From Acidobacteriota bacterium (GTDB taxonomy: Bacteria > Acidobacteriota > Terriglobia > Bryobacterales > Bryobacteraceae), in the NCBI GenBank assembly GCA_025350695.1, contig JANXXI010000218.1, positions 1-44,553 of the forward strand: a stretch of DNA of 44,553 nucleotides, given 5' to 3'. Below are positions 1 through 44,553 of the stretch, one piece after another. Each line of letters opens with the position of its first letter. Positions within the stretch are counted from its first letter, which is position 1. Made by a program: the position numbers and the translations under genes. The notes under the pieces are model-generated. The model did not search any database. It was not told where the DNA came from and saw only the letters and a program-made list of their open reading frames with translations.

Positions 1-450
1 GGATACTTTTTCAACGCTTGATCGTTCGTCGGATTGGCCGCGTCGCAGTCCAACGGCGAAGGCTTCGAACTCAACCATCTTGGCGGCCAGCGGACGGACC
101 TTGCGCACTTCGCAGCACAGTTTGCGCAATGGCGCGGATTCACGAAAAAGATCGGGGCCGTGCAGCGAGACCATGCGTGAGGATTCGGATGCGGCTGGCG
201 TTAAGATTTCCACTTTCACGCCATATCGTTCCCTCACAGCTTCCATCATGGCGTATGTTTCTTCCGGCATGCGGCCAGTGTCGATGGTGATCACGCGCAC
301 GGAAGCATCGAGGCGGGAAGCCATGTCCACCAGCACCATGCCTTCTTTTTGAAAGCTGGTGACAACGGCAAACTTGCGACCGAATTTTTGGAGAGCCCAG
401 GAGAGTAGCTTATCGGGCTCTAAGGCCTGAATATCAGGCGGAACACTCAT
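1..450 (-). CDS. cysH: Phosphoadenosine/adenosine phosphosulfate reductase, 3' end missing
   Basis: This is the N-terminal 150 residues of a thioredoxin-dependent PAPS/APS reductase, which reduces activated sulfate to sulfite in cytosolic assimilatory sulfate reduction. The protein begins MSVPPDIQALEP and reads through VTSFQKEGMVLVDMA and VITIDTGRMPEETY, the family's PP-loop nucleotide-binding region. It then has LRKLCCEVRKVRPL and AVGLRRGQSDER, matching the family's CCxxRKVxPL and G(I/L)RRxQSxxR segments. The Cys-Cys pair points to the iron-sulfur APS reductase type, but the second CxxC and the catalytic C-terminal Cys lie beyond the window edge, so APS versus PAPS preference cannot be decided. 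The ATG at 450 follows a short AT-rich stretch. A TACAAT hexamer near 496-501 could be a -10 box, but no strong Shine-Dalgarno is visible. Confidence 0.9.
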   Translation of the reverse strand, partial: MSVPPDIQALEPDKLLSWALQKFGRKFAVVTSFQKEGMVLVDMASRLDASVRVITIDTGRMPEETYAMMEAVRERYGVKVEILTPAASESSRMVSLHGPDLFRESAPLRKLCCEVRKVRPLAAKMVEFEAFAVGLRRGQSDERSSVEKVS

Positions 451-547
451 CAGATGATTCGCTTTCTTTCGTTTTCTCGTGTATAAATTACTATTGTATC
501 GCGAATGGGAGGCTATTGAATTCGTAGCGTTTCCAACACCTGAGACA

Positions 548-568
548 GGGCGGCCTTGCGGGCCGCCC
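548..568 (-). terminator. GC hairpin downstream of the DUF481 gene
   Basis: A perfect 8-bp inverted repeat (GGGCGGCC, 5-nt loop, GGCCGCCC) lies 19 bases after the stop of the DUF481 gene, between it and cysH. No T-run follows on either strand, so it is not a classical intrinsic terminator. It could slow polymerase or protect the 3' end of the upstream transcript. Confidence 0.45.
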
Positions 569-586
569 GCCGACGAAACGTCGGAC

Positions 587-1663
587 TTACTTCGCTAGAG
601 TGAAACCTAATCCGGTTGTATAAAGAACGTCATTCTTTAACCGTCCAGGAGCAGGATTGCTCAAGAAACGATCGCTGAAGGACACATTCCAGGTGAGACT
701 CTTCGCCAGCTTCACGCCGAGGCCGGCATCGAAGTTTTGACGATATTCGCCACTGTTGCTCAAATTGTTAAACATACGGTAGCTTTGATTGAGACTGGCG
801 CGACTGCTCAATTTGTAGTTGAAATCATCGCCCCAGTAAAGTTCAGCGGAGTTTCTGGTGAAGGCCAATTTCGGGCGGGCCGGATCGAATTTTTCATGAT
901 TGAAATCGGCGCCACCAAGCAGATCCAAGCGGCCGCGATCAGACTTCCAAGCGATGTATCCAAGACCGCCGCCGATGACGGCGCGCAAGTCCAGAGACTG
1001 GAACTTGTCGTATTCATAGTCATTAAACACCGTGGCGAACAAGCGAGGTTTCAAATTGCGATTGTAAGCCCATCCGCCGCGGACTGCCTGGGCCGTTGCC
1101 GTGGAAACACCTGCAACGTCGGCCGAAGCGCGAATGTAATTGAAGTACGCAGTGGTCTTGCTGCTATTTGAAATACGGGCCAAAGAAACCGGAATGCTGA
1201 AAGACGCAGTCTTCGCGTTACCTGTAGTTCCCGCTAAGCCGATGTTTCCCGAAATTACCCAAAGATCGGCGAAGCCAGGCTTCAGCATTCGGACGTAATT
1301 TTTCTGTTCCGCGTCGTCACGAAGGACGGCGATGTCGGCGGGGGGAACAGATTGCTTCACGCCGCTGGAAGTTACCTCGACCTTGTCTCCAGCCGTCGCG
1401 ATGGTTCCTTGAACGGCTTTGCCATCACCCAAAACCACATTGATCGGTTTGTCCACGGTAATCGAAGTGACATTAGCCCAGTCAAGCGTAACAACGCCGA
1501 AATTGTCAGATTTCACGGTCACGGACTTCGCGTCTTTCTTTATGACACTGCCCGTGACGCGGTCGCCATTCTTCATAACGATTTGATCGGCCCAGCCGAC
1601 GACTATTGAAAGTAGTCCGATTGCCGCAGGCGCTACTCTCCCGAAAATGGATCTGAATTGCAT
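587..1663 (-). CDS. DUF481 (YdiY-like) outer-membrane beta-barrel protein
   Basis: A 358-residue secreted protein with two parts. After a signal peptide (MQFRSIFGRVAPAAIG onward, cleavage near GWA-DQ), residues about 25-110 form small beta repeats of the type IVMKNGDRVTGSVIKKD and VVLGDGKAVQGTI, typical of the region before DUF481 domains. From about residue 130 to the end there are alternating amphipathic strands with aromatic girdles (YFNYIRASADV, RLFATVFNDYEYDKF, LYWGDDFNYKLS) ending LGFTLAK, as in the putative salt-induced outer-membrane protein family. The start at 1663 is chosen because AGGAG sits 5 bases upstream; a longer frame to 1741 lacks this and would bury the signal peptide. Function is unknown beyond outer-membrane location. 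It is separated from cysH by 136 bases and appears to be its own unit. Confidence 0.8.
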   Translation of the reverse strand: MQFRSIFGRVAPAAIGLLSIVVGWADQIVMKNGDRVTGSVIKKDAKSVTVKSDNFGVVTLDWANVTSITVDKPINVVLGDGKAVQGTIATAGDKVEVTSSGVKQSVPPADIAVLRDDAEQKNYVRMLKPGFADLWVISGNIGLAGTTGNAKTASFSIPVSLARISNSSKTTAYFNYIRASADVAGVSTATAQAVRGGWAYNRNLKPRLFATVFNDYEYDKFQSLDLRAVIGGGLGYIAWKSDRGRLDLLGGADFNHEKFDPARPKLAFTRNSAELYWGDDFNYKLSSRASLNQSYRMFNNLSNSGEYRQNFDAGLGVKLAKSLTWNVSFSDRFLSNPAPGRLKNDVLYTTGLGFTLAK

Positions 1664-1834
1664 TTTTCTCCTAAAATTGTTAATCGATGTGATGATCGTA
1701 GATCTGAAAGTATAACCCGCTAGATTTGTTGGGTGTACCAAGCTGTACCTTGCAATTCAATCGCCTTCCTTAGAGAGTCATTAAAATCAACCACTTACAA
1801 TAGGTTCGCTCGATAAGATTTACCGCCGTTAATG

Positions 1835-2326
1835 TTACTTAGGGAAAAAATGCAGGCTAGCAAGTGGCGAAAAACGATCCGCTAATCCCCACTGAAGACG
1901 GAGTTGTTTCAGGCCCCCGCCGTTCGGACAGGGCAAAACTTCCACCCACTGATGCTTCGTTCGCGCGACACCCACGGCAATTGTCTGCGGTCCACTTTTG
2001 ATGGCTGCGACATGGGTTGGCTGGACGGCATAACTGAAAAGCTCACTTGTCATTTTATTATTAGCCAGGGGGGTTAGACTAATTTGTGGTGCAACTTGCA
2101 GGCTTGTGCTCAAGCGCGTTTGAATGTGACGGCTCATGAAATCTTGTTTTTCGCCTGCTAGACATGCTTTCGAAGCGGGGTGAATTAGGGCCCGGTACGC
2201 CGCGGGATCTTTGTCCTGAACCGCTTGAACCCACTTCTCTAGAAAAGTGTTAAGGCTTGGTTGCGCAAAGGCATTTCCCCCAATCGCTATGATGAGTAAG
2301 CGCGAGAAAAAGCCAAAGTGGGCCAT
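1835..2326 (-). CDS. Small secreted protein, function unknown
   Basis: A 163-residue protein with an N-terminal signal peptide (FFSRLLIIAIGGNAFA, cleavage after AFA). The mature part begins QPSLNTFLEKWVQAVQDKD and resembles the start of an NTF2-like or SnoaL-like fold, with a helix followed by AAYRALIHPASKACL, but no diagnostic motif is present. Two cysteines in the mature chain could form a periplasmic disulfide. It is the last gene of the minus-strand run that includes glnE, 32 bases after the preceding stop, so it is probably co-transcribed. I do not recognise the family. Confidence 0.6.
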   Translation of the reverse strand: MAHFGFFSRLLIIAIGGNAFAQPSLNTFLEKWVQAVQDKDPAAYRALIHPASKACLAGEKQDFMSRHIQTRLSTSLQVAPQISLTPLANNKMTSELFSYAVQPTHVAAIKSGPQTIAVGVARTKHQWVEVLPCPNGGGLKQLRLQWGLADRFSPLASLHFFPK

Positions 2327-2358
2327 CTACCGCTTATCGGCCACATCGGCCGGTTACT

Positions 2359-3009
2359 TTAATGAGAATCAGATTTGCCAGGGTGTTTCAACGGCTGTTC
2401 TTCCGTAAGGTTGAAATCGAACAAAGAGCCATTCGTTAACACTCGCAGCTTTCCGGAACCTAACGGCTTATTGTTCGTAACTAAGAATAATGCGCCATCG
2501 GTTGTCTCCCCGGGTGCAAGCTTGGTGGAGACAAAGGCAATGGCGCTTGCCGCCGCTGCCGCCTTAAGTTTGGCCGAATTCACCTCAGCCAAAGCCGAAA
2601 GCCGCCGCTGTTCGTACCCGCTTGTGGAACGCAAATTCTTCATACCGTAGAGGCCCTGCTCATAGGCTGAAACCAGCCGCACCACTTCGTTGCGACCGGC
2701 CTTTTCCAAAAACTCCTGAACCACGTAGCGCGGCGCCGATGGGCGCATCGTATTACCATCGGCGCGAACCCATGTGAAATCTTCCATCTTTAAGATCACC
2801 GGCTTTGAGGATCCATTTGAAACCGCCACCTGCACCACACTGTATTCCCTAATGTGCGATGGAAGCTGGGCGAACATCACCGTCAAGCCGTTGCGGGTAA
2901 GCGTTTGGTAGATCAGTCCACCCGATTCGAATTCAATTACCTGCGCCGAGGCCGAAGCGAGAGACAGGCTCGCGAGTAGCAATAAGGGCAGAGTTCGGGC
3001 GAGAAGCAT
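2359..3009 (-). CDS. Secreted protein, function unknown
   Basis: A 216-residue protein with a clear signal peptide (MLLARTLPLLLLASLSLASASA, cleavage before QVIEFESGG). The mature part is mostly beta with a helical middle (YEQRRLSALAEVNSAKLKAA) and ends in a hydrophilic tail. VVQVAVSNGSSKPVIL followed by DFTWVRADG looks like an immunoglobulin-like strand pair, but this is only a resemblance. The ATG at 3009 is chosen because it starts exactly at the signal peptide. An in-frame ATG at 3075, overlapping the previous stop, would add 22 residues ahead of it. It is followed after 32 bases by another secreted protein, so it belongs to the same envelope gene run. Confidence 0.6.
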   Translation of the reverse strand: MLLARTLPLLLLASLSLASASAQVIEFESGGLIYQTLTRNGLTVMFAQLPSHIREYSVVQVAVSNGSSKPVILKMEDFTWVRADGNTMRPSAPRYVVQEFLEKAGRNEVVRLVSAYEQGLYGMKNLRSTSGYEQRRLSALAEVNSAKLKAAAAASAIAFVSTKLAPGETTDGALFLVTNNKPLGSGKLRVLTNGSLFDFNLTEEQPLKHPGKSDSH

Positions 3010-3064
3010 CGATATCACTATGACACAAGACGAGATTCCAGATGCGAAGGTTTCCCACCAGCCG

Positions 3065-3880
3065 TCATTTGGCAATCGTTCTTTCCATTTTCAGGCGCAA
3101 ACGCTCGTATTGCTTGCCGAGCAGCGGATTGCCCGGAAACTGGCGCGATAAATCAAGAAGAATCGCTTCAGCCCGTGTCGGCTGCTTTTCCCGTTCATAA
3201 AATACCGCCAGCAGAATCTTCGCAAAACCTGGGAAATAGCGTCCCCCCTTGGCCACCATTTCCAGATGTTCCAGCCCCTTCTTCTTGTCGCCTTTCGTGG
3301 TTTCCACCTTAACCGCCCAACGCAGAACTCCGGGCAGGGCCCCCATCATATATTCGTTCACGCCGGTGGTGAGGTATGCGTCGTGGAAACTTGGATCAAC
3401 GGCAAGTAGTTTATCGGCCCAGCGCTGACTGATCTTGCAGGGCTCGAAGCTGGCTAAGGACCGCCGTTCGACGAATGCGATGTAATCTGTCTCAAGGCCA
3501 TGGGACATGGTTTGGGTGAAGAGCGCATTTACATCTTTCGGATTCACCTGGAGCGCTCCATCCGCCAGCCGTCGCGCCTGTTCGAGCGACTGATAGAATG
3601 AGGCGCGAACCGTAGGATCGGGTTTAGCCTTTATGCGCTTGCCGCTTTCGAAGAAGTCCTCACCCTCCCAAATGTTGAGCCGTGAGAATTCACCAAAAAG
3701 CGTGGCTGCGGCGCGAACCCCGTGGGCCAGTGGATCATTCAAGGTTGCCGCGGTGATTTGTTGGACCGCCGGAAAATCAAATTCATAGAGCCGCGCAAAA
3801 GCTTTGTCCACTATCGATGCAGGGGCGGCATGCGCCAAAGGCGCGGCGCACACGACAGAGAGGAATTTCCGGCGAATCAT
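3065..3880 (-). CDS. TPR-like secreted protein, second of a tandem pair
   Basis: A 271-residue protein with a signal peptide (MIRRKFLSVVCAAPLAHA). The mature chain is all helical in TPR style: a DKAFARLYEFDFPAVQQI helix, a central NPKDVNALF turn typical of TPR repeats, and a final repeat REKQPTRAEAILLDLSRQFP. It is a clear paralogue of the gene just upstream (3877-4722), sharing blocks such as TTGVNEYMMGALPG / STGMNEYLVGSIPL and GRYFPGFAKILLAV / GRYFGPFARILLAV. Its start overlaps the upstream stop by 4 bases (ATGA), which indicates translational coupling. It probably acts in the periplasm as a protein-binding scaffold; the partner is unknown. Confidence 0.7.
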   Translation of the reverse strand: MIRRKFLSVVCAAPLAHAAPASIVDKAFARLYEFDFPAVQQITAATLNDPLAHGVRAAATLFGEFSRLNIWEGEDFFESGKRIKAKPDPTVRASFYQSLEQARRLADGALQVNPKDVNALFTQTMSHGLETDYIAFVERRSLASFEPCKISQRWADKLLAVDPSFHDAYLTTGVNEYMMGALPGVLRWAVKVETTKGDKKKGLEHLEMVAKGGRYFPGFAKILLAVFYEREKQPTRAEAILLDLSRQFPGNPLLGKQYERLRLKMERTIAK

Positions 3881-4722
3881 TGTTTCCTGGTTTTTTCCCT
3901 TAGTTTTGAGATCTCCGCCGACAGCAGTTTGTTCGAGGGGAACTCCTTTGACAATTGAAGCACAATCTCTTCAGATCGCGAGTAGTCCTTCTCCCTAAGA
4001 TAAATCACCGCCAGAAGAATTCTGGCGAACGGACCAAAATAGCGGCCGTTGCGGGCCACTTTCCAAAGCTGTTCGCGGCCCAGGTCCTTGCTGCCTTTTG
4101 TCTGTTCGAAGCGCACAAACCATCGCAGAAACAAGGGAATACTACCCACCAGATATTCGTTCATGCCGGTGCTGAGCATGGCGTCGTAAAATTGCGGATC
4201 GGTTTCAAGAAGCCGCAAGGCACTGGAATGAGCCTGCTTCGCCGTTTGGTAACTCCTCCATTGCTTCTTGTCGATAAAAGCCATGTAATCGCTGATAAGA
4301 CCATGATTGGTGCTTATGGCAAACAGCGCGTTGGTGTCCTTTGGATTCCTTTGCAGCGCACGGTTGGCGAGTCGAACGGATTGCTCAATTGCCGTAAAAA
4401 AAGCCAAGCGAATGACCGGATCTGCCTTCAGTTTCTTTTTCTCCACTAATTTGGAATCATCCGAAAAGAACTCGCTTTCAAGGATGCCCAGCCGGTCAAA
4501 CTCAGCGAAGAGGTACGCGGTGGAGCGGAAGGTATAGGCAAGCGGGTCCTGCGCGTTGGCTTCAAGGTGGCGATCGATCAATCGATGCGAGCCGGAGAAA
4601 TCGTTGTTGTACATCAAGCGGATCGCGTCATCAAGCAGCGTCTTTTCCGCGCTGAATGCGGGCGCGCTAACCAGGAAAAAGACGATTGAAAAATTCACGA
4701 GTGCGGTGTTGAATTTGCGCAT
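3877..4722 (-). CDS. TPR-like secreted protein, first of a tandem pair
   Basis: A 281-residue protein with signal peptide MRKFNTALVNFSIVFFLVSA, cleaved near AFSA-EK. The mature region carries TPR-like helices (DAIRLMYNNDFSGSHRLIDR, NPKDTNALF, REKDYSRSEEIVLQLSKEFP). It is paralogous over its whole length to the next gene. The start at 4722 was chosen because it begins the signal peptide; the alternative ATG at 4746 adds MISLFWWN. Either way the first 56 or more bases lie inside the 3' end of glnE in another frame, so the signal peptide is encoded within the glnE C-terminus. Role unknown; location probably periplasm or outer-membrane face. Confidence 0.7.
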   Translation of the reverse strand: MRKFNTALVNFSIVFFLVSAPAFSAEKTLLDDAIRLMYNNDFSGSHRLIDRHLEANAQDPLAYTFRSTAYLFAEFDRLGILESEFFSDDSKLVEKKKLKADPVIRLAFFTAIEQSVRLANRALQRNPKDTNALFAISTNHGLISDYMAFIDKKQWRSYQTAKQAHSSALRLLETDPQFYDAMLSTGMNEYLVGSIPLFLRWFVRFEQTKGSKDLGREQLWKVARNGRYFGPFARILLAVIYLREKDYSRSEEIVLQLSKEFPSNKLLSAEISKLREKTRKQ

Positions 4723-7549
4723 GTTCCACCAAAAGAGGCTGATCACTTAAGTGGTCAGGCACCCACCTTTCCACCAAATCCGTCAATGTATTCAACTGCT
4801 CCGTCGCATTCGGCAGGTTTCCCTCCGGATGGCCCGTTAACAATCGCATGGCATGATCCATGGACCGATGGAACGTGGCGGCGTCGCGAAGGAAATTTGC
4901 ATCGGGCCGCTCCAGATGCCCCATTTTTTCGATGATGTCAATCCGCGCCGGGGTGTTTAAAAGTTTGAAAAACATGCCGGCCCCCTTCAGGCGCAGATAC
5001 ATCAACGCAAAATCGATGTCGTAGTAGCCGCCGGCCCCAGCCTTTAGCGGATTATTCTCTCCTTGTTCTTTTTCAAGACGCAACCGCATTTTACGCAACT
5101 CTTTTTGCGAACGGCCGCTTTGCCCATAGCCGCGCCAATCCACCTCCTGCAATTTGTTCAAGAACTCAGTGGCCTTTTCCATGTTGCCGGCCACGCAACG
5201 CGCCTTCATGTAAGTAATCCCTTCCCATGCCTGCGCATGTTTATCGAAGTATTCGATATAGGCCGATTCCAGCTGCACCAAATCGCCTTCGCGGCCCGAG
5301 GGACGCAACCGCGTATCCACGGCGAACAACATACCTTCACCGGTATAGGCCGAAACTATGTCGATCAACCGTTCCGCCACGCGCCGCCAGAAATTGATTT
5401 CCGCCGCGTCGGCGTCCGGCAGGGCGAACACAAGGTCAACGTCTGATCCCAAATCGAATTCCCGCATCCCCAATCGGCCCAGAGCAATGACGATCATCTG
5501 ATCCTTCGGAACGTAACTATCGGAGACGGGCGGCCTTGCCGCCAGCACCTGCTGCAACGCGGAACGGTAGGCCGACTCAATCGCAAATTCCGCCAGTTGG
5601 CTGGTTTGGTCGAGCGTTTGCCAAATTGGCTGGCGCAGGCAGACACTCTCAGCTTGAATGCGGAATAGTTCCTTGCGGTAGAAGCGGCGCAACTCCACTG
5701 GATCTTCAAAGTAATCACGAAAGTTTAATCCCGCGCCGAAGCGAAATAATTCCTCGATCAGGTTAGGAGTCCGGATTAATTGTTCGGCCAGATAGGGACT
5801 GGCGTCGAGCAAATCAAGCAAGTACCCGGCAAACAACGCATCGGAATCGAGGGCGTTCATCCAATCGGAATGATCCATCACTTTTTCCAGAAATAGGTCC
5901 AGATAACCTGCCCCTCGTTTGAACTTCTTTTTGCTCACCAACTGGTAAAACCTGGGAGCCTTTTCATCCAGAAAACTAACCAGATTGCTGGCCCTAGGCG
6001 CAATGTTCGACGGCGATGGAGCCGCCCGCAGCGCCTCGGAAATTTGAGCAGTCATCGTGTAATAAATCGGCTGCTGCGCGTGAATCACGCGCTCGTAGAT
6101 TTCCTGTACCTCCTCCAAATGATGATTAAGCTGCTTCATCATTCTTGACGCGGGGTCTAGGTCGCCACTTTGCCAGCCGGGCATTCGCAGCGCCAGTAAT
6201 TCCAGGGACTCGGGATCTTTGGGTAAAGAGTGCGTCTGCCGGTCGTCCCAAAATTGAAGCCTGTGCTCCATATGGCGCAAGTATTGATAGGCTGCGGACA
6301 AGCGTGAATGTTCACCTTGGCTCAACAGGCCTTTGTCACTCAGGCGCGATAACGCGAGCAGCGTGCCACCCTGACGAACCCAAGGCTCGCGCCCACCATG
6401 CAGTCTTTGGAGGCATTGCACAAGAAATTCGATGTCACGAATGCCGCCGCGGGCCAGCTTAATATCCAACTCGCCATCGGAGCCGCGTTTCTGCGCCAGT
6501 TGCTCGCCGATGCGCAGACGCGTAGCCGACACCGATTCGACGGCCCCAAAATCGAGAGTGGTGGCATAGATCAAAGGTTCCACGAATGCTAGGAGGTCGC
6601 GGCCCGGAGCCAAATCCCCCGCGGCTACTCGTGCTTTCAGAAGCATTTGCAATTCCCAATCGCGGCCACGTGTCTGGTAGTAATTCATCGCGCCGGCAAG
6701 AGGCAAGCACAGTTCCCCCAGCTTGCCGTCTGGCCGCAAACGAAGGTCCACTCGATAGCAAATACCTTCACTTGTATAGGTGGATAAAAGCTCCGTCAAC
6801 TCATTCGCCATGCGTTTGAAAAATTCCTTATTGTCAATCGCGCGGACACCATCTGTCTCGCCATTAGCCGAATAGAGAAACATCAAATCGATGTCGGAAG
6901 AATAATTCAGTTCGTTGCCACCAAGTTTGCCGAGGGCGATGATGGAAAATTCACACGGCATGCGCGAACCTTCGTCATAAACGTAGGAAGGCGATCCGTA
7001 GCGTAGGCGAAATTTGGCCAATACGTGATTAGAGGCGACATGCAGTATGGCGTCAGCCAACGCGGAAAGATCGCCGGTGGTTTCCGAAAGCGTGGCCAGC
7101 CCGCGCGTATCCCGCAGCAGAATGCGCAAGATTTGGCGGCGGCGGAAAGTGGCCAGAGCCAGAGCGGTAGGAATGCCATTCGGACAATCGACGCGCAATT
7201 CAGCGATTAGTTCATCCACCGTCATCTGGCGATACAAAGCGCCAGAAGCCAGCAGCATTTCTAACCATTTCGGACGCCGCAGCAGTTCTTCACTTAGAAA
7301 TTGCGAATGGGAAAAGACCGTGGCAAGGCAAGTGGCGGCTTCATCATTTGAGCAAAGGGATCGAAAAACTACCGGGGAAGCCTGGGCAAGTTTCTCCATG
7401 TAGTGCAGCACCGAATCAGGATCGGCGGATGTGGCCAGTAGTAACCGAAGCTTTGCTAAGGCGGGTTCTGGCATGGCGGCCGAGAGTGCCCGCAGGCTCA
7501 TCAAGGACCGCTCCAAATGACGGAAAAGAATTTCTTTAGGAAGAAGCAT
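4667..7549 (-). CDS. glnE: Glutamine synthetase adenylyltransferase / deadenylase
   Basis: A 960-residue bifunctional enzyme that adds and removes AMP on glutamine synthetase in response to nitrogen status. It has the family's duplicated layout. The N-terminal nucleotidyltransferase centre is at about 207-226 (GKLGGNELNYSSDIDLMFLY, with the D-x-D metal pair) followed by YRVDLRLRPDG. The C-terminal centre is at about 690-710 (LGRLGMREFDLGSDVDLVF) followed by AVDTRLRPSGREG and AQAWEGITYMKARCVAGN. Helical regulatory regions fill the rest, and the length is normal for GlnE. Both D-x-D sites look intact, so both activities are expected. It sits 32 bases after the MOSC gene, and its 3' end overlaps the start of a secreted protein gene, an unusual setting. 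No glnA or glnB is in the window. Confidence 0.95.
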   Translation of the reverse strand: MLLPKEILFRHLERSLMSLRALSAAMPEPALAKLRLLLATSADPDSVLHYMEKLAQASPVVFRSLCSNDEAATCLATVFSHSQFLSEELLRRPKWLEMLLASGALYRQMTVDELIAELRVDCPNGIPTALALATFRRRQILRILLRDTRGLATLSETTGDLSALADAILHVASNHVLAKFRLRYGSPSYVYDEGSRMPCEFSIIALGKLGGNELNYSSDIDLMFLYSANGETDGVRAIDNKEFFKRMANELTELLSTYTSEGICYRVDLRLRPDGKLGELCLPLAGAMNYYQTRGRDWELQMLLKARVAAGDLAPGRDLLAFVEPLIYATTLDFGAVESVSATRLRIGEQLAQKRGSDGELDIKLARGGIRDIEFLVQCLQRLHGGREPWVRQGGTLLALSRLSDKGLLSQGEHSRLSAAYQYLRHMEHRLQFWDDRQTHSLPKDPESLELLALRMPGWQSGDLDPASRMMKQLNHHLEEVQEIYERVIHAQQPIYYTMTAQISEALRAAPSPSNIAPRASNLVSFLDEKAPRFYQLVSKKKFKRGAGYLDLFLEKVMDHSDWMNALDSDALFAGYLLDLLDASPYLAEQLIRTPNLIEELFRFGAGLNFRDYFEDPVELRRFYRKELFRIQAESVCLRQPIWQTLDQTSQLAEFAIESAYRSALQQVLAARPPVSDSYVPKDQMIVIALGRLGMREFDLGSDVDLVFALPDADAAEINFWRRVAERLIDIVSAYTGEGMLFAVDTRLRPSGREGDLVQLESAYIEYFDKHAQAWEGITYMKARCVAGNMEKATEFLNKLQEVDWRGYGQSGRSQKELRKMRLRLEKEQGENNPLKAGAGGYYDIDFALMYLRLKGAGMFFKLLNTPARIDIIEKMGHLERPDANFLRDAATFHRSMDHAMRLLTGHPEGNLPNATEQLNTLTDLVERWVPDHLSDQPLLVEHAQIQHRTREFFNRLFPG

Positions 7550-7581
7550 GGTTTCGCAAAACCTGGCGAAGTAACTTTAGT

Positions 7582-8079
7582 CTATGCGGACTGGTCTAGA
7601 AGAACGATTGGAGCGCCAACGCGAAGCATTCCACCCTGGACAACCGCTGCATAGAATCCGCTGATGGCCCAAGTGGGCGTGCTTGCGTCGCCAGCTTTTA
7701 CGGCGGGCTTGTTATATACAGCCTGATGAATGCCGGCCCCGTAACCATCCAACTGATTGCATGGCGCCCGCACCTTCGTAAGTTCAATTATCACGTCCCC
7801 CAAGCGATAGCGTTGCCCAGGGCGCATCTGGCGGCGATCAATACCTTCGGTAGTCACGTTTTCACCAAGCGCTCCGGGATAAACCGGGAACCCTTGCGCC
7901 CGCAATTCCTCAATGGCTTCGGAAGTAATCAGCAACAGAGCCTGATTCGGTCCACCATGAATGTGCGGATGAGCATGCGAGTCGCCCTCAACACCAAGCG
8001 AGTGGACCAGCGCATGAGGTACAGGGTGCTTAGGCACGCCTCCGTGAGAAATATTTATTTGAGCGATTCGACCAAGCAT
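7582..8079 (-). CDS. MOSC domain protein
   Basis: A 165-residue stand-alone MOSC (molybdenum cofactor sulfurase C-terminal) domain protein, similar in size to the YiiM group. Visible family features are the N-terminal SHGGVPKHPV, GVEGDSHAHPHIHGG (the family's G-D-x-H region), GALGENVTTEGID and the conserved cysteine in KVRAPCNQLD, which would carry sulfur or bind Mo cofactor. MOSC proteins handle cofactor-bound sulfur or detoxify N-hydroxylated compounds with Moco. The natural substrate here is not evident. It lies between an 84-aa gene and glnE with short gaps (14 and 32 bases), so it is probably in that operon. A molybdenum sulfite dehydrogenase is encoded about 2 kb away, but no direct link is shown. 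Confidence 0.85.
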   Translation of the reverse strand: MLGRIAQINISHGGVPKHPVPHALVHSLGVEGDSHAHPHIHGGPNQALLLITSEAIEELRAQGFPVYPGALGENVTTEGIDRRQMRPGQRYRLGDVIIELTKVRAPCNQLDGYGAGIHQAVYNKPAVKAGDASTPTWAISGFYAAVVQGGMLRVGAPIVLLDQSA

Positions 8080-8093
8080 TTCTTTTCAAGGTA

Positions 8094-8348
8094 TCAGGAA
8101 GCAGGAGCGGCAAGCCGCATTGCATCGCGAACCAGTTCCTTTGCGTCTTCAATTTCTTTCAAAACCAATTGCAAATCCATAGCCGGTTTCGCGGGGTTCC
8201 GGGCGCTGGTGCAATAGACACCATGCTGGCCGGTCATGGTCAATGCATCCGTCAGCAGGTCCAGTGACAGGGCCAGTTTGCCTCGCACCGGGCCGTACTG
8301 AAATTCGTATTTCTCAATCTCTTGGCGGCGTTCAACATAAACAGACAT
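8094..8348 (-). CDS. 84-residue protein, function unknown
   Basis: A short gene starting at ATG 8348 with AAAGGA a few bases upstream. The product begins MSVYVERRQEIEKYEFQYGP and ends in a helix rich in Ala, Asp and Glu (LVLKEIEDAKELVRDAMRLA). There is no signal peptide and no membrane segment. The frame stays open upstream to about 8753, but that part is antisense to the aminotransferase and is not coding. It is the first gene of the run that continues with the MOSC protein and glnE, and its start codon is only 21 bases from that of the divergent aminotransferase gene. I do not recognise the family. Confidence 0.6.
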   Translation of the reverse strand: MSVYVERRQEIEKYEFQYGPVRGKLALSLDLLTDALTMTGQHGVYCTSARNPAKPAMDLQLVLKEIEDAKELVRDAMRLAAPAS

Positions 8349-8369
8349 GGATTCCTTTATTGTAAAGGT

Positions 8370-9473
8370 ATGGTGCGGATACCGAATTGGCCAGTTGCGG
8401 GCGAACGTGAAATCGAACTGTTGCGCGAAGTGCTGGATAACCCCCAGTGGGGCGGCTACAACCCCATGGTGACAAGGTTCGAAGAACAGTTTGCCGCTCT
8501 TCAAACAGTCAAGCATTGTATTTCCGCCGTCAATGGAACAGTGACCCTGGAATTGTTGCTGACTGCCGCCGGAATCGGTGCGGGCGATGAAGTAATTGTG
8601 CCGGCCATCAGCTTCGTGGCGACCGCCACTGCTGTATCGCGCGTTGGGGCAATTCCGGTGTTTGTCGATATTGAACCGTATAGCTTCAACATGGACCCGG
8701 CGTGCGCCGAACGCGCTATCACCGCCAAAACGAAAGCGATCATCGCCGTCCACTTCGGCGGGCCGTTGGCCGACATGGATCGTCTGATTCCTTTAGCCGA
8801 AGCTCACAAGTTGATCCTCATTGAAGACGCCGCCCATTCGCAAGGCGCGGAGTGGCGTGGCAGAGGCGCCGGCAGCATCGGTTGGGCTGGATCGTTCAGT
8901 TTTCAAAATGGAAAGGTGCTTACCGCCGGCGAAGGCGGCGCGTTGACAACCAACTCCGACGACGTCGCTGTGAAGCTACGATCGCTCTGCAACATTGGAA
9001 GAAAAGCTGCCGAGAACTTTTTCTTCCACTATGCATTGGGCACCAACGCGCGGTTAACAGGATTGCAGGCGGCAGTATTGATTGGTCAACTGGAGCGGTT
9101 TGGCCGGCAAGTTGATTTGCGCGTGAAAAACGCGACGAGCATCATAAGCGCAACGATAGCCAAGCGCGGCTTGACATGGCAACAAGTACCCGAACAGGTG
9201 ACGGCCAATAGCTGGTATCTGCTGTTGGGACGTGTCGATAGTTCCTACGGCCGTTCCCGCAATCAACTACATAAAGATCTTACGGCGCAAGGCATTCCAT
9301 GCACGCCCTTCTACCCGCATCCTCTATACAGAAACCCGTTGTACCTGAATGGCGGCTGTCGGGTGGAGCCTTGCCCTAACTCCGAAGCTTGCATCGAAGA
9401 CGCCTTCTGGTTGCCGCATCGCGTGCTGATGGCCGATGAAGAGTCCATTCAGGAAATTGCCACGGCGTTTTGA
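8370..9473 (+). CDS. DegT/DnrJ/EryC1/StrS-family PLP aminotransferase
   Basis: A 367-residue fold-type I PLP enzyme of the sugar aminotransferase group (or the related AHBA-synthase group). In order it shows WGGYNPMVTRFEEQFAAL, CISAVNGTVTLELLLTAAGI (phosphate-binding), GDEVIVPAISFVATATAV, the PLP-contacting Asp153 in LILIEDAAHSQGA, and the Schiff-base lysine Lys182 in SFSFQNGKVLTAGEGGAL. These enzymes transfer an amino group to a keto-sugar nucleotide in surface polysaccharide or natural-product routes. The sugar substrate cannot be told, and no other aminosugar genes adjoin it. The ATG at 8370 has AAAGG almost against it, so GTG at 8373 is an alternative start. The next gene is convergent and ends 6 bases away. 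Confidence 0.88.
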   Translation: MVRIPNWPVAGEREIELLREVLDNPQWGGYNPMVTRFEEQFAALQTVKHCISAVNGTVTLELLLTAAGIGAGDEVIVPAISFVATATAVSRVGAIPVFVDIEPYSFNMDPACAERAITAKTKAIIAVHFGGPLADMDRLIPLAEAHKLILIEDAAHSQGAEWRGRGAGSIGWAGSFSFQNGKVLTAGEGGALTTNSDDVAVKLRSLCNIGRKAAENFFFHYALGTNARLTGLQAAVLIGQLERFGRQVDLRVKNATSIISATIAKRGLTWQQVPEQVTANSWYLLLGRVDSSYGRSRNQLHKDLTAQGIPCTPFYPHPLYRNPLYLNGGCRVEPCPNSEACIEDAFWLPHRVLMADEESIQEIATAF

Positions 9474-9479
9474 AAACGG

Positions 9480-10017
9480 CTAACGCTTCGCCTTCACATC
9501 CGGCCGGGGATCTTTCACAAATCCGTCGCGATTCGGCATCTTCACCTTCGGCAATGTCTTCGCGTTCATCTCATCCTGCACTTCCACCAACCCGTTGAGG
9601 TTCAGTATGAAAGCAACCACCGCGTACACTTGGTCAGCCGTCATACTTCCCGGCTCCTTGAACGGCATGGCCCGATTCACGTAGTCCCACACGCCCGGCG
9701 CATGCGGCCAAAAACTGCCCACCGTCCGCAACTCCTTAGGCTTGCCTAGCGATCCGATTCCGCCAACCAAAGCCGCATCGTCCGCGCCCTCGCCCTTCTG
9801 GCCGTGGCATTTCGCACAACGCCGCTCGAAAATCTCCTTGCCCTCCACCGTTTCCGTGGCCACCGGGCAAACCCGCGCCCTCCCGCGTCACAAACTTGTC
9901 GGCCTTCAAAACATCCTTGTCCACAGCCATCCGCCCGATGTTTAGGCGCTCCGGCTTCTGCCCTTGCCCCGAAGCGGTAAGGATTGAAAGGACGGCCAAA
10001 ACTCTAAGCCTCCACAT
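9480..10017 (-). pseudogene. Sulfite dehydrogenase cytochrome c subunit, frameshifted
   Basis: Two frames together make one cytochrome c of about 179 residues. The first starts at 10017 with a signal peptide (MWRLRVLAVLSILTASGQG) and runs LNIGRMAVDKDVLKADKF to GAGLP. The second continues VATETVEGKEIFERRC, then CAKCH for covalent heme c and NRAMPF with a likely Met ligand. The LGR...GLP lead-in before the heme domain is typical of SorB/SoxD-like partners of sulfite dehydrogenases. Removing one base from the GGG at 9865-9867 (CCC on the coding strand) joins the frames as GLPVATETVEG without loss. The start overlaps the sulfite dehydrogenase stop by 14 bases, so the pair is co-translated. It is either a recent pseudogene or a sequencing indel; if the latter, it is the enzyme's electron acceptor. 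Confidence 0.8.
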
Positions 10018-11221
10018 GCGTCACCTTCCCGTCCGCCGCAATCCTCCAAAGTTTGACTCCGTTGAAATGATAGTGGGAGTTTCCGCCCCGCACCGCCAAC
10101 AACTCCTCGCGCGCAGGCTGCACGTATCCGCTTTCATCCACCGCACGTGAAGCGATAGTGGCTTCTTCCCCAGACCAATGGAAATCAAAACGAAAGCGCG
10201 TGAACGCCATCGGCAGCCGCGGTTCCTGCAGTTTTGCCTGCTGCCACCTCTTCCCTCCGTCGGTAGTCACCTCGACCCGTTCAATGCGTCCCTTGCCTGT
10301 CCAAGCCAGCCCGCTGATTTCAACATAGCCCCTCTTTGTCAACTTATGACCACCCGAAGGATTCGTGATCACCGACTTGGCTTCCATCGCGAATGTGTAT
10401 TGCCGCGCTTTGCCATCCGGCATCATGTCCGTGTATTTGGAAGTCTCCTCGCGGCTGGCCAACGGTTCAGCCACCACTTTGATTTGCCGCAGCCATTTCA
10501 CACTGACGTTGCCTTCCCACCCGGGCACAATCAACCGCAGCGGATAACCCTGCTCTGGCCGCAGCGCCTCACCGTTCTGCCCGTACGCCAACAGCACATC
10601 CTTAAGGCCCTTTTCAATCGGCAGGCTGCGGTGCATCTTACATGTGTCCCCACCCTCCGCAATGAACCACTGCGCACCAGCCTTCAAACCGGCTTCTTGC
10701 AATAACGTGGATAATTTCACGCCTGTCCACTCGCTACAACTGGCCAAACCAAAACCTGATTGCACATCAACGGCCACCTTCTCGCTCCATTCACGTCCTC
10801 CATTGCCGGCGCATTCCAGAAAATAGGTTTGCGATGCCGATGGAAGTCGCTTCAAATCAGCTATGGAAAAAACCAAAGGAGTGTCCACAAGCCCGTGAAG
10901 CAACAACTCATGATCTTTTTCCGAAAGCGCCGGCACGCCCGCATGATGCCTTTCAAAGTGCAGCGCGGCAGGCGTGACAATGCCCATCGTGCTGTCTAAG
11001 GGCGTGGTGCTGGAACTGGCCTCAGGATGCTTGTTGGTCCCCAGCAGACGGGCAACCTTCTGCTCCGGCGATCGTTCCCCATACAACCCAACGCCCTTGC
11101 CTAACTTGTTAATGCCTTCGTCTTCGCTTTGCTCATGGGGCTCAGTAGAGCAGCCCGTGAACAAGCCACCAAGCGCCGCGCCATACTTGATCCATCCACG
11201 CCGTGTTCGATCGGAACTCAT
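10004..11221 (-). CDS. Periplasmic sulfite dehydrogenase, molybdenum subunit (SoxC/SorA-like)
   Basis: A 405-residue sulfite oxidase-family enzyme that oxidises sulfite to sulfate using molybdopterin. The N-terminus has a twin-arginine signal (RTRRGWIKYGAALGGL) immediately followed by a lipobox-like FTGC, so it may be exported folded and lipid-anchored. The cofactor domain shows FLECAGNGGREW and the Mo-ligand Cys162 in LASCSEWTGVKLSTLL. The C-terminal dimerisation domain follows (VEISGLAWTGKGRIERVEVT, YVQPAREELLAVRGGNSHYHFNG). It lies between an alpha/beta hydrolase gene (4-base overlap) and the cytochrome c gene (14-base overlap), all on the minus strand, and so forms an operon. The cytochrome is the expected electron acceptor. 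Confidence 0.9.
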   Translation of the reverse strand: MSSDRTRRGWIKYGAALGGLFTGCSTEPHEQSEDEGINKLGKGVGLYGERSPEQKVARLLGTNKHPEASSSTTPLDSTMGIVTPAALHFERHHAGVPALSEKDHELLLHGLVDTPLVFSIADLKRLPSASQTYFLECAGNGGREWSEKVAVDVQSGFGLASCSEWTGVKLSTLLQEAGLKAGAQWFIAEGGDTCKMHRSLPIEKGLKDVLLAYGQNGEALRPEQGYPLRLIVPGWEGNVSVKWLRQIKVVAEPLASREETSKYTDMMPDGKARQYTFAMEAKSVITNPSGGHKLTKRGYVEISGLAWTGKGRIERVEVTTDGGKRWQQAKLQEPRLPMAFTRFRFDFHWSGEEATIASRAVDESGYVQPAREELLAVRGGNSHYHFNGVKLWRIAADGKVTHVEA

Positions 11222-12087
11222 TCGGTGATCACTCCGTTCTTCTTCAGAAAATCAAAAATCTTCGGATACAATTCGTCCAACTTTTCCGGGGGAAAACCGT
11301 GCCGGCCTTTGGGAACCGTAATCAACTCCGCTTGCGCCCCAGCTTTTTTCAAAGCCTCCGTGAGATTCACACCATGTTGGTAGGGAACCGTTTGATCCGA
11401 ATCGCCATGCAGCGTAAGCACGGGCGGCAAGTTCTTCCTTACGTAAGTCATCGGCGAAGCGCGTTTGGCGACCTCTAGACGGTCCGGCCGCTCCGGCAAC
11501 CAGGTGGTCGCATACGTCCGCACATTCGCCCCAGACAGTTGATCGGCCACATCGGTGATGCCATAGAAATTGACCACTGCCCGAACCTTAACCGCCTTTC
11601 CTAGATTTGCACTGGCTGGAGTCATGCCCACCATCAACGCCAAATGCCCGCCGGCCGAACCGCCCGTCACGACAATGCGCTTCTTGTCGATTTTGTACTT
11701 TGAGGCGTTCTTGAACACCCAGTCAGCAGCTTTCAACGCATCCTCGACGGCCGCCGGCGCAAGAGCGTCCTTCGCCAGGCGGTACTCAACGTTAGCCACA
11801 ACGAATCCTTTTTCCAGGTAGCGAAGGCAAATCGGAACCACTTGCGACTCCTTCGTTCCACCCGTCCAACCACCGCCATGAATCACAATAACGCCAGGGC
11901 GAGAGCCCGGCTTCGCGTTCTTCGGAACCATCACATCCAACTTAGTAGCCCCATAACTCGAGTACGGAATGTTGGCATGCATCTCCACCCAATCGGGCAG
12001 CTTCGGAGGACCCGGAACGGCCGGTTGCGAATACAACCCCACTGAGGTCGTCAAAAATAAGAGCGGAGAAAGGCGCCTAATGTGCAT
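11218..12087 (-). CDS. Secreted alpha/beta hydrolase (BD-FAE / esterase-lipase type)
   Basis: A 289-residue exported esterase. The signal peptide is MHIRRLSPLLFLTTSVGLYS. The oxyanion-hole HGGGW is at 70-74, the nucleophile is Ser144 in TGGSAGG, the acid is the Asp in HGDSDQTVP, and the base is the His in KGRHGF near the end, so the catalytic set is complete. The layout fits the BD-FAE/hormone-sensitive-lipase group acting on acylated carbohydrates or small esters; the substrate is unknown. The start at 12087 begins the signal peptide. The frame stays open to 12126, but that would overlap the divergent gene. Its stop overlaps the sulfite dehydrogenase start by 4 bases, so the two are translationally coupled although their chemistry is unrelated. 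Confidence 0.87.
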   Translation of the reverse strand: MHIRRLSPLLFLTTSVGLYSQPAVPGPPKLPDWVEMHANIPYSSYGATKLDVMVPKNAKPGSRPGVIVIHGGGWTGGTKESQVVPICLRYLEKGFVVANVEYRLAKDALAPAAVEDALKAADWVFKNASKYKIDKKRIVVTGGSAGGHLALMVGMTPASANLGKAVKVRAVVNFYGITDVADQLSGANVRTYATTWLPERPDRLEVAKRASPMTYVRKNLPPVLTLHGDSDQTVPYQHGVNLTEALKKAGAQAELITVPKGRHGFPPEKLDELYPKIFDFLKKNGVITE

Positions 12088-12120
12088 AGAACCATTTAAT
12101 CTTATATTGAGGGGTTCAAA

Positions 12121-12819
12121 ATGCACAAACCCGTATTCGCCATTTTAGCCGCGGCGTCTCTTTGGGCCGAGGGCTCAGGCCGCATCGAAAGTATTTATTC
12201 AGCAAAGGGATTCGCTTTGACTGCCGACCCATCATCCCCGCAATGGCGAAGCGTCAAACCGATCATTTCGGACAAGGATCACTACGGCAAACTCGTCGAT
12301 GGCCATCGCACGGAGATCCGTTCGCGCTGGACGGACACCCATCTCTACATACTTTTTACTTGCCCCTACCGCGAACTGAATCTGAAGGATAACCCCTCCA
12401 CGGCGGATGAGACCAACAAGTTATGGAATTGGGATGTGGCCGAAGTCTTCATAGGCAGCGACTTCGAGCACATTTGGCAATACAAGGAACTTCAAGTCTC
12501 GCCGCAAGGCGAATGGGTCGATCTGGACATCGACCGCAGGACTCCTCTACCGGAGGGCGGCTCGAAATGGAACTCCGGCTTTCAGGTGAAGGCGCGGCTG
12601 GACAAGGAAAAGAAGATCTGGTACGGGGAGATGGAAATTCCCCTTTCCGCAATCGACCCGCGACCGGTGCGCGCCGGCAACGAAATGCGCGTGAACTTTT
12701 TCCGAATTCAAGGCGCCAAGGAAAATAAGAAGTACATTGTTTGGCAGGAAACGGGAGTGCTAAACAATCACGTTCCAGAGGCCTTTGGGCGAATCAAGCT
12801 GGTAAAGAATAGCAAGTGA
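12121..12819 (+). CDS. Secreted CBM9-like carbohydrate-binding protein
   Basis: A 232-residue protein with a signal peptide (MHKPVFAILAAASLWA) followed by one domain of the family 9 carbohydrate-binding fold. Visible features are TDTHLYILFTCPY (the family's D-x-x-LY-h strand), NKLWNWDVAEVFIG (the W-x-x-D-x-x-E-h-F core), KELQVSPQGEWVDLD, WNSGFQVKARLD and WYGEMEIPLSAI, ending MRVNFFRIQG. Such stand-alone domains are often linked to sugar-cleaving enzymes, and here the gene overlaps the following hexose-phosphate mutase gene by 4 bases (GTGA). It is divergent from the hydrolase gene with 33 bases between start codons. The ligand is unknown. Confidence 0.82.
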   Translation: MHKPVFAILAAASLWAEGSGRIESIYSAKGFALTADPSSPQWRSVKPIISDKDHYGKLVDGHRTEIRSRWTDTHLYILFTCPYRELNLKDNPSTADETNKLWNWDVAEVFIGSDFEHIWQYKELQVSPQGEWVDLDIDRRTPLPEGGSKWNSGFQVKARLDKEKKIWYGEMEIPLSAIDPRPVRAGNEMRVNFFRIQGAKENKKYIVWQETGVLNNHVPEAFGRIKLVKNSK

Positions 12820-14183
12820 CAACGGGGCAGACGTTACGGATCTCGCAAGTCGGTCTGCGCGGTGTGGTGGGGCGCGGTTTAAGCGCCAGCCACATAATGG
12901 ATTTCGCCTCGGCCTTTGGAACGTTTATGGAACCCGGCCGGCCAATCTTGCTTGGCCGTGACCCGCGAGCCAGCGGCCGCATGATTCGGGAAGGCGTGGT
13001 CAGTGCGTTGATGGCGTGCGGACATCAGGTTGTCGACCTGGGCGTTGCCTCCTCGCCGGTGATTCAACACGCAATCGGCAGGCTTGACGGGGCCGGTGGC
13101 ATCTCCATTTCCGCCAGCCACAACGCCTCCGACTGGAATGCGCTGCGTTTCTTCGGACCCAGCGGCGTGTATCTCTCCTCATCGGAGGCCAGCGAACTAC
13201 TGGATATTTATCACCTCAAGAAATTTCGCTATCACGATTGGGATAAACTCGGGTCTCTTCGCGAAGACGATACCCAGCTCGATGCTTATCTCGATGATCT
13301 TGCCCGGGCCTATCCCCTTGATCGCTTACGCCGATTCAAAGTGGTGGTGGATTGCTGCAATGGCACCTCGTCTCTGATCCTTCGTCGCATGAATGAACGC
13401 TTCGGCTGCGACTTCATTTTAATCAATGAGAAAATCGGCGGCGCGGCATTCGCCCACGAACCCAACACTTCCTGTGCCACTGTCTCGCTCCAATTGGCTC
13501 CTCTAGTAAAGCCCCTTGGAGCCGACGCCGGGTTCCTGTTCGACGCCGATTCGGACCGCGTGGCCTTTGCCACCGAAGCCGGCGTACCCGTCTCTGAAGA
13601 AATGGTGCTGCCGCTTCTTGCCGATTATCTACTTCCGAAGTCCACCGGGAAACTAGTGATCACCAATCTATCTTCCTCCGCCCTGCTTGAAGAAATCGCC
13701 TCGCGGCATAACAGCAAAGTCCTGCGTGTGCCAGTTGGCAGGCAGGCCGCGATTGATGCACTATCCAGTTATCGGCCAGATCAAATTGCCCTGGCCGGCG
13801 AAGGCACAGGCGCGGTCATGATGCCACAATTCCGCTTCGTCTACGATGGCATTGCCTCCATGTTGGCCATTCTCTCTGTTCTGGACGAAAGACGCCAATC
13901 CCTCTCTCGCATTATGGCCAGCTACCCGCCCTATTCAATCTTAAAAGGCGAGTTGCCAATCACCAGTTCCCGCATCCCCGCCCTGCTGATGGATCTTCGC
14001 CATCGGTACTCGGACGGCGCAATCGATGCCACCGACGGGCTTCGCGTTGCTTGGCCCGACAAATGGTTCCACGTCCGCGTCAGCCAAACTGAGCCCATTA
14101 TCCGAGTCATCGCCGAACAACGTGGCGACCCGCCCGCTGAGCTCTTCGAAAGCCTCATGGATCAAGTAAGGAGCCTCCGCTAA
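12816..14183 (+). CDS. Phosphohexomutase, divergent first copy of a tandem pair
   Basis: A 455-residue alpha-D-phosphohexomutase of the phosphomannomutase/phosphoglucosamine mutase superfamily, starting with GTG. It has the four-domain layout: LRISQVGLRGVVG at the N-terminus, the phosphoserine loop ISISASHNASDWN with Ser101, the metal loop DADSDR, and the phosphate-binding RVSQTEPIIRVIAE at the C-terminus. Compared with its neighbour it is degenerate at two places. The active loop is SASHNA instead of TASHNP, and the sugar loop reads GEGTGAVMMP where the second copy has GEGSNGGIIFP. It may therefore have changed substrate or lost activity. Its stop TAA shares one base with the next gene's ATG. 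Confidence 0.85.
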   Translation: MTTGQTLRISQVGLRGVVGRGLSASHIMDFASAFGTFMEPGRPILLGRDPRASGRMIREGVVSALMACGHQVVDLGVASSPVIQHAIGRLDGAGGISISASHNASDWNALRFFGPSGVYLSSSEASELLDIYHLKKFRYHDWDKLGSLREDDTQLDAYLDDLARAYPLDRLRRFKVVVDCCNGTSSLILRRMNERFGCDFILINEKIGGAAFAHEPNTSCATVSLQLAPLVKPLGADAGFLFDADSDRVAFATEAGVPVSEEMVLPLLADYLLPKSTGKLVITNLSSSALLEEIASRHNSKVLRVPVGRQAAIDALSSYRPDQIALAGEGTGAVMMPQFRFVYDGIASMLAILSVLDERRQSLSRIMASYPPYSILKGELPITSSRIPALLMDLRHRYSDGAIDATDGLRVAWPDKWFHVRVSQTEPIIRVIAEQRGDPPAELFESLMDQVRSLR

Positions 14184-15538
14184 TGGCTCGCGAACACTTG
14201 CTGAAAATCGGCGTTTCCGGCGTACGCGGCGTAGTGGGCGATTTTCTTACCCCCGGTCTGGCGCTCTCTTTCGCGCAGGCTTTCGGGACCTATGTAGGAC
14301 GGGGACGCGTTGTGCTTGGCCGTGATTCACGCACCAGCGGCCCAATGTTGCAGCATGCCGTCGCCTCAGGCTTGCTTTCCACCGGGTGCGAAGTCATTGA
14401 TGTCGGTGTTCTTCCCACGCCCACGCTTCAGTTGTATGTGGCTCACACCGGCGCGCAAGGTGGCATTTCACTTACCGCTTCCCACAATCCGCCCGAATAC
14501 AATGCGCTAAAGCTGTTCAACAAGGAAGGGCAGTTTTTTAATCACTACGAACGTTCGGAGCTCATCGACCTCTACCACCAAGGCCGTTTTGATGAGGCAA
14601 TGAACCACGAGATCCGCCACGTGAGAAAGGAAGGGGATGCCGCGTTGAACATCCACACCTCCAAAGTGCTTGCCCATGTGGACGTCGAATTGATCCGCTC
14701 AAAGAAGTTTCGAGTGGCCCTCGATTCCGTGAACGGCGCCGGCTCTGTCATGTCGCCAGGCTTTCTTACTTCCGATCTGGGTTGCGATCTCCATGCCATT
14801 TCCATCGACCCGGCCAAAATTTTTCCTCGCGTCGCCGAGCCTCGTCCGGATACATTGGACGACTTGTCGGAACTCGTCACCCGCACCGCCTCGGCCATCG
14901 GCTTCGCCCAAGATCCGGATGGGGATCGCCTCGCTGTCGTCGATGAGCATGGCAATGTGCTGGATAATGACGACGTCCTGGCGCTAGTTACCAAGCACGT
15001 CTTGCCTCGCTTCCCCGGCGACGTTGTGGTGAACCTCACAACTTCTTCAGTGATGGACGATCTGGCTGCCGCCGAGGGCCGCAAGGTTTGGCGGACACCG
15101 GTTGGCGAGGCTAACGTCGTCGAAATGATGCTTGCCGTTAAATGCGCCATCGGCGGAGAAGGTTCGAACGGAGGCATAATCTTCCCAGCCGTTCACTACT
15201 GCCGCGATAGCTACACCGGCATGGCCTTTCTCCTTGAGATGATGGCCCAAACCGGCAAGACAGTCTCGCAGTTGGTGGACGAACTGCCTCGCTATTTTCG
15301 CAAACTGGGCAAGGTAACGTTCGGCCACGGGCGTCTTGGAAACCTGATGCAAGCTCTTGAGGAAAATTTCCCGGACGCCACAACAGATCGGTCCGATGGG
15401 TTGAAGTTAAGTTGGGCCGATGCCTGGATTCACGTCCGGGCCTCAAACACGGAGCCGCTGCTACGCTTAGCGGCCGAAGCGAAGAGTTTGAATCGAATGG
15501 AAGATTTGTACGGGCAAGTTACCAGGTTACTAAGTTAA
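14183..15538 (+). CDS. Phosphoglucosamine mutase / phosphomannomutase
   Basis: A 451-residue phosphohexomutase with all expected signatures: IGVSGVRGVVGD at the N-terminus, the phosphoserine loop SLTASHNPPEYN with Ser100, the metal loop DPDGDR near residue 245, the sugar-specificity loop GEGSNGGIIFP and the phosphate site RASNTEPLLRLAAE. The GEGSNGG loop favours a GlmM-like role (glucosamine-6-P to glucosamine-1-P for peptidoglycan), but mannose/glucose phosphomutases of this clade look alike, so I do not assign a symbol. It is the second of two tandem copies (TAATG junction). The downstream gene is convergent. Confidence 0.9.
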   Translation: MAREHLLKIGVSGVRGVVGDFLTPGLALSFAQAFGTYVGRGRVVLGRDSRTSGPMLQHAVASGLLSTGCEVIDVGVLPTPTLQLYVAHTGAQGGISLTASHNPPEYNALKLFNKEGQFFNHYERSELIDLYHQGRFDEAMNHEIRHVRKEGDAALNIHTSKVLAHVDVELIRSKKFRVALDSVNGAGSVMSPGFLTSDLGCDLHAISIDPAKIFPRVAEPRPDTLDDLSELVTRTASAIGFAQDPDGDRLAVVDEHGNVLDNDDVLALVTKHVLPRFPGDVVVNLTTSSVMDDLAAAEGRKVWRTPVGEANVVEMMLAVKCAIGGEGSNGGIIFPAVHYCRDSYTGMAFLLEMMAQTGKTVSQLVDELPRYFRKLGKVTFGHGRLGNLMQALEENFPDATTDRSDGLKLSWADAWIHVRASNTEPLLRLAAEAKSLNRMEDLYGQVTRLLS

Positions 15539-15597
15539 TTCCTGAAGTGGAAAACCGTTAGTGGCGAGCCGCGATCGTAAGGGAGCGGTCCCCTAGC

Positions 15598-15936
15598 TCA
15601 ATTAGTCCCCGGCTTGACCTGTTCTTTCGGATATCGAAACTCCATCTCGCCGGGACGCATCATTTCCAGATTCTTGCGAATCTCCAACTGTTGCGCATCC
15701 GGATCTTTCTTGATGTTCTGGTTATACCTGCGCAACGTCTCAACGGACTGCTTCAAGGTCTCCGTTTCAGCTTCGAGCATTTCGATTTGCTGACGCTTCT
15801 CTTTAAGCGACCGGTAACCCTGCGGGCCCGCGATAAACATCGCCACATAGCCGAACAAGACGACCATGCCGACGGCATAACCGAAGCGTTTCAAAACAGG
15901 CTGGAGGGAATCGGGGGTCACGGTACGTCCTACCAT
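15598..15936 (-). CDS. DivIC/FtsB-like septum protein
   Basis: A 112-residue bitopic membrane protein of the septum formation initiator family. A short cytoplasmic tail precedes one membrane segment (YAVGMVVLFGYVAMFIAG, about 20-37), followed by a coiled coil (EKRQQIEMLEAETETLKQ, about 45-75) and the family's short C-terminal segment (LEIRKNLEMMRPGEMEFRYP), where RxxLxMxxPGE resembles the FtsB/DivIC pattern. Such proteins bridge FtsL and FtsQ in the divisome. It is convergent with the mutase gene, 59 bases apart. No other division gene is near. Confidence 0.8.
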   Translation of the reverse strand: MVGRTVTPDSLQPVLKRFGYAVGMVVLFGYVAMFIAGPQGYRSLKEKRQQIEMLEAETETLKQSVETLRRYNQNIKKDPDAQQLEIRKNLEMMRPGEMEFRYPKEQVKPGTN

Positions 15937-15977
15937 TCTATATAATCCTGGGGCCGTTGCAATATACTCTTGACGTT

Positions 15978-16103
15978 ATGGTGGAAAAAATCTTAATCAT
16001 AGGCGCGTCGACGGGCCGGACTAAAGATCGAAGCCCCCGATGGGAATCCCCGATGGGAATCAGCGATGAGCCGCAAACCTTGGCAATCTTCACGCAATCT
16101 TAA
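15978..16103 (+). pseudogene. Truncated remnant of a nucleotide-binding protein gene
   Basis: A 41-codon frame begins MVEKILIIGASTG, which looks like the first beta strand and glycine-rich turn of a Rossmann-type enzyme. It then loses protein character (RTKDRSPRWESP onward) and stops inside the 3' end of the convergent amidohydrolase gene. The breakpoint region contains a 13-base tandem duplication (CCCCGATGGGAAT twice). I read this as the 5' end of a gene whose body has been lost. It could also be chance, since only 13 residues look real. Confidence 0.3.
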
Positions 16104-17001
16104 ACACGCGCGCAGCATTGCCATGAAGTAGCTTGCGTTCAATTTTCTTATCTCCTGCAAGTCTTCGTAACGTCGACAATTGCTGGCTACCGGAACACTT
16201 CTCCCCTGTCCCGAATTTATCGCTGCAGTCAGACCCGTAGAGAAGTTTATCCTGATGGATCTTGAGGAATTCCCGGGCATGGTCCTCATCTCGAGTCAAT
16301 GCGTTAAGCCCGCTCCCCGCTGAAAGATCGCCGTACATGTTGGGATAGTCGCGAAGAAAACGACTGCTAATCCCCCACGGAGTCACCTTGCCTTTGGGAT
16401 AAAGCGCCGGCTCCTTCTGATCTTTGTCGATATTCGCCCACCAGGTTTGTGCATGGCCAATGAAATTCACCTTTGGGTACTTTTCAAGAATCCTAGAAAA
16501 ACGGTCAAAGTGCAGGTTGTAAGTGTTGTACTGGAAATGGAGCAGCACCGGAACATTGAATTCTTGAGCGATTTGAGCAATCAGGTGGATGTGGGGCGAA
16601 TCAGACTCAACTGGGTATTTCTGCTCAGCAATACCCAACGCGCCCATCTTCAGGTACTTGGTGAGAACCTCACGCGTTTCAGGAATATTGGGCAGTTCAT
16701 TAGCGCAGAAGACAAATTCATTGGGATAGCGGCGGCACAGCGCCACGCATTCGTCGTTGCCACCGGCTTGAGCAGCCAAGCCGTATTTACGTCCGGCGGG
16801 AAGCATTATGGTTTTAGTGATTCCCATTTTACGTTGATGGACGACCAATTCATCCGCCGTGCGACCCGAGTAAGGAGTATGCTGGTGAATGTCTATGACG
16901 GGCTCATTGGTTTGCGCGGCTAAATTTTGAAGCGCCTGCGGAATTGCCGCCGCTCCGGCCAAACTAACGAGCTTCCTACGCGTTACAATTTGACTCTCCA
17001 T
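16090..17001 (-). CDS. Amidohydrolase family 2 metal-dependent hydrolase, exported
   Basis: A 303-residue TIM-barrel amidohydrolase (Amidohydro_2 type). It has a twin-arginine-like export signal (TRRKLVSLAGAAAIPQAL). The metal-binding His pair is at the first strand (VIDIHQHTP, His39 and His41), a further His is in VNFIGHAQTWW, and a catalytic Asp is in KLLYGSDCSDK. It ends with NAARVFKIA, typical of the family. Members hydrolyse or decarboxylate small carboxylates and lactones; the substrate is unknown. The start is 22 bases from that of the divergent DUF885 gene. Confidence 0.85.
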   Translation of the reverse strand: MESQIVTRRKLVSLAGAAAIPQALQNLAAQTNEPVIDIHQHTPYSGRTADELVVHQRKMGITKTIMLPAGRKYGLAAQAGGNDECVALCRRYPNEFVFCANELPNIPETREVLTKYLKMGALGIAEQKYPVESDSPHIHLIAQIAQEFNVPVLLHFQYNTYNLHFDRFSRILEKYPKVNFIGHAQTWWANIDKDQKEPALYPKGKVTPWGISSRFLRDYPNMYGDLSAGSGLNALTRDEDHAREFLKIHQDKLLYGSDCSDKFGTGEKCSGSQQLSTLRRLAGDKKIERKLLHGNAARVFKIA

Positions 17002-17023
17002 GGGGAATACAATAACAGTTTCT

Positions 17024-18763
17024 ATGATGCCGCGAACAACTTCTTTCCACGGAACCCTGTTCCTTGTCTGCCTCCTTTTGACCAGTTGCGGGCCGCGCGA
17101 GGAAAAGCTGACAATGGCTCGGTTGGCGGAACAGTTCGTCTATCAAACCTTGGCCTTCACTCCCGTGGCGGCTACGTCGGCCGGTTATCACACACACCGC
17201 GGCGTGCCGCTCGATCAGCTGCTTGACGACATGTCGGAGCAGAGCTTTTCCGAACAAAGGGAGTTCTATCAGGCCACCCGGAAGGAACTCGCCAAACTGG
17301 AGGAGAACGGTCCTGATCCCGAGATGGATGCCGATGGCGTCATCATCCGCAATCAAGTGGAATTGATCATGCTTGAGCTGACAGAAATTCAATCCTACAA
17401 ACACAATCCAACTCTTTACGTTGAGACGGTAGGCAATGGCTTGTTCAATTTGTACGCTCTGGAATCCGCTCCGAAGGAGGAACGCTTCCGAAACATCATC
17501 GCCCGGTTGGAAAAAGTCCCGAGCTTGATGGAGCAGGCGAAAGCGAATTTAGTGGACGCCCCTGAAATCTGGAACAAAGTTGCAAGAGAAGAAAATCAGG
17601 GAAACCTGAATCTAATCGATCAGGAATTACGCCAAAATTGTCCCGACAGCCTTAAGGACAAATACACCACGGTTGCCGCGAAAGCGTTGGGTGCACTCAA
17701 AGCATTTCAGGAGTTCCTGACCAACGATCTGTCCAAGAAGACTTCGGACTGGCGGCTTGGCAATGACAGATACGCAAAGAAATTCCGCTACTCCATGGTT
17801 GTAGATTCCAGTTCCACCGGGACGCTGTCCGAAGCTCAGACGAAGTTCAATGCCGTTCGCAACGAAATGGAAGTACTGGCGTCGGATGTGCGCGGCGATG
17901 TTCGCAAGAAGCTGGATCAGATATCGAAGAAGCAATCAACGGTGACCAGCTATTTCACCGACGCCCGGGCCGATCTTGAAGGGGCCCGGGCATTCGTCAA
18001 GAAATCGGGGCTTCTACAAATGCCGGCCAGCGATAACCTTCAGGTAATTGAAACTCCGGAATTCATGCGTGGAATTTATGCGGTCGGAGGTTTCAATCCG
18101 GCCCCGGCACTGGAGCCTAAGTTGGGTGCTTACTATTGGCTGACACCCATTCCAAAGGATTGGCCAAAGGAGCGGATTGCATCGAAACTGCGCGAGTACA
18201 ACATTTACGGATTGAAGCTATTAACGCTGCACGAGGCTATGCCCGGCCATTACGTCCAATCCGAATATGCAAACAATGTTCAACCGGCCTATCGCCGTTT
18301 GTTGAGGAGTGTCTATGCCAACGGGCCCTATGTTGAGGGCTGGGCCGTATACGTGACCGAGCAGATGCTGGATGCCGGATATTTGAAGAAGTCCCCTGAG
18401 CTGCGGATGACTTTTCTGAAACAGCAGTTGCGCATGATTGCCAACACAATTCTGGACATTCAACTGCACACCACGGGAATGCGCGACGAGGAAGCCATGA
18501 AACTAATGATGGAAGGAGCCTACCAGGAACGAGAGGAGGCCACGGCGAAACTACAGCGCGCCAAATTGTCGTCCTGCCAGTTGCCGACCTATTATCTTGG
18601 ATATCGGGAATGGTCGAAGTTGAAGGAGCAGCAACTAAGGTTGAACCGGGCCCAAAGCTTGGCGGCCTTCCATCGCAGGGCGCTCGCTGAAGGAGCAGTT
18701 CCAATGGTTGAATTGACGAAACTCATGAACGAGAAACCAGCAAACGCGCAATCGTCCAAATGA
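17024..18763 (+). CDS. DUF885 lipoprotein, putative zinc metallopeptidase
   Basis: A 579-residue DUF885-family protein. The N-terminus is a lipoprotein signal (FLVCLLLTSCGP, with the acylated Cys). The catalytic region has LTLHEAMPGHYVQSEYA, the family's HExxPGH zinc motif, and downstream NGPYVEGWAVYVTEQMLDAGY with the expected third-ligand Glu. The C-terminal helices (MRDEEAMKLMMEGAYQEREE) are also typical. DUF885 proteins are predicted metallopeptidases; the substrate is not known. Two ATG codons stand side by side at 17024 and 17027, and no clear Shine-Dalgarno is seen. Its 3' end overlaps the convergent glycosyltransferase gene by 41 bases. Confidence 0.88.
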   Translation: MMPRTTSFHGTLFLVCLLLTSCGPREEKLTMARLAEQFVYQTLAFTPVAATSAGYHTHRGVPLDQLLDDMSEQSFSEQREFYQATRKELAKLEENGPDPEMDADGVIIRNQVELIMLELTEIQSYKHNPTLYVETVGNGLFNLYALESAPKEERFRNIIARLEKVPSLMEQAKANLVDAPEIWNKVAREENQGNLNLIDQELRQNCPDSLKDKYTTVAAKALGALKAFQEFLTNDLSKKTSDWRLGNDRYAKKFRYSMVVDSSSTGTLSEAQTKFNAVRNEMEVLASDVRGDVRKKLDQISKKQSTVTSYFTDARADLEGARAFVKKSGLLQMPASDNLQVIETPEFMRGIYAVGGFNPAPALEPKLGAYYWLTPIPKDWPKERIASKLREYNIYGLKLLTLHEAMPGHYVQSEYANNVQPAYRRLLRSVYANGPYVEGWAVYVTEQMLDAGYLKKSPELRMTFLKQQLRMIANTILDIQLHTTGMRDEEAMKLMMEGAYQEREEATAKLQRAKLSSCQLPTYYLGYREWSKLKEQQLRLNRAQSLAAFHRRALAEGAVPMVELTKLMNEKPANAQSSK

Positions 18764-19436
18764 TTTTCGCGCCGGCCCGGATGCTGGTCGTCAAATTACC
18801 GCTGACCTTATTTTCGCCTGCCGCGCGAACTTTGTAGGTGACGGGAATTTCCAGGACGCGCAAGCCGTGCTGCAACGCCCTCACCTGCATTTCCACCGTC
18901 CATCCATAGTTGCGATCCGTCATGCCCAACGCCTTCAATCCGGCGGCAGAGATGGCGCGGTAGGGTCCCAGATCCGTGTATCGATGCCCCCAGAACACGC
19001 GGATCAGCATGATGGCCAATTCATTTCCCAAACGCTGATGCGGCAGTAAAGCTCCCGGCTCCGCGTTACCCAAAACACGAGAACCAATCACAAGATCCGC
19101 CTCGCCCCACGCTATGGGGGCAAGCAACGAATGCGCCTCCGACGCCACTTCCGAATTGTCGGCTTGCATAAAAACGACCGCTTCGATCGAGGCTGGCAAC
19201 GCGCCCATCGCCTGTAAACAGGCCGCTCCATAGCCTTTCTCCAACTGGCTAACCACTGTCGCGCCCCGCCCGCGAGCCAGAGCCGCTGTCCGGTCCGTCG
19301 ATCCGTTATCGGCTACGATGATTAGGCTATATAAATCGGAAGGGATGGCGTCAAGCGCCTGTTCAATAACCTCTTCCTCATTGAAAGCGGGAATGATCAG
19401 CGCAGCCCTGATTACAATTGAACCTGATTCTGTCAT
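18723..19436 (-). CDS. Glycosyltransferase family 2, polyprenyl-phosphate sugar transferase type
   Basis: A 237-residue GT-A glycosyltransferase. It has AALIIPAFNEEEVIEQALDAI, LIIVADNGSTDRTA and GYGAACLQAMG, then GEADLVIGSRVLG, EPGALLPHQRLGN, YTDLGPYRAI and YGWTVEMQVRALQHGLRVLEI, a pattern found in DPM-like enzymes that load a sugar onto a lipid carrier. There is no C-terminal membrane domain. The metal-binding D-x-D position reads FMQADNSE, so the first Asp is Gln, while the third position is kept. Convergent overlap of 41 bases with the DUF885 gene and a 22-base gap to the divergent lepB start leave no room for separate regulatory regions. Confidence 0.85.
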   Translation of the reverse strand: MTESGSIVIRAALIIPAFNEEEVIEQALDAIPSDLYSLIIVADNGSTDRTAALARGRGATVVSQLEKGYGAACLQAMGALPASIEAVVFMQADNSEVASEAHSLLAPIAWGEADLVIGSRVLGNAEPGALLPHQRLGNELAIMLIRVFWGHRYTDLGPYRAISAAGLKALGMTDRNYGWTVEMQVRALQHGLRVLEIPVTYKVRAAGENKVSGNLTTSIRAGAKIIWTIARLLVSRS

Positions 19437-19458
19437 GATAAGCAGAGGGAGGGCATAA

Positions 19459-20025
19459 GTGGATCAAGAAAGTTCTGTCGAAACGATAAAGAAGGATTCG
19501 CGCGCCTACCTTCCCATCCTACTCGCTTTAACGCGAGACTTGATGATTTCCGTTGTTCTTGCGTTCATTATTATTCTGTTCCTCTACCCTCCCGTCAAAG
19601 TGGAAGGAACCAGCATGATGCCGGTGCTTGAGGATCAGGAGCGGATCTTCATCAATAAGTTCGTCTACCAGTTCAACATCCGTTCCATCGAACATGGGGA
19701 TGTGGTCGTGTTTTACTACCCTGGAGATACGGCCAAATCCTACATCAAACGAGTGATTGGTGTTCCAGGGGATAGAGTCGCGGTCGAAGAAGGGCAAGTA
19801 TTCGTCAACGGGAGAAAACTGTACGAACCCTACGTGCCACCGGAATATCGCGACGGGGGATCCTACCCAGAGCTTGCATTGGGAAAAGATCAGTATTACG
19901 TAATGGGCGACCACCGCAGTTCTTCAAACGACAGCCGTTCCTGGGGATTGGTGCCGCGCGATCATGTTTACGGTAAGGCTGTATTCGTTTATTGGCCCCT
20001 GCAAAAACTTGGGTTGTTGCATTAG
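19459..20025 (+). CDS. lepB: Signal peptidase I
   Basis: A 188-residue type I signal peptidase, which cuts signal peptides from exported proteins at the outer face of the inner membrane. One N-terminal membrane segment (LMISVVLAFIIILFLY, about 29-43) anchors it. The catalytic Ser52 is in VEGTSMMP and the general-base Lys97 is in SYIKRVIGVPGDRV. Box E is seen as YYVMGDHRSSSNDSRSWG. All are intact. It starts with GTG at 19459, with GAGGGAGGG a few bases upstream as a good ribosome site. Confidence 0.95.
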   Translation: MDQESSVETIKKDSRAYLPILLALTRDLMISVVLAFIIILFLYPPVKVEGTSMMPVLEDQERIFINKFVYQFNIRSIEHGDVVVFYYPGDTAKSYIKRVIGVPGDRVAVEEGQVFVNGRKLYEPYVPPEYRDGGSYPELALGKDQYYVMGDHRSSSNDSRSWGLVPRDHVYGKAVFVYWPLQKLGLLH

Positions 20026-20033
20026 GGTCTGGC

Positions 20034-20732
20034 TCACTGCATTCCTAGCGAGCCCATAATCCGCCGAACATAATTTACAGTTTCGGGAATGGCGGGCATT
20101 TTCCCCGCCCTATCAACGGTCGTGGGGCCAGCATTATAAGCACTTAACGCTAGAGTCAAGTCTCCCTCGTAGCGGTCGAGCAGTTGCCGCAGCAAGTTTG
20201 CCCCTGCCCCGATATTTTGACTTGGATCAAATGGATTCGACACCCCAAACTGACGCGCCGTTTCTGGCATTAATTGCATTAGACCCAAAGCGCCTTTAGG
20301 CGATATAGCGCATGGATTGAAGGCCGACTCCTGCAAAATCACGGCCCTCACCAAATCGGAAGAAACTCCCGCCCGCGAGGCTGCCAGAGTAATCACGGGC
20401 TCAATACCGCCGCGGGGAAGCGGGGTGCAAGACATCTGTTTGGGCATCTCCGCCGATGGAAGAGGCGGCACGGGAACCTGAGGCTCTTCCCCGGGCAATT
20501 TGGTGATTGGGAAAGCTTCGGGGTTGATCTTCTTTACAGACTCAACTTGCCTAAGAACGCTATTCCTCTGCCGTTCGAGCGAGGACTCCAACCGTTTTTC
20601 GGGTATTGAAATCTTCGGCGGCTCAGGCTTAACTGGCTCAGGTTTAGCGGGGGAAGGCGGCGTTTGCGCAAACCCTAAGGCAAAGAACGTCAACGATAGA
20701 ATAAACTGAGAATAGATCACTCCTCTTTCCAT
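20034..20732 (-). CDS. Lytic transglycosylase, SLT/GH23 domain
   Basis: A 232-residue secreted murein-cleaving enzyme. It has a signal peptide (FILSLTFFALGFA), then a Pro/Lys/Glu-rich spacer (PSPAKPEPVKPEPPK) and a helical linker. The C-terminal SLT domain has the catalytic Glu in AVILQESAFNPCAISPKGA, then GLMQLMPETARQFGVSNPFDP, NIGAGANLLRQLLDRY and LTLALSAYNAGP, all diagnostic of GH23. It cleaves the MurNAc-GlcNAc bond non-hydrolytically in the periplasm. ATG 20732 is preferred; another ATG lies 9 bases upstream. It is convergent with lepB, 8 bases apart. Confidence 0.92.
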   Translation of the reverse strand: MERGVIYSQFILSLTFFALGFAQTPPSPAKPEPVKPEPPKISIPEKRLESSLERQRNSVLRQVESVKKINPEAFPITKLPGEEPQVPVPPLPSAEMPKQMSCTPLPRGGIEPVITLAASRAGVSSDLVRAVILQESAFNPCAISPKGALGLMQLMPETARQFGVSNPFDPSQNIGAGANLLRQLLDRYEGDLTLALSAYNAGPTTVDRAGKMPAIPETVNYVRRIMGSLGMQ

Positions 20733-20808
20733 CGTTCCCAAGCGGCCGGGAGTTCACACCTTCCCGCCTAAGAAATTCCTGAAGGAGGTAGAAGGAAGCA
20801 ATAAGCTA

Positions 20809-21384
20809 TTGACCTCATTCAACTTGCTAGCACGACAGGGCGCCAAACCACGCGGATTTCTGGGACGGTACTTTGCCGCTCGGATGGAGAAGACCGCAGC
20901 GCTCCGCAACGGCTGGGTCCTCTCGCAACTTGATTTGCAACCGACGGACTATGTTCTCGAAGTGGGCTACGCCTGTGGCATCGACTTGGCCCGTGTTGCG
21001 CAGACGGTAACCAGCGGCTTGGTCATCGGAGTGGATCATTCCGAGACGATGTTCCATATTGCGTTCAAGCGCAATAAGCAGCACATCGATACTGGGCGCA
21101 TGCAGTTGCAGGTTGGGCCGGCGTCGAAGCTTCCCTTCGCATTTCCGTATTTTGACAAAGCGTTTTCTATTAACGTTGCCGGTTACTCGAAGGAGCCCGT
21201 GAACGATTTCGTCGAGCTGAAACGCGTGCTTCGAGCTGGGGGATTAGCCGTTGTGGCCGTAGCCGGACTGTCGGAAAAGGCGGGCAATCGCCTTGAGTCC
21301 GGATTTCGCGACGCTGGATTTAGCGATGTGCGGCTAACCCAAAAAGACGGGATGATTTGCCTCGTCGGCCGGAAGTTAACTTAA
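20809..21384 (+). CDS. Class I SAM-dependent methyltransferase
   Basis: A 191-residue methyltransferase with motif I as YVLEVGYACGIDLARVAQ (an unusual GYACG in place of GxGxG), the acidic end of strand 2 in VIGVDHSETM, and FAFPYFDKAFSINVAGY as the post-II region. It ends with a short strand pair (DVRLTQKDGMICLVGRK). It resembles UbiE-like Methyltransf_11 proteins; the substrate is unknown. The start is TTG at 20809 behind a purine-rich GAAGGAGGTAGAAGGAAG stretch. The weak motif I leaves some doubt about the chemistry. Confidence 0.8.
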   Translation: MTSFNLLARQGAKPRGFLGRYFAARMEKTAALRNGWVLSQLDLQPTDYVLEVGYACGIDLARVAQTVTSGLVIGVDHSETMFHIAFKRNKQHIDTGRMQLQVGPASKLPFAFPYFDKAFSINVAGYSKEPVNDFVELKRVLRAGGLAVVAVAGLSEKAGNRLESGFRDAGFSDVRLTQKDGMICLVGRKLT

Positions 21385-21609
21385 ATTAAATTGACCCCTT
21401 CTCCACTCGATTTACGCTTCTTATAGTAGGGGAGGATATTTTCAAAAATGAGCAAGGCAAGGTTCGGTTCAAACTAAGGTTATTCTTCTTTAAATGCAAA
21501 CGCTTTGCCCTCTCCTTTGATCCTGTAAGCTTGGCGATTAATAGTGGAGGAATGCAACGAACTAGGAGATTTTGTCATTTATCAAGAACTTACGAGACTA
21601 AGGTTGGGA

Positions 21610-21639
21610 TTGACAGGATGTCATAACTTGCTGTATTCT
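21610..21639 (+). promoter_or_regulatory. Sigma-70-type promoter of the antiterminator-gmd-fcl unit
   Basis: TTGACA at 21610-21615 and TATTCT at 21634-21639 are 18 bases apart. A start near 21646 would give a leader of about 108 nt before the NusG-like gene. The rest of the 369-base gap 21385-21753 is AT-rich with no gene. I saw no clear ops-like GGCGGTAG element. Confidence 0.5.
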
Positions 21640-21753
21640 CCCAAAAGATAGGTATTGGCTGGCCAAGTGGACCCTTCCCAACTTTCGGCTGTTTTTGTGC
21701 CATTCTCGCAAGACCTTATTAAAAATATATTATTATGTGGACTCCCCCCGATC

Positions 21754-22320
21754 ATGATAAACACGTCTAAAAAACACCCCTGGTATGCCGTAAGAGTGCG
21801 AACCGGAAGCGAACTCCGTACGGCTGTTTGCCTGACTGACAGAGAATTTGATACATTCGTTCCAACGTGGATTGAACCTCGCCTGTATTCTGATCGAATC
21901 AAGAAAGTTCAAGCGGCGCTATTTCCCGGCTACATCTTTTCCCGCTTGAATCTTGAAAACCTCCTTCCTTTGCTCACGACTCCGGGCGTCGACCATATCG
22001 TATCGACGGGCCACACTCCGACCCAAATAGCGGAATCCGAGATCGATTCCATCAGCAAACTGGCCGGTTCCGGCTCCGGAGAACCGTGGCCTTACCTTGA
22101 ATCGGGTGACCGAGTCGAAGTAATCCATGGTTCATTCACTGGCGTTGAAGGCGTTCTTGTGAACGCCAAAGGAAAGGACCGGTTGGTTCTCTCGGTGCAC
22201 TCGCTGCAACGATCCATCAGCGTAGAGATTTCGCGCCACTGGGTCCGTCCAAAAGCAAGATTCGCGGGGCCTAACCGGAAATTGCCGAGCGGAACTGCTT
22301 TGATTGCTTTAAGCGCTTAA
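21754..22320 (+). CDS. NusG/RfaH-like transcription antiterminator (UpxY type)
   Basis: A 188-residue specialised NusG paralogue. The N-terminal NGN domain starts [20 protein letters not shown] and has [17 protein letters not shown] and [12 protein letters not shown]. The C-terminal KOW motif is [19 protein letters not shown]. UpxY/RfaH-like proteins ride on RNA polymerase and allow read-through of long surface-polysaccharide operons. It lies 29 bases ahead of gmd, as is usual for capsule or exopolysaccharide loci. The ATG at 21754 is chosen because the NGN domain starts right after it; an upstream TTG at 21655 is in frame but adds non-homologous sequence. No strong Shine-Dalgarno is seen. 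Confidence 0.85.
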
Positions 22321-22349
22321 CGCTTCAGAACTGGAATGAATACCCCAAC

Positions 22350-23366
22350 ATGAAAAAAGCGCTAGTCACCGGAATCACCGGCCAAGACGGTTCGTACCTC
22401 GCGGAATTTCTCCTGGCAAAAGGCTACGAAGTCCATGGCATCAAACGCCGTTCCAGTAGTTTCAACACAGAACGTGTGGACGGTATCTACCGTGATTTCC
22501 ACGAAAGCGGAACCCGCTTTTTCCTTCACTTCGCCGACCTTAGCGATGCCAGCAGTTTGACGAAGCTGCTTTACGATATCCGGCCAGACGAGGTTTATAA
22601 CCTGGCGGCGCAAAGTCACGTTCGAGTCAGCTTCGACATACCTGAATACACGACCGATATCACAGCCACCGGCGCACTACGCTTGCTTGAAGCAATCCGT
22701 CAAACCGGCGTGAAATCGCGCTTTTACCAGGCTTCATCCAGCGAAATGTTTGGCTCCGTCGCCCCGCCCCAGGGAGAGAACACGGTGTTCCATCCTCGCA
22801 GCCCTTACGCCTGCGCAAAGTTATTTGCCCATTCGATCACGGTGAACTACCGGGAAAGCTACAAAATGTTCGCTACCAGCGGCATTCTGTTTAACCACGA
22901 GTCCCCCCGCCGGGGTGAGACGTTCGTAACGCGCAAGATCGCCCGGGCTGCAGCCCACATTAAATCGGGATTACAGGACAAGCTCTATCTGGGCAACATG
23001 GATGCCCTGCGCGATTGGGGCTTCGCCGGGGAATACGTCGAAGCAATGTGGCTTATGCTCCAACAGGACCAGCCCGAGGATTTCGTCATTGGCACCGGCG
23101 AAATGCATACTGTCCGCGAGTTCGTAGAACATGCTTTTGCCCGGGTCAACCTGGACTGGCGGGACTACGTGGCAATCGACGAACGCTATTTCCGGCCCGC
23201 CGAAGTCGACGCCTTGCAGGCCGACCCCAGTAAGGCGAACAAGCAATTAGGCTGGCGCCACCATGTTTCGTTTGCTGAACTGGTAAACATGATGGTGGAT
23301 GCCGAGATGGATTCACTGGAACAGCGGCGCTCGGGCGTTTTACATCCAGTTGGCCAATCGCAATAG
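22350..23366 (+). CDS. gmd: GDP-mannose 4,6-dehydratase
   Basis: A 338-residue extended SDR that converts GDP-mannose to GDP-4-keto-6-deoxymannose. It shows the NADP-binding [18 protein letters not shown], the family's [29 protein letters not shown], the catalytic SSSEMFG, Tyr153 and Lys157 in YACAKLFAH, and the substrate loop [17 protein letters not shown]. The Cys at YAC and the Phe in KLFAH differ from the common YAVAKLYAY but keep the catalytic Tyr and Lys. It is followed after 11 bases by fcl, so the two make the GDP-L-fucose pathway. Confidence 0.95.
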
Positions 23367-23377
23367 AACTTATCGAC

Positions 23378-24358
23378 ATGCTCAATCTCACTTCCAAGCG
23401 TATCTGCGTCACCGGCGGCGGCGGGTTTCTCGGATCCTTCGTCGTCGAGGCTCTCCGCCGCCGGGGCTGCCGAGAAATCTTCGTTCCGCGCAAGCGCGAC
23501 TATGACTTGACCAAGCCGGAAGCCGTTGCCCGTATGTTCGGGGATGCCAAGCCCGAAGTGGTCTTTCATCTTGCCGCAGTCGTTGGCGGGATTGGAGCCA
23601 ATCGCACTAACCCCGGGCGATTCTTTTATGAGAACGCCATTATGGGCATCGAACTTATCGAGCAGGCCCGGCTTCACAAAGTGGAAAAACTGGTTGTGGC
23701 AGGAACGATCTGCGCTTATCCCAAGTTCACGCCTGTTCCGTTTCGGGAAGAGAATTTGTGGAACGGCTATCCGGAAGAAACCAACGCACCCTACGGCGTA
23801 GCGAAGAAAGCTTTGCTGGTGCAATGTCAAGCATATCGTGACCAGTACGGGATGAATGCCGTGTTTCTGCTACCCGTCAATCTCTACGGCCCCCGCGACA
23901 ACTTCGATCTGGAATCTTCCCACGTTATCCCGGCCCTTATCCGGAAGTTTGAAGACGCAAAAAACAACGGATCCAATTCCGTCAAATTGTGGGGCGATGG
24001 CACGCCCACCCGCGAATTCCTCTTCGTTGAAGATGCCGCCGATGGACTGATCGCAGCGGCTGAGCGGTACGATAAAGGTGAGCCGGTGAACCTTGGCAGC
24101 GGTCGTGAAATCTCCATAGCCGATCTTTCGGCTCTCATCGCGCACCGCTGCGGGTACCAGGGAAGCATCCTTTGGGATACGTCCCAACCGAACGGCCAAC
24201 CGCGCCGTCAGTTGGACACGCAACGGGCTTGCGATGAGTTTCAATGGAGAGCGCGGACATCCTTCGAGGATGGTCTGGATAAAACTATTGAATGGTATCG
24301 CAGCGAAACCCTTGCCCCTGTGACTCCTTGCGAAAATTTGACTGTCCACGGTTCCTGA
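23378..24358 (+). CDS. fcl: GDP-L-fucose synthase-like epimerase/reductase
   Basis: A 326-residue extended SDR that would turn the Gmd product into GDP-L-fucose by epimerisation and reduction. It has the Rossmann motif [35 protein letters not shown] (a strong Fcl signature), the catalytic Tyr139 and Lys143 in [14 protein letters not shown], and [19 protein letters not shown]. The catalytic Ser position, usually GSSCIYP, reads GTICAYP. The context directly after gmd makes the assignment likely. The C-terminus ([15 protein letters not shown]) is not typical and may reflect rearrangement next to the disturbed region that follows. Confidence 0.87.
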
Positions 24359-24407
24359 CCCTCGCTAACAACACTAAAATGCTGGGACAAGTTCTCGATT
24401 GGGCGAG

Positions 24408-24598
24408 TCAGGCATATCGTTCGGAAGCGCCTGAGGCCTCCATGCTGGAATTGGGTTCGTTCCGCAAACAGTAATTGCGGCCGATTTTTGCGTTGGGCCG
24501 GACGTATGGGTTGTAGAAACCGTTTTTCGCGGCGCTGATTGATGCGAGGAACGAGCGGTATCGTCGATCCTTGCAACAACTTGTGCTTCGTTGGCCAT
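24408..24598 (-). pseudogene. Decayed, internally deleted copy of the SEC-C family gene
   Basis: This is a remnant paralogue of the gene at 27393-28061. It starts at ATG 24598 with MANEAQVVARIDD, matching MATQAQIAANIAN, behind AAAGGAGAAAAATCA. About 150 central residues are gone and the frame shifts. The end is recognisable as NPYVRPNAKIGRN, joined to YCLRNEPN, so the metal-binding CPCHSGRKYKNC segment is deleted. The 80 bases upstream are also homologous to the leader of the intact gene. Confidence 0.75.
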
Positions 24599-24681
24599 TG
24601 ATTTTTCTCCTTTCAAAATGGAACAGGCGGCTTTTCTTGGGAAGCACTGCCCTTGATCTTCGAATCCATTTTGGCATGCGG
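24599..24681 (-). repeat. Leader sequence shared with the intact SEC-C gene, copy 1
   Basis: The region just upstream of the decayed gene aligns with 28062-28139 upstream of the intact copy. Conserved stretches include the purine-rich ribosome site, GGCGGCT, CTTCCCA read on the minus strand, and TTGGCATG. The arms of the hairpin have diverged in this copy and no longer pair well. Confidence 0.65.
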
Positions 24682-24788
24682 AGGCCAGAGGGCCGGGCGC
24701 TGAGAAAGAGATAAGCTATTGAAACCTAGAGGGAACGGAGCGAGAGAATAGGGCGTGACGGGAATTCGTGTGTATTGCGCCTTAGCAG

Positions 24789-24975
24789 CAACACTGTTCA
24801 CTTAGGATCGGTCGACTAGCCCACAACTTGCCCACAATGGGAATCGCGGGGTCCTTCCGAACCAAGTCATATGGTTGGGACTTCGAACGATCCCCCGATT
24901 TTCATCGGGGGCTAGTCGAAATGCCCGTTTCGACAGCAGCGATAGTCACGCTAGAAACCTAAGTGAACAGTGTTG
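24789..24975. mobile_element. MITE-like element with 18-bp terminal inverted repeats and 10-bp target duplication
   Basis: The element is 187 bp long. Its ends are perfect inverted repeats: CAACACTGTTCACTTAGG at 24789-24806 and its exact complement at 24958-24975. The sequence GCCTTAGCAG flanks it directly on both sides (24779-24788 and 24976-24985), which is what a 10-bp target-site duplication looks like. It contains no gene, so it would depend on a transposase elsewhere. Inside are an 11-bp inverted repeat (24812-24822 with 24909-24919) and the hairpin of the dispersed repeat, so most of the element can fold. Confidence 0.85.
24854..24951. repeat. Dispersed hairpin repeat, copy A (inside the MITE-like element)
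   Basis: This 98-bp segment aligns with 26465-26561. The core is a perfect 8-bp stem (CCCCCGAT at 24892-24899, ATCGGGGG at 24904-24911) with a TTTC loop, preceded by CGAACGAT and followed by GGGCTAGTCG in both copies. The right part ends in AGCAGCG and TCACGC in both. Confidence 0.8.
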
Positions 24976-24978
24976 GCC

Positions 24979-25308
24979 TTAGCAGAAGAACTCCGTGAGA
25001 ACTTCGTCGTACTCGACACCGTCAATGATGACTTGGCGGGGCGCACTCTTTGAAGCCAAGGGCGTGATGCACAACTGGCGACCAACACCTGGCCTCGCCC
25101 CTCCGGCAACAGAAAGGTCCCGACTTGACCGACATGGCGCCCTGGAGGGAAGTAACGTCGGCCACAGGTCAAGGCGCTGAAATCCTACCCCACTTTCATT
25201 TACGGCGACAAGGAAGGTTTCCCGACTCGATAGCGACTCCAAGTGGCGGGCTTCTTGTTCAACCGGCCAAACGCCATCGGTGGCGGAGTAGATCCACTCT
25301 GAAGCCAC
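24979..25308 (-). CDS. Unrecognised open frame ending in the MITE target duplication
   Basis: A 109-codon frame starts with GTG at 25308, 21 bases after the stop of the beta-propeller gene, and ends VIIDGVEYDEVLTEFFC. Its TAA stop lies within the 10-bp duplication beside the MITE-like element, so the insertion left the stop intact. The C-terminal 20 residues look protein-like, but the middle (LLPSRAPCRSSRDLSVAGGA) is arginine- and serine-rich and may be out of frame. It may be a frameshifted remnant or simply non-coding. I do not recognise it. Confidence 0.3.
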   Translation of the reverse strand: MASEWIYSATDGVWPVEQEARHLESLSSRETFLVAVNESGVGFQRLDLWPTLLPSRAPCRSSRDLSVAGGARPGVGRQLCITPLASKSAPRQVIIDGVEYDEVLTEFFC

Positions 25309-25329
25309 GACTTGGAGAACAGCGAAATC

Positions 25330-26421
25330 CTAATCGGTAACCTGCTCAAAGATGGCGAAGTCGCCGGGATTCCAGGCTTGCGCGATCACGTATAGCTTGT
25401 TGTTCATTCTCTTCAAGACAGCGTTGTGGATATGGGCGAAATTCTTCAAGCCCAAATCTTCCTTCGGCATCAGCGTCGAAACCAGCTTGTCGTTTTCGAG
25501 GATGTAGATCGGGGCGCCTTTGGTGCGATCGGGTCCATCGAGCGATCCAACCACGGCATAATTACCGAGATAGTAGATGTCGCATGGCAGCGAACCGAGA
25601 GGCATCTTTAACGTGGACAGATATTGCCCCCCCTTGTTGAAGCGGTCGATTTCGGAATTGGAACGGTCTGCCACATCAATCCGTGTTGTGCCGGGGGGGA
25701 TGGTGATTCCATGGCCGGTGCCGAGCTGGCCCGGTCCCGCGCCGCGCCCACCAAAGGCAAGATCGTTCCATTCGGCCTTGAACGGCGAGGTGCTGAGGAT
25801 GCGGGCGGTGAGAACGAAGTCGAGTTGCGAGTAGCCGGTGGTGATGTACATCAGCCCGTCGAGTTGTTCGACATCGGTGGGGATGAAGTTACCGCGGCCC
25901 ATAAAATAGTCGGTGGCCTGCGGATGGCCCATTTCGGTGCCTGCCACGGGGGGCTTAAGGGCATGCACCATCGCGCCATCGATGGTGGTTGTGAACACTT
26001 GATTCGCCTCGTTACCGGGGAAGAGCAGGAACGGCGTGCCGTCCTTAGCGATCATGATGTTGGCGTTGTGCAAGTTGGTATTTTTCATTTCGGGCGCGGT
26101 GGCGAGCATGCGCGTGGTCTTCATGTCGGAACTGATTTGCACGATGCCGGCGCCTTTCAAGGCGAAGTAAATTTCGCCTCGACCGGGACGCATGTCGATT
26201 GCAAAGCCTCCGTGCGCGCCTTTGATAACTGTCTGGGCTTCGGGCGGGAGATGGCTGGTGGTGTAGATTGCGCGGAACTTTAGTTTGCCATTTCCGGTTA
26301 CCCCGCTGTACTCGCCTGAGTAAGATGCCGAACTCTGGGCAATGCCTCTGGTGTTGTTTCCAAAGAACCAAGTTGTGGCCAGTAATCCGAGGAAAAAGGT
26401 GCTTAGTGTAAATCGCTTCAT
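25330..26421 (-). CDS. Secreted beta-propeller (NHL-like) protein
   Basis: A 363-residue exported protein with signal peptide MKRFTLSTFFLGLLATTWFF. The mature chain has repeated four-strand blade patterns: GGFAIDMRPGRGEIYFAL, NIMIAKDGTPFLLFPG, TDVEQLDGLMYITTGY, then HGITIPPGTTRIDVADRSNSEIDRF, which matches the NHL signature (DRxNxxIxxF). The last blades are CDIYYLGNYAVVGSL and LKRMNNKLYVIAQAW. Conserved His residues (NLHNANI, HIHNAV, GHPQ) might bind metal as in peptidyl-hydroxyglycine lyase-like propellers, but that is a guess. It lies downstream of the SDR gene with a hairpin repeat in the gap. Confidence 0.7.
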   Translation of the reverse strand: MKRFTLSTFFLGLLATTWFFGNNTRGIAQSSASYSGEYSGVTGNGKLKFRAIYTTSHLPPEAQTVIKGAHGGFAIDMRPGRGEIYFALKGAGIVQISSDMKTTRMLATAPEMKNTNLHNANIMIAKDGTPFLLFPGNEANQVFTTTIDGAMVHALKPPVAGTEMGHPQATDYFMGRGNFIPTDVEQLDGLMYITTGYSQLDFVLTARILSTSPFKAEWNDLAFGGRGAGPGQLGTGHGITIPPGTTRIDVADRSNSEIDRFNKGGQYLSTLKMPLGSLPCDIYYLGNYAVVGSLDGPDRTKGAPIYILENDKLVSTLMPKEDLGLKNFAHIHNAVLKRMNNKLYVIAQAWNPGDFAIFEQVTD

Positions 26422-26464
26422 CCGCTACAAGATATCAGATTGAGGGGGATGGCGGGTATGGGAA

Positions 26465-26561
26465 CTTCCAAACCGAGTGCGCTGTGGGGGCTCCGAACGA
26501 TCCCCCGATTTGCATCGGGGGCTAGTCGCAATACCAGGTTGGAGAGCAGCGCTAATCACGC
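26465..26561. repeat. Dispersed hairpin repeat, copy B
   Basis: This 97-bp segment is homologous to copy A and lies in the 149-base gap between the SDR gene and the beta-propeller gene. The perfect stem is CCCCCGAT 26502-26509 and ATCGGGGG 26514-26521 with a TTGC loop; the stem and the flanking CGAACGAT and GGGCTAGTCG are identical to copy A. No 18-bp terminal inverted repeats or target duplication are seen here. Confidence 0.8.
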
Positions 26562-26570
26562 CGCGAGGGC

Positions 26571-27377
26571 TTACCGCATCACTTGGCCGCCATCGACATT
26601 GATGGTTTGCCCGGTCACCTGATTGGCGCGCGCGGAGGATAGGAAAGCCACCATGTCGGCGATATCTTCTGTTTCCTGCCAGCGGCCTAGAGGGGCAACG
26701 GCTCGGACCTTGTCGGCGAACCAGACTTCGTAGGAACGGCGTTTTTCGACAGGCTGTTGTTGGTTCCACGAATGCCAAACGTTTTGGTTGAGCGGGGTCT
26801 TCACCATGCCGGGGTTCACGGTGTTGACGCGAATGTTATGCGGGGCCAGGTCCTTGGCGAGGCACTGGGCGAAGTTAATACCGGCGGCTTTGGTGGCGCT
26901 ATAAGGCGGATCCGTTTGGGAGCCGATTTGTCCAGCGACGGAGCCGATAAAAACCATGGTCCCCTGCTTGCGTGCGATCATACCCTTGGCCGTGGCTTGA
27001 GCAACGTGGACCATGCCCATGATGTTTACGTCGAGCACACGGGGCCAATCGCTGGGATTGAGGTTGGTGAAGGGGAAGCCGAATTTTCCTGAACCGACAG
27101 CGGCGGCATGGACGAGGTGGGAGATGTTCCCGAGGGCGGTTTCCGTTGTATGCGCGGCGGCTTGGACTGCGGTGAAGTCGCGGACATCGACCACGAGGCC
27201 GAGCGCCGGCGGTGCGAAATCCGCGGCAATGGCGGCGGCAGCTTCAATGACGCCCGCAGACACATCCCATAGAGCGATGCGGCACCCTTCGCGAGCGAAT
27301 CCTCGGGCGCAGGCGAGGCCGATGCCACTAGCACCGCCGGTGATGACTGCGACGTTTCCGTTGAGTTCCAGTTCCAT
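26571..27377 (-). CDS. Short-chain dehydrogenase/reductase
   Basis: A 268-residue classical SDR. The cofactor motif is VITGGASGIGLACARGF, and Asp38 in ALWDVSAG suggests NAD preference. The catalytic set is Ser146 in VFIGSVAGQ, and Tyr159 and Lys163 in PPYSATKAAG. It continues IRVNTVNPGMVKTPL and ends ANQVTGQTINVDGGQVMR, a standard C-terminus. The alcohol or sugar substrate is not known. It starts at ATG 27377 behind AAAAGGAACCC, 15 bases after the stop of the SEC-C gene, so the two are likely co-transcribed. Confidence 0.9.
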   Translation of the reverse strand: MELELNGNVAVITGGASGIGLACARGFAREGCRIALWDVSAGVIEAAAAIAADFAPPALGLVVDVRDFTAVQAAAHTTETALGNISHLVHAAAVGSGKFGFPFTNLNPSDWPRVLDVNIMGMVHVAQATAKGMIARKQGTMVFIGSVAGQIGSQTDPPYSATKAAGINFAQCLAKDLAPHNIRVNTVNPGMVKTPLNQNVWHSWNQQQPVEKRRSYEVWFADKVRAVAPLGRWQETEDIADMVAFLSSARANQVTGQTINVDGGQVMR

Positions 27378-27392
27378 GGGTTCCTTTTCATG

Positions 27393-28061
27393 TTACATGG
27401 CGGCCGTGCTTGTTTGCGTTGCTTGAGGCAGTGGAAGCGCGGCGGGGATCTTGTGATTGGGTTCGTTCCGCAAGCAGCAGTTTTTGTATTTGCGGCCGGA
27501 GTGGCAGGGGCAGAGTTCATTGCGCCCGACCTTTGGTTGTGGACGAACATAGGGCTCTCTCTTGAATTTGTATTCGATTACTTTGGGTTCGTTTTTCGTT
27601 TTGGGTTCGTTTTGCAAGATGGGCTCATCGAGCGGATGGGCGGCTTGGTAGGCCTGTAGTTCCTTGAGACATTTGTGGAAGGTACGTTCGGCGCGCATGC
27701 GGTGGGTGGCGAGGCGGTTGAGCGTTTTTTCGTTTGCGTCGGAGAGCAGCGGGTCGAGGCCGGTGGTGATGGCGAGATCGGCTTCGAGACGGTTGGCGCG
27801 TTCCATGTTCCAGGCGGCGAGGGTGATTTGGCTGTGGAGGGCTCGTTCGATGGGGCCAGTGGGATGGAGTTCGAATCGGAATGCGGTGGAGAGGGCGTCG
27901 AAGCATTGGTTGTCCTCTTCGGTGAGCAGGACCGCATATTTGGCGTGGAATCCGAATTTGGTGGAGTTGGCGGCGGAGCGCGTTTTTCCATCGGGGGTGT
28001 TTGGGCCGGTGGATAGTTGGGCGTTGGCTATGTTGGCGGCGATTTGAGCTTGTGTGGCCAT
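27393..28061 (-). CDS. STGPNTPDGK / SEC-C zinc-motif protein, function unknown
   Basis: A 222-residue cytosolic protein. The N-terminus, MATQAQIAANIANAQLSTGP then NTPDGKTRSAANSTKFGFHA, is a motif I associate with expanded families in Acidobacteria and Planctomycetes. Residues 50-135 are helical (HSQITLAAWNMERANRLEAD). A charged linker with repeated NEPK units follows. Residues 179-196 are a SEC-C motif, GRNELCPCHSGRKYKNCC, which binds zinc in SecA. The start at 28061 follows AAAAGGAACTCAC; an open frame extends further upstream but runs through the leader hairpin. A decayed paralogue is at 24408-24598. Function is unknown. Confidence 0.75.
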   Translation of the reverse strand: MATQAQIAANIANAQLSTGPNTPDGKTRSAANSTKFGFHAKYAVLLTEEDNQCFDALSTAFRFELHPTGPIERALHSQITLAAWNMERANRLEADLAITTGLDPLLSDANEKTLNRLATHRMRAERTFHKCLKELQAYQAAHPLDEPILQNEPKTKNEPKVIEYKFKREPYVRPQPKVGRNELCPCHSGRKYKNCCLRNEPNHKIPAALPLPQATQTSTAAM

Positions 28062-28139
28062 GTGAGTTCCTTTTCGAAATGAATAGGGCGGCTGGTTCCC
28101 GTGGGAAGAGCCGCCCTGTAATTCCAGTTTGGCATGGGG
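28062..28139 (-). promoter_or_regulatory. Leader of the SEC-C gene with a long hairpin
   Basis: Positions 28085-28117 form AGGGCGGCT, a 2-base step, TTCCC, GT loop, GGGAA, a 1-base step and AGCCGCCCT: a 9-bp outer and 5-bp inner stem, ending about 24 bases before the start codon. The whole leader is similar to 24599-24681 upstream of the decayed copy, so it travels with the gene. It might control translation or be a target for the protein itself. Confidence 0.55.
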
Positions 28140-28855
28140 TGTCAAGGGCGGAGTGTTTTGGGGTTGGAGTAAGTTGTTGAGAGGGTTGGGGGAAGTGGTT
28201 GGGGAATGATATGTGACGCGGACTTTGGGTGGTTGGGATTTGAAATCGCTTGCGACGGAGGGACGCTTTGGAGGCTCGATGGTAGGAGATTGGAGATATG
28301 ACCGATGGGTGGATGAGATGGCGCTCAAAAATCATTGGCCCAAACTTGGCGAGCGCGTTCAAGCGATAGCGAACTTCTGGAAGCGGTTTTTATACGAGTA
28401 GGTTGAACGAAAAAGCTGCTTGGCGATTCCAAGTTGGCATAGTATTCTACGAATGGATCTGTCCTAGCAGTGTTACGCGATGACCAGAATTACAGTGAGT
28501 AGATGAATACGTCCCTCCGGCTGGGCCACCGCCTTTTACCTTGATTCCGATCAAGCCTTGCATCTCTTTAGCCGGAAGGAGATTGCATGCGTAGGCTCCG
28601 GTCCGAACTCAATCGGTGGGGGAGGATCGGCTGCGGTCCTTGGTTGAGCAAAGTGCACCACAAACACCCGCACGCGACGATAAAGAAGGCTGTCTCTGGA
28701 GTCCGGCTTACATATCGCCACATGGTGCGCGTCGAGCGGCACTGGAATTAGGTCAGGGATTTGGGGCGATTGCAGTGGTTCGGTCCTTCTGGCGATCCAA
28801 CACCGTGAACACATGGATACGGGCGGTTCAACCATGCGGCCCTAATTCGGATAAC
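28140..28855. other. Gene-poor stretch before the Oar-like receptor
   Basis: I see no complete gene here. The left part (28140-28400) is G/T-rich with only chance frames. The right part contains the remnant at 28641-28760. No convincing promoter for the receptor gene was found, although it must start in this stretch. Confidence 0.5.
28641..28760 (-). pseudogene. Possible C-terminal remnant of an effector-type alpha/beta hydrolase
   Basis: A minus-strand frame reads IPDLIPVPLDAHHVAICKPD, then SRDSLLYRRVRVFV. The H-x-x-I-x-K-P-x-S/D-R-x-x-x-h-Y-R pattern resembles the end of hydrolase domains found next to NTPase or TPR modules. Nothing before or after it in the frame looks like protein, and there is no start. 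I treat it as a possible gene fossil only. Confidence 0.25.
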
Positions 28856-31800
28856 ATGTATTGCATGTTCCCCGTTAAACGAATAGTCTCGATCCTCATT
28901 GCCATGCTTGCGATTAGTCTCACGCCAGCATCGGCGCAAACTGCAACCGGCACGATCAGCATTGTTGTGGAAGATAGCAGCTTGGCCGTTGTCCCTAATG
29001 CGGCTGTCACCGTCGTAAACAAGGCCACGGGCTTGACGCGAACTGGCTCGTCCGGCCCGCGCGGCGAATTTCTTGCTACGTTCCTTCCGGCGGGTGAGTA
29101 CACCATAAGTGGCCAGGCCGGTGGATTTAAGCGAGTGAATGTCGCTTCGTTTATTTTGCAAGTTGACCAGAACTCCACTGTGCGCTTGACGCTTACTCCT
29201 GGTGATGTCGTCGAAACGGTGCAGGTTACCGAATCAACGCCACTGCTTGAAGGGGATACTTCTTCGCTGGGTCAGGTGATCGAGAATAAGAAGATTCTTG
29301 ACTTGCCACTTAACGGACGCAATCCGTTCGCGCTGGGGCTGCTGGCCGGCAATACAACTCCAGTGGCCGGCATGGGAACCAACCTTCCCTTTATTGCTGG
29401 TGGGGGGCGCTTTTCAGCCAACGAAGTGCTGCTTGACGGGGTGGACAATAACACCACGGTGACGGCCGGAGCCATTGGTCGAAATGGCATCGCGTTGCAG
29501 CCTAGCGTGGATGCCGTGCAGGAGTTTAAGGTGAAGACCAATTCCTTCTCGGCCGAATTCGGACATGCCGCTGGCGCGGTGATTAGCGCCACGATCAAGG
29601 GCGGAAGCAACGCTTATCACGGAGTGTTGTTTGAGTTTCTTCGCAACGACAAGCTGGATGCTAATAACTTCTTCACCAATGCCGCGGGTCTGCCTAAGGC
29701 CGCCTTCCGGCAGAATCAATACGGGGGCGTGTTCGGGGGCCGGATCATCCGGAACAAGACCTTTTTCTTTGGCGATTTTCAAGGGACACGGCAGCGGACG
29801 GCGTCGGCGTCGTCGATCGGAAGCGTGCCTCCGACGTCGATTCGCGGTGGCGACCTTTCTTCCTTGCGCACTCCGATCTTTGATCCATTCGCCCGGCGTT
29901 TGGCGGCCAACGGCACGGTGATCAGCACGCTGTTTCCCAACGCGATTATCCCGGCTTCGCTTATTAATCCATCGTCGGCCGCAGTTCTGAAATTGATCCC
30001 GGACGCCAACTTCGGCGCGGCCGGAGCCCAATCGCGGAACTTCTTCCGGCAAATTCCACGAGGCTTCGACCAGGATCAGTGGGATGTGCGGGTGGACCAC
30101 GCAGTGAGCGCGAAGAACAACATTTTTGGGCGTATTTCGAAGAGCAACACCACCACGCCGCAACCCGGTTCCTTCGATGGCTTCATTGGTGGCAGCAATA
30201 CTCTATACCGCGACATTGTCCAAGCGGTGATCAGCGACACGCATGTTTTTTCCCCTACGTTGGTGAATGAGTTCCGCGCAGGATATACGCGGCACAATGG
30301 CAGCCGCTTGGTGGACGGAGTGAACGAAGGAGCGAAGTTTGCCCTGGATAACAAAGTGGCGTTGTTTCCCTTCCCTGTGAAAGGCTTTCCGTCTATCGCT
30401 TTCAACTTTTCGGGCGAGGGCACCGGATCAACCCAGTTCGACGGTTGGGGCGGCGGATCGAGTGATTTGAACTACGAAAACCGATTCCACTTCGCCGATA
30501 CGATTTCTATCAACAAGGGCGCGCACGGCATGAAAGTGGGGGCGGACTTGCGCCGTAACCGTTACGACAATTTGCGCGGGAACCCATTCTTCGGGCAATT
30601 TATCTTTGGTTCAATCTTTTCTTCGAGCAGCGACTCGGCGGGGTCAGGTGCACCGTTCGCCGATTATCTGATGGGCTTTCCCAGCCTGATTCAGGGGACC
30701 CAAATGTTGGACTGGGGCCGCCAGGCTGATGTCTACTTCGGTGGATTTTTTCAAGACGATTGGAAGATCACGAAGAAGCTGACGCTCAATCTGGGCTTGC
30801 GTTACGACTTGTACACGCAACCGATCGACATTCGCGATCGGGGCGGACTGTTCGATTTGGACAAGGCGCGTTTCGCCGTACCGGGCAAGGATGGATACAC
30901 GCGGGCCATCGTTGACGGGGACCATAACAACATTGGGCCTCGGGTGGGCTTTGCGTATCAGGCGCGGCGGCGCGTGGTGGTGCGTGGCGGATATGGACTC
31001 TTTTATGGACTTCGCGATCAGAACCAGGAAGTGACGCAGTTGGCCGGCAATAATCCGAACACGCCGGCACTAGTGGCGCCCGTGGTCAGTGCATCGAAGA
31101 CGGTGGCTCCGCCTTACACGATTAACTCGCCCGTGCTGACGGGACCAACGGCGATCACACTGGAGGGCTACAGCGCGACTGCGCCGCTGACTCGCACGAT
31201 CCGATCGCAAGGATTTCACGACGCGCGGTTTCCTAAGCTGGAACAGTATAACTTCTCGGTGCAATTTCAGCCGGCCGATGCGCTGCTACTTGAGACGTCG
31301 TACCAGGGGGCGCGTGGAAGAGACCTGGCGACTTTGTTTATCAACGTGAACCAAGTTCCCTTTGAATATGCCCTGAATGGCCGTAACATTCAGAGTCAAC
31401 GGCCATTTCCGATGGTGAATGGCACGGTCATCCCCACATTCTCAAAGGCGAAGTCGAACTATAATGCGTTCAATCTTCGGGTAGAGAAGCGGCACCGCAA
31501 TGGGCTCAACTTTCTGGTGAATTACACGTGGCAGAAGAATATGGAGGAAGGCGGATCCGGACCTAGCTCGTTCACACAGAATGGCGGGACCTCGATCGCG
31601 CTGGACGCTTATAACTTGTCTCGCGAAAAAGGTCTGGCGCCAATCGACGTGGCCCACATTTTCAATGTAAGTTACGGGTACGAGTTACCCTGGGGCCGTG
31701 GGCACCGTTGGCTGAGTAGTAATAATCGCGCGGTTGACACGGTGCTTGGCGGATGGCAGATTAACGGCATCACCACGCTTCGCGGCGGATTTCCGACGGA

Positions 31801-32266
31801 CATCCGCACTAATCGACTGCCTCCGATATTTAATACCTTCAACGTACCTGATCGCGTGAAGGGGCAGCCGATTCAAGTGGAAAGCGGACGCGGTCCGGAT
31901 CTGTTCTTCAATGCCGCCGCCTTCCGCGTACCGGGCACAACGCTGAGCAATACCGGTGCGGCCATTCAACTCTATGGTGATTCCGCGCGACGGGTGGCTC
32001 GTGGTCCGGGCTCGGTGAACTTCGATTTTTCACTGTTTAAGCAAGTTGATTTCACCGAACGGCTGCATCTGCAATTCCGCGCTGAAGCGTTCAATCTGAT
32101 GAATACTCCTACATTCAGTTTGCCTAGTTCCAACAGTCCGTCGATGACCTGCATTGGACGAACGCCCGGTTCGGCATGCAACGACAATAATCCGGAGTTC
32201 GGCAAGTTGAGTGGTTCGCAAGCCACTGGACGTCAGCTGCAGTTTGGTCTTAAGTTCATTTTCTAG
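28856..32266 (+). CDS. Oar-like TonB-dependent receptor with carboxypeptidase-regulatory domain
   Basis: An outer-membrane receptor of about 1136 residues, of the type expanded in Acidobacteria. The signal peptide is KRIVSILIAMLAISLTPASA. An N-terminal CarboxypepD_reg-like domain follows (GTISIVVEDSSLAVVPNAAV, FLATFLPAGEYTISGQAGGF, ending VRLTLTPGDV). Then come the plug region (IENKKILDLPLNGRNPFAL, LLDGVDNNTT, FKVKTNSFSAEFGHAAGAVI) and a long barrel with repeated aromatic strands, ending LQFGLKFIF. Such receptors import oligosaccharides or other large nutrients using TonB energy; the substrate is not evident. ATG 28856 has GGAT upstream; ATG 28865 is an alternative. A GntR pseudogene follows and may once have regulated it. 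Confidence 0.92.
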   Translation: MYCMFPVKRIVSILIAMLAISLTPASAQTATGTISIVVEDSSLAVVPNAAVTVVNKATGLTRTGSSGPRGEFLATFLPAGEYTISGQAGGFKRVNVASFILQVDQNSTVRLTLTPGDVVETVQVTESTPLLEGDTSSLGQVIENKKILDLPLNGRNPFALGLLAGNTTPVAGMGTNLPFIAGGGRFSANEVLLDGVDNNTTVTAGAIGRNGIALQPSVDAVQEFKVKTNSFSAEFGHAAGAVISATIKGGSNAYHGVLFEFLRNDKLDANNFFTNAAGLPKAAFRQNQYGGVFGGRIIRNKTFFFGDFQGTRQRTASASSIGSVPPTSIRGGDLSSLRTPIFDPFARRLAANGTVISTLFPNAIIPASLINPSSAAVLKLIPDANFGAAGAQSRNFFRQIPRGFDQDQWDVRVDHAVSAKNNIFGRISKSNTTTPQPGSFDGFIGGSNTLYRDIVQAVISDTHVFSPTLVNEFRAGYTRHNGSRLVDGVNEGAKFALDNKVALFPFPVKGFPSIAFNFSGEGTGSTQFDGWGGGSSDLNYENRFHFADTISINKGAHGMKVGADLRRNRYDNLRGNPFFGQFIFGSIFSSSSDSAGSGAPFADYLMGFPSLIQGTQMLDWGRQADVYFGGFFQDDWKITKKLTLNLGLRYDLYTQPIDIRDRGGLFDLDKARFAVPGKDGYTRAIVDGDHNNIGPRVGFAYQARRRVVVRGGYGLFYGLRDQNQEVTQLAGNNPNTPALVAPVVSASKTVAPPYTINSPVLTGPTAITLEGYSATAPLTRTIRSQGFHDARFPKLEQYNFSVQFQPADALLLETSYQGARGRDLATLFINVNQVPFEYALNGRNIQSQRPFPMVNGTVIPTFSKAKSNYNAFNLRVEKRHRNGLNFLVNYTWQKNMEEGGSGPSSFTQNGGTSIALDAYNLSREKGLAPIDVAHIFNVSYGYELPWGRGHRWLSSNNRAVDTVLGGWQINGITTLRGGFPTDIRTNRLPPIFNTFNVPDRVKGQPIQVESGRGPDLFFNAAAFRVPGTTLSNTGAAIQLYGDSARRVARGPGSVNFDFSLFKQVDFTERLHLQFRAEAFNLMNTPTFSLPSSNSPSMTCIGRTPGSACNDNNPEFGKLSGSQATGRQLQFGLKFIF

Positions 32267-32317
32267 TAGTGATAGGCACTATATTACGTTGGAAGCAGCG
32301 ACTGTTGAGCCCGCCAT

Positions 32318-32771
32318 GAGTGGCATCCTTCGTCCTCGCTCGCCGCGAGATGAGCTTGTGCAGTATCTTGCAGCATGACATCATCGCCGGTGGATTCCAG
32401 CCCGGCCAGGGACCTGGAAAGCCGCGGATCGTTTGTCCGGAAGCTTGATCATCGTTATTCCGTGATACAGCTAACCAACACGGAAGCGCAACGGATTTGC
32501 GAGTTGCGGCGCGTCCTGGAACCCAAAGTTTTGGAATGGGCAACCGCGCTCATTACGTCCAGGGCATATCCGAGCTTGAGTAACAATTGGATGAAAACGA
32601 AAAAGCCGCGCGCGAAGGAGACATGGCGGCATTCTTCCATTCTGACTTAACCTTCCACCGGTTGATTTGGAACGCGTCGGGCAACCCGCACGCCGCCAAA
32701 GCTTTGGAATCATCGATGGGCTCGCTGTATGCTTCAGGCTTGGCCCGAAGTGGCGCCCCATTAATGGGCTA
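32318..32771 (+). pseudogene. GntR-family (FadR subfamily) regulator, degraded
   Basis: Pieces of one regulator appear in successive frames. SPRDELVQYL and HDIIAGGFQPGQ match the start of the winged helix. SRGSFVRKLDHRYSVIQLTN, then AQRICELRRVLEPKVLEWAT, match the hinge and the first FCD helices. ENEKAAREGDMAAFFHSDLT, then FHRLIWNASGNPHAAKAL, match the FCD metal-site helices. Several frameshifts and a lost part of the DNA-binding domain separate them, so this is not a single sequencing error. It lies directly after the Oar-like receptor, a common place for such regulators. Confidence 0.8.
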
Positions 32772-32892
32772 GCGATGAAGAATGTCGACGGGCAACTTGC
32801 GTCGGCGGCATGGCTGGAGATCGCCGCGGGATTGGACGCCATTTCCAACAGGACGATGAATAAGTCTCCATGGCAGCGGTAAGCTAGTACGG

Positions 32893-33309
32893 ATGGCTCC
32901 CTTCATATGGAAAACGCGCTTGCTCTTTGTGGACACCGACGCTAGCGGGCGTATTCACTACAGCGCCTTGTTCCGGCACGTAGAAGCGGCTGAGATGGAG
33001 TTTTTTCGGTTCATTGGCAGACCCTTTGGCGGCATGTCTTTAGACGAACTGAAGTATCCGAGGGTGCGCGTGGAGGCTGACTATAAGGCTCCTATTGTTT
33101 GCGACGATCAACTGGATATTCACGTCTGGGTGGACCGCATTGGCACGGCCTCCTACACAATGGCTTACTCGATTCGCAAGGGGGAGGTGGAGGCTGCCGC
33201 CGCGAAGCTGGTGATCGCGTGTATGTCGGTGAAGACGAAGAAAGGTCATCCGCTGCCTGCGGAACTCGTCGAAAAACTGCAACCTTTCGTAAAAATCGAT
33301 GAACTATAG
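32893..33309 (+). CDS. Hotdog-fold acyl-CoA thioesterase (YbgC/FadM-like)
   Basis: A 138-residue single-domain hotdog protein. The 4-hydroxybenzoyl-CoA thioesterase-type motif is at residues 12-25 as FVDTDASGRIHYSA, with the catalytic Asp and the following turn. It continues FRHVEAAEMEFFRFIG and VRVEADYKAPIVCDDQLDIH, as in FadM/YbgC. It hydrolyses acyl-CoA thioesters in the cytosol; chain length cannot be read. The ATG of the following gene overlaps its stop by 11 bases, so the two are coupled although the next protein is exported. Confidence 0.85.
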   Translation: MAPFIWKTRLLFVDTDASGRIHYSALFRHVEAAEMEFFRFIGRPFGGMSLDELKYPRVRVEADYKAPIVCDDQLDIHVWVDRIGTASYTMAYSIRKGEVEAAAAKLVIACMSVKTKKGHPLPAELVEKLQPFVKIDEL

Positions 33310-34855
33310 TATGACCAGAAGAGAGGTTGGAGCTATTGCTCTGGGTGCGTTTGCGCCAGCGGTGAAGGGGCCTGCCGTCGGCGGGCTGTCGCTGAATGAG
33401 GACAACAGCCACTATTTTTCCAGCCGCGGCGGCAAGCGGATTACTGTTGCGGATTTAGATCAGTTCATCGATCAATATGCAGGCACGCAGGTGAAGGAGC
33501 TTCTGTTCAGCGTCAACTCCATGCGCACTTCGTACGCGAGCAAGGTATGGGATCCGATTTGGCGTGGTTACGTTCCAGACGGGCCGGATGATCAACCTTT
33601 GTTTAAGAGCCTTGCGGCTGAATCACGCGCCGGGGCACGGAGATGGGTGCATTCGGCATGGCATTTGGCGCAGGACGGGATCGACATTTATGCTCGATGG
33701 ATTGCGAGGTCGCGGGCGAAGGGTATGTCGCCGTGGGTTTCGATGCGCATGAACGATGTCCACAATACGGACGATCCGGCTTGCTACATTCACAGCGAGT
33801 TTTGGCGGGAGCATCCGGAGTATCGTCGGGTTCCTTACAAATTTGAAGGGCTCACGGATCGGGCTTTCGATTATGGGCGCAAGGAAGTTCGGGACTACCA
33901 CATGAAGCTGGTGGTTGAACTGGCGGAGCGTTACGATTTCGATGGTTTGGAGCTTGACTGGATGCGGTTTGGCTACCACTTCAAGCCAGGGCGCGAGGCG
34001 GAAGGCGCCGTACTGTTGACCGAGTTCACGGCTGAAGTGCGGCGGATTTTGGATAGCTGGGGAAAGAGGCGTGGCCGCCGGATTCAGTTGAGCGCGCGGG
34101 TGCCGTCACGACCGCAATCGGCTCTGGCGTTAGGGATGGATGGTGTGGAATGGGCGCGTCGCGGGTTGGTGGATAGCCTGGTGATTACTCCTTTTTGGCA
34201 GACCATTGAATCGGATATGCCGGTGGAGACTTGGAAGCAGTTGCTGCGAGGGACGAAGGTTACTCTCTCGGCTGGGCTTGAAGTAATCGTGCGGCCATAC
34301 AATGCATTCCGTCCAATCCAGATGAATTCGCTTGAGACGGTGCGGGGGGCTGCGGCGGCAATGCTTGATCGGGGCGCGGATCGCGTTTATCTGTTCAACT
34401 ATATGGATTCGGATACGGCGATGGAGGGGATTGCCGACTATCCCGCTCTGCTACGGGAGATTGGGCAACTAGCGACTCTTGAAGGCAAGCCGCGGCGGCA
34501 CATCATGACTTATGCCGATACATGGGCGCCGGGGGAGGCGAGGGCGGTTCCGCTGCCTCGTGACATTCCCGCGAATGGGTGGAGTGCCTTTCGTTTGGCC
34601 ACTGGACCTAAGCCTGGACGCTTGCGAACGGAGGTCCGGTTGAGCTTTGAAAGCGGCAGTATTAAGGAGGTCCGGTTGAACGGAGTTTTGTGTAGGCCGC
34701 GAACGAAACGGGAATTACCCAAGCCCAAGCCCAATGGGGAAGCGCTGATTTTTGAGGCTCCGGGTGAGGCGGTGCAGCGCGCGGCGAATGTGGTGGAAGT
34801 GCAAGCGTCAGGCGCCGGGAAGATGCATTGGGTGGAAATTGCTTTTGTTGGATAA
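33299..34855 (+). CDS. Exported TIM-barrel glycosidase-like protein
   Basis: A 518-residue protein with a twin-arginine-like signal (MTRREVGAIALGAFAPAVKG). The middle is a beta/alpha barrel similar to the GH10-like/GHL families: MSPWVSMRMNDVHNTDDP, then YDFDGLELDWMRFGYHF, with carboxylates at the strand ends as expected for catalysis, LSARVPSRPQSALALGMDG and VYLFNYMDSDTAMEG. The C-terminal 110 residues look like a beta-sandwich (GRLRTEVRLSFESGSIKEVR and GKMHWVEIAFVG). The substrate is unknown. ATG 33299 overlaps the thioesterase stop; ATG 33311 starts exactly at the signal and may be the true start. Confidence 0.7.
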   Translation: MNYSMTRREVGAIALGAFAPAVKGPAVGGLSLNEDNSHYFSSRGGKRITVADLDQFIDQYAGTQVKELLFSVNSMRTSYASKVWDPIWRGYVPDGPDDQPLFKSLAAESRAGARRWVHSAWHLAQDGIDIYARWIARSRAKGMSPWVSMRMNDVHNTDDPACYIHSEFWREHPEYRRVPYKFEGLTDRAFDYGRKEVRDYHMKLVVELAERYDFDGLELDWMRFGYHFKPGREAEGAVLLTEFTAEVRRILDSWGKRRGRRIQLSARVPSRPQSALALGMDGVEWARRGLVDSLVITPFWQTIESDMPVETWKQLLRGTKVTLSAGLEVIVRPYNAFRPIQMNSLETVRGAAAAMLDRGADRVYLFNYMDSDTAMEGIADYPALLREIGQLATLEGKPRRHIMTYADTWAPGEARAVPLPRDIPANGWSAFRLATGPKPGRLRTEVRLSFESGSIKEVRLNGVLCRPRTKRELPKPKPNGEALIFEAPGEAVQRAANVVEVQASGAGKMHWVEIAFVG

Positions 34856-34936
34856 GACGATCCAAGCAAGACTTGTTAACAAACCTTTTTACGATTCCGC
34901 AACGACTCCCATTTTCACTAGCCGTATGATCCTTGT

Positions 34937-34954
34937 GTGAGGGCAAAACCTCAC
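34937..34954 (+). other. Small hairpin in the leader of the frameshifted secreted-protein gene
   Basis: GTGAGG and CCTCAC pair perfectly around a 6-base loop, ending 20 bases before the GTG start and close to the AGGAG ribosome site. It could influence translation, but a 6-bp stem may be chance. A TATGAT at 34925-34930 could be the -10 box. Confidence 0.3.
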
Positions 34955-34974
34955 CGTGCAAGGAGATCAGGACC

Positions 34975-35821
34975 GTGAAACAACTTACTCGCTTTGTTGC
35001 TCTGCTAACCGCAGCCGTCGCCGGAGGTCAGACGCCACTTCGACTTTCTTCGGGCCTCGAATTGAAGGTCCCGGTAGGATGGGAAGGGACGGAGATGAAG
35101 GAGGCTGCAGCGTTGAAGCCCCCTTACTACTCGCCCAAAGAAGAACTCTATCTGGTTAAGCTGGAACCGGGCGTGGACGCGAAGGATCCTAAGGTTTTTG
35201 AATCGATTGAGGCTCGCTATTTCCCGGCTGGCGTTCTGGCGGGAGCGTCGGCAGTCACGCCGTTCAAACCACTTAAAGGTTTTGGGTACAGCCGGTCCTA
35301 CGATTTCGCGGAGAACGGCCAGCCGGCGCGTGTAAGGCTTTACGTAATTGCCTTTTCTGGCGGGGCCGCCGTTGTGTTCGCTGCCGGCAAACGCGACTTG
35401 ATCAGCAATCGAGAAGCTGCGCTTCGGGAAATCGCTGATAGTGTAGCCGTTGGCAAAACTCGCGCTCAACAGGCGGCGGACAACGGAACCGCGTTGACTA
35501 AAAATTGGAGAGAAAGGCTTGCGAACAAGAAGCTGGTGCAATTCAGCGGGTGCTCAAGTGGTTACTCTGACGATAGAGCAGCGAGAAAAAGTTGATGCTT
35601 GCTCGGCTAGCTCGGTATCGGTCTACGTTTCGGGGGCTACCGGTAGTTCCGCGGGGAGCGGGGGAGCGGCGGGGCACTGGCGGGTTTACGAGGAGGCCGG
35701 TAAGGCGCTTCTTGAATTATCCGGATCCGATGGCTCAAGGGAAGCCATTCAGTTGACCGCCGAAGGAACCAAAACATTTCTAAACGGTCGCCGTTGGTTT
35801 GTTGCGGGGATCAACGAATAG
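34975..35821 (+). pseudogene. Secreted protein with C-terminal beta domain, frameshifted
   Basis: The first frame starts with GTG at 34975 behind AGGAG, with signal peptide VKQLTRFVALLTAAVAGGQ, and runs to WRERLANKKLVQFSGCSSGY before stopping at 35595. The second frame continues EKVDACSASSVSVYVSG, then GAAGHWRVYEEAGKALLELS and EGTKTFLNGRRWFVAG. Together they give the W-x-x-h-L-x-x-K-h ... YSSGYS ... GxW-x-h ... G-x-K-x-h-L-N-G-x-R-W pattern of a secreted domain I have seen in similar bacteria. Removing one A from AAAAA at 35586-35590 joins the frames as RAARKVDAC. It is a recent pseudogene or a sequencing indel. The function is unknown. Confidence 0.7.
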
Positions 35822-35855
35822 TGTGTTGTGTGGCAATGTTCCTTCGCGAAAACAG

Positions 35856-35883
35856 TTGACCTGCCTTCCTCCGCTTTGATAAC
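35856..35883 (+). promoter_or_regulatory. Candidate promoter of the cytochrome / PQQ dehydrogenase operon
   Basis: TTGACC at 35856-35861 and GATAAC at 35878-35883 are 16 bases apart, 26 bases before the cytochrome ATG. The -35 is near consensus and the -10 matches at four positions. No clear Shine-Dalgarno follows. Confidence 0.4.
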
Positions 35884-35909
35884 GTGACAGAGCTTCGGTT
35901 AATAAAACT

Positions 35910-36653
35910 ATGTCGCGAAGAATACTCATTCCCATCTCCATGTTCCTTTGGGCCACGCAGGGTCAGATCCCCAACGACCCAGCCAGCCTCGCGGCCGGCA
36001 AGACAGCCTACGAAGTACATTGCGCGTTCTGCCACGGCAGGGGCGACGATGGTTTTGCCGCTAATTTGGTCAGTCCAAATCTGCCGCATGCGCCATCGGA
36101 CAATTCCCTGTTCAACATCATAAAGAATGGAATTCCGGGCTCGGACATGCCTGCCTCACTAGGCCTGAGCGATGCGGATGGATGGAAGATTGCGGCATTT
36201 GTGCGGTCGCTGGGGAGGTCGGCGCCACAGTCTGTTCCTGGCGATCCGACTAAGGGCGCGGCATCGTTCAAAGGTAAGTGTGCTGGTTGCCACATGGTTA
36301 ACGGAGCAGGAGGGCGCAACGGTCCCGACCTTTCCGACATTGGGGCGAAGCGCAGTCCGTCGAATTTGAAGACTTCCATTTTGGAGCCGAATGCTTCCCT
36401 CGTTCCCGGTTGGAGCGTTGCGAAGGTTTCGATGGCAGACGGCACGACCGTTTCCGGCGTAAAGCTGAACGAAGATCAATTTGCGATCATGATCCGCGAG
36501 GGCAACGGTAAGATTCACAACATTGATAAATCAAAGACCAAGAACATCGACCGTAGCGCCAAATCGAGCATGCCCACCTATCAGGGCAGGATTCAGGATG
36601 CGGAGTTGACTGATTTGATCTCCTACCTGTTTTCGCTACGAGGTGGAATGTAA
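35910..36653 (+). CDS. Diheme cytochrome c, partner of the PQQ dehydrogenase
   Basis: A 247-residue exported cytochrome with signal peptide MSRRILIPISMFLWATQG. The first heme site is CAFCH at 38-42 with a Met in GSDMPASLGL as likely ligand. The second is CAGCH at 123-127, with NGPDLSDIGAKRS and, late in the chain, SSMPTYQGRI as a possible Met ligand. The layout resembles diheme electron carriers of alcohol or sugar dehydrogenases. The region VSMADGTTVSGVKLNEDQF looks like the small beta insert often seen with quinoprotein partners. Its stop shares a base with the dehydrogenase start (TAATG), so both are made together. Confidence 0.9.
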   Translation: MSRRILIPISMFLWATQGQIPNDPASLAAGKTAYEVHCAFCHGRGDDGFAANLVSPNLPHAPSDNSLFNIIKNGIPGSDMPASLGLSDADGWKIAAFVRSLGRSAPQSVPGDPTKGAASFKGKCAGCHMVNGAGGRNGPDLSDIGAKRSPSNLKTSILEPNASLVPGWSVAKVSMADGTTVSGVKLNEDQFAIMIREGNGKIHNIDKSKTKNIDRSAKSSMPTYQGRIQDAELTDLISYLFSLRGGM

Positions 36654-38203
36654 TGAGGATCCCGATGAAGAGTATTGGACTTGGGTTGTTGATCGCCGCA
36701 ACTGGCTGCGCGCAGGACGCCAATTGGACTACATTTTCCGGAAACACGCTAGGGCACCGGCATTCCACGCTGACGCAGATCAACAAGAGTAATGTTGGGC
36801 AACTGAAGCCCCTATGGGTTTATCAGATCGACAAAACCGACAAGTTTGAAGTCTCGCCGATTGTTCGCGACGGCATCATGTACATTTCCGAACCCCCGAG
36901 CGACGTGACGGCGCTTGAGGCGCGGACCGGCAAAGTGCTGTGGAAGTACCGTCGCGTGTTGCCTGACAGTCCGCCGGTTTGTTGCGGCAAAGTGAACCGC
37001 GGCGTGGCGATTGATGGAAGCAAAGTTTTCCTCGGTACGTTAGACGCCCATTTGCTGGCGCTGGACGCTTCAACCGGCAATATCCTGTGGGATGCGAAGG
37101 TGGCTGATTACAAGAAGGGCTATACATCCACCGTGGCTCCGCTGGTAGTTGGCAACATGGTGGTGATCGGTTCGGCCGGTGGCGAGTTCGGCGTGCGCGG
37201 ATACATTGCCGCTTATGACAAGAACACCGGCAAAGAAGTTTGGCGCACCTGGACGGTTCCGGCAGCCGGCGAGAAAGGCGCGGAGACGTGGAAGGGCGAG
37301 AGCTACAAGACCGGGTCGGCCACAACTTGGGTGAATGGATCGTATGATCCGCAACTGAACTTAATCTATTGGGGAACGGGCAATCCTGGACCTGATTGGA
37401 ATAGCGGGTCGCGCACGGGCGACAACCTTTATTCCGATTCGATTCTTGCTCTTGATGCGGCCACGGGAAAAATGAAGTGGTACTTCCAGTTCACCCCGCA
37501 CGACATGCATGATTGGGATTCAACTCAGGTGCCGGTGTTGGCGGATCTGAATTGGAAGGGGGCACGACGCAAGGTTGTGTTGTTCGCCAATCGCAATGCT
37601 TTTTACTATGTGCTGGATCGCGCAACCGGAGAGTATCTGTTGGGCAAGCAGTATGTGAAGCAGACGTGGGCCGAAGGTTTGGATGCCAAGGGCCGGCCGA
37701 TCAAGATGGCCGACATTACGCCAACAGAGAAGGGCACTGTCGTCTATCCCAACTCGCCTGGCGCAACGAACTTCCAAGCGCCTTCCTACAGTCCTTTAAC
37801 GGGGCTTCACTACGTGATGACCCGGGATGAAGGCGGCGTGTTCTATTCCGGCAACGATACGTATAATGAAGGCAGTTGGTTCCTGGCTGGGCGGTTTATT
37901 TCGAAACCAGGTGAGGATGCCCAGGGCGCCATCAAGGCAATGGATCCGATGACGGGGACGGCGAAGTGGACCTATCCCCTTGCGATTGCGTCGTGGTCCG
38001 GTGTTTTAAGTACAGCGGGTGGGCTTGTCTTTTCCGCCATCGGCGATGGGGATGTGATCGCGCTGGACGATGCAACAGGCAAGCTGTTGTGGAAGTTTCC
38101 AGCGGGCGGCCGTGCGTTTGCGAATCCTGTCAGTTACGCGGTGGACGGAAAGCAGCAAGTGTCCATCGCTATTGGCCATTCGCTTTTTGCCTTCGGTTTG
38201 TAG
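36653..38203 (+). CDS. PQQ-dependent dehydrogenase, likely lanthanide type
   Basis: A 516-residue exported eight-bladed quinoprotein of the methanol/ethanol dehydrogenase superfamily. It has a signal with a possible lipobox (LLIAATGCAQD), tryptophan-docking repeats (GKVLWKYR, GNILWDAK, GKEVWRTW, GKMKWYFQ), and the vicinal disulfide Cys110-Cys111 in PPVCCGKVNRG. The metal ligands are Glu178 in GGEFGVRG and Asn244 in GTGNPGP. The catalytic Asp287 is followed two residues later by Asp289 (HDMHDWDSTQ). The second Asp is the mark of lanthanide-dependent enzymes (XoxF/PedH type). It has no fused heme domain; the cytochrome is encoded upstream. It oxidises an alcohol or sugar in the periplasm; the substrate is unknown. 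Confidence 0.88.
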   Translation: MRIPMKSIGLGLLIAATGCAQDANWTTFSGNTLGHRHSTLTQINKSNVGQLKPLWVYQIDKTDKFEVSPIVRDGIMYISEPPSDVTALEARTGKVLWKYRRVLPDSPPVCCGKVNRGVAIDGSKVFLGTLDAHLLALDASTGNILWDAKVADYKKGYTSTVAPLVVGNMVVIGSAGGEFGVRGYIAAYDKNTGKEVWRTWTVPAAGEKGAETWKGESYKTGSATTWVNGSYDPQLNLIYWGTGNPGPDWNSGSRTGDNLYSDSILALDAATGKMKWYFQFTPHDMHDWDSTQVPVLADLNWKGARRKVVLFANRNAFYYVLDRATGEYLLGKQYVKQTWAEGLDAKGRPIKMADITPTEKGTVVYPNSPGATNFQAPSYSPLTGLHYVMTRDEGGVFYSGNDTYNEGSWFLAGRFISKPGEDAQGAIKAMDPMTGTAKWTYPLAIASWSGVLSTAGGLVFSAIGDGDVIALDDATGKLLWKFPAGGRAFANPVSYAVDGKQQVSIAIGHSLFAFGL

Positions 38204-39067
38204 ATGGCGGATATTATTTCGATCGGGGAGATCCTTTGGGATGTTTTCCCTGATCGGCTGTTGTTGGGTGGAGCAACCTATAATTTTTCCGTGCACGCAG
38301 CGACACTTGGTCACCGCGTGCATTTCCTTTCCGCGGTGGGGGAGGATGAGTTGGGAGCGAAGGCTTTTGCCACCGCTAACCAGTTCGGCCTGAAGCCACA
38401 AGTAACGTCAAAGGCCCCGACGGGACAGGTGACCGTTCAGGTAGGCGACCAGGGACAGCCAACATTCACACTGCATCGGCCAGCGGCTTACGATTTTGTG
38501 GAATGGGTTCCACCATCCATTGCGCCCGATTGGATCTATTTCGGAACGTTGCATCAGATCTATCAACAGCCGAAGCAAGTTACTCGTCAATTGCTGAATG
38601 CCAATCCCACTGCGCCTCGATTCTATGACGTCAACTTACGCAAGGACTGCTATTCGCCGGAGCTACTGATGGAATTACTGCCCCTGGCCGATGTTCTGAA
38701 GTTGAACGACGCCGAGGTGCGGGAGTTGTGCTCTATGTTCCATGAGCCGAATACGAGTCTGGAATTATTTTGCAGGCGGTGGTCCAAACGCTTCGATTGG
38801 GAAACGGTTTGCGTGACACGCGGCGCTTTGGGTTGTGCGTTGTTCCGAGAAGACGAATATTTGGAAGTTGCCGGCGTTCCGGTGGAAGTGGCCGATACGG
38901 TTGGCGCGGGAGATGCGTTTTCCGCGGCGCTGGTGCATGGTCTTTCACAAGATTGGCCACTTCAGAGGATCGGGGAGTTCGCTAATCGAGTGGGCGCATT
39001 GGTTGCGGGCCGGCATGGCGGCACACCGAATTGGAGCCCATCGGAAATATCAAAGGCTATAAGCTGA
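38204..39067 (+). CDS. PfkB-family sugar kinase (fructokinase-like)
   Basis: A 287-residue ribokinase-fold kinase. It starts ISIGEILWDVFPDRLLLGGA and has the first PfkB signature around TLGHRVHFLSAVGEDELGAKAF. FYDVNLRKDCY and VLKLNDAEVREL are typical of fructokinases. The ATP/anion-hole motif with catalytic Asp is VADTVGAGDAFSAALVHGL. It phosphorylates a sugar in the cytosol; the substrate may be fructose or a related ketose. The ATG follows the PQQ dehydrogenase stop directly, so it is the third gene of that operon. The pairing suggests a link between periplasmic oxidation of a polyol or sugar and its uptake. It overlaps the convergent PEP-CTERM gene by 11 bases. Confidence 0.88.
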   Translation: MADIISIGEILWDVFPDRLLLGGATYNFSVHAATLGHRVHFLSAVGEDELGAKAFATANQFGLKPQVTSKAPTGQVTVQVGDQGQPTFTLHRPAAYDFVEWVPPSIAPDWIYFGTLHQIYQQPKQVTRQLLNANPTAPRFYDVNLRKDCYSPELLMELLPLADVLKLNDAEVRELCSMFHEPNTSLELFCRRWSKRFDWETVCVTRGALGCALFREDEYLEVAGVPVEVADTVGAGDAFSAALVHGLSQDWPLQRIGEFANRVGALVAGRHGGTPNWSPSEISKAIS

Positions 39068-39716
39068 GGCGGCGTCTCCGCACAGCCACAATAACCGCGA
39101 GCCCAAGAGCAAGGCACATGGTGGTTCTGGGCTCAGGCACAGCGTAAAGACCGCTCTCAAATACGCTAAGCCCAGCTCCCGCACTTCCTCCTGTGATCGT
39201 GAAAGTGGTGAGGATGTCAGCAGAAGCAGCCAGTGGGTAAAAAGACTCGGAGAGAATAACCGGAGGGCCACCTCCCATGTTGAACGACGAAATGGACGGC
39301 TTCAGCGTCCCGCTGGCACAACCGGCGAGTACACTATTGAGGCAGATGGCCGATACCAGCGTCACGCCGCCGGCTGCCCCAGTTGGTCCACCAAACCCCA
39401 AGTACAGTCGCGTCCCAACATTGCTTCCTGTACCACGGAACCCGATGCTTCCCGAGGTGGTGGTGCCGGCCGCTTGCAGCCAACCTGGGCCAACTTCCAA
39501 AAATTCAAACACCGGGCCAGCAGCGCTCGGAGTAACGTTAATGCTTGTGGCGGGTACTCCGGTTGCGCCAGGGGCGTAACTCCAATTGTCGAAAACCACG
39601 CCGGTTAGGGTGCACGAACCACCTGGGTAGCCGGATAGCGGGCCAGACAAACAGGGTCCGGCGTGGATAATGCCGCCGGACAGAACGAACAAGAGCAGCA
39701 ACATGCGTATTGCCAT
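39057..39716 (-). CDS. PEP-CTERM sorting-domain protein
   Basis: A 219-residue exported protein with signal MAIRMLLLLFVLSGGIIHA. It has a Gly/Ser/Thr-rich beta-type body (GSIGFRGTGSNVGTRLYLGF, LVSAICLNSVLAGCASG) and a complete C-terminal tripartite tag: VPEPRTT, a hydrophobic segment (CLALGLAVIVAV) and RRRR near the end. PEP-CTERM tags are recognised by exosortase in bacteria making exopolysaccharide. No exosortase is encoded in this window. Start 39716 is chosen for the signal peptide, with GGGGAACC 5 bases upstream. Confidence 0.85.
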   Translation of the reverse strand: MAIRMLLLLFVLSGGIIHAGPCLSGPLSGYPGGSCTLTGVVFDNWSYAPGATGVPATSINVTPSAAGPVFEFLEVGPGWLQAAGTTTSGSIGFRGTGSNVGTRLYLGFGGPTGAAGGVTLVSAICLNSVLAGCASGTLKPSISSFNMGGGPPVILSESFYPLAASADILTTFTITGGSAGAGLSVFESGLYAVPEPRTTMCLALGLAVIVAVRRRRLSL

Positions 39717-39946
39717 TCGAAGGTTCCCCAACGGGACTTCCCATCAGGACGCAAGTACATGCCCAAGAAGCTTTGGTTACAATGGTTACAAACAACTGTC
39801 GGGCGAATCTGAAGTCGGGCAATTGTCTCGTCAGATGTCCAGAATGTAGTAATCTCGAAACAAAACCGTGCGACTAACTGAGACTCGTTCAAATATAACC
39901 TCATGATATGATTGAAAAAGGCCTAGGTCGATATGTGACGTAATAA

Positions 39947-40014
39947 TTGACAAGTGTCTAAGATTTTTGATTTCTACCATTGGACTTGTTAAATGACTTA
40001 GAATCTGCTAATGT
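39947..40014 (+). promoter_or_regulatory. Promoter and candidate operator of the Xre/RES pair
   Basis: TTGTTA 39986-39991 and TAATGT 40009-40014 have 17-base spacing, placing transcription start at or next to the ATG at 40020, so the mRNA may be leaderless. A second TTGACA is at 39947-39952. Inverted half-sites ACAAGT/ACTTGT (39950-39955, 39984-39989) and CTAAG/CTTAG (39958-39962, 39997-40001) overlap the promoter and could be the site of autorepression. Confidence 0.45.
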
Positions 40015-40019
40015 GAGAC

Positions 40020-40355
40020 ATGGGAACTGCAGTACAGCCAATGTTAGTCGCGGAACAAGTGCTTGGACGGGCCGTGGTGGCCCAGATTCTGGGTGTTCAT
40101 CCTAGAACCCTTTCGCGCCGGGAAGCTGGGCCTTCCCAAGCTCAATCTGTGATCGCGGAAAAACGGGAAGAGAAACTGCTTCAGGTTTGGGAAAGTTTAT
40201 TGAAGATCTACCGTCCTGAAAACGCGGCTAAATGGTTACGTAGCGAGGTTCCGGCTTTAGGTCGACGGACTCCGATCGATGTGATGCGGGAAGACGGTGG
40301 TCTTGAGAGAGTTCTCGACACGGTGATCCGCATGAGTTGGGGAGTTCCCGCCTGA
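40020..40355 (+). CDS. Xre/MbcA/ParS-type antitoxin
   Basis: A 111-residue antitoxin of the DUF2384 type. The N-terminal half is a small helix-turn-helix-like part (VVAQILGVHPRTLSRREAGP), and the C-terminal half is the toxin-binding domain (ENAAKWLRSEVPALGRRTPI, then DVMREDGGLERVLDTVIRMS). The family neutralises RES-domain toxins, one of which follows with a 19-base overlap. It is probably autoregulatory through the half-sites upstream. The near-leaderless start is supported by lack of a Shine-Dalgarno. Confidence 0.88.
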   Translation: MGTAVQPMLVAEQVLGRAVVAQILGVHPRTLSRREAGPSQAQSVIAEKREEKLLQVWESLLKIYRPENAAKWLRSEVPALGRRTPIDVMREDGGLERVLDTVIRMSWGVPA

Positions 40356-40885
40356 TTGCGGAGTTGGCCGAGTTGCTAAAAGCGGCTCCGGTTACTTCAT
40401 TTGAGGGAACGGTGTACCGCCGCTCCTTAGCACCCTTTCAAAATTCCATGCTGTCCATGGCCGGATCGCTAGCCCGTGGCGGCCGGTATAACATCCGCGA
40501 TTATTTTGGATGCCTATACGCGTGCTTTGAGCAGGACACATTGCAAGCGGAAATGGCGCGCTATTTCACAGTGGATCCGGACTGTGGGTTTGCCGATGCG
40601 GTGATCTCCGTGAGATTGTCGCGGGTGGTGGATCTCACCAGCGAGTTCTTACTGAAGAGGCTAGGGTTAAGCGCCGCGCAACTGCTTGACGATTCCTATA
40701 CACTAACGCAGCACGTGGGACAGTCTGCCTGGAGCGTCGGCATTGAGGCGCTGATTGTTCCTTCAGCTGCCGAGTCGCGGCGCTGCAACTTAGCAATCCT
40801 GTTGGACAACCAGCGAGCCGGGTGGGCTTTGGGCCTCGAGTCCGTTACCGCGCAAACGCCGCGCCTTGATCCCGCCCTTTCCTAA
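40337..40885 (+). CDS. RES-domain toxin
   Basis: A 182-residue RES-domain protein. It has VYRRSLAPFQ with the conserved Arg, ARGGRYNIRDYFGCLYACF, the R-Y-N motif with the following Tyr that shapes the NAD site, and a Glu further on (LQAEMARYF). The C-terminus has WSVGIEALIVPSAA, as in the family. RES toxins break down NAD+ and stop growth until the antitoxin binds. The start is TTG at 40337 inside the antitoxin gene, so the ratio of the two is set by translational coupling. It overlaps the convergent MBL gene by 4 bases. Confidence 0.87.
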   Translation: MGSSRLIAELAELLKAAPVTSFEGTVYRRSLAPFQNSMLSMAGSLARGGRYNIRDYFGCLYACFEQDTLQAEMARYFTVDPDCGFADAVISVRLSRVVDLTSEFLLKRLGLSAAQLLDDSYTLTQHVGQSAWSVGIEALIVPSAAESRRCNLAILLDNQRAGWALGLESVTAQTPRLDPALS

Positions 40886-41868
40886 TAGGTTTTCTTGAAT
40901 TTGTTGCGCGAATTGTAAACTTCCATGCCGCCGTTCGCGTCGGCCGATACCTTCAGATAATACTCAGTGCCGGTTTCATCGGTGTTGGCGATGAACATGT
41001 CTTGCACGTTCGTTTCTTTTCCCCCCGCCAGCGCGAAGTGAACCTGCCACATGTCCTGCAACCGGGGTGAGGCCTTTATCGTTTTCCATGCCGGGGCGGT
41101 TCCACCCTTCTTCGCGCCATTGTTCATGATGGCGACGCGTGGATTCAAAGCGTGCACCAGCTCAGGAGCGTTCGATTGGTCCAAACCGTGGTGGGTAGTT
41201 AGGTATAAATCCACTTCACCCACTTTGTTTGTAGGGCAGGCGAGTTCCAATTCCTTATTCCATGTGAGGTCACCAAGATCGACAAACTTAAACTTCCCGT
41301 AGGTTAAAAGGAACCCGACGCTTCGGGCATTTTCGCCAAGGTCATCGGCCTTCTTCCGCGCATTCGCGCACAGCGGGTTCGGCTTACCCTCACGAGTGGT
41401 AGTGTTGCCATCGGCGGTGACTATTTCGACGGACACCTTTTTCAAAGGGAGTTTGTCGCCGGGTTTAACAACCAGATGTTTCCCGGACTTCACGGCTTCC
41501 AAATAACTGGCGGTCAAGCGCTCAGCCGGCTTGTCGCTTTCCCGATTGTCGCCATGATCCACGAAAGTTCCAACCGGGATGAGTTCCGCCAATTGCTGAA
41601 CACCGCCAACATGATCGGTGTGGTAGTGGGTCATAACCATGTAATCAATTTTTTTGACTCCCGCTTTCTTCGCTGCGGCCAGAATGCGTTTGGCGTCGCG
41701 CTTGTCGAAGCCCGCCCAACCTGCGTCAACCAGAATGGATTCCTTTTCAGGGGTCACGATTAGAGTCGCTTGGCCGCCCTCCACATCCACAAAGTAAAAG
41801 TCCACAGTCTTGTTCGCGGCGGCAGCAAGGCCCGCGGCTGCCATCATGGCTAGTATCCAACGTGTCAT
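40882..41868 (-). CDS. Secreted metallo-beta-lactamase-fold hydrolase (ComEC-C-terminal-like)
   Basis: A 328-residue exported MBL-fold protein. The signal peptide is MTRWILAMMAAAGLAAA. The metal motif is VMTHYHTDHVGGV (HxHxDH), preceded by FVDVEGGQATLIVTPEKESI and the strand ILVDAGW. Later ligands are in FVDLGDLTW and LTTHHGLDQSN. The order resembles the hydrolase part of ComEC/Rec2 without its membrane channel. A nuclease or phosphoesterase role is possible, but the substrate is unknown. Start 41868 has AGGA 9 bases upstream; ATG 41877 is an alternative. Confidence 0.85.
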   Translation of the reverse strand: MTRWILAMMAAAGLAAAANKTVDFYFVDVEGGQATLIVTPEKESILVDAGWAGFDKRDAKRILAAAKKAGVKKIDYMVMTHYHTDHVGGVQQLAELIPVGTFVDHGDNRESDKPAERLTASYLEAVKSGKHLVVKPGDKLPLKKVSVEIVTADGNTTTREGKPNPLCANARKKADDLGENARSVGFLLTYGKFKFVDLGDLTWNKELELACPTNKVGEVDLYLTTHHGLDQSNAPELVHALNPRVAIMNNGAKKGGTAPAWKTIKASPRLQDMWQVHFALAGGKETNVQDMFIANTDETGTEYYLKVSADANGGMEVYNSRNKFKKTY

Positions 41869-41943
41869 CACGAGCATCCTACCACAGCGAAGGGTGAAAC
41901 ATTTTGCTCCTAAACTGCGTACACTAACTGTGAGGGTCAGATC

Positions 41944-42453
41944 ATGCCATATTGCGTAAAGTGCGGAACTCAGGTTGGCGATACGAATAAATTTTGCGGC
42001 GGCTGCGGCACGGTTCAGGACCATGCGGCTTCGGGCGATGCTAGCTCCTCCACTTCCGGGTTCCCCTCGGGCGCGGCGGCGCAAGCATCTACCAAGGCCC
42101 AGAATTGGTTAAACTCGCTCGACCCCAAGACGGCAGCCCTTCTGTGTTACATACCTGTGCTTGGCTGGATTGGCTCGGTAATCGTCTTGGCTTCGGAACG
42201 CTTTCGGCATGATGCCGACACACGATTTCACGCCTTTCAGGGGCTTTATCTGTTTGTGGTGTACTTGATTGTGGAGCATGTCCTTGGGCCGATTCTGCGC
42301 TTTGAGCATGTCGGTTTTCGCATTGAGAATCTAATGAAACTGGGGTTGTTCGGCACCTGGGTTTTCCTCATGGTGAAGACCAGCCAAGGGATAGCATTCC
42401 GGCTTCCCATTCTTGGTGAATTGGCGGACCGCTCCGTTTCCGAACAGAGATAG
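41944..42453 (+). CDS. Zinc-ribbon membrane protein (DUF4870-like)
   Basis: A 169-residue protein. A zinc ribbon is at the N-terminus (PYCVKCGTQVGDTNKFCGGC). A low-complexity Ser/Ala linker follows, then a membrane domain: TAALLCYIPVLGWIGSVIVL, a polar loop with FRHDADTRFHAFQGLYLFVV, and LFGTWVFLMVKTSQG. The loop with FHAFQ is the hallmark of DUF4870-like proteins. Function is unknown. GAGGG upstream is the ribosome site. It is divergent from the MBL gene (75-base gap). Confidence 0.75.
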   Translation: MPYCVKCGTQVGDTNKFCGGCGTVQDHAASGDASSSTSGFPSGAAAQASTKAQNWLNSLDPKTAALLCYIPVLGWIGSVIVLASERFRHDADTRFHAFQGLYLFVVYLIVEHVLGPILRFEHVGFRIENLMKLGLFGTWVFLMVKTSQGIAFRLPILGELADRSVSEQR

Positions 42454-42469
42454 ATGTAAGCAGCAAATG

Positions 42470-42871
42470 CTAGGGGGCTACTTTGCTCTGCCCTTCAGAT
42501 GGCTTCGTCGTAACAGCGATGGCGATAATAGCGCCGCTGATTAGAGCAACCGTGGCTCCGGCTCGCAAGAACGCGGTATGAATCGCCTCCCATTCGAGGA
42601 CCGCACGAGCGCGTTCCAGTCCTAACAGGTTCGCCATAATTCCTTGCAGGCACATTAAAGATCCGAAAGCACGAAGAATCCTGGGCCAGCGGGAGTTGGA
42701 GGCCGCCAGGATCAGCACCAGCCCCATGGCTATGCGAATAGCGCCACCCACGTAGAGACCGCTCGGCGTGTAGTACGAGCGGCGAAGCGTCATCATCGTG
42801 TCGGGGGAAACGATGCCGGCAATGCTGGCGACGATAGTAATGATAGCGAGCAGCAACGCCGCAATTCTCAT
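42470..42871 (-). CDS. Small membrane protein, function unknown
   Basis: A 133-residue protein with four predicted membrane segments: IAALLLAIITIVASIAGIV, LYVGGAIRIAMGLVLILAAS, LRAFGSLMCLQGIMANLLG and AGATVALISGAIIAIAVTT. The layout resembles small DoxX-like or DUF4345-like proteins, but no signature confirms it. It is convergent with the zinc-ribbon gene. I do not recognise the family. Confidence 0.6.
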   Translation of the reverse strand: MRIAALLLAIITIVASIAGIVSPDTMMTLRRSYYTPSGLYVGGAIRIAMGLVLILAASNSRWPRILRAFGSLMCLQGIMANLLGLERARAVLEWEAIHTAFLRAGATVALISGAIIAIAVTTKPSEGQSKVAP

Positions 42872-43411
42872 GCCTAATTGTACGCAGGTTCACCGCGGCC
42901 GGCGACGGAGACCGTAGGCCCTGCCCGAGGGCGATTGCGCAGTCCGCGACAACTTTTGGCTCATGTGGCTGTCCAATATGTGGGATGTCCGTAAGCAGAC
43001 AACTTCGCCTGCCGCTTTGAACTGCGGCCCGTCGACAAAAATTAGTTCCCATTTCGCGTGTGCCCAATTCGGGAACTTGTTACGCTCGACTGGTTGCGAG
43101 TTATAGCAAAGAGTACGCTCACCCGTTTTCGTTGTATCGTTACGAGGACAGTCTGTTCAGAAAGCCGCGAAGGACAGGCTGGAAGCTTGGCACAGTGAAG
43201 CAAAACTGGCAAGCGAGCGTTCGCGACGGCCAATATTCTGAGTGCCGAACGAGTCGTTTTCAACATCCACGGTAACCACTTTCGGCTGGTCGCATCCATC
43301 GACTATACTCGGCAAACTCTACATCCTTCCCCTTTCGGTTCTTAAAAAATCGATGTAACCCCCTGAATAGACAACCAGCACAACCGTAGGACACTACCAC
43401 TAGCCATCAAT
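42872..43411. other. Intergenic stretch before the arginine operon
   Basis: I find no supported gene in these 540 bases. Frames of 70-85 codons exist on both strands at 43042-43299, but they have no ribosome site and no protein-like pattern. A GCCCT / AGGGC hairpin lies near 42920. No tRNA was seen. Confidence 0.5.
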
Positions 43412-43445
43412 GGTATATTTATTCATAGGAGTGAATATTTAATCA
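43412..43445 (+). promoter_or_regulatory. Two ARG-box-like operators at argC
   Basis: TGAATATTTAATCA at 43432-43445 matches the palindromic ARG box TGAAT-4(A/T)-ATTCA at 13 of 14 positions, and GGTATATTTATTCA at 43412-43425 matches at 12. They are centred 20 bp apart, close to two helical turns, as in ArgR-bound pairs. The second ends one base before the argC ATG, so binding would block initiation. AGGAG at 43427-43431 is too far from the ATG to be a normal ribosome site. Confidence 0.55.
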
Positions 43446-43446
43446 G

Positions 43447-44454
43447 ATGGCGAAGCGCGTCGGCATAGTCGGTTTCAGGGGATACAGCGGTGAAGAACTG
43501 GTGCGCATTCTTGCGCGACACAGCGGCGTCGAAGTGTACCTGATGGATCACCGCTCGGACGCATCGGCTAAGCCCTTACCCATCGGCGCGAAAACCCCCA
43601 CGCGCATCGCCGCTACCGCCGAAGCCGCGAAACAGGCTGGCATCGACTGCGTGTTCCTAGCCACGCCCGCCGACGTTTCAATGGAACTTGCGGCGCAGTT
43701 TATTGCCGCCGGATCCAAGGTTGTTGACTTGAGTGGCGCATTCCGCTTGGGCACGGTTGAGAATTTTAAGCATTGGTATAAAGAAGAACACACACAACCG
43801 GCTTTGCTGGCGGAGGCGGTTTACGGCCTACCGGAGTTAAGCCGCGACAAAATTGCCGGGGCCAGGCTGATCGCCAATCCCGGTTGTTATCCCACCTGCG
43901 CCAGCCTTGCTATCATGCCGCTGGTGCGATCCGGCATAGCCGATCTTTCGGCGGGGATTGTTTGCGATGCCAAAAGCGGAGTGAGTGGCGCCGGGCGTAA
44001 GCCTTCGCTCAAGACCGCCTTTTGTGAAGTGACGGAAAACTTTTCAGCCTATTCGTTACTGGACCACCGCCATGTGCCCGAGGTATTAATGAACACCGGT
44101 CTCGAGGTGGGGCAATTCAGCTTTACCGCTCAATTGATTCCCATTCACCGCGGGATTCTGGAGACGATTTATTTCCGCGCTCCGAAACTTGGATCCGCGG
44201 CGGAATTGATTGAGATCTACTCGACGTATTACGGCAACGAGCCTTTCGTGCGGCTTTACCAGCCACCGGCTGTTCCGGATATCGCTGGAATCGCGCATAC
44301 AAATTTTTGTGACATCGGCGTGGTGTTCGATGCGTCTACCAAACGTGGCGTGGTCGTTACGGCGGAAGACAACTTAATAAAGGGGGCGGCGGGCCAGGCC
44401 GTTCAGAACATGAACCTGATGCTGGGATTTGCTGAGACCGAGGGGCTGCTGTGA
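43447..44454 (+). CDS. argC: N-acetyl-gamma-glutamyl-phosphate reductase
   Basis: A 335-residue NADPH-dependent enzyme for the third step of arginine synthesis (N-acetylglutamyl phosphate to the semialdehyde). It has VGIVGFRGYSGEELVRILAR as the nucleotide-binding start and FLATPADVSMELA. The catalytic Cys147 is in LIANPGCYPTCASLAIMPL. SGVSGAGRKPS and LIPIHRGILETIYF carry the conserved HRG of the active site. All is intact and length is normal. Its stop overlaps the next start (GTGA), so it is coupled to argB. Two ARG-box-like sites precede it. Confidence 0.95.
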   Translation: MAKRVGIVGFRGYSGEELVRILARHSGVEVYLMDHRSDASAKPLPIGAKTPTRIAATAEAAKQAGIDCVFLATPADVSMELAAQFIAAGSKVVDLSGAFRLGTVENFKHWYKEEHTQPALLAEAVYGLPELSRDKIAGARLIANPGCYPTCASLAIMPLVRSGIADLSAGIVCDAKSGVSGAGRKPSLKTAFCEVTENFSAYSLLDHRHVPEVLMNTGLEVGQFSFTAQLIPIHRGILETIYFRAPKLGSAAELIEIYSTYYGNEPFVRLYQPPAVPDIAGIAHTNFCDIGVVFDASTKRGVVVTAEDNLIKGAAGQAVQNMNLMLGFAETEGLL

Positions 44455-44553
44455 AGCTGCTGGTCAAACTGGGCGGCACTTTGCTTGATTCGGCCGAGTC
44501 GAGGACCGCAATATCGGCCCAACTAGCGACCGCCGTGAAGCAGCATCCACAAA
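44451..44553 (+). CDS. argB: Acetylglutamate kinase, 5' end only
   Basis: The first 34 codons of a kinase begin (GTG start) VKLLVKLGGTLLDSAES. VKLGGTLL is the ATP-binding loop of N-acetylglutamate kinase (usual form K-x-GG), and the position directly after argC with a 4-base overlap supports the call. The rest is outside the window. Confidence 0.8.
   Translation, partial: MKLLVKLGGTLLDSAESRTAISAQLATAVKQHPQ

Follow-up and report, generated by a model that had tools for sequence, protein, structure and literature searches.

A 187-bp MITE in an Acidobacteriota genome, very probably derived from subgroup IS4 of the IS4 family

In the window analysed here, a stretch of 44,553 nucleotides from an Acidobacteriota bacterium, 971 bases separate two reading frames with facing 3′ ends, and within these bases lies a 187-bp sequence with inverted ends and flanking direct repeats, which raises the question of what kind of mobile element it represents and which enzyme may have moved it. 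The upstream neighbour, an NAD-dependent epimerase/dehydratase gene, ends at position 24358, and the downstream neighbour is a minus-strand frame (25330–26421) that is conserved at the DNA level in other genomes. The element itself occupies positions 24789–24975, and the span 24779–24985 comprises the element together with both target repeats (Table 1).

A preliminary description of this DNA had proposed a MITE-like element of 187 bp with perfect 18-bp inverted ends, a 10-bp duplication, and no coding capacity, and this structural proposal is borne out. The two terminal arms are complementary at 18 of 18 positions and are the sole matches to the 18-bp end in the window at up to 3 mismatches, with 0.02 expected from shuffles. 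The sequence GCCTTAGCAG is present on both flanks and nowhere else in the window, with 0.08 occurrences expected by chance. Each of the six frames of the 187 bp contains at least one stop codon, and the longest stop-free run is 57 codons. Single-strand folding of the element is far stronger than that of 200 shuffles (z = −8.48), as would be expected with inverted repeats. Within the window, neither Rfam at gathering thresholds nor a tRNA search gives any match, and the 187-bp element has no match in a plasmid collection.

Table 1. Positions of the element, its parts, and a related relic in the window.
Feature	Position	Strand	Remark
Target duplication, left copy, GCC-TTAG-CAG	24779–24788	+	Fits NNN-YTAR-NNN of full-size elements
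Terminal inverted repeat, left, CAACACTGTTCACTTAGG	24789–24806	+	
Element interior, without gene	24807–24957	.	Stop codons, alignment, search of 200 genomes
Target-like site inside element, CGACTAGCCC	24813–24822	+	Part of internal 11-bp inverted repeat
Internal hairpin, CCCCCGAT-TTTC-ATCGGGGG	24892–24911	.	Pattern at 32 places in own genome
Target-like site inside element, GGGCTAGTCG	24909–24918	+	
Terminal inverted repeat, right	24958–24975	−	
Target duplication, right copy	24976–24985	+	
Second relic of the MITE family, end-less	26465–26561	+	81% identical to element positions 66–163

The genome assembly of the organism (7.19 Mb in 391 contigs; completeness 100, contamination 4.8) contains many sequences related to the element. 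The 18-base end occurs 41 times at up to 3 mismatches, against 5 occurrences of a reversed-pattern control; blastn with the 187 bp yields 46 matches at E ≤ 0.001, and the same search rerun on stretches fetched from the genome distinguishes 55 pieces, in places several per site. Whole copies are few: an ungapped census, which overlooks copies whose ends contain an indel or that run off a contig, gives 9 end pairs 60–450 bp apart, and three of these, the window copy included, keep at least 8 of the 10 bases of the duplication (values of 10, 9, and 8). Among the other copies found, the most similar has 92% identity across 185 bases, and there is no near-identical sibling. The hairpin, as the pattern CCCCCGAT-N-ATCGGGGG, is found at 32 places in the genome, among them window positions 24892–24911 and 26502–26521, and inspection by eye of 15 hairpin loci shows that many have MITE copies or relics around the hairpin; also by eye, loci L184 and L185 lie within a different repeat, and L186 is without clear MITE sequence. 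The interior of the element, sought in 200 genomes of the family with at most four candidates scored per genome, matches the own genome and one other, the latter over 27 bases overlapping the hairpin, which is a weak negative result.

Two side observations concern the surroundings of such pieces. The second relic in the window adjoins a minus-strand frame (26571–27377) that reads like a short-chain dehydrogenase. In addition, the start of contig C189 (L013, 1–130) and the end of contig C350 (L020) have by eye the same sequence in opposite orientation beside MITE pieces, and this common sequence is probably a repeat at which the assembly was interrupted.

Relatives contain full-size elements whose ends nearly match those of the window element. 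Among 200 genomes of the family, 44 (the own genome included) carry the end at up to 2 mismatches, and a reversed control is present in 11, so that some single end matches are due to chance. In one relative (L081), such an end is adjoined by a 406-aa protein that matches Nterm_IS4 (7.8e-25), DDE_Tnp_1 (1.4e-16), and the IS4 family transposase model NF033592 (2.4e-68); this copy is without a recognisable right end. When 84,980 species genomes were scanned, 398 loci were found. Among the best 80 of these, 49 have the two ends, each with no more than 4 mismatches over 16 bases, at a distance of 1414–1499 bp, and 31 do not. The 14 bases of flank required on either side are not available for four of the 49, and without these four, 45 full-size elements remain that are partly non-independent, as some come from one genome. 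A perfect 10-bp duplication flanks 16 of the 45, and 21 have one at up to 1 mismatch; duplications of 6–9 or 11–13 bp are absent from all 45, and the 24 elements without a duplication at up to 1 mismatch mostly keep the target motif on both sides. The commonest full-size end is CAATACTGTTCACTTA, from which the end of the window element differs at 1 of 16 bases, with C instead of T at position 4. These relatives, about 1.45 kb long, occur in the bacterial family of the window and also outside it. In P0001, the sole protein checked, YHERWEIENSLDELK at 314–328 fits Y(2)R(3)E(6)K and the DDE spacing is as expected, with D140, D216, and E321 as putative catalytic residues, the aspartates being chosen from motif reading.

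Short forms also occur outside the own genome, as the examined stretches contain 9 further short end pairs, three of which retain 9–10 of the 10 bases of the duplication: L074 (158 bp, 10/10), L077 (192 bp, 9/10), and L103 (113 bp, 9/10). The preliminary description had named paired inverted ends in the genome and its relatives, and a transposase-bearing full-size element with matching ends, as the signs to look for; the former have been found in both places, and the latter in relatives, with ends different at 1 of 16 bases, and not in the own genome. As separate observations, a 1224-bp IS4 element of a relative (L080, 295–1518) has both ends and a transposase broken into several reading frames, without a matching target duplication, and genome G063 of the same family carries 25 ends of this type, many of them near-identical and reading CAATACTGTTCACTTTGG, but one transposase match, which is perhaps the mark of another MITE family.

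The full-size elements insert at NNN-YTAR-NNN. YTAR is located at positions 4–7 of the 10 bp in 81 of 90 full-size flanks, against a background of 0.33%, and at positions shifted by 1–3 bases it is seen in 0 or 1 of the 90; the commonest bases of the target are GGG-YTAG-CCC. The duplication around the window element obeys this rule. In the own genome, YTAR is present at the exact position in 14 of the 41 end flanks (with the window insertion counted twice), against a background of 0.77%, and is missing there in the other 27.

The window element is thus very probably a MITE of 187 bp, a non-autonomous element derived from subgroup IS4 of the IS4 family. The assignment is based on the ends, the duplication, and the copy number, and on the ends, duplication length, and target motif that the element has in common with full-size elements. 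It is short, has terminal inverted repeats and a target duplication, contains no transposase gene, and is dispersed in many copies, as shown by the blastn matches and the ends, and full-size, transposase-bearing elements whose ends agree at 15 of 16 bases are present in relatives, the own genome being without one. DDE chemistry and staggered joining are established for the IS4 family. Both CAAYACTGTTCACTTA ends would be recognised by the DDE transposase of an insertion sequence from subgroup IS4, and this enzyme would excise the element and join it to breaks staggered by 10 bp at a favoured NNN-YTAR-NNN site; gap filling would then produce the 10-bp repeat, with the MITE presumably mobilised in trans. 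The cut-and-paste insertion proposed in the preliminary description agrees with the many own-genome copies and with the near-identical ends, transposase, and 10-bp duplications of the full-size relatives, and the element that it could not name can now be placed, through the relatives' ends, transposase, duplication, and target motif, as a derivative of subgroup IS4.

In PMC2266710 (“IS4 family goes genomic”, 2008), subgroup IS4 is described as having a length of 1400–1650 bp, ends of the form -AATR--------WTW, and a duplication of 10–13 bp, and the IS4 family as having the spacing D(60-110)D(100-150)E together with the motif Y(2)R(3)E(6)K. With 1.41–1.50 kb and a 10-bp duplication, the full-size relatives lie within these ranges; their ends, CAATA...TTA, fit the consensus, from which some members deviate, and they share the YREK motif and DDE spacing, as checked in P0001. 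In contrast, the tip of the window element is CAACA, not CAATA, so that one base marked as conserved in Table 1 of PMC2266710 is missed while the WTW part fits that description, and the element has no transposase; it is therefore a derivative and not an IS of the subgroup. When two MITE copies were aligned with both ends of one full-size IS, the terminal repeats were alike and the interior showed no convincing likeness; no IS sequence is seen in the MITE interior, so that the assignment is to the subgroup rather than to an exact parent.

A source of transposase was sought in the own genome. An Nterm_IS4 search gives no match there (E. coli was detected among 14 controls), nor does the L081 protein, and the same L081 query matches 50 of 200 family genomes, some weakly or in fragments. 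The only other genome of the genus examined has neither the end, at up to 2 mismatches, nor the transposase. Six own-genome DDE_Tnp_1 genes were considered as the parent and rejected, with no 18-base end within 5 mismatches nearby; two single end hits at 6 mismatches lie around them. As the assembly consists of 391 contigs, an unassembled repeat could conceal a transposase. With no transposase detected in the own genome and just three well-kept copies in the ungapped census, the family looks stranded, its members presumably having been moved in trans by an enzyme that is now lost, unassembled, or was never resident, and the simplest reading would be that this enzyme is absent from the genome today.

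Other explanations of the locus have to be weighed against this identification. Duplications of 8–12 bp are found in several IS4 subgroups, according to PMC2266710, and the own genome has the six DDE_Tnp_1 matches of other kinds, so that the MITE might have been moved by another transposase group that makes duplications of about 10 bp, e.g., IS4 subgroup ISH8 or IS4Sa; however, 15 of the 16 terminal bases and the target motif equal those of full-size IS4-subgroup elements, and none of the six genes has a nearby end within the limit given above, which makes such a mover quite improbable. Still less credence can be given to a selected functional intergenic repeat, in the form of a REP-like hairpin or a transcription terminator with the ends as a by-product. 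The strong internal hairpin with its many genomic occurrences and the position between two genes with facing 3′ ends would suit such a function, but the target duplication and target motif mark transposition, and in an alignment of 28 copies with 8 stem pairs, 180 of 224 cells keep the pair of the window copy, 43 are broken or gapped, and 1 is a Watson–Crick change on both sides (G–T counted as broken), which gives no covariation support for hairpin function.

That the inverted and direct repeats coincide by chance has a negligible probability, as it is refuted by the many copies, and both the arms and GCCTTAGCAG exceed the shuffle expectation. The preliminary description had stated that the lack of any other copy and of any related transposase would tell against a mobile element; 46 matches in the own genome and an IS4 transposase in relatives have been found instead.

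The IS4-derived element also contains sequences that resemble its own target. Its internal 11-base inverted repeat, TCGACTAGCCC and GGGCTAGTCGA, matches the target rule. At three of the 41 ends (C278, C368, and C217), the flank outside the end is family sequence, with 0 of 100 shuffles as good, and at C278 and C368 the end of another copy directly abuts the internal GGGCTAGTCG site of an older one, the nested junction at C278 being GGGCTGGTCG. Since the internal sites fit the target rule and copies are nested there at C278 and C368, the element offers its own landing site. A wider proposal, in which an orphan MITE lineage has outlived its parent IS and carries its own preferred landing sites in CGACTAGCCC and GGGCTAGTCG, with new copies inclined to insert into older ones, spare host genes, and build nested clusters, is speculative and rather unlikely to hold as a whole.

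The preliminary description had further taken the insertion to be recent. The ends and repeats are indeed undamaged, but a recent insertion is weakly supported, because the nearest copy is 8% different, there is no near-identical sibling, no alignable flank occurs in 61 genomes, and 10 and 18 bases can survive unchanged by chance for some time. The window copy also drew attention precisely because no other is as well preserved. In the search for an empty site, in which 1601 bp of surroundings were compared with 61 genomes with no more than five candidates scored per genome, no alignable DNA was found around the insertion point; 27 genomes besides the own genome match the surroundings, G001 over 30 bases in the gap and all the others within the coding part starting near 25330, where the match of G006 comprises just 36 bases.

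Among known systems, the MIC231 cassettes of IS231, a member of the IS4 family, are likewise non-autonomous derivatives that are moved in trans, and they carry passenger genes; they belong to subgroup IS231, whereas the window element is assigned to subgroup IS4. A counterpart of the full-size relatives is an ISBvi1-like element on a plasmid of Cupriavidus sp. USMAA2-4, annotated as “IS4-like element ISBvi1 family transposase”, whose transposase is 52% identical to that of L081. This element is 1455 bp long, its two ends match at 2 and 3 mismatches over 16 bases, and the 10 bp duplicated on its flanks, CGG-CTAG-ACA, have YTAR at their centre as in the window element, which indicates that the target rule extends well beyond this bacterial family; it differs from the MITE in being autonomous and betaproteobacterial and in its inner end bases. 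A Neorhizobium protein is a better match (68%); in its surroundings a left end is seen with 4 mismatches, and a right end is lacking at up to 6. The MITE of H. walsbyi, assigned to ISHwa2/IS4 in PMC3852290 (237 bp, 34 copies), is like the window element a short multi-copy derivative of an IS4-type element, but has a 5-bp duplication and 17-bp ends, compared with 10 bp and 18 bp here. No description of the present element was found in the literature, including the available parts of PMC2266710, PMC3852290, PMC9769881, and PMC4596501, and the 16-base end, sought as text, was not found in the literature.

The element is a real mobile element of an ordinary, known kind and, as such, no surprise for specialists, and it represents an IS4-derived repeat that is newly named. 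The analysis gives this repeat a name and links it to a group of transposases whose target is sharply defined, namely 10 bp with YTAR at the centre. Further genomes of this bacterial family also contain short end pairs with matching duplications, and the element is useful in annotation and offers a clean case for testing trans-mobilisation.
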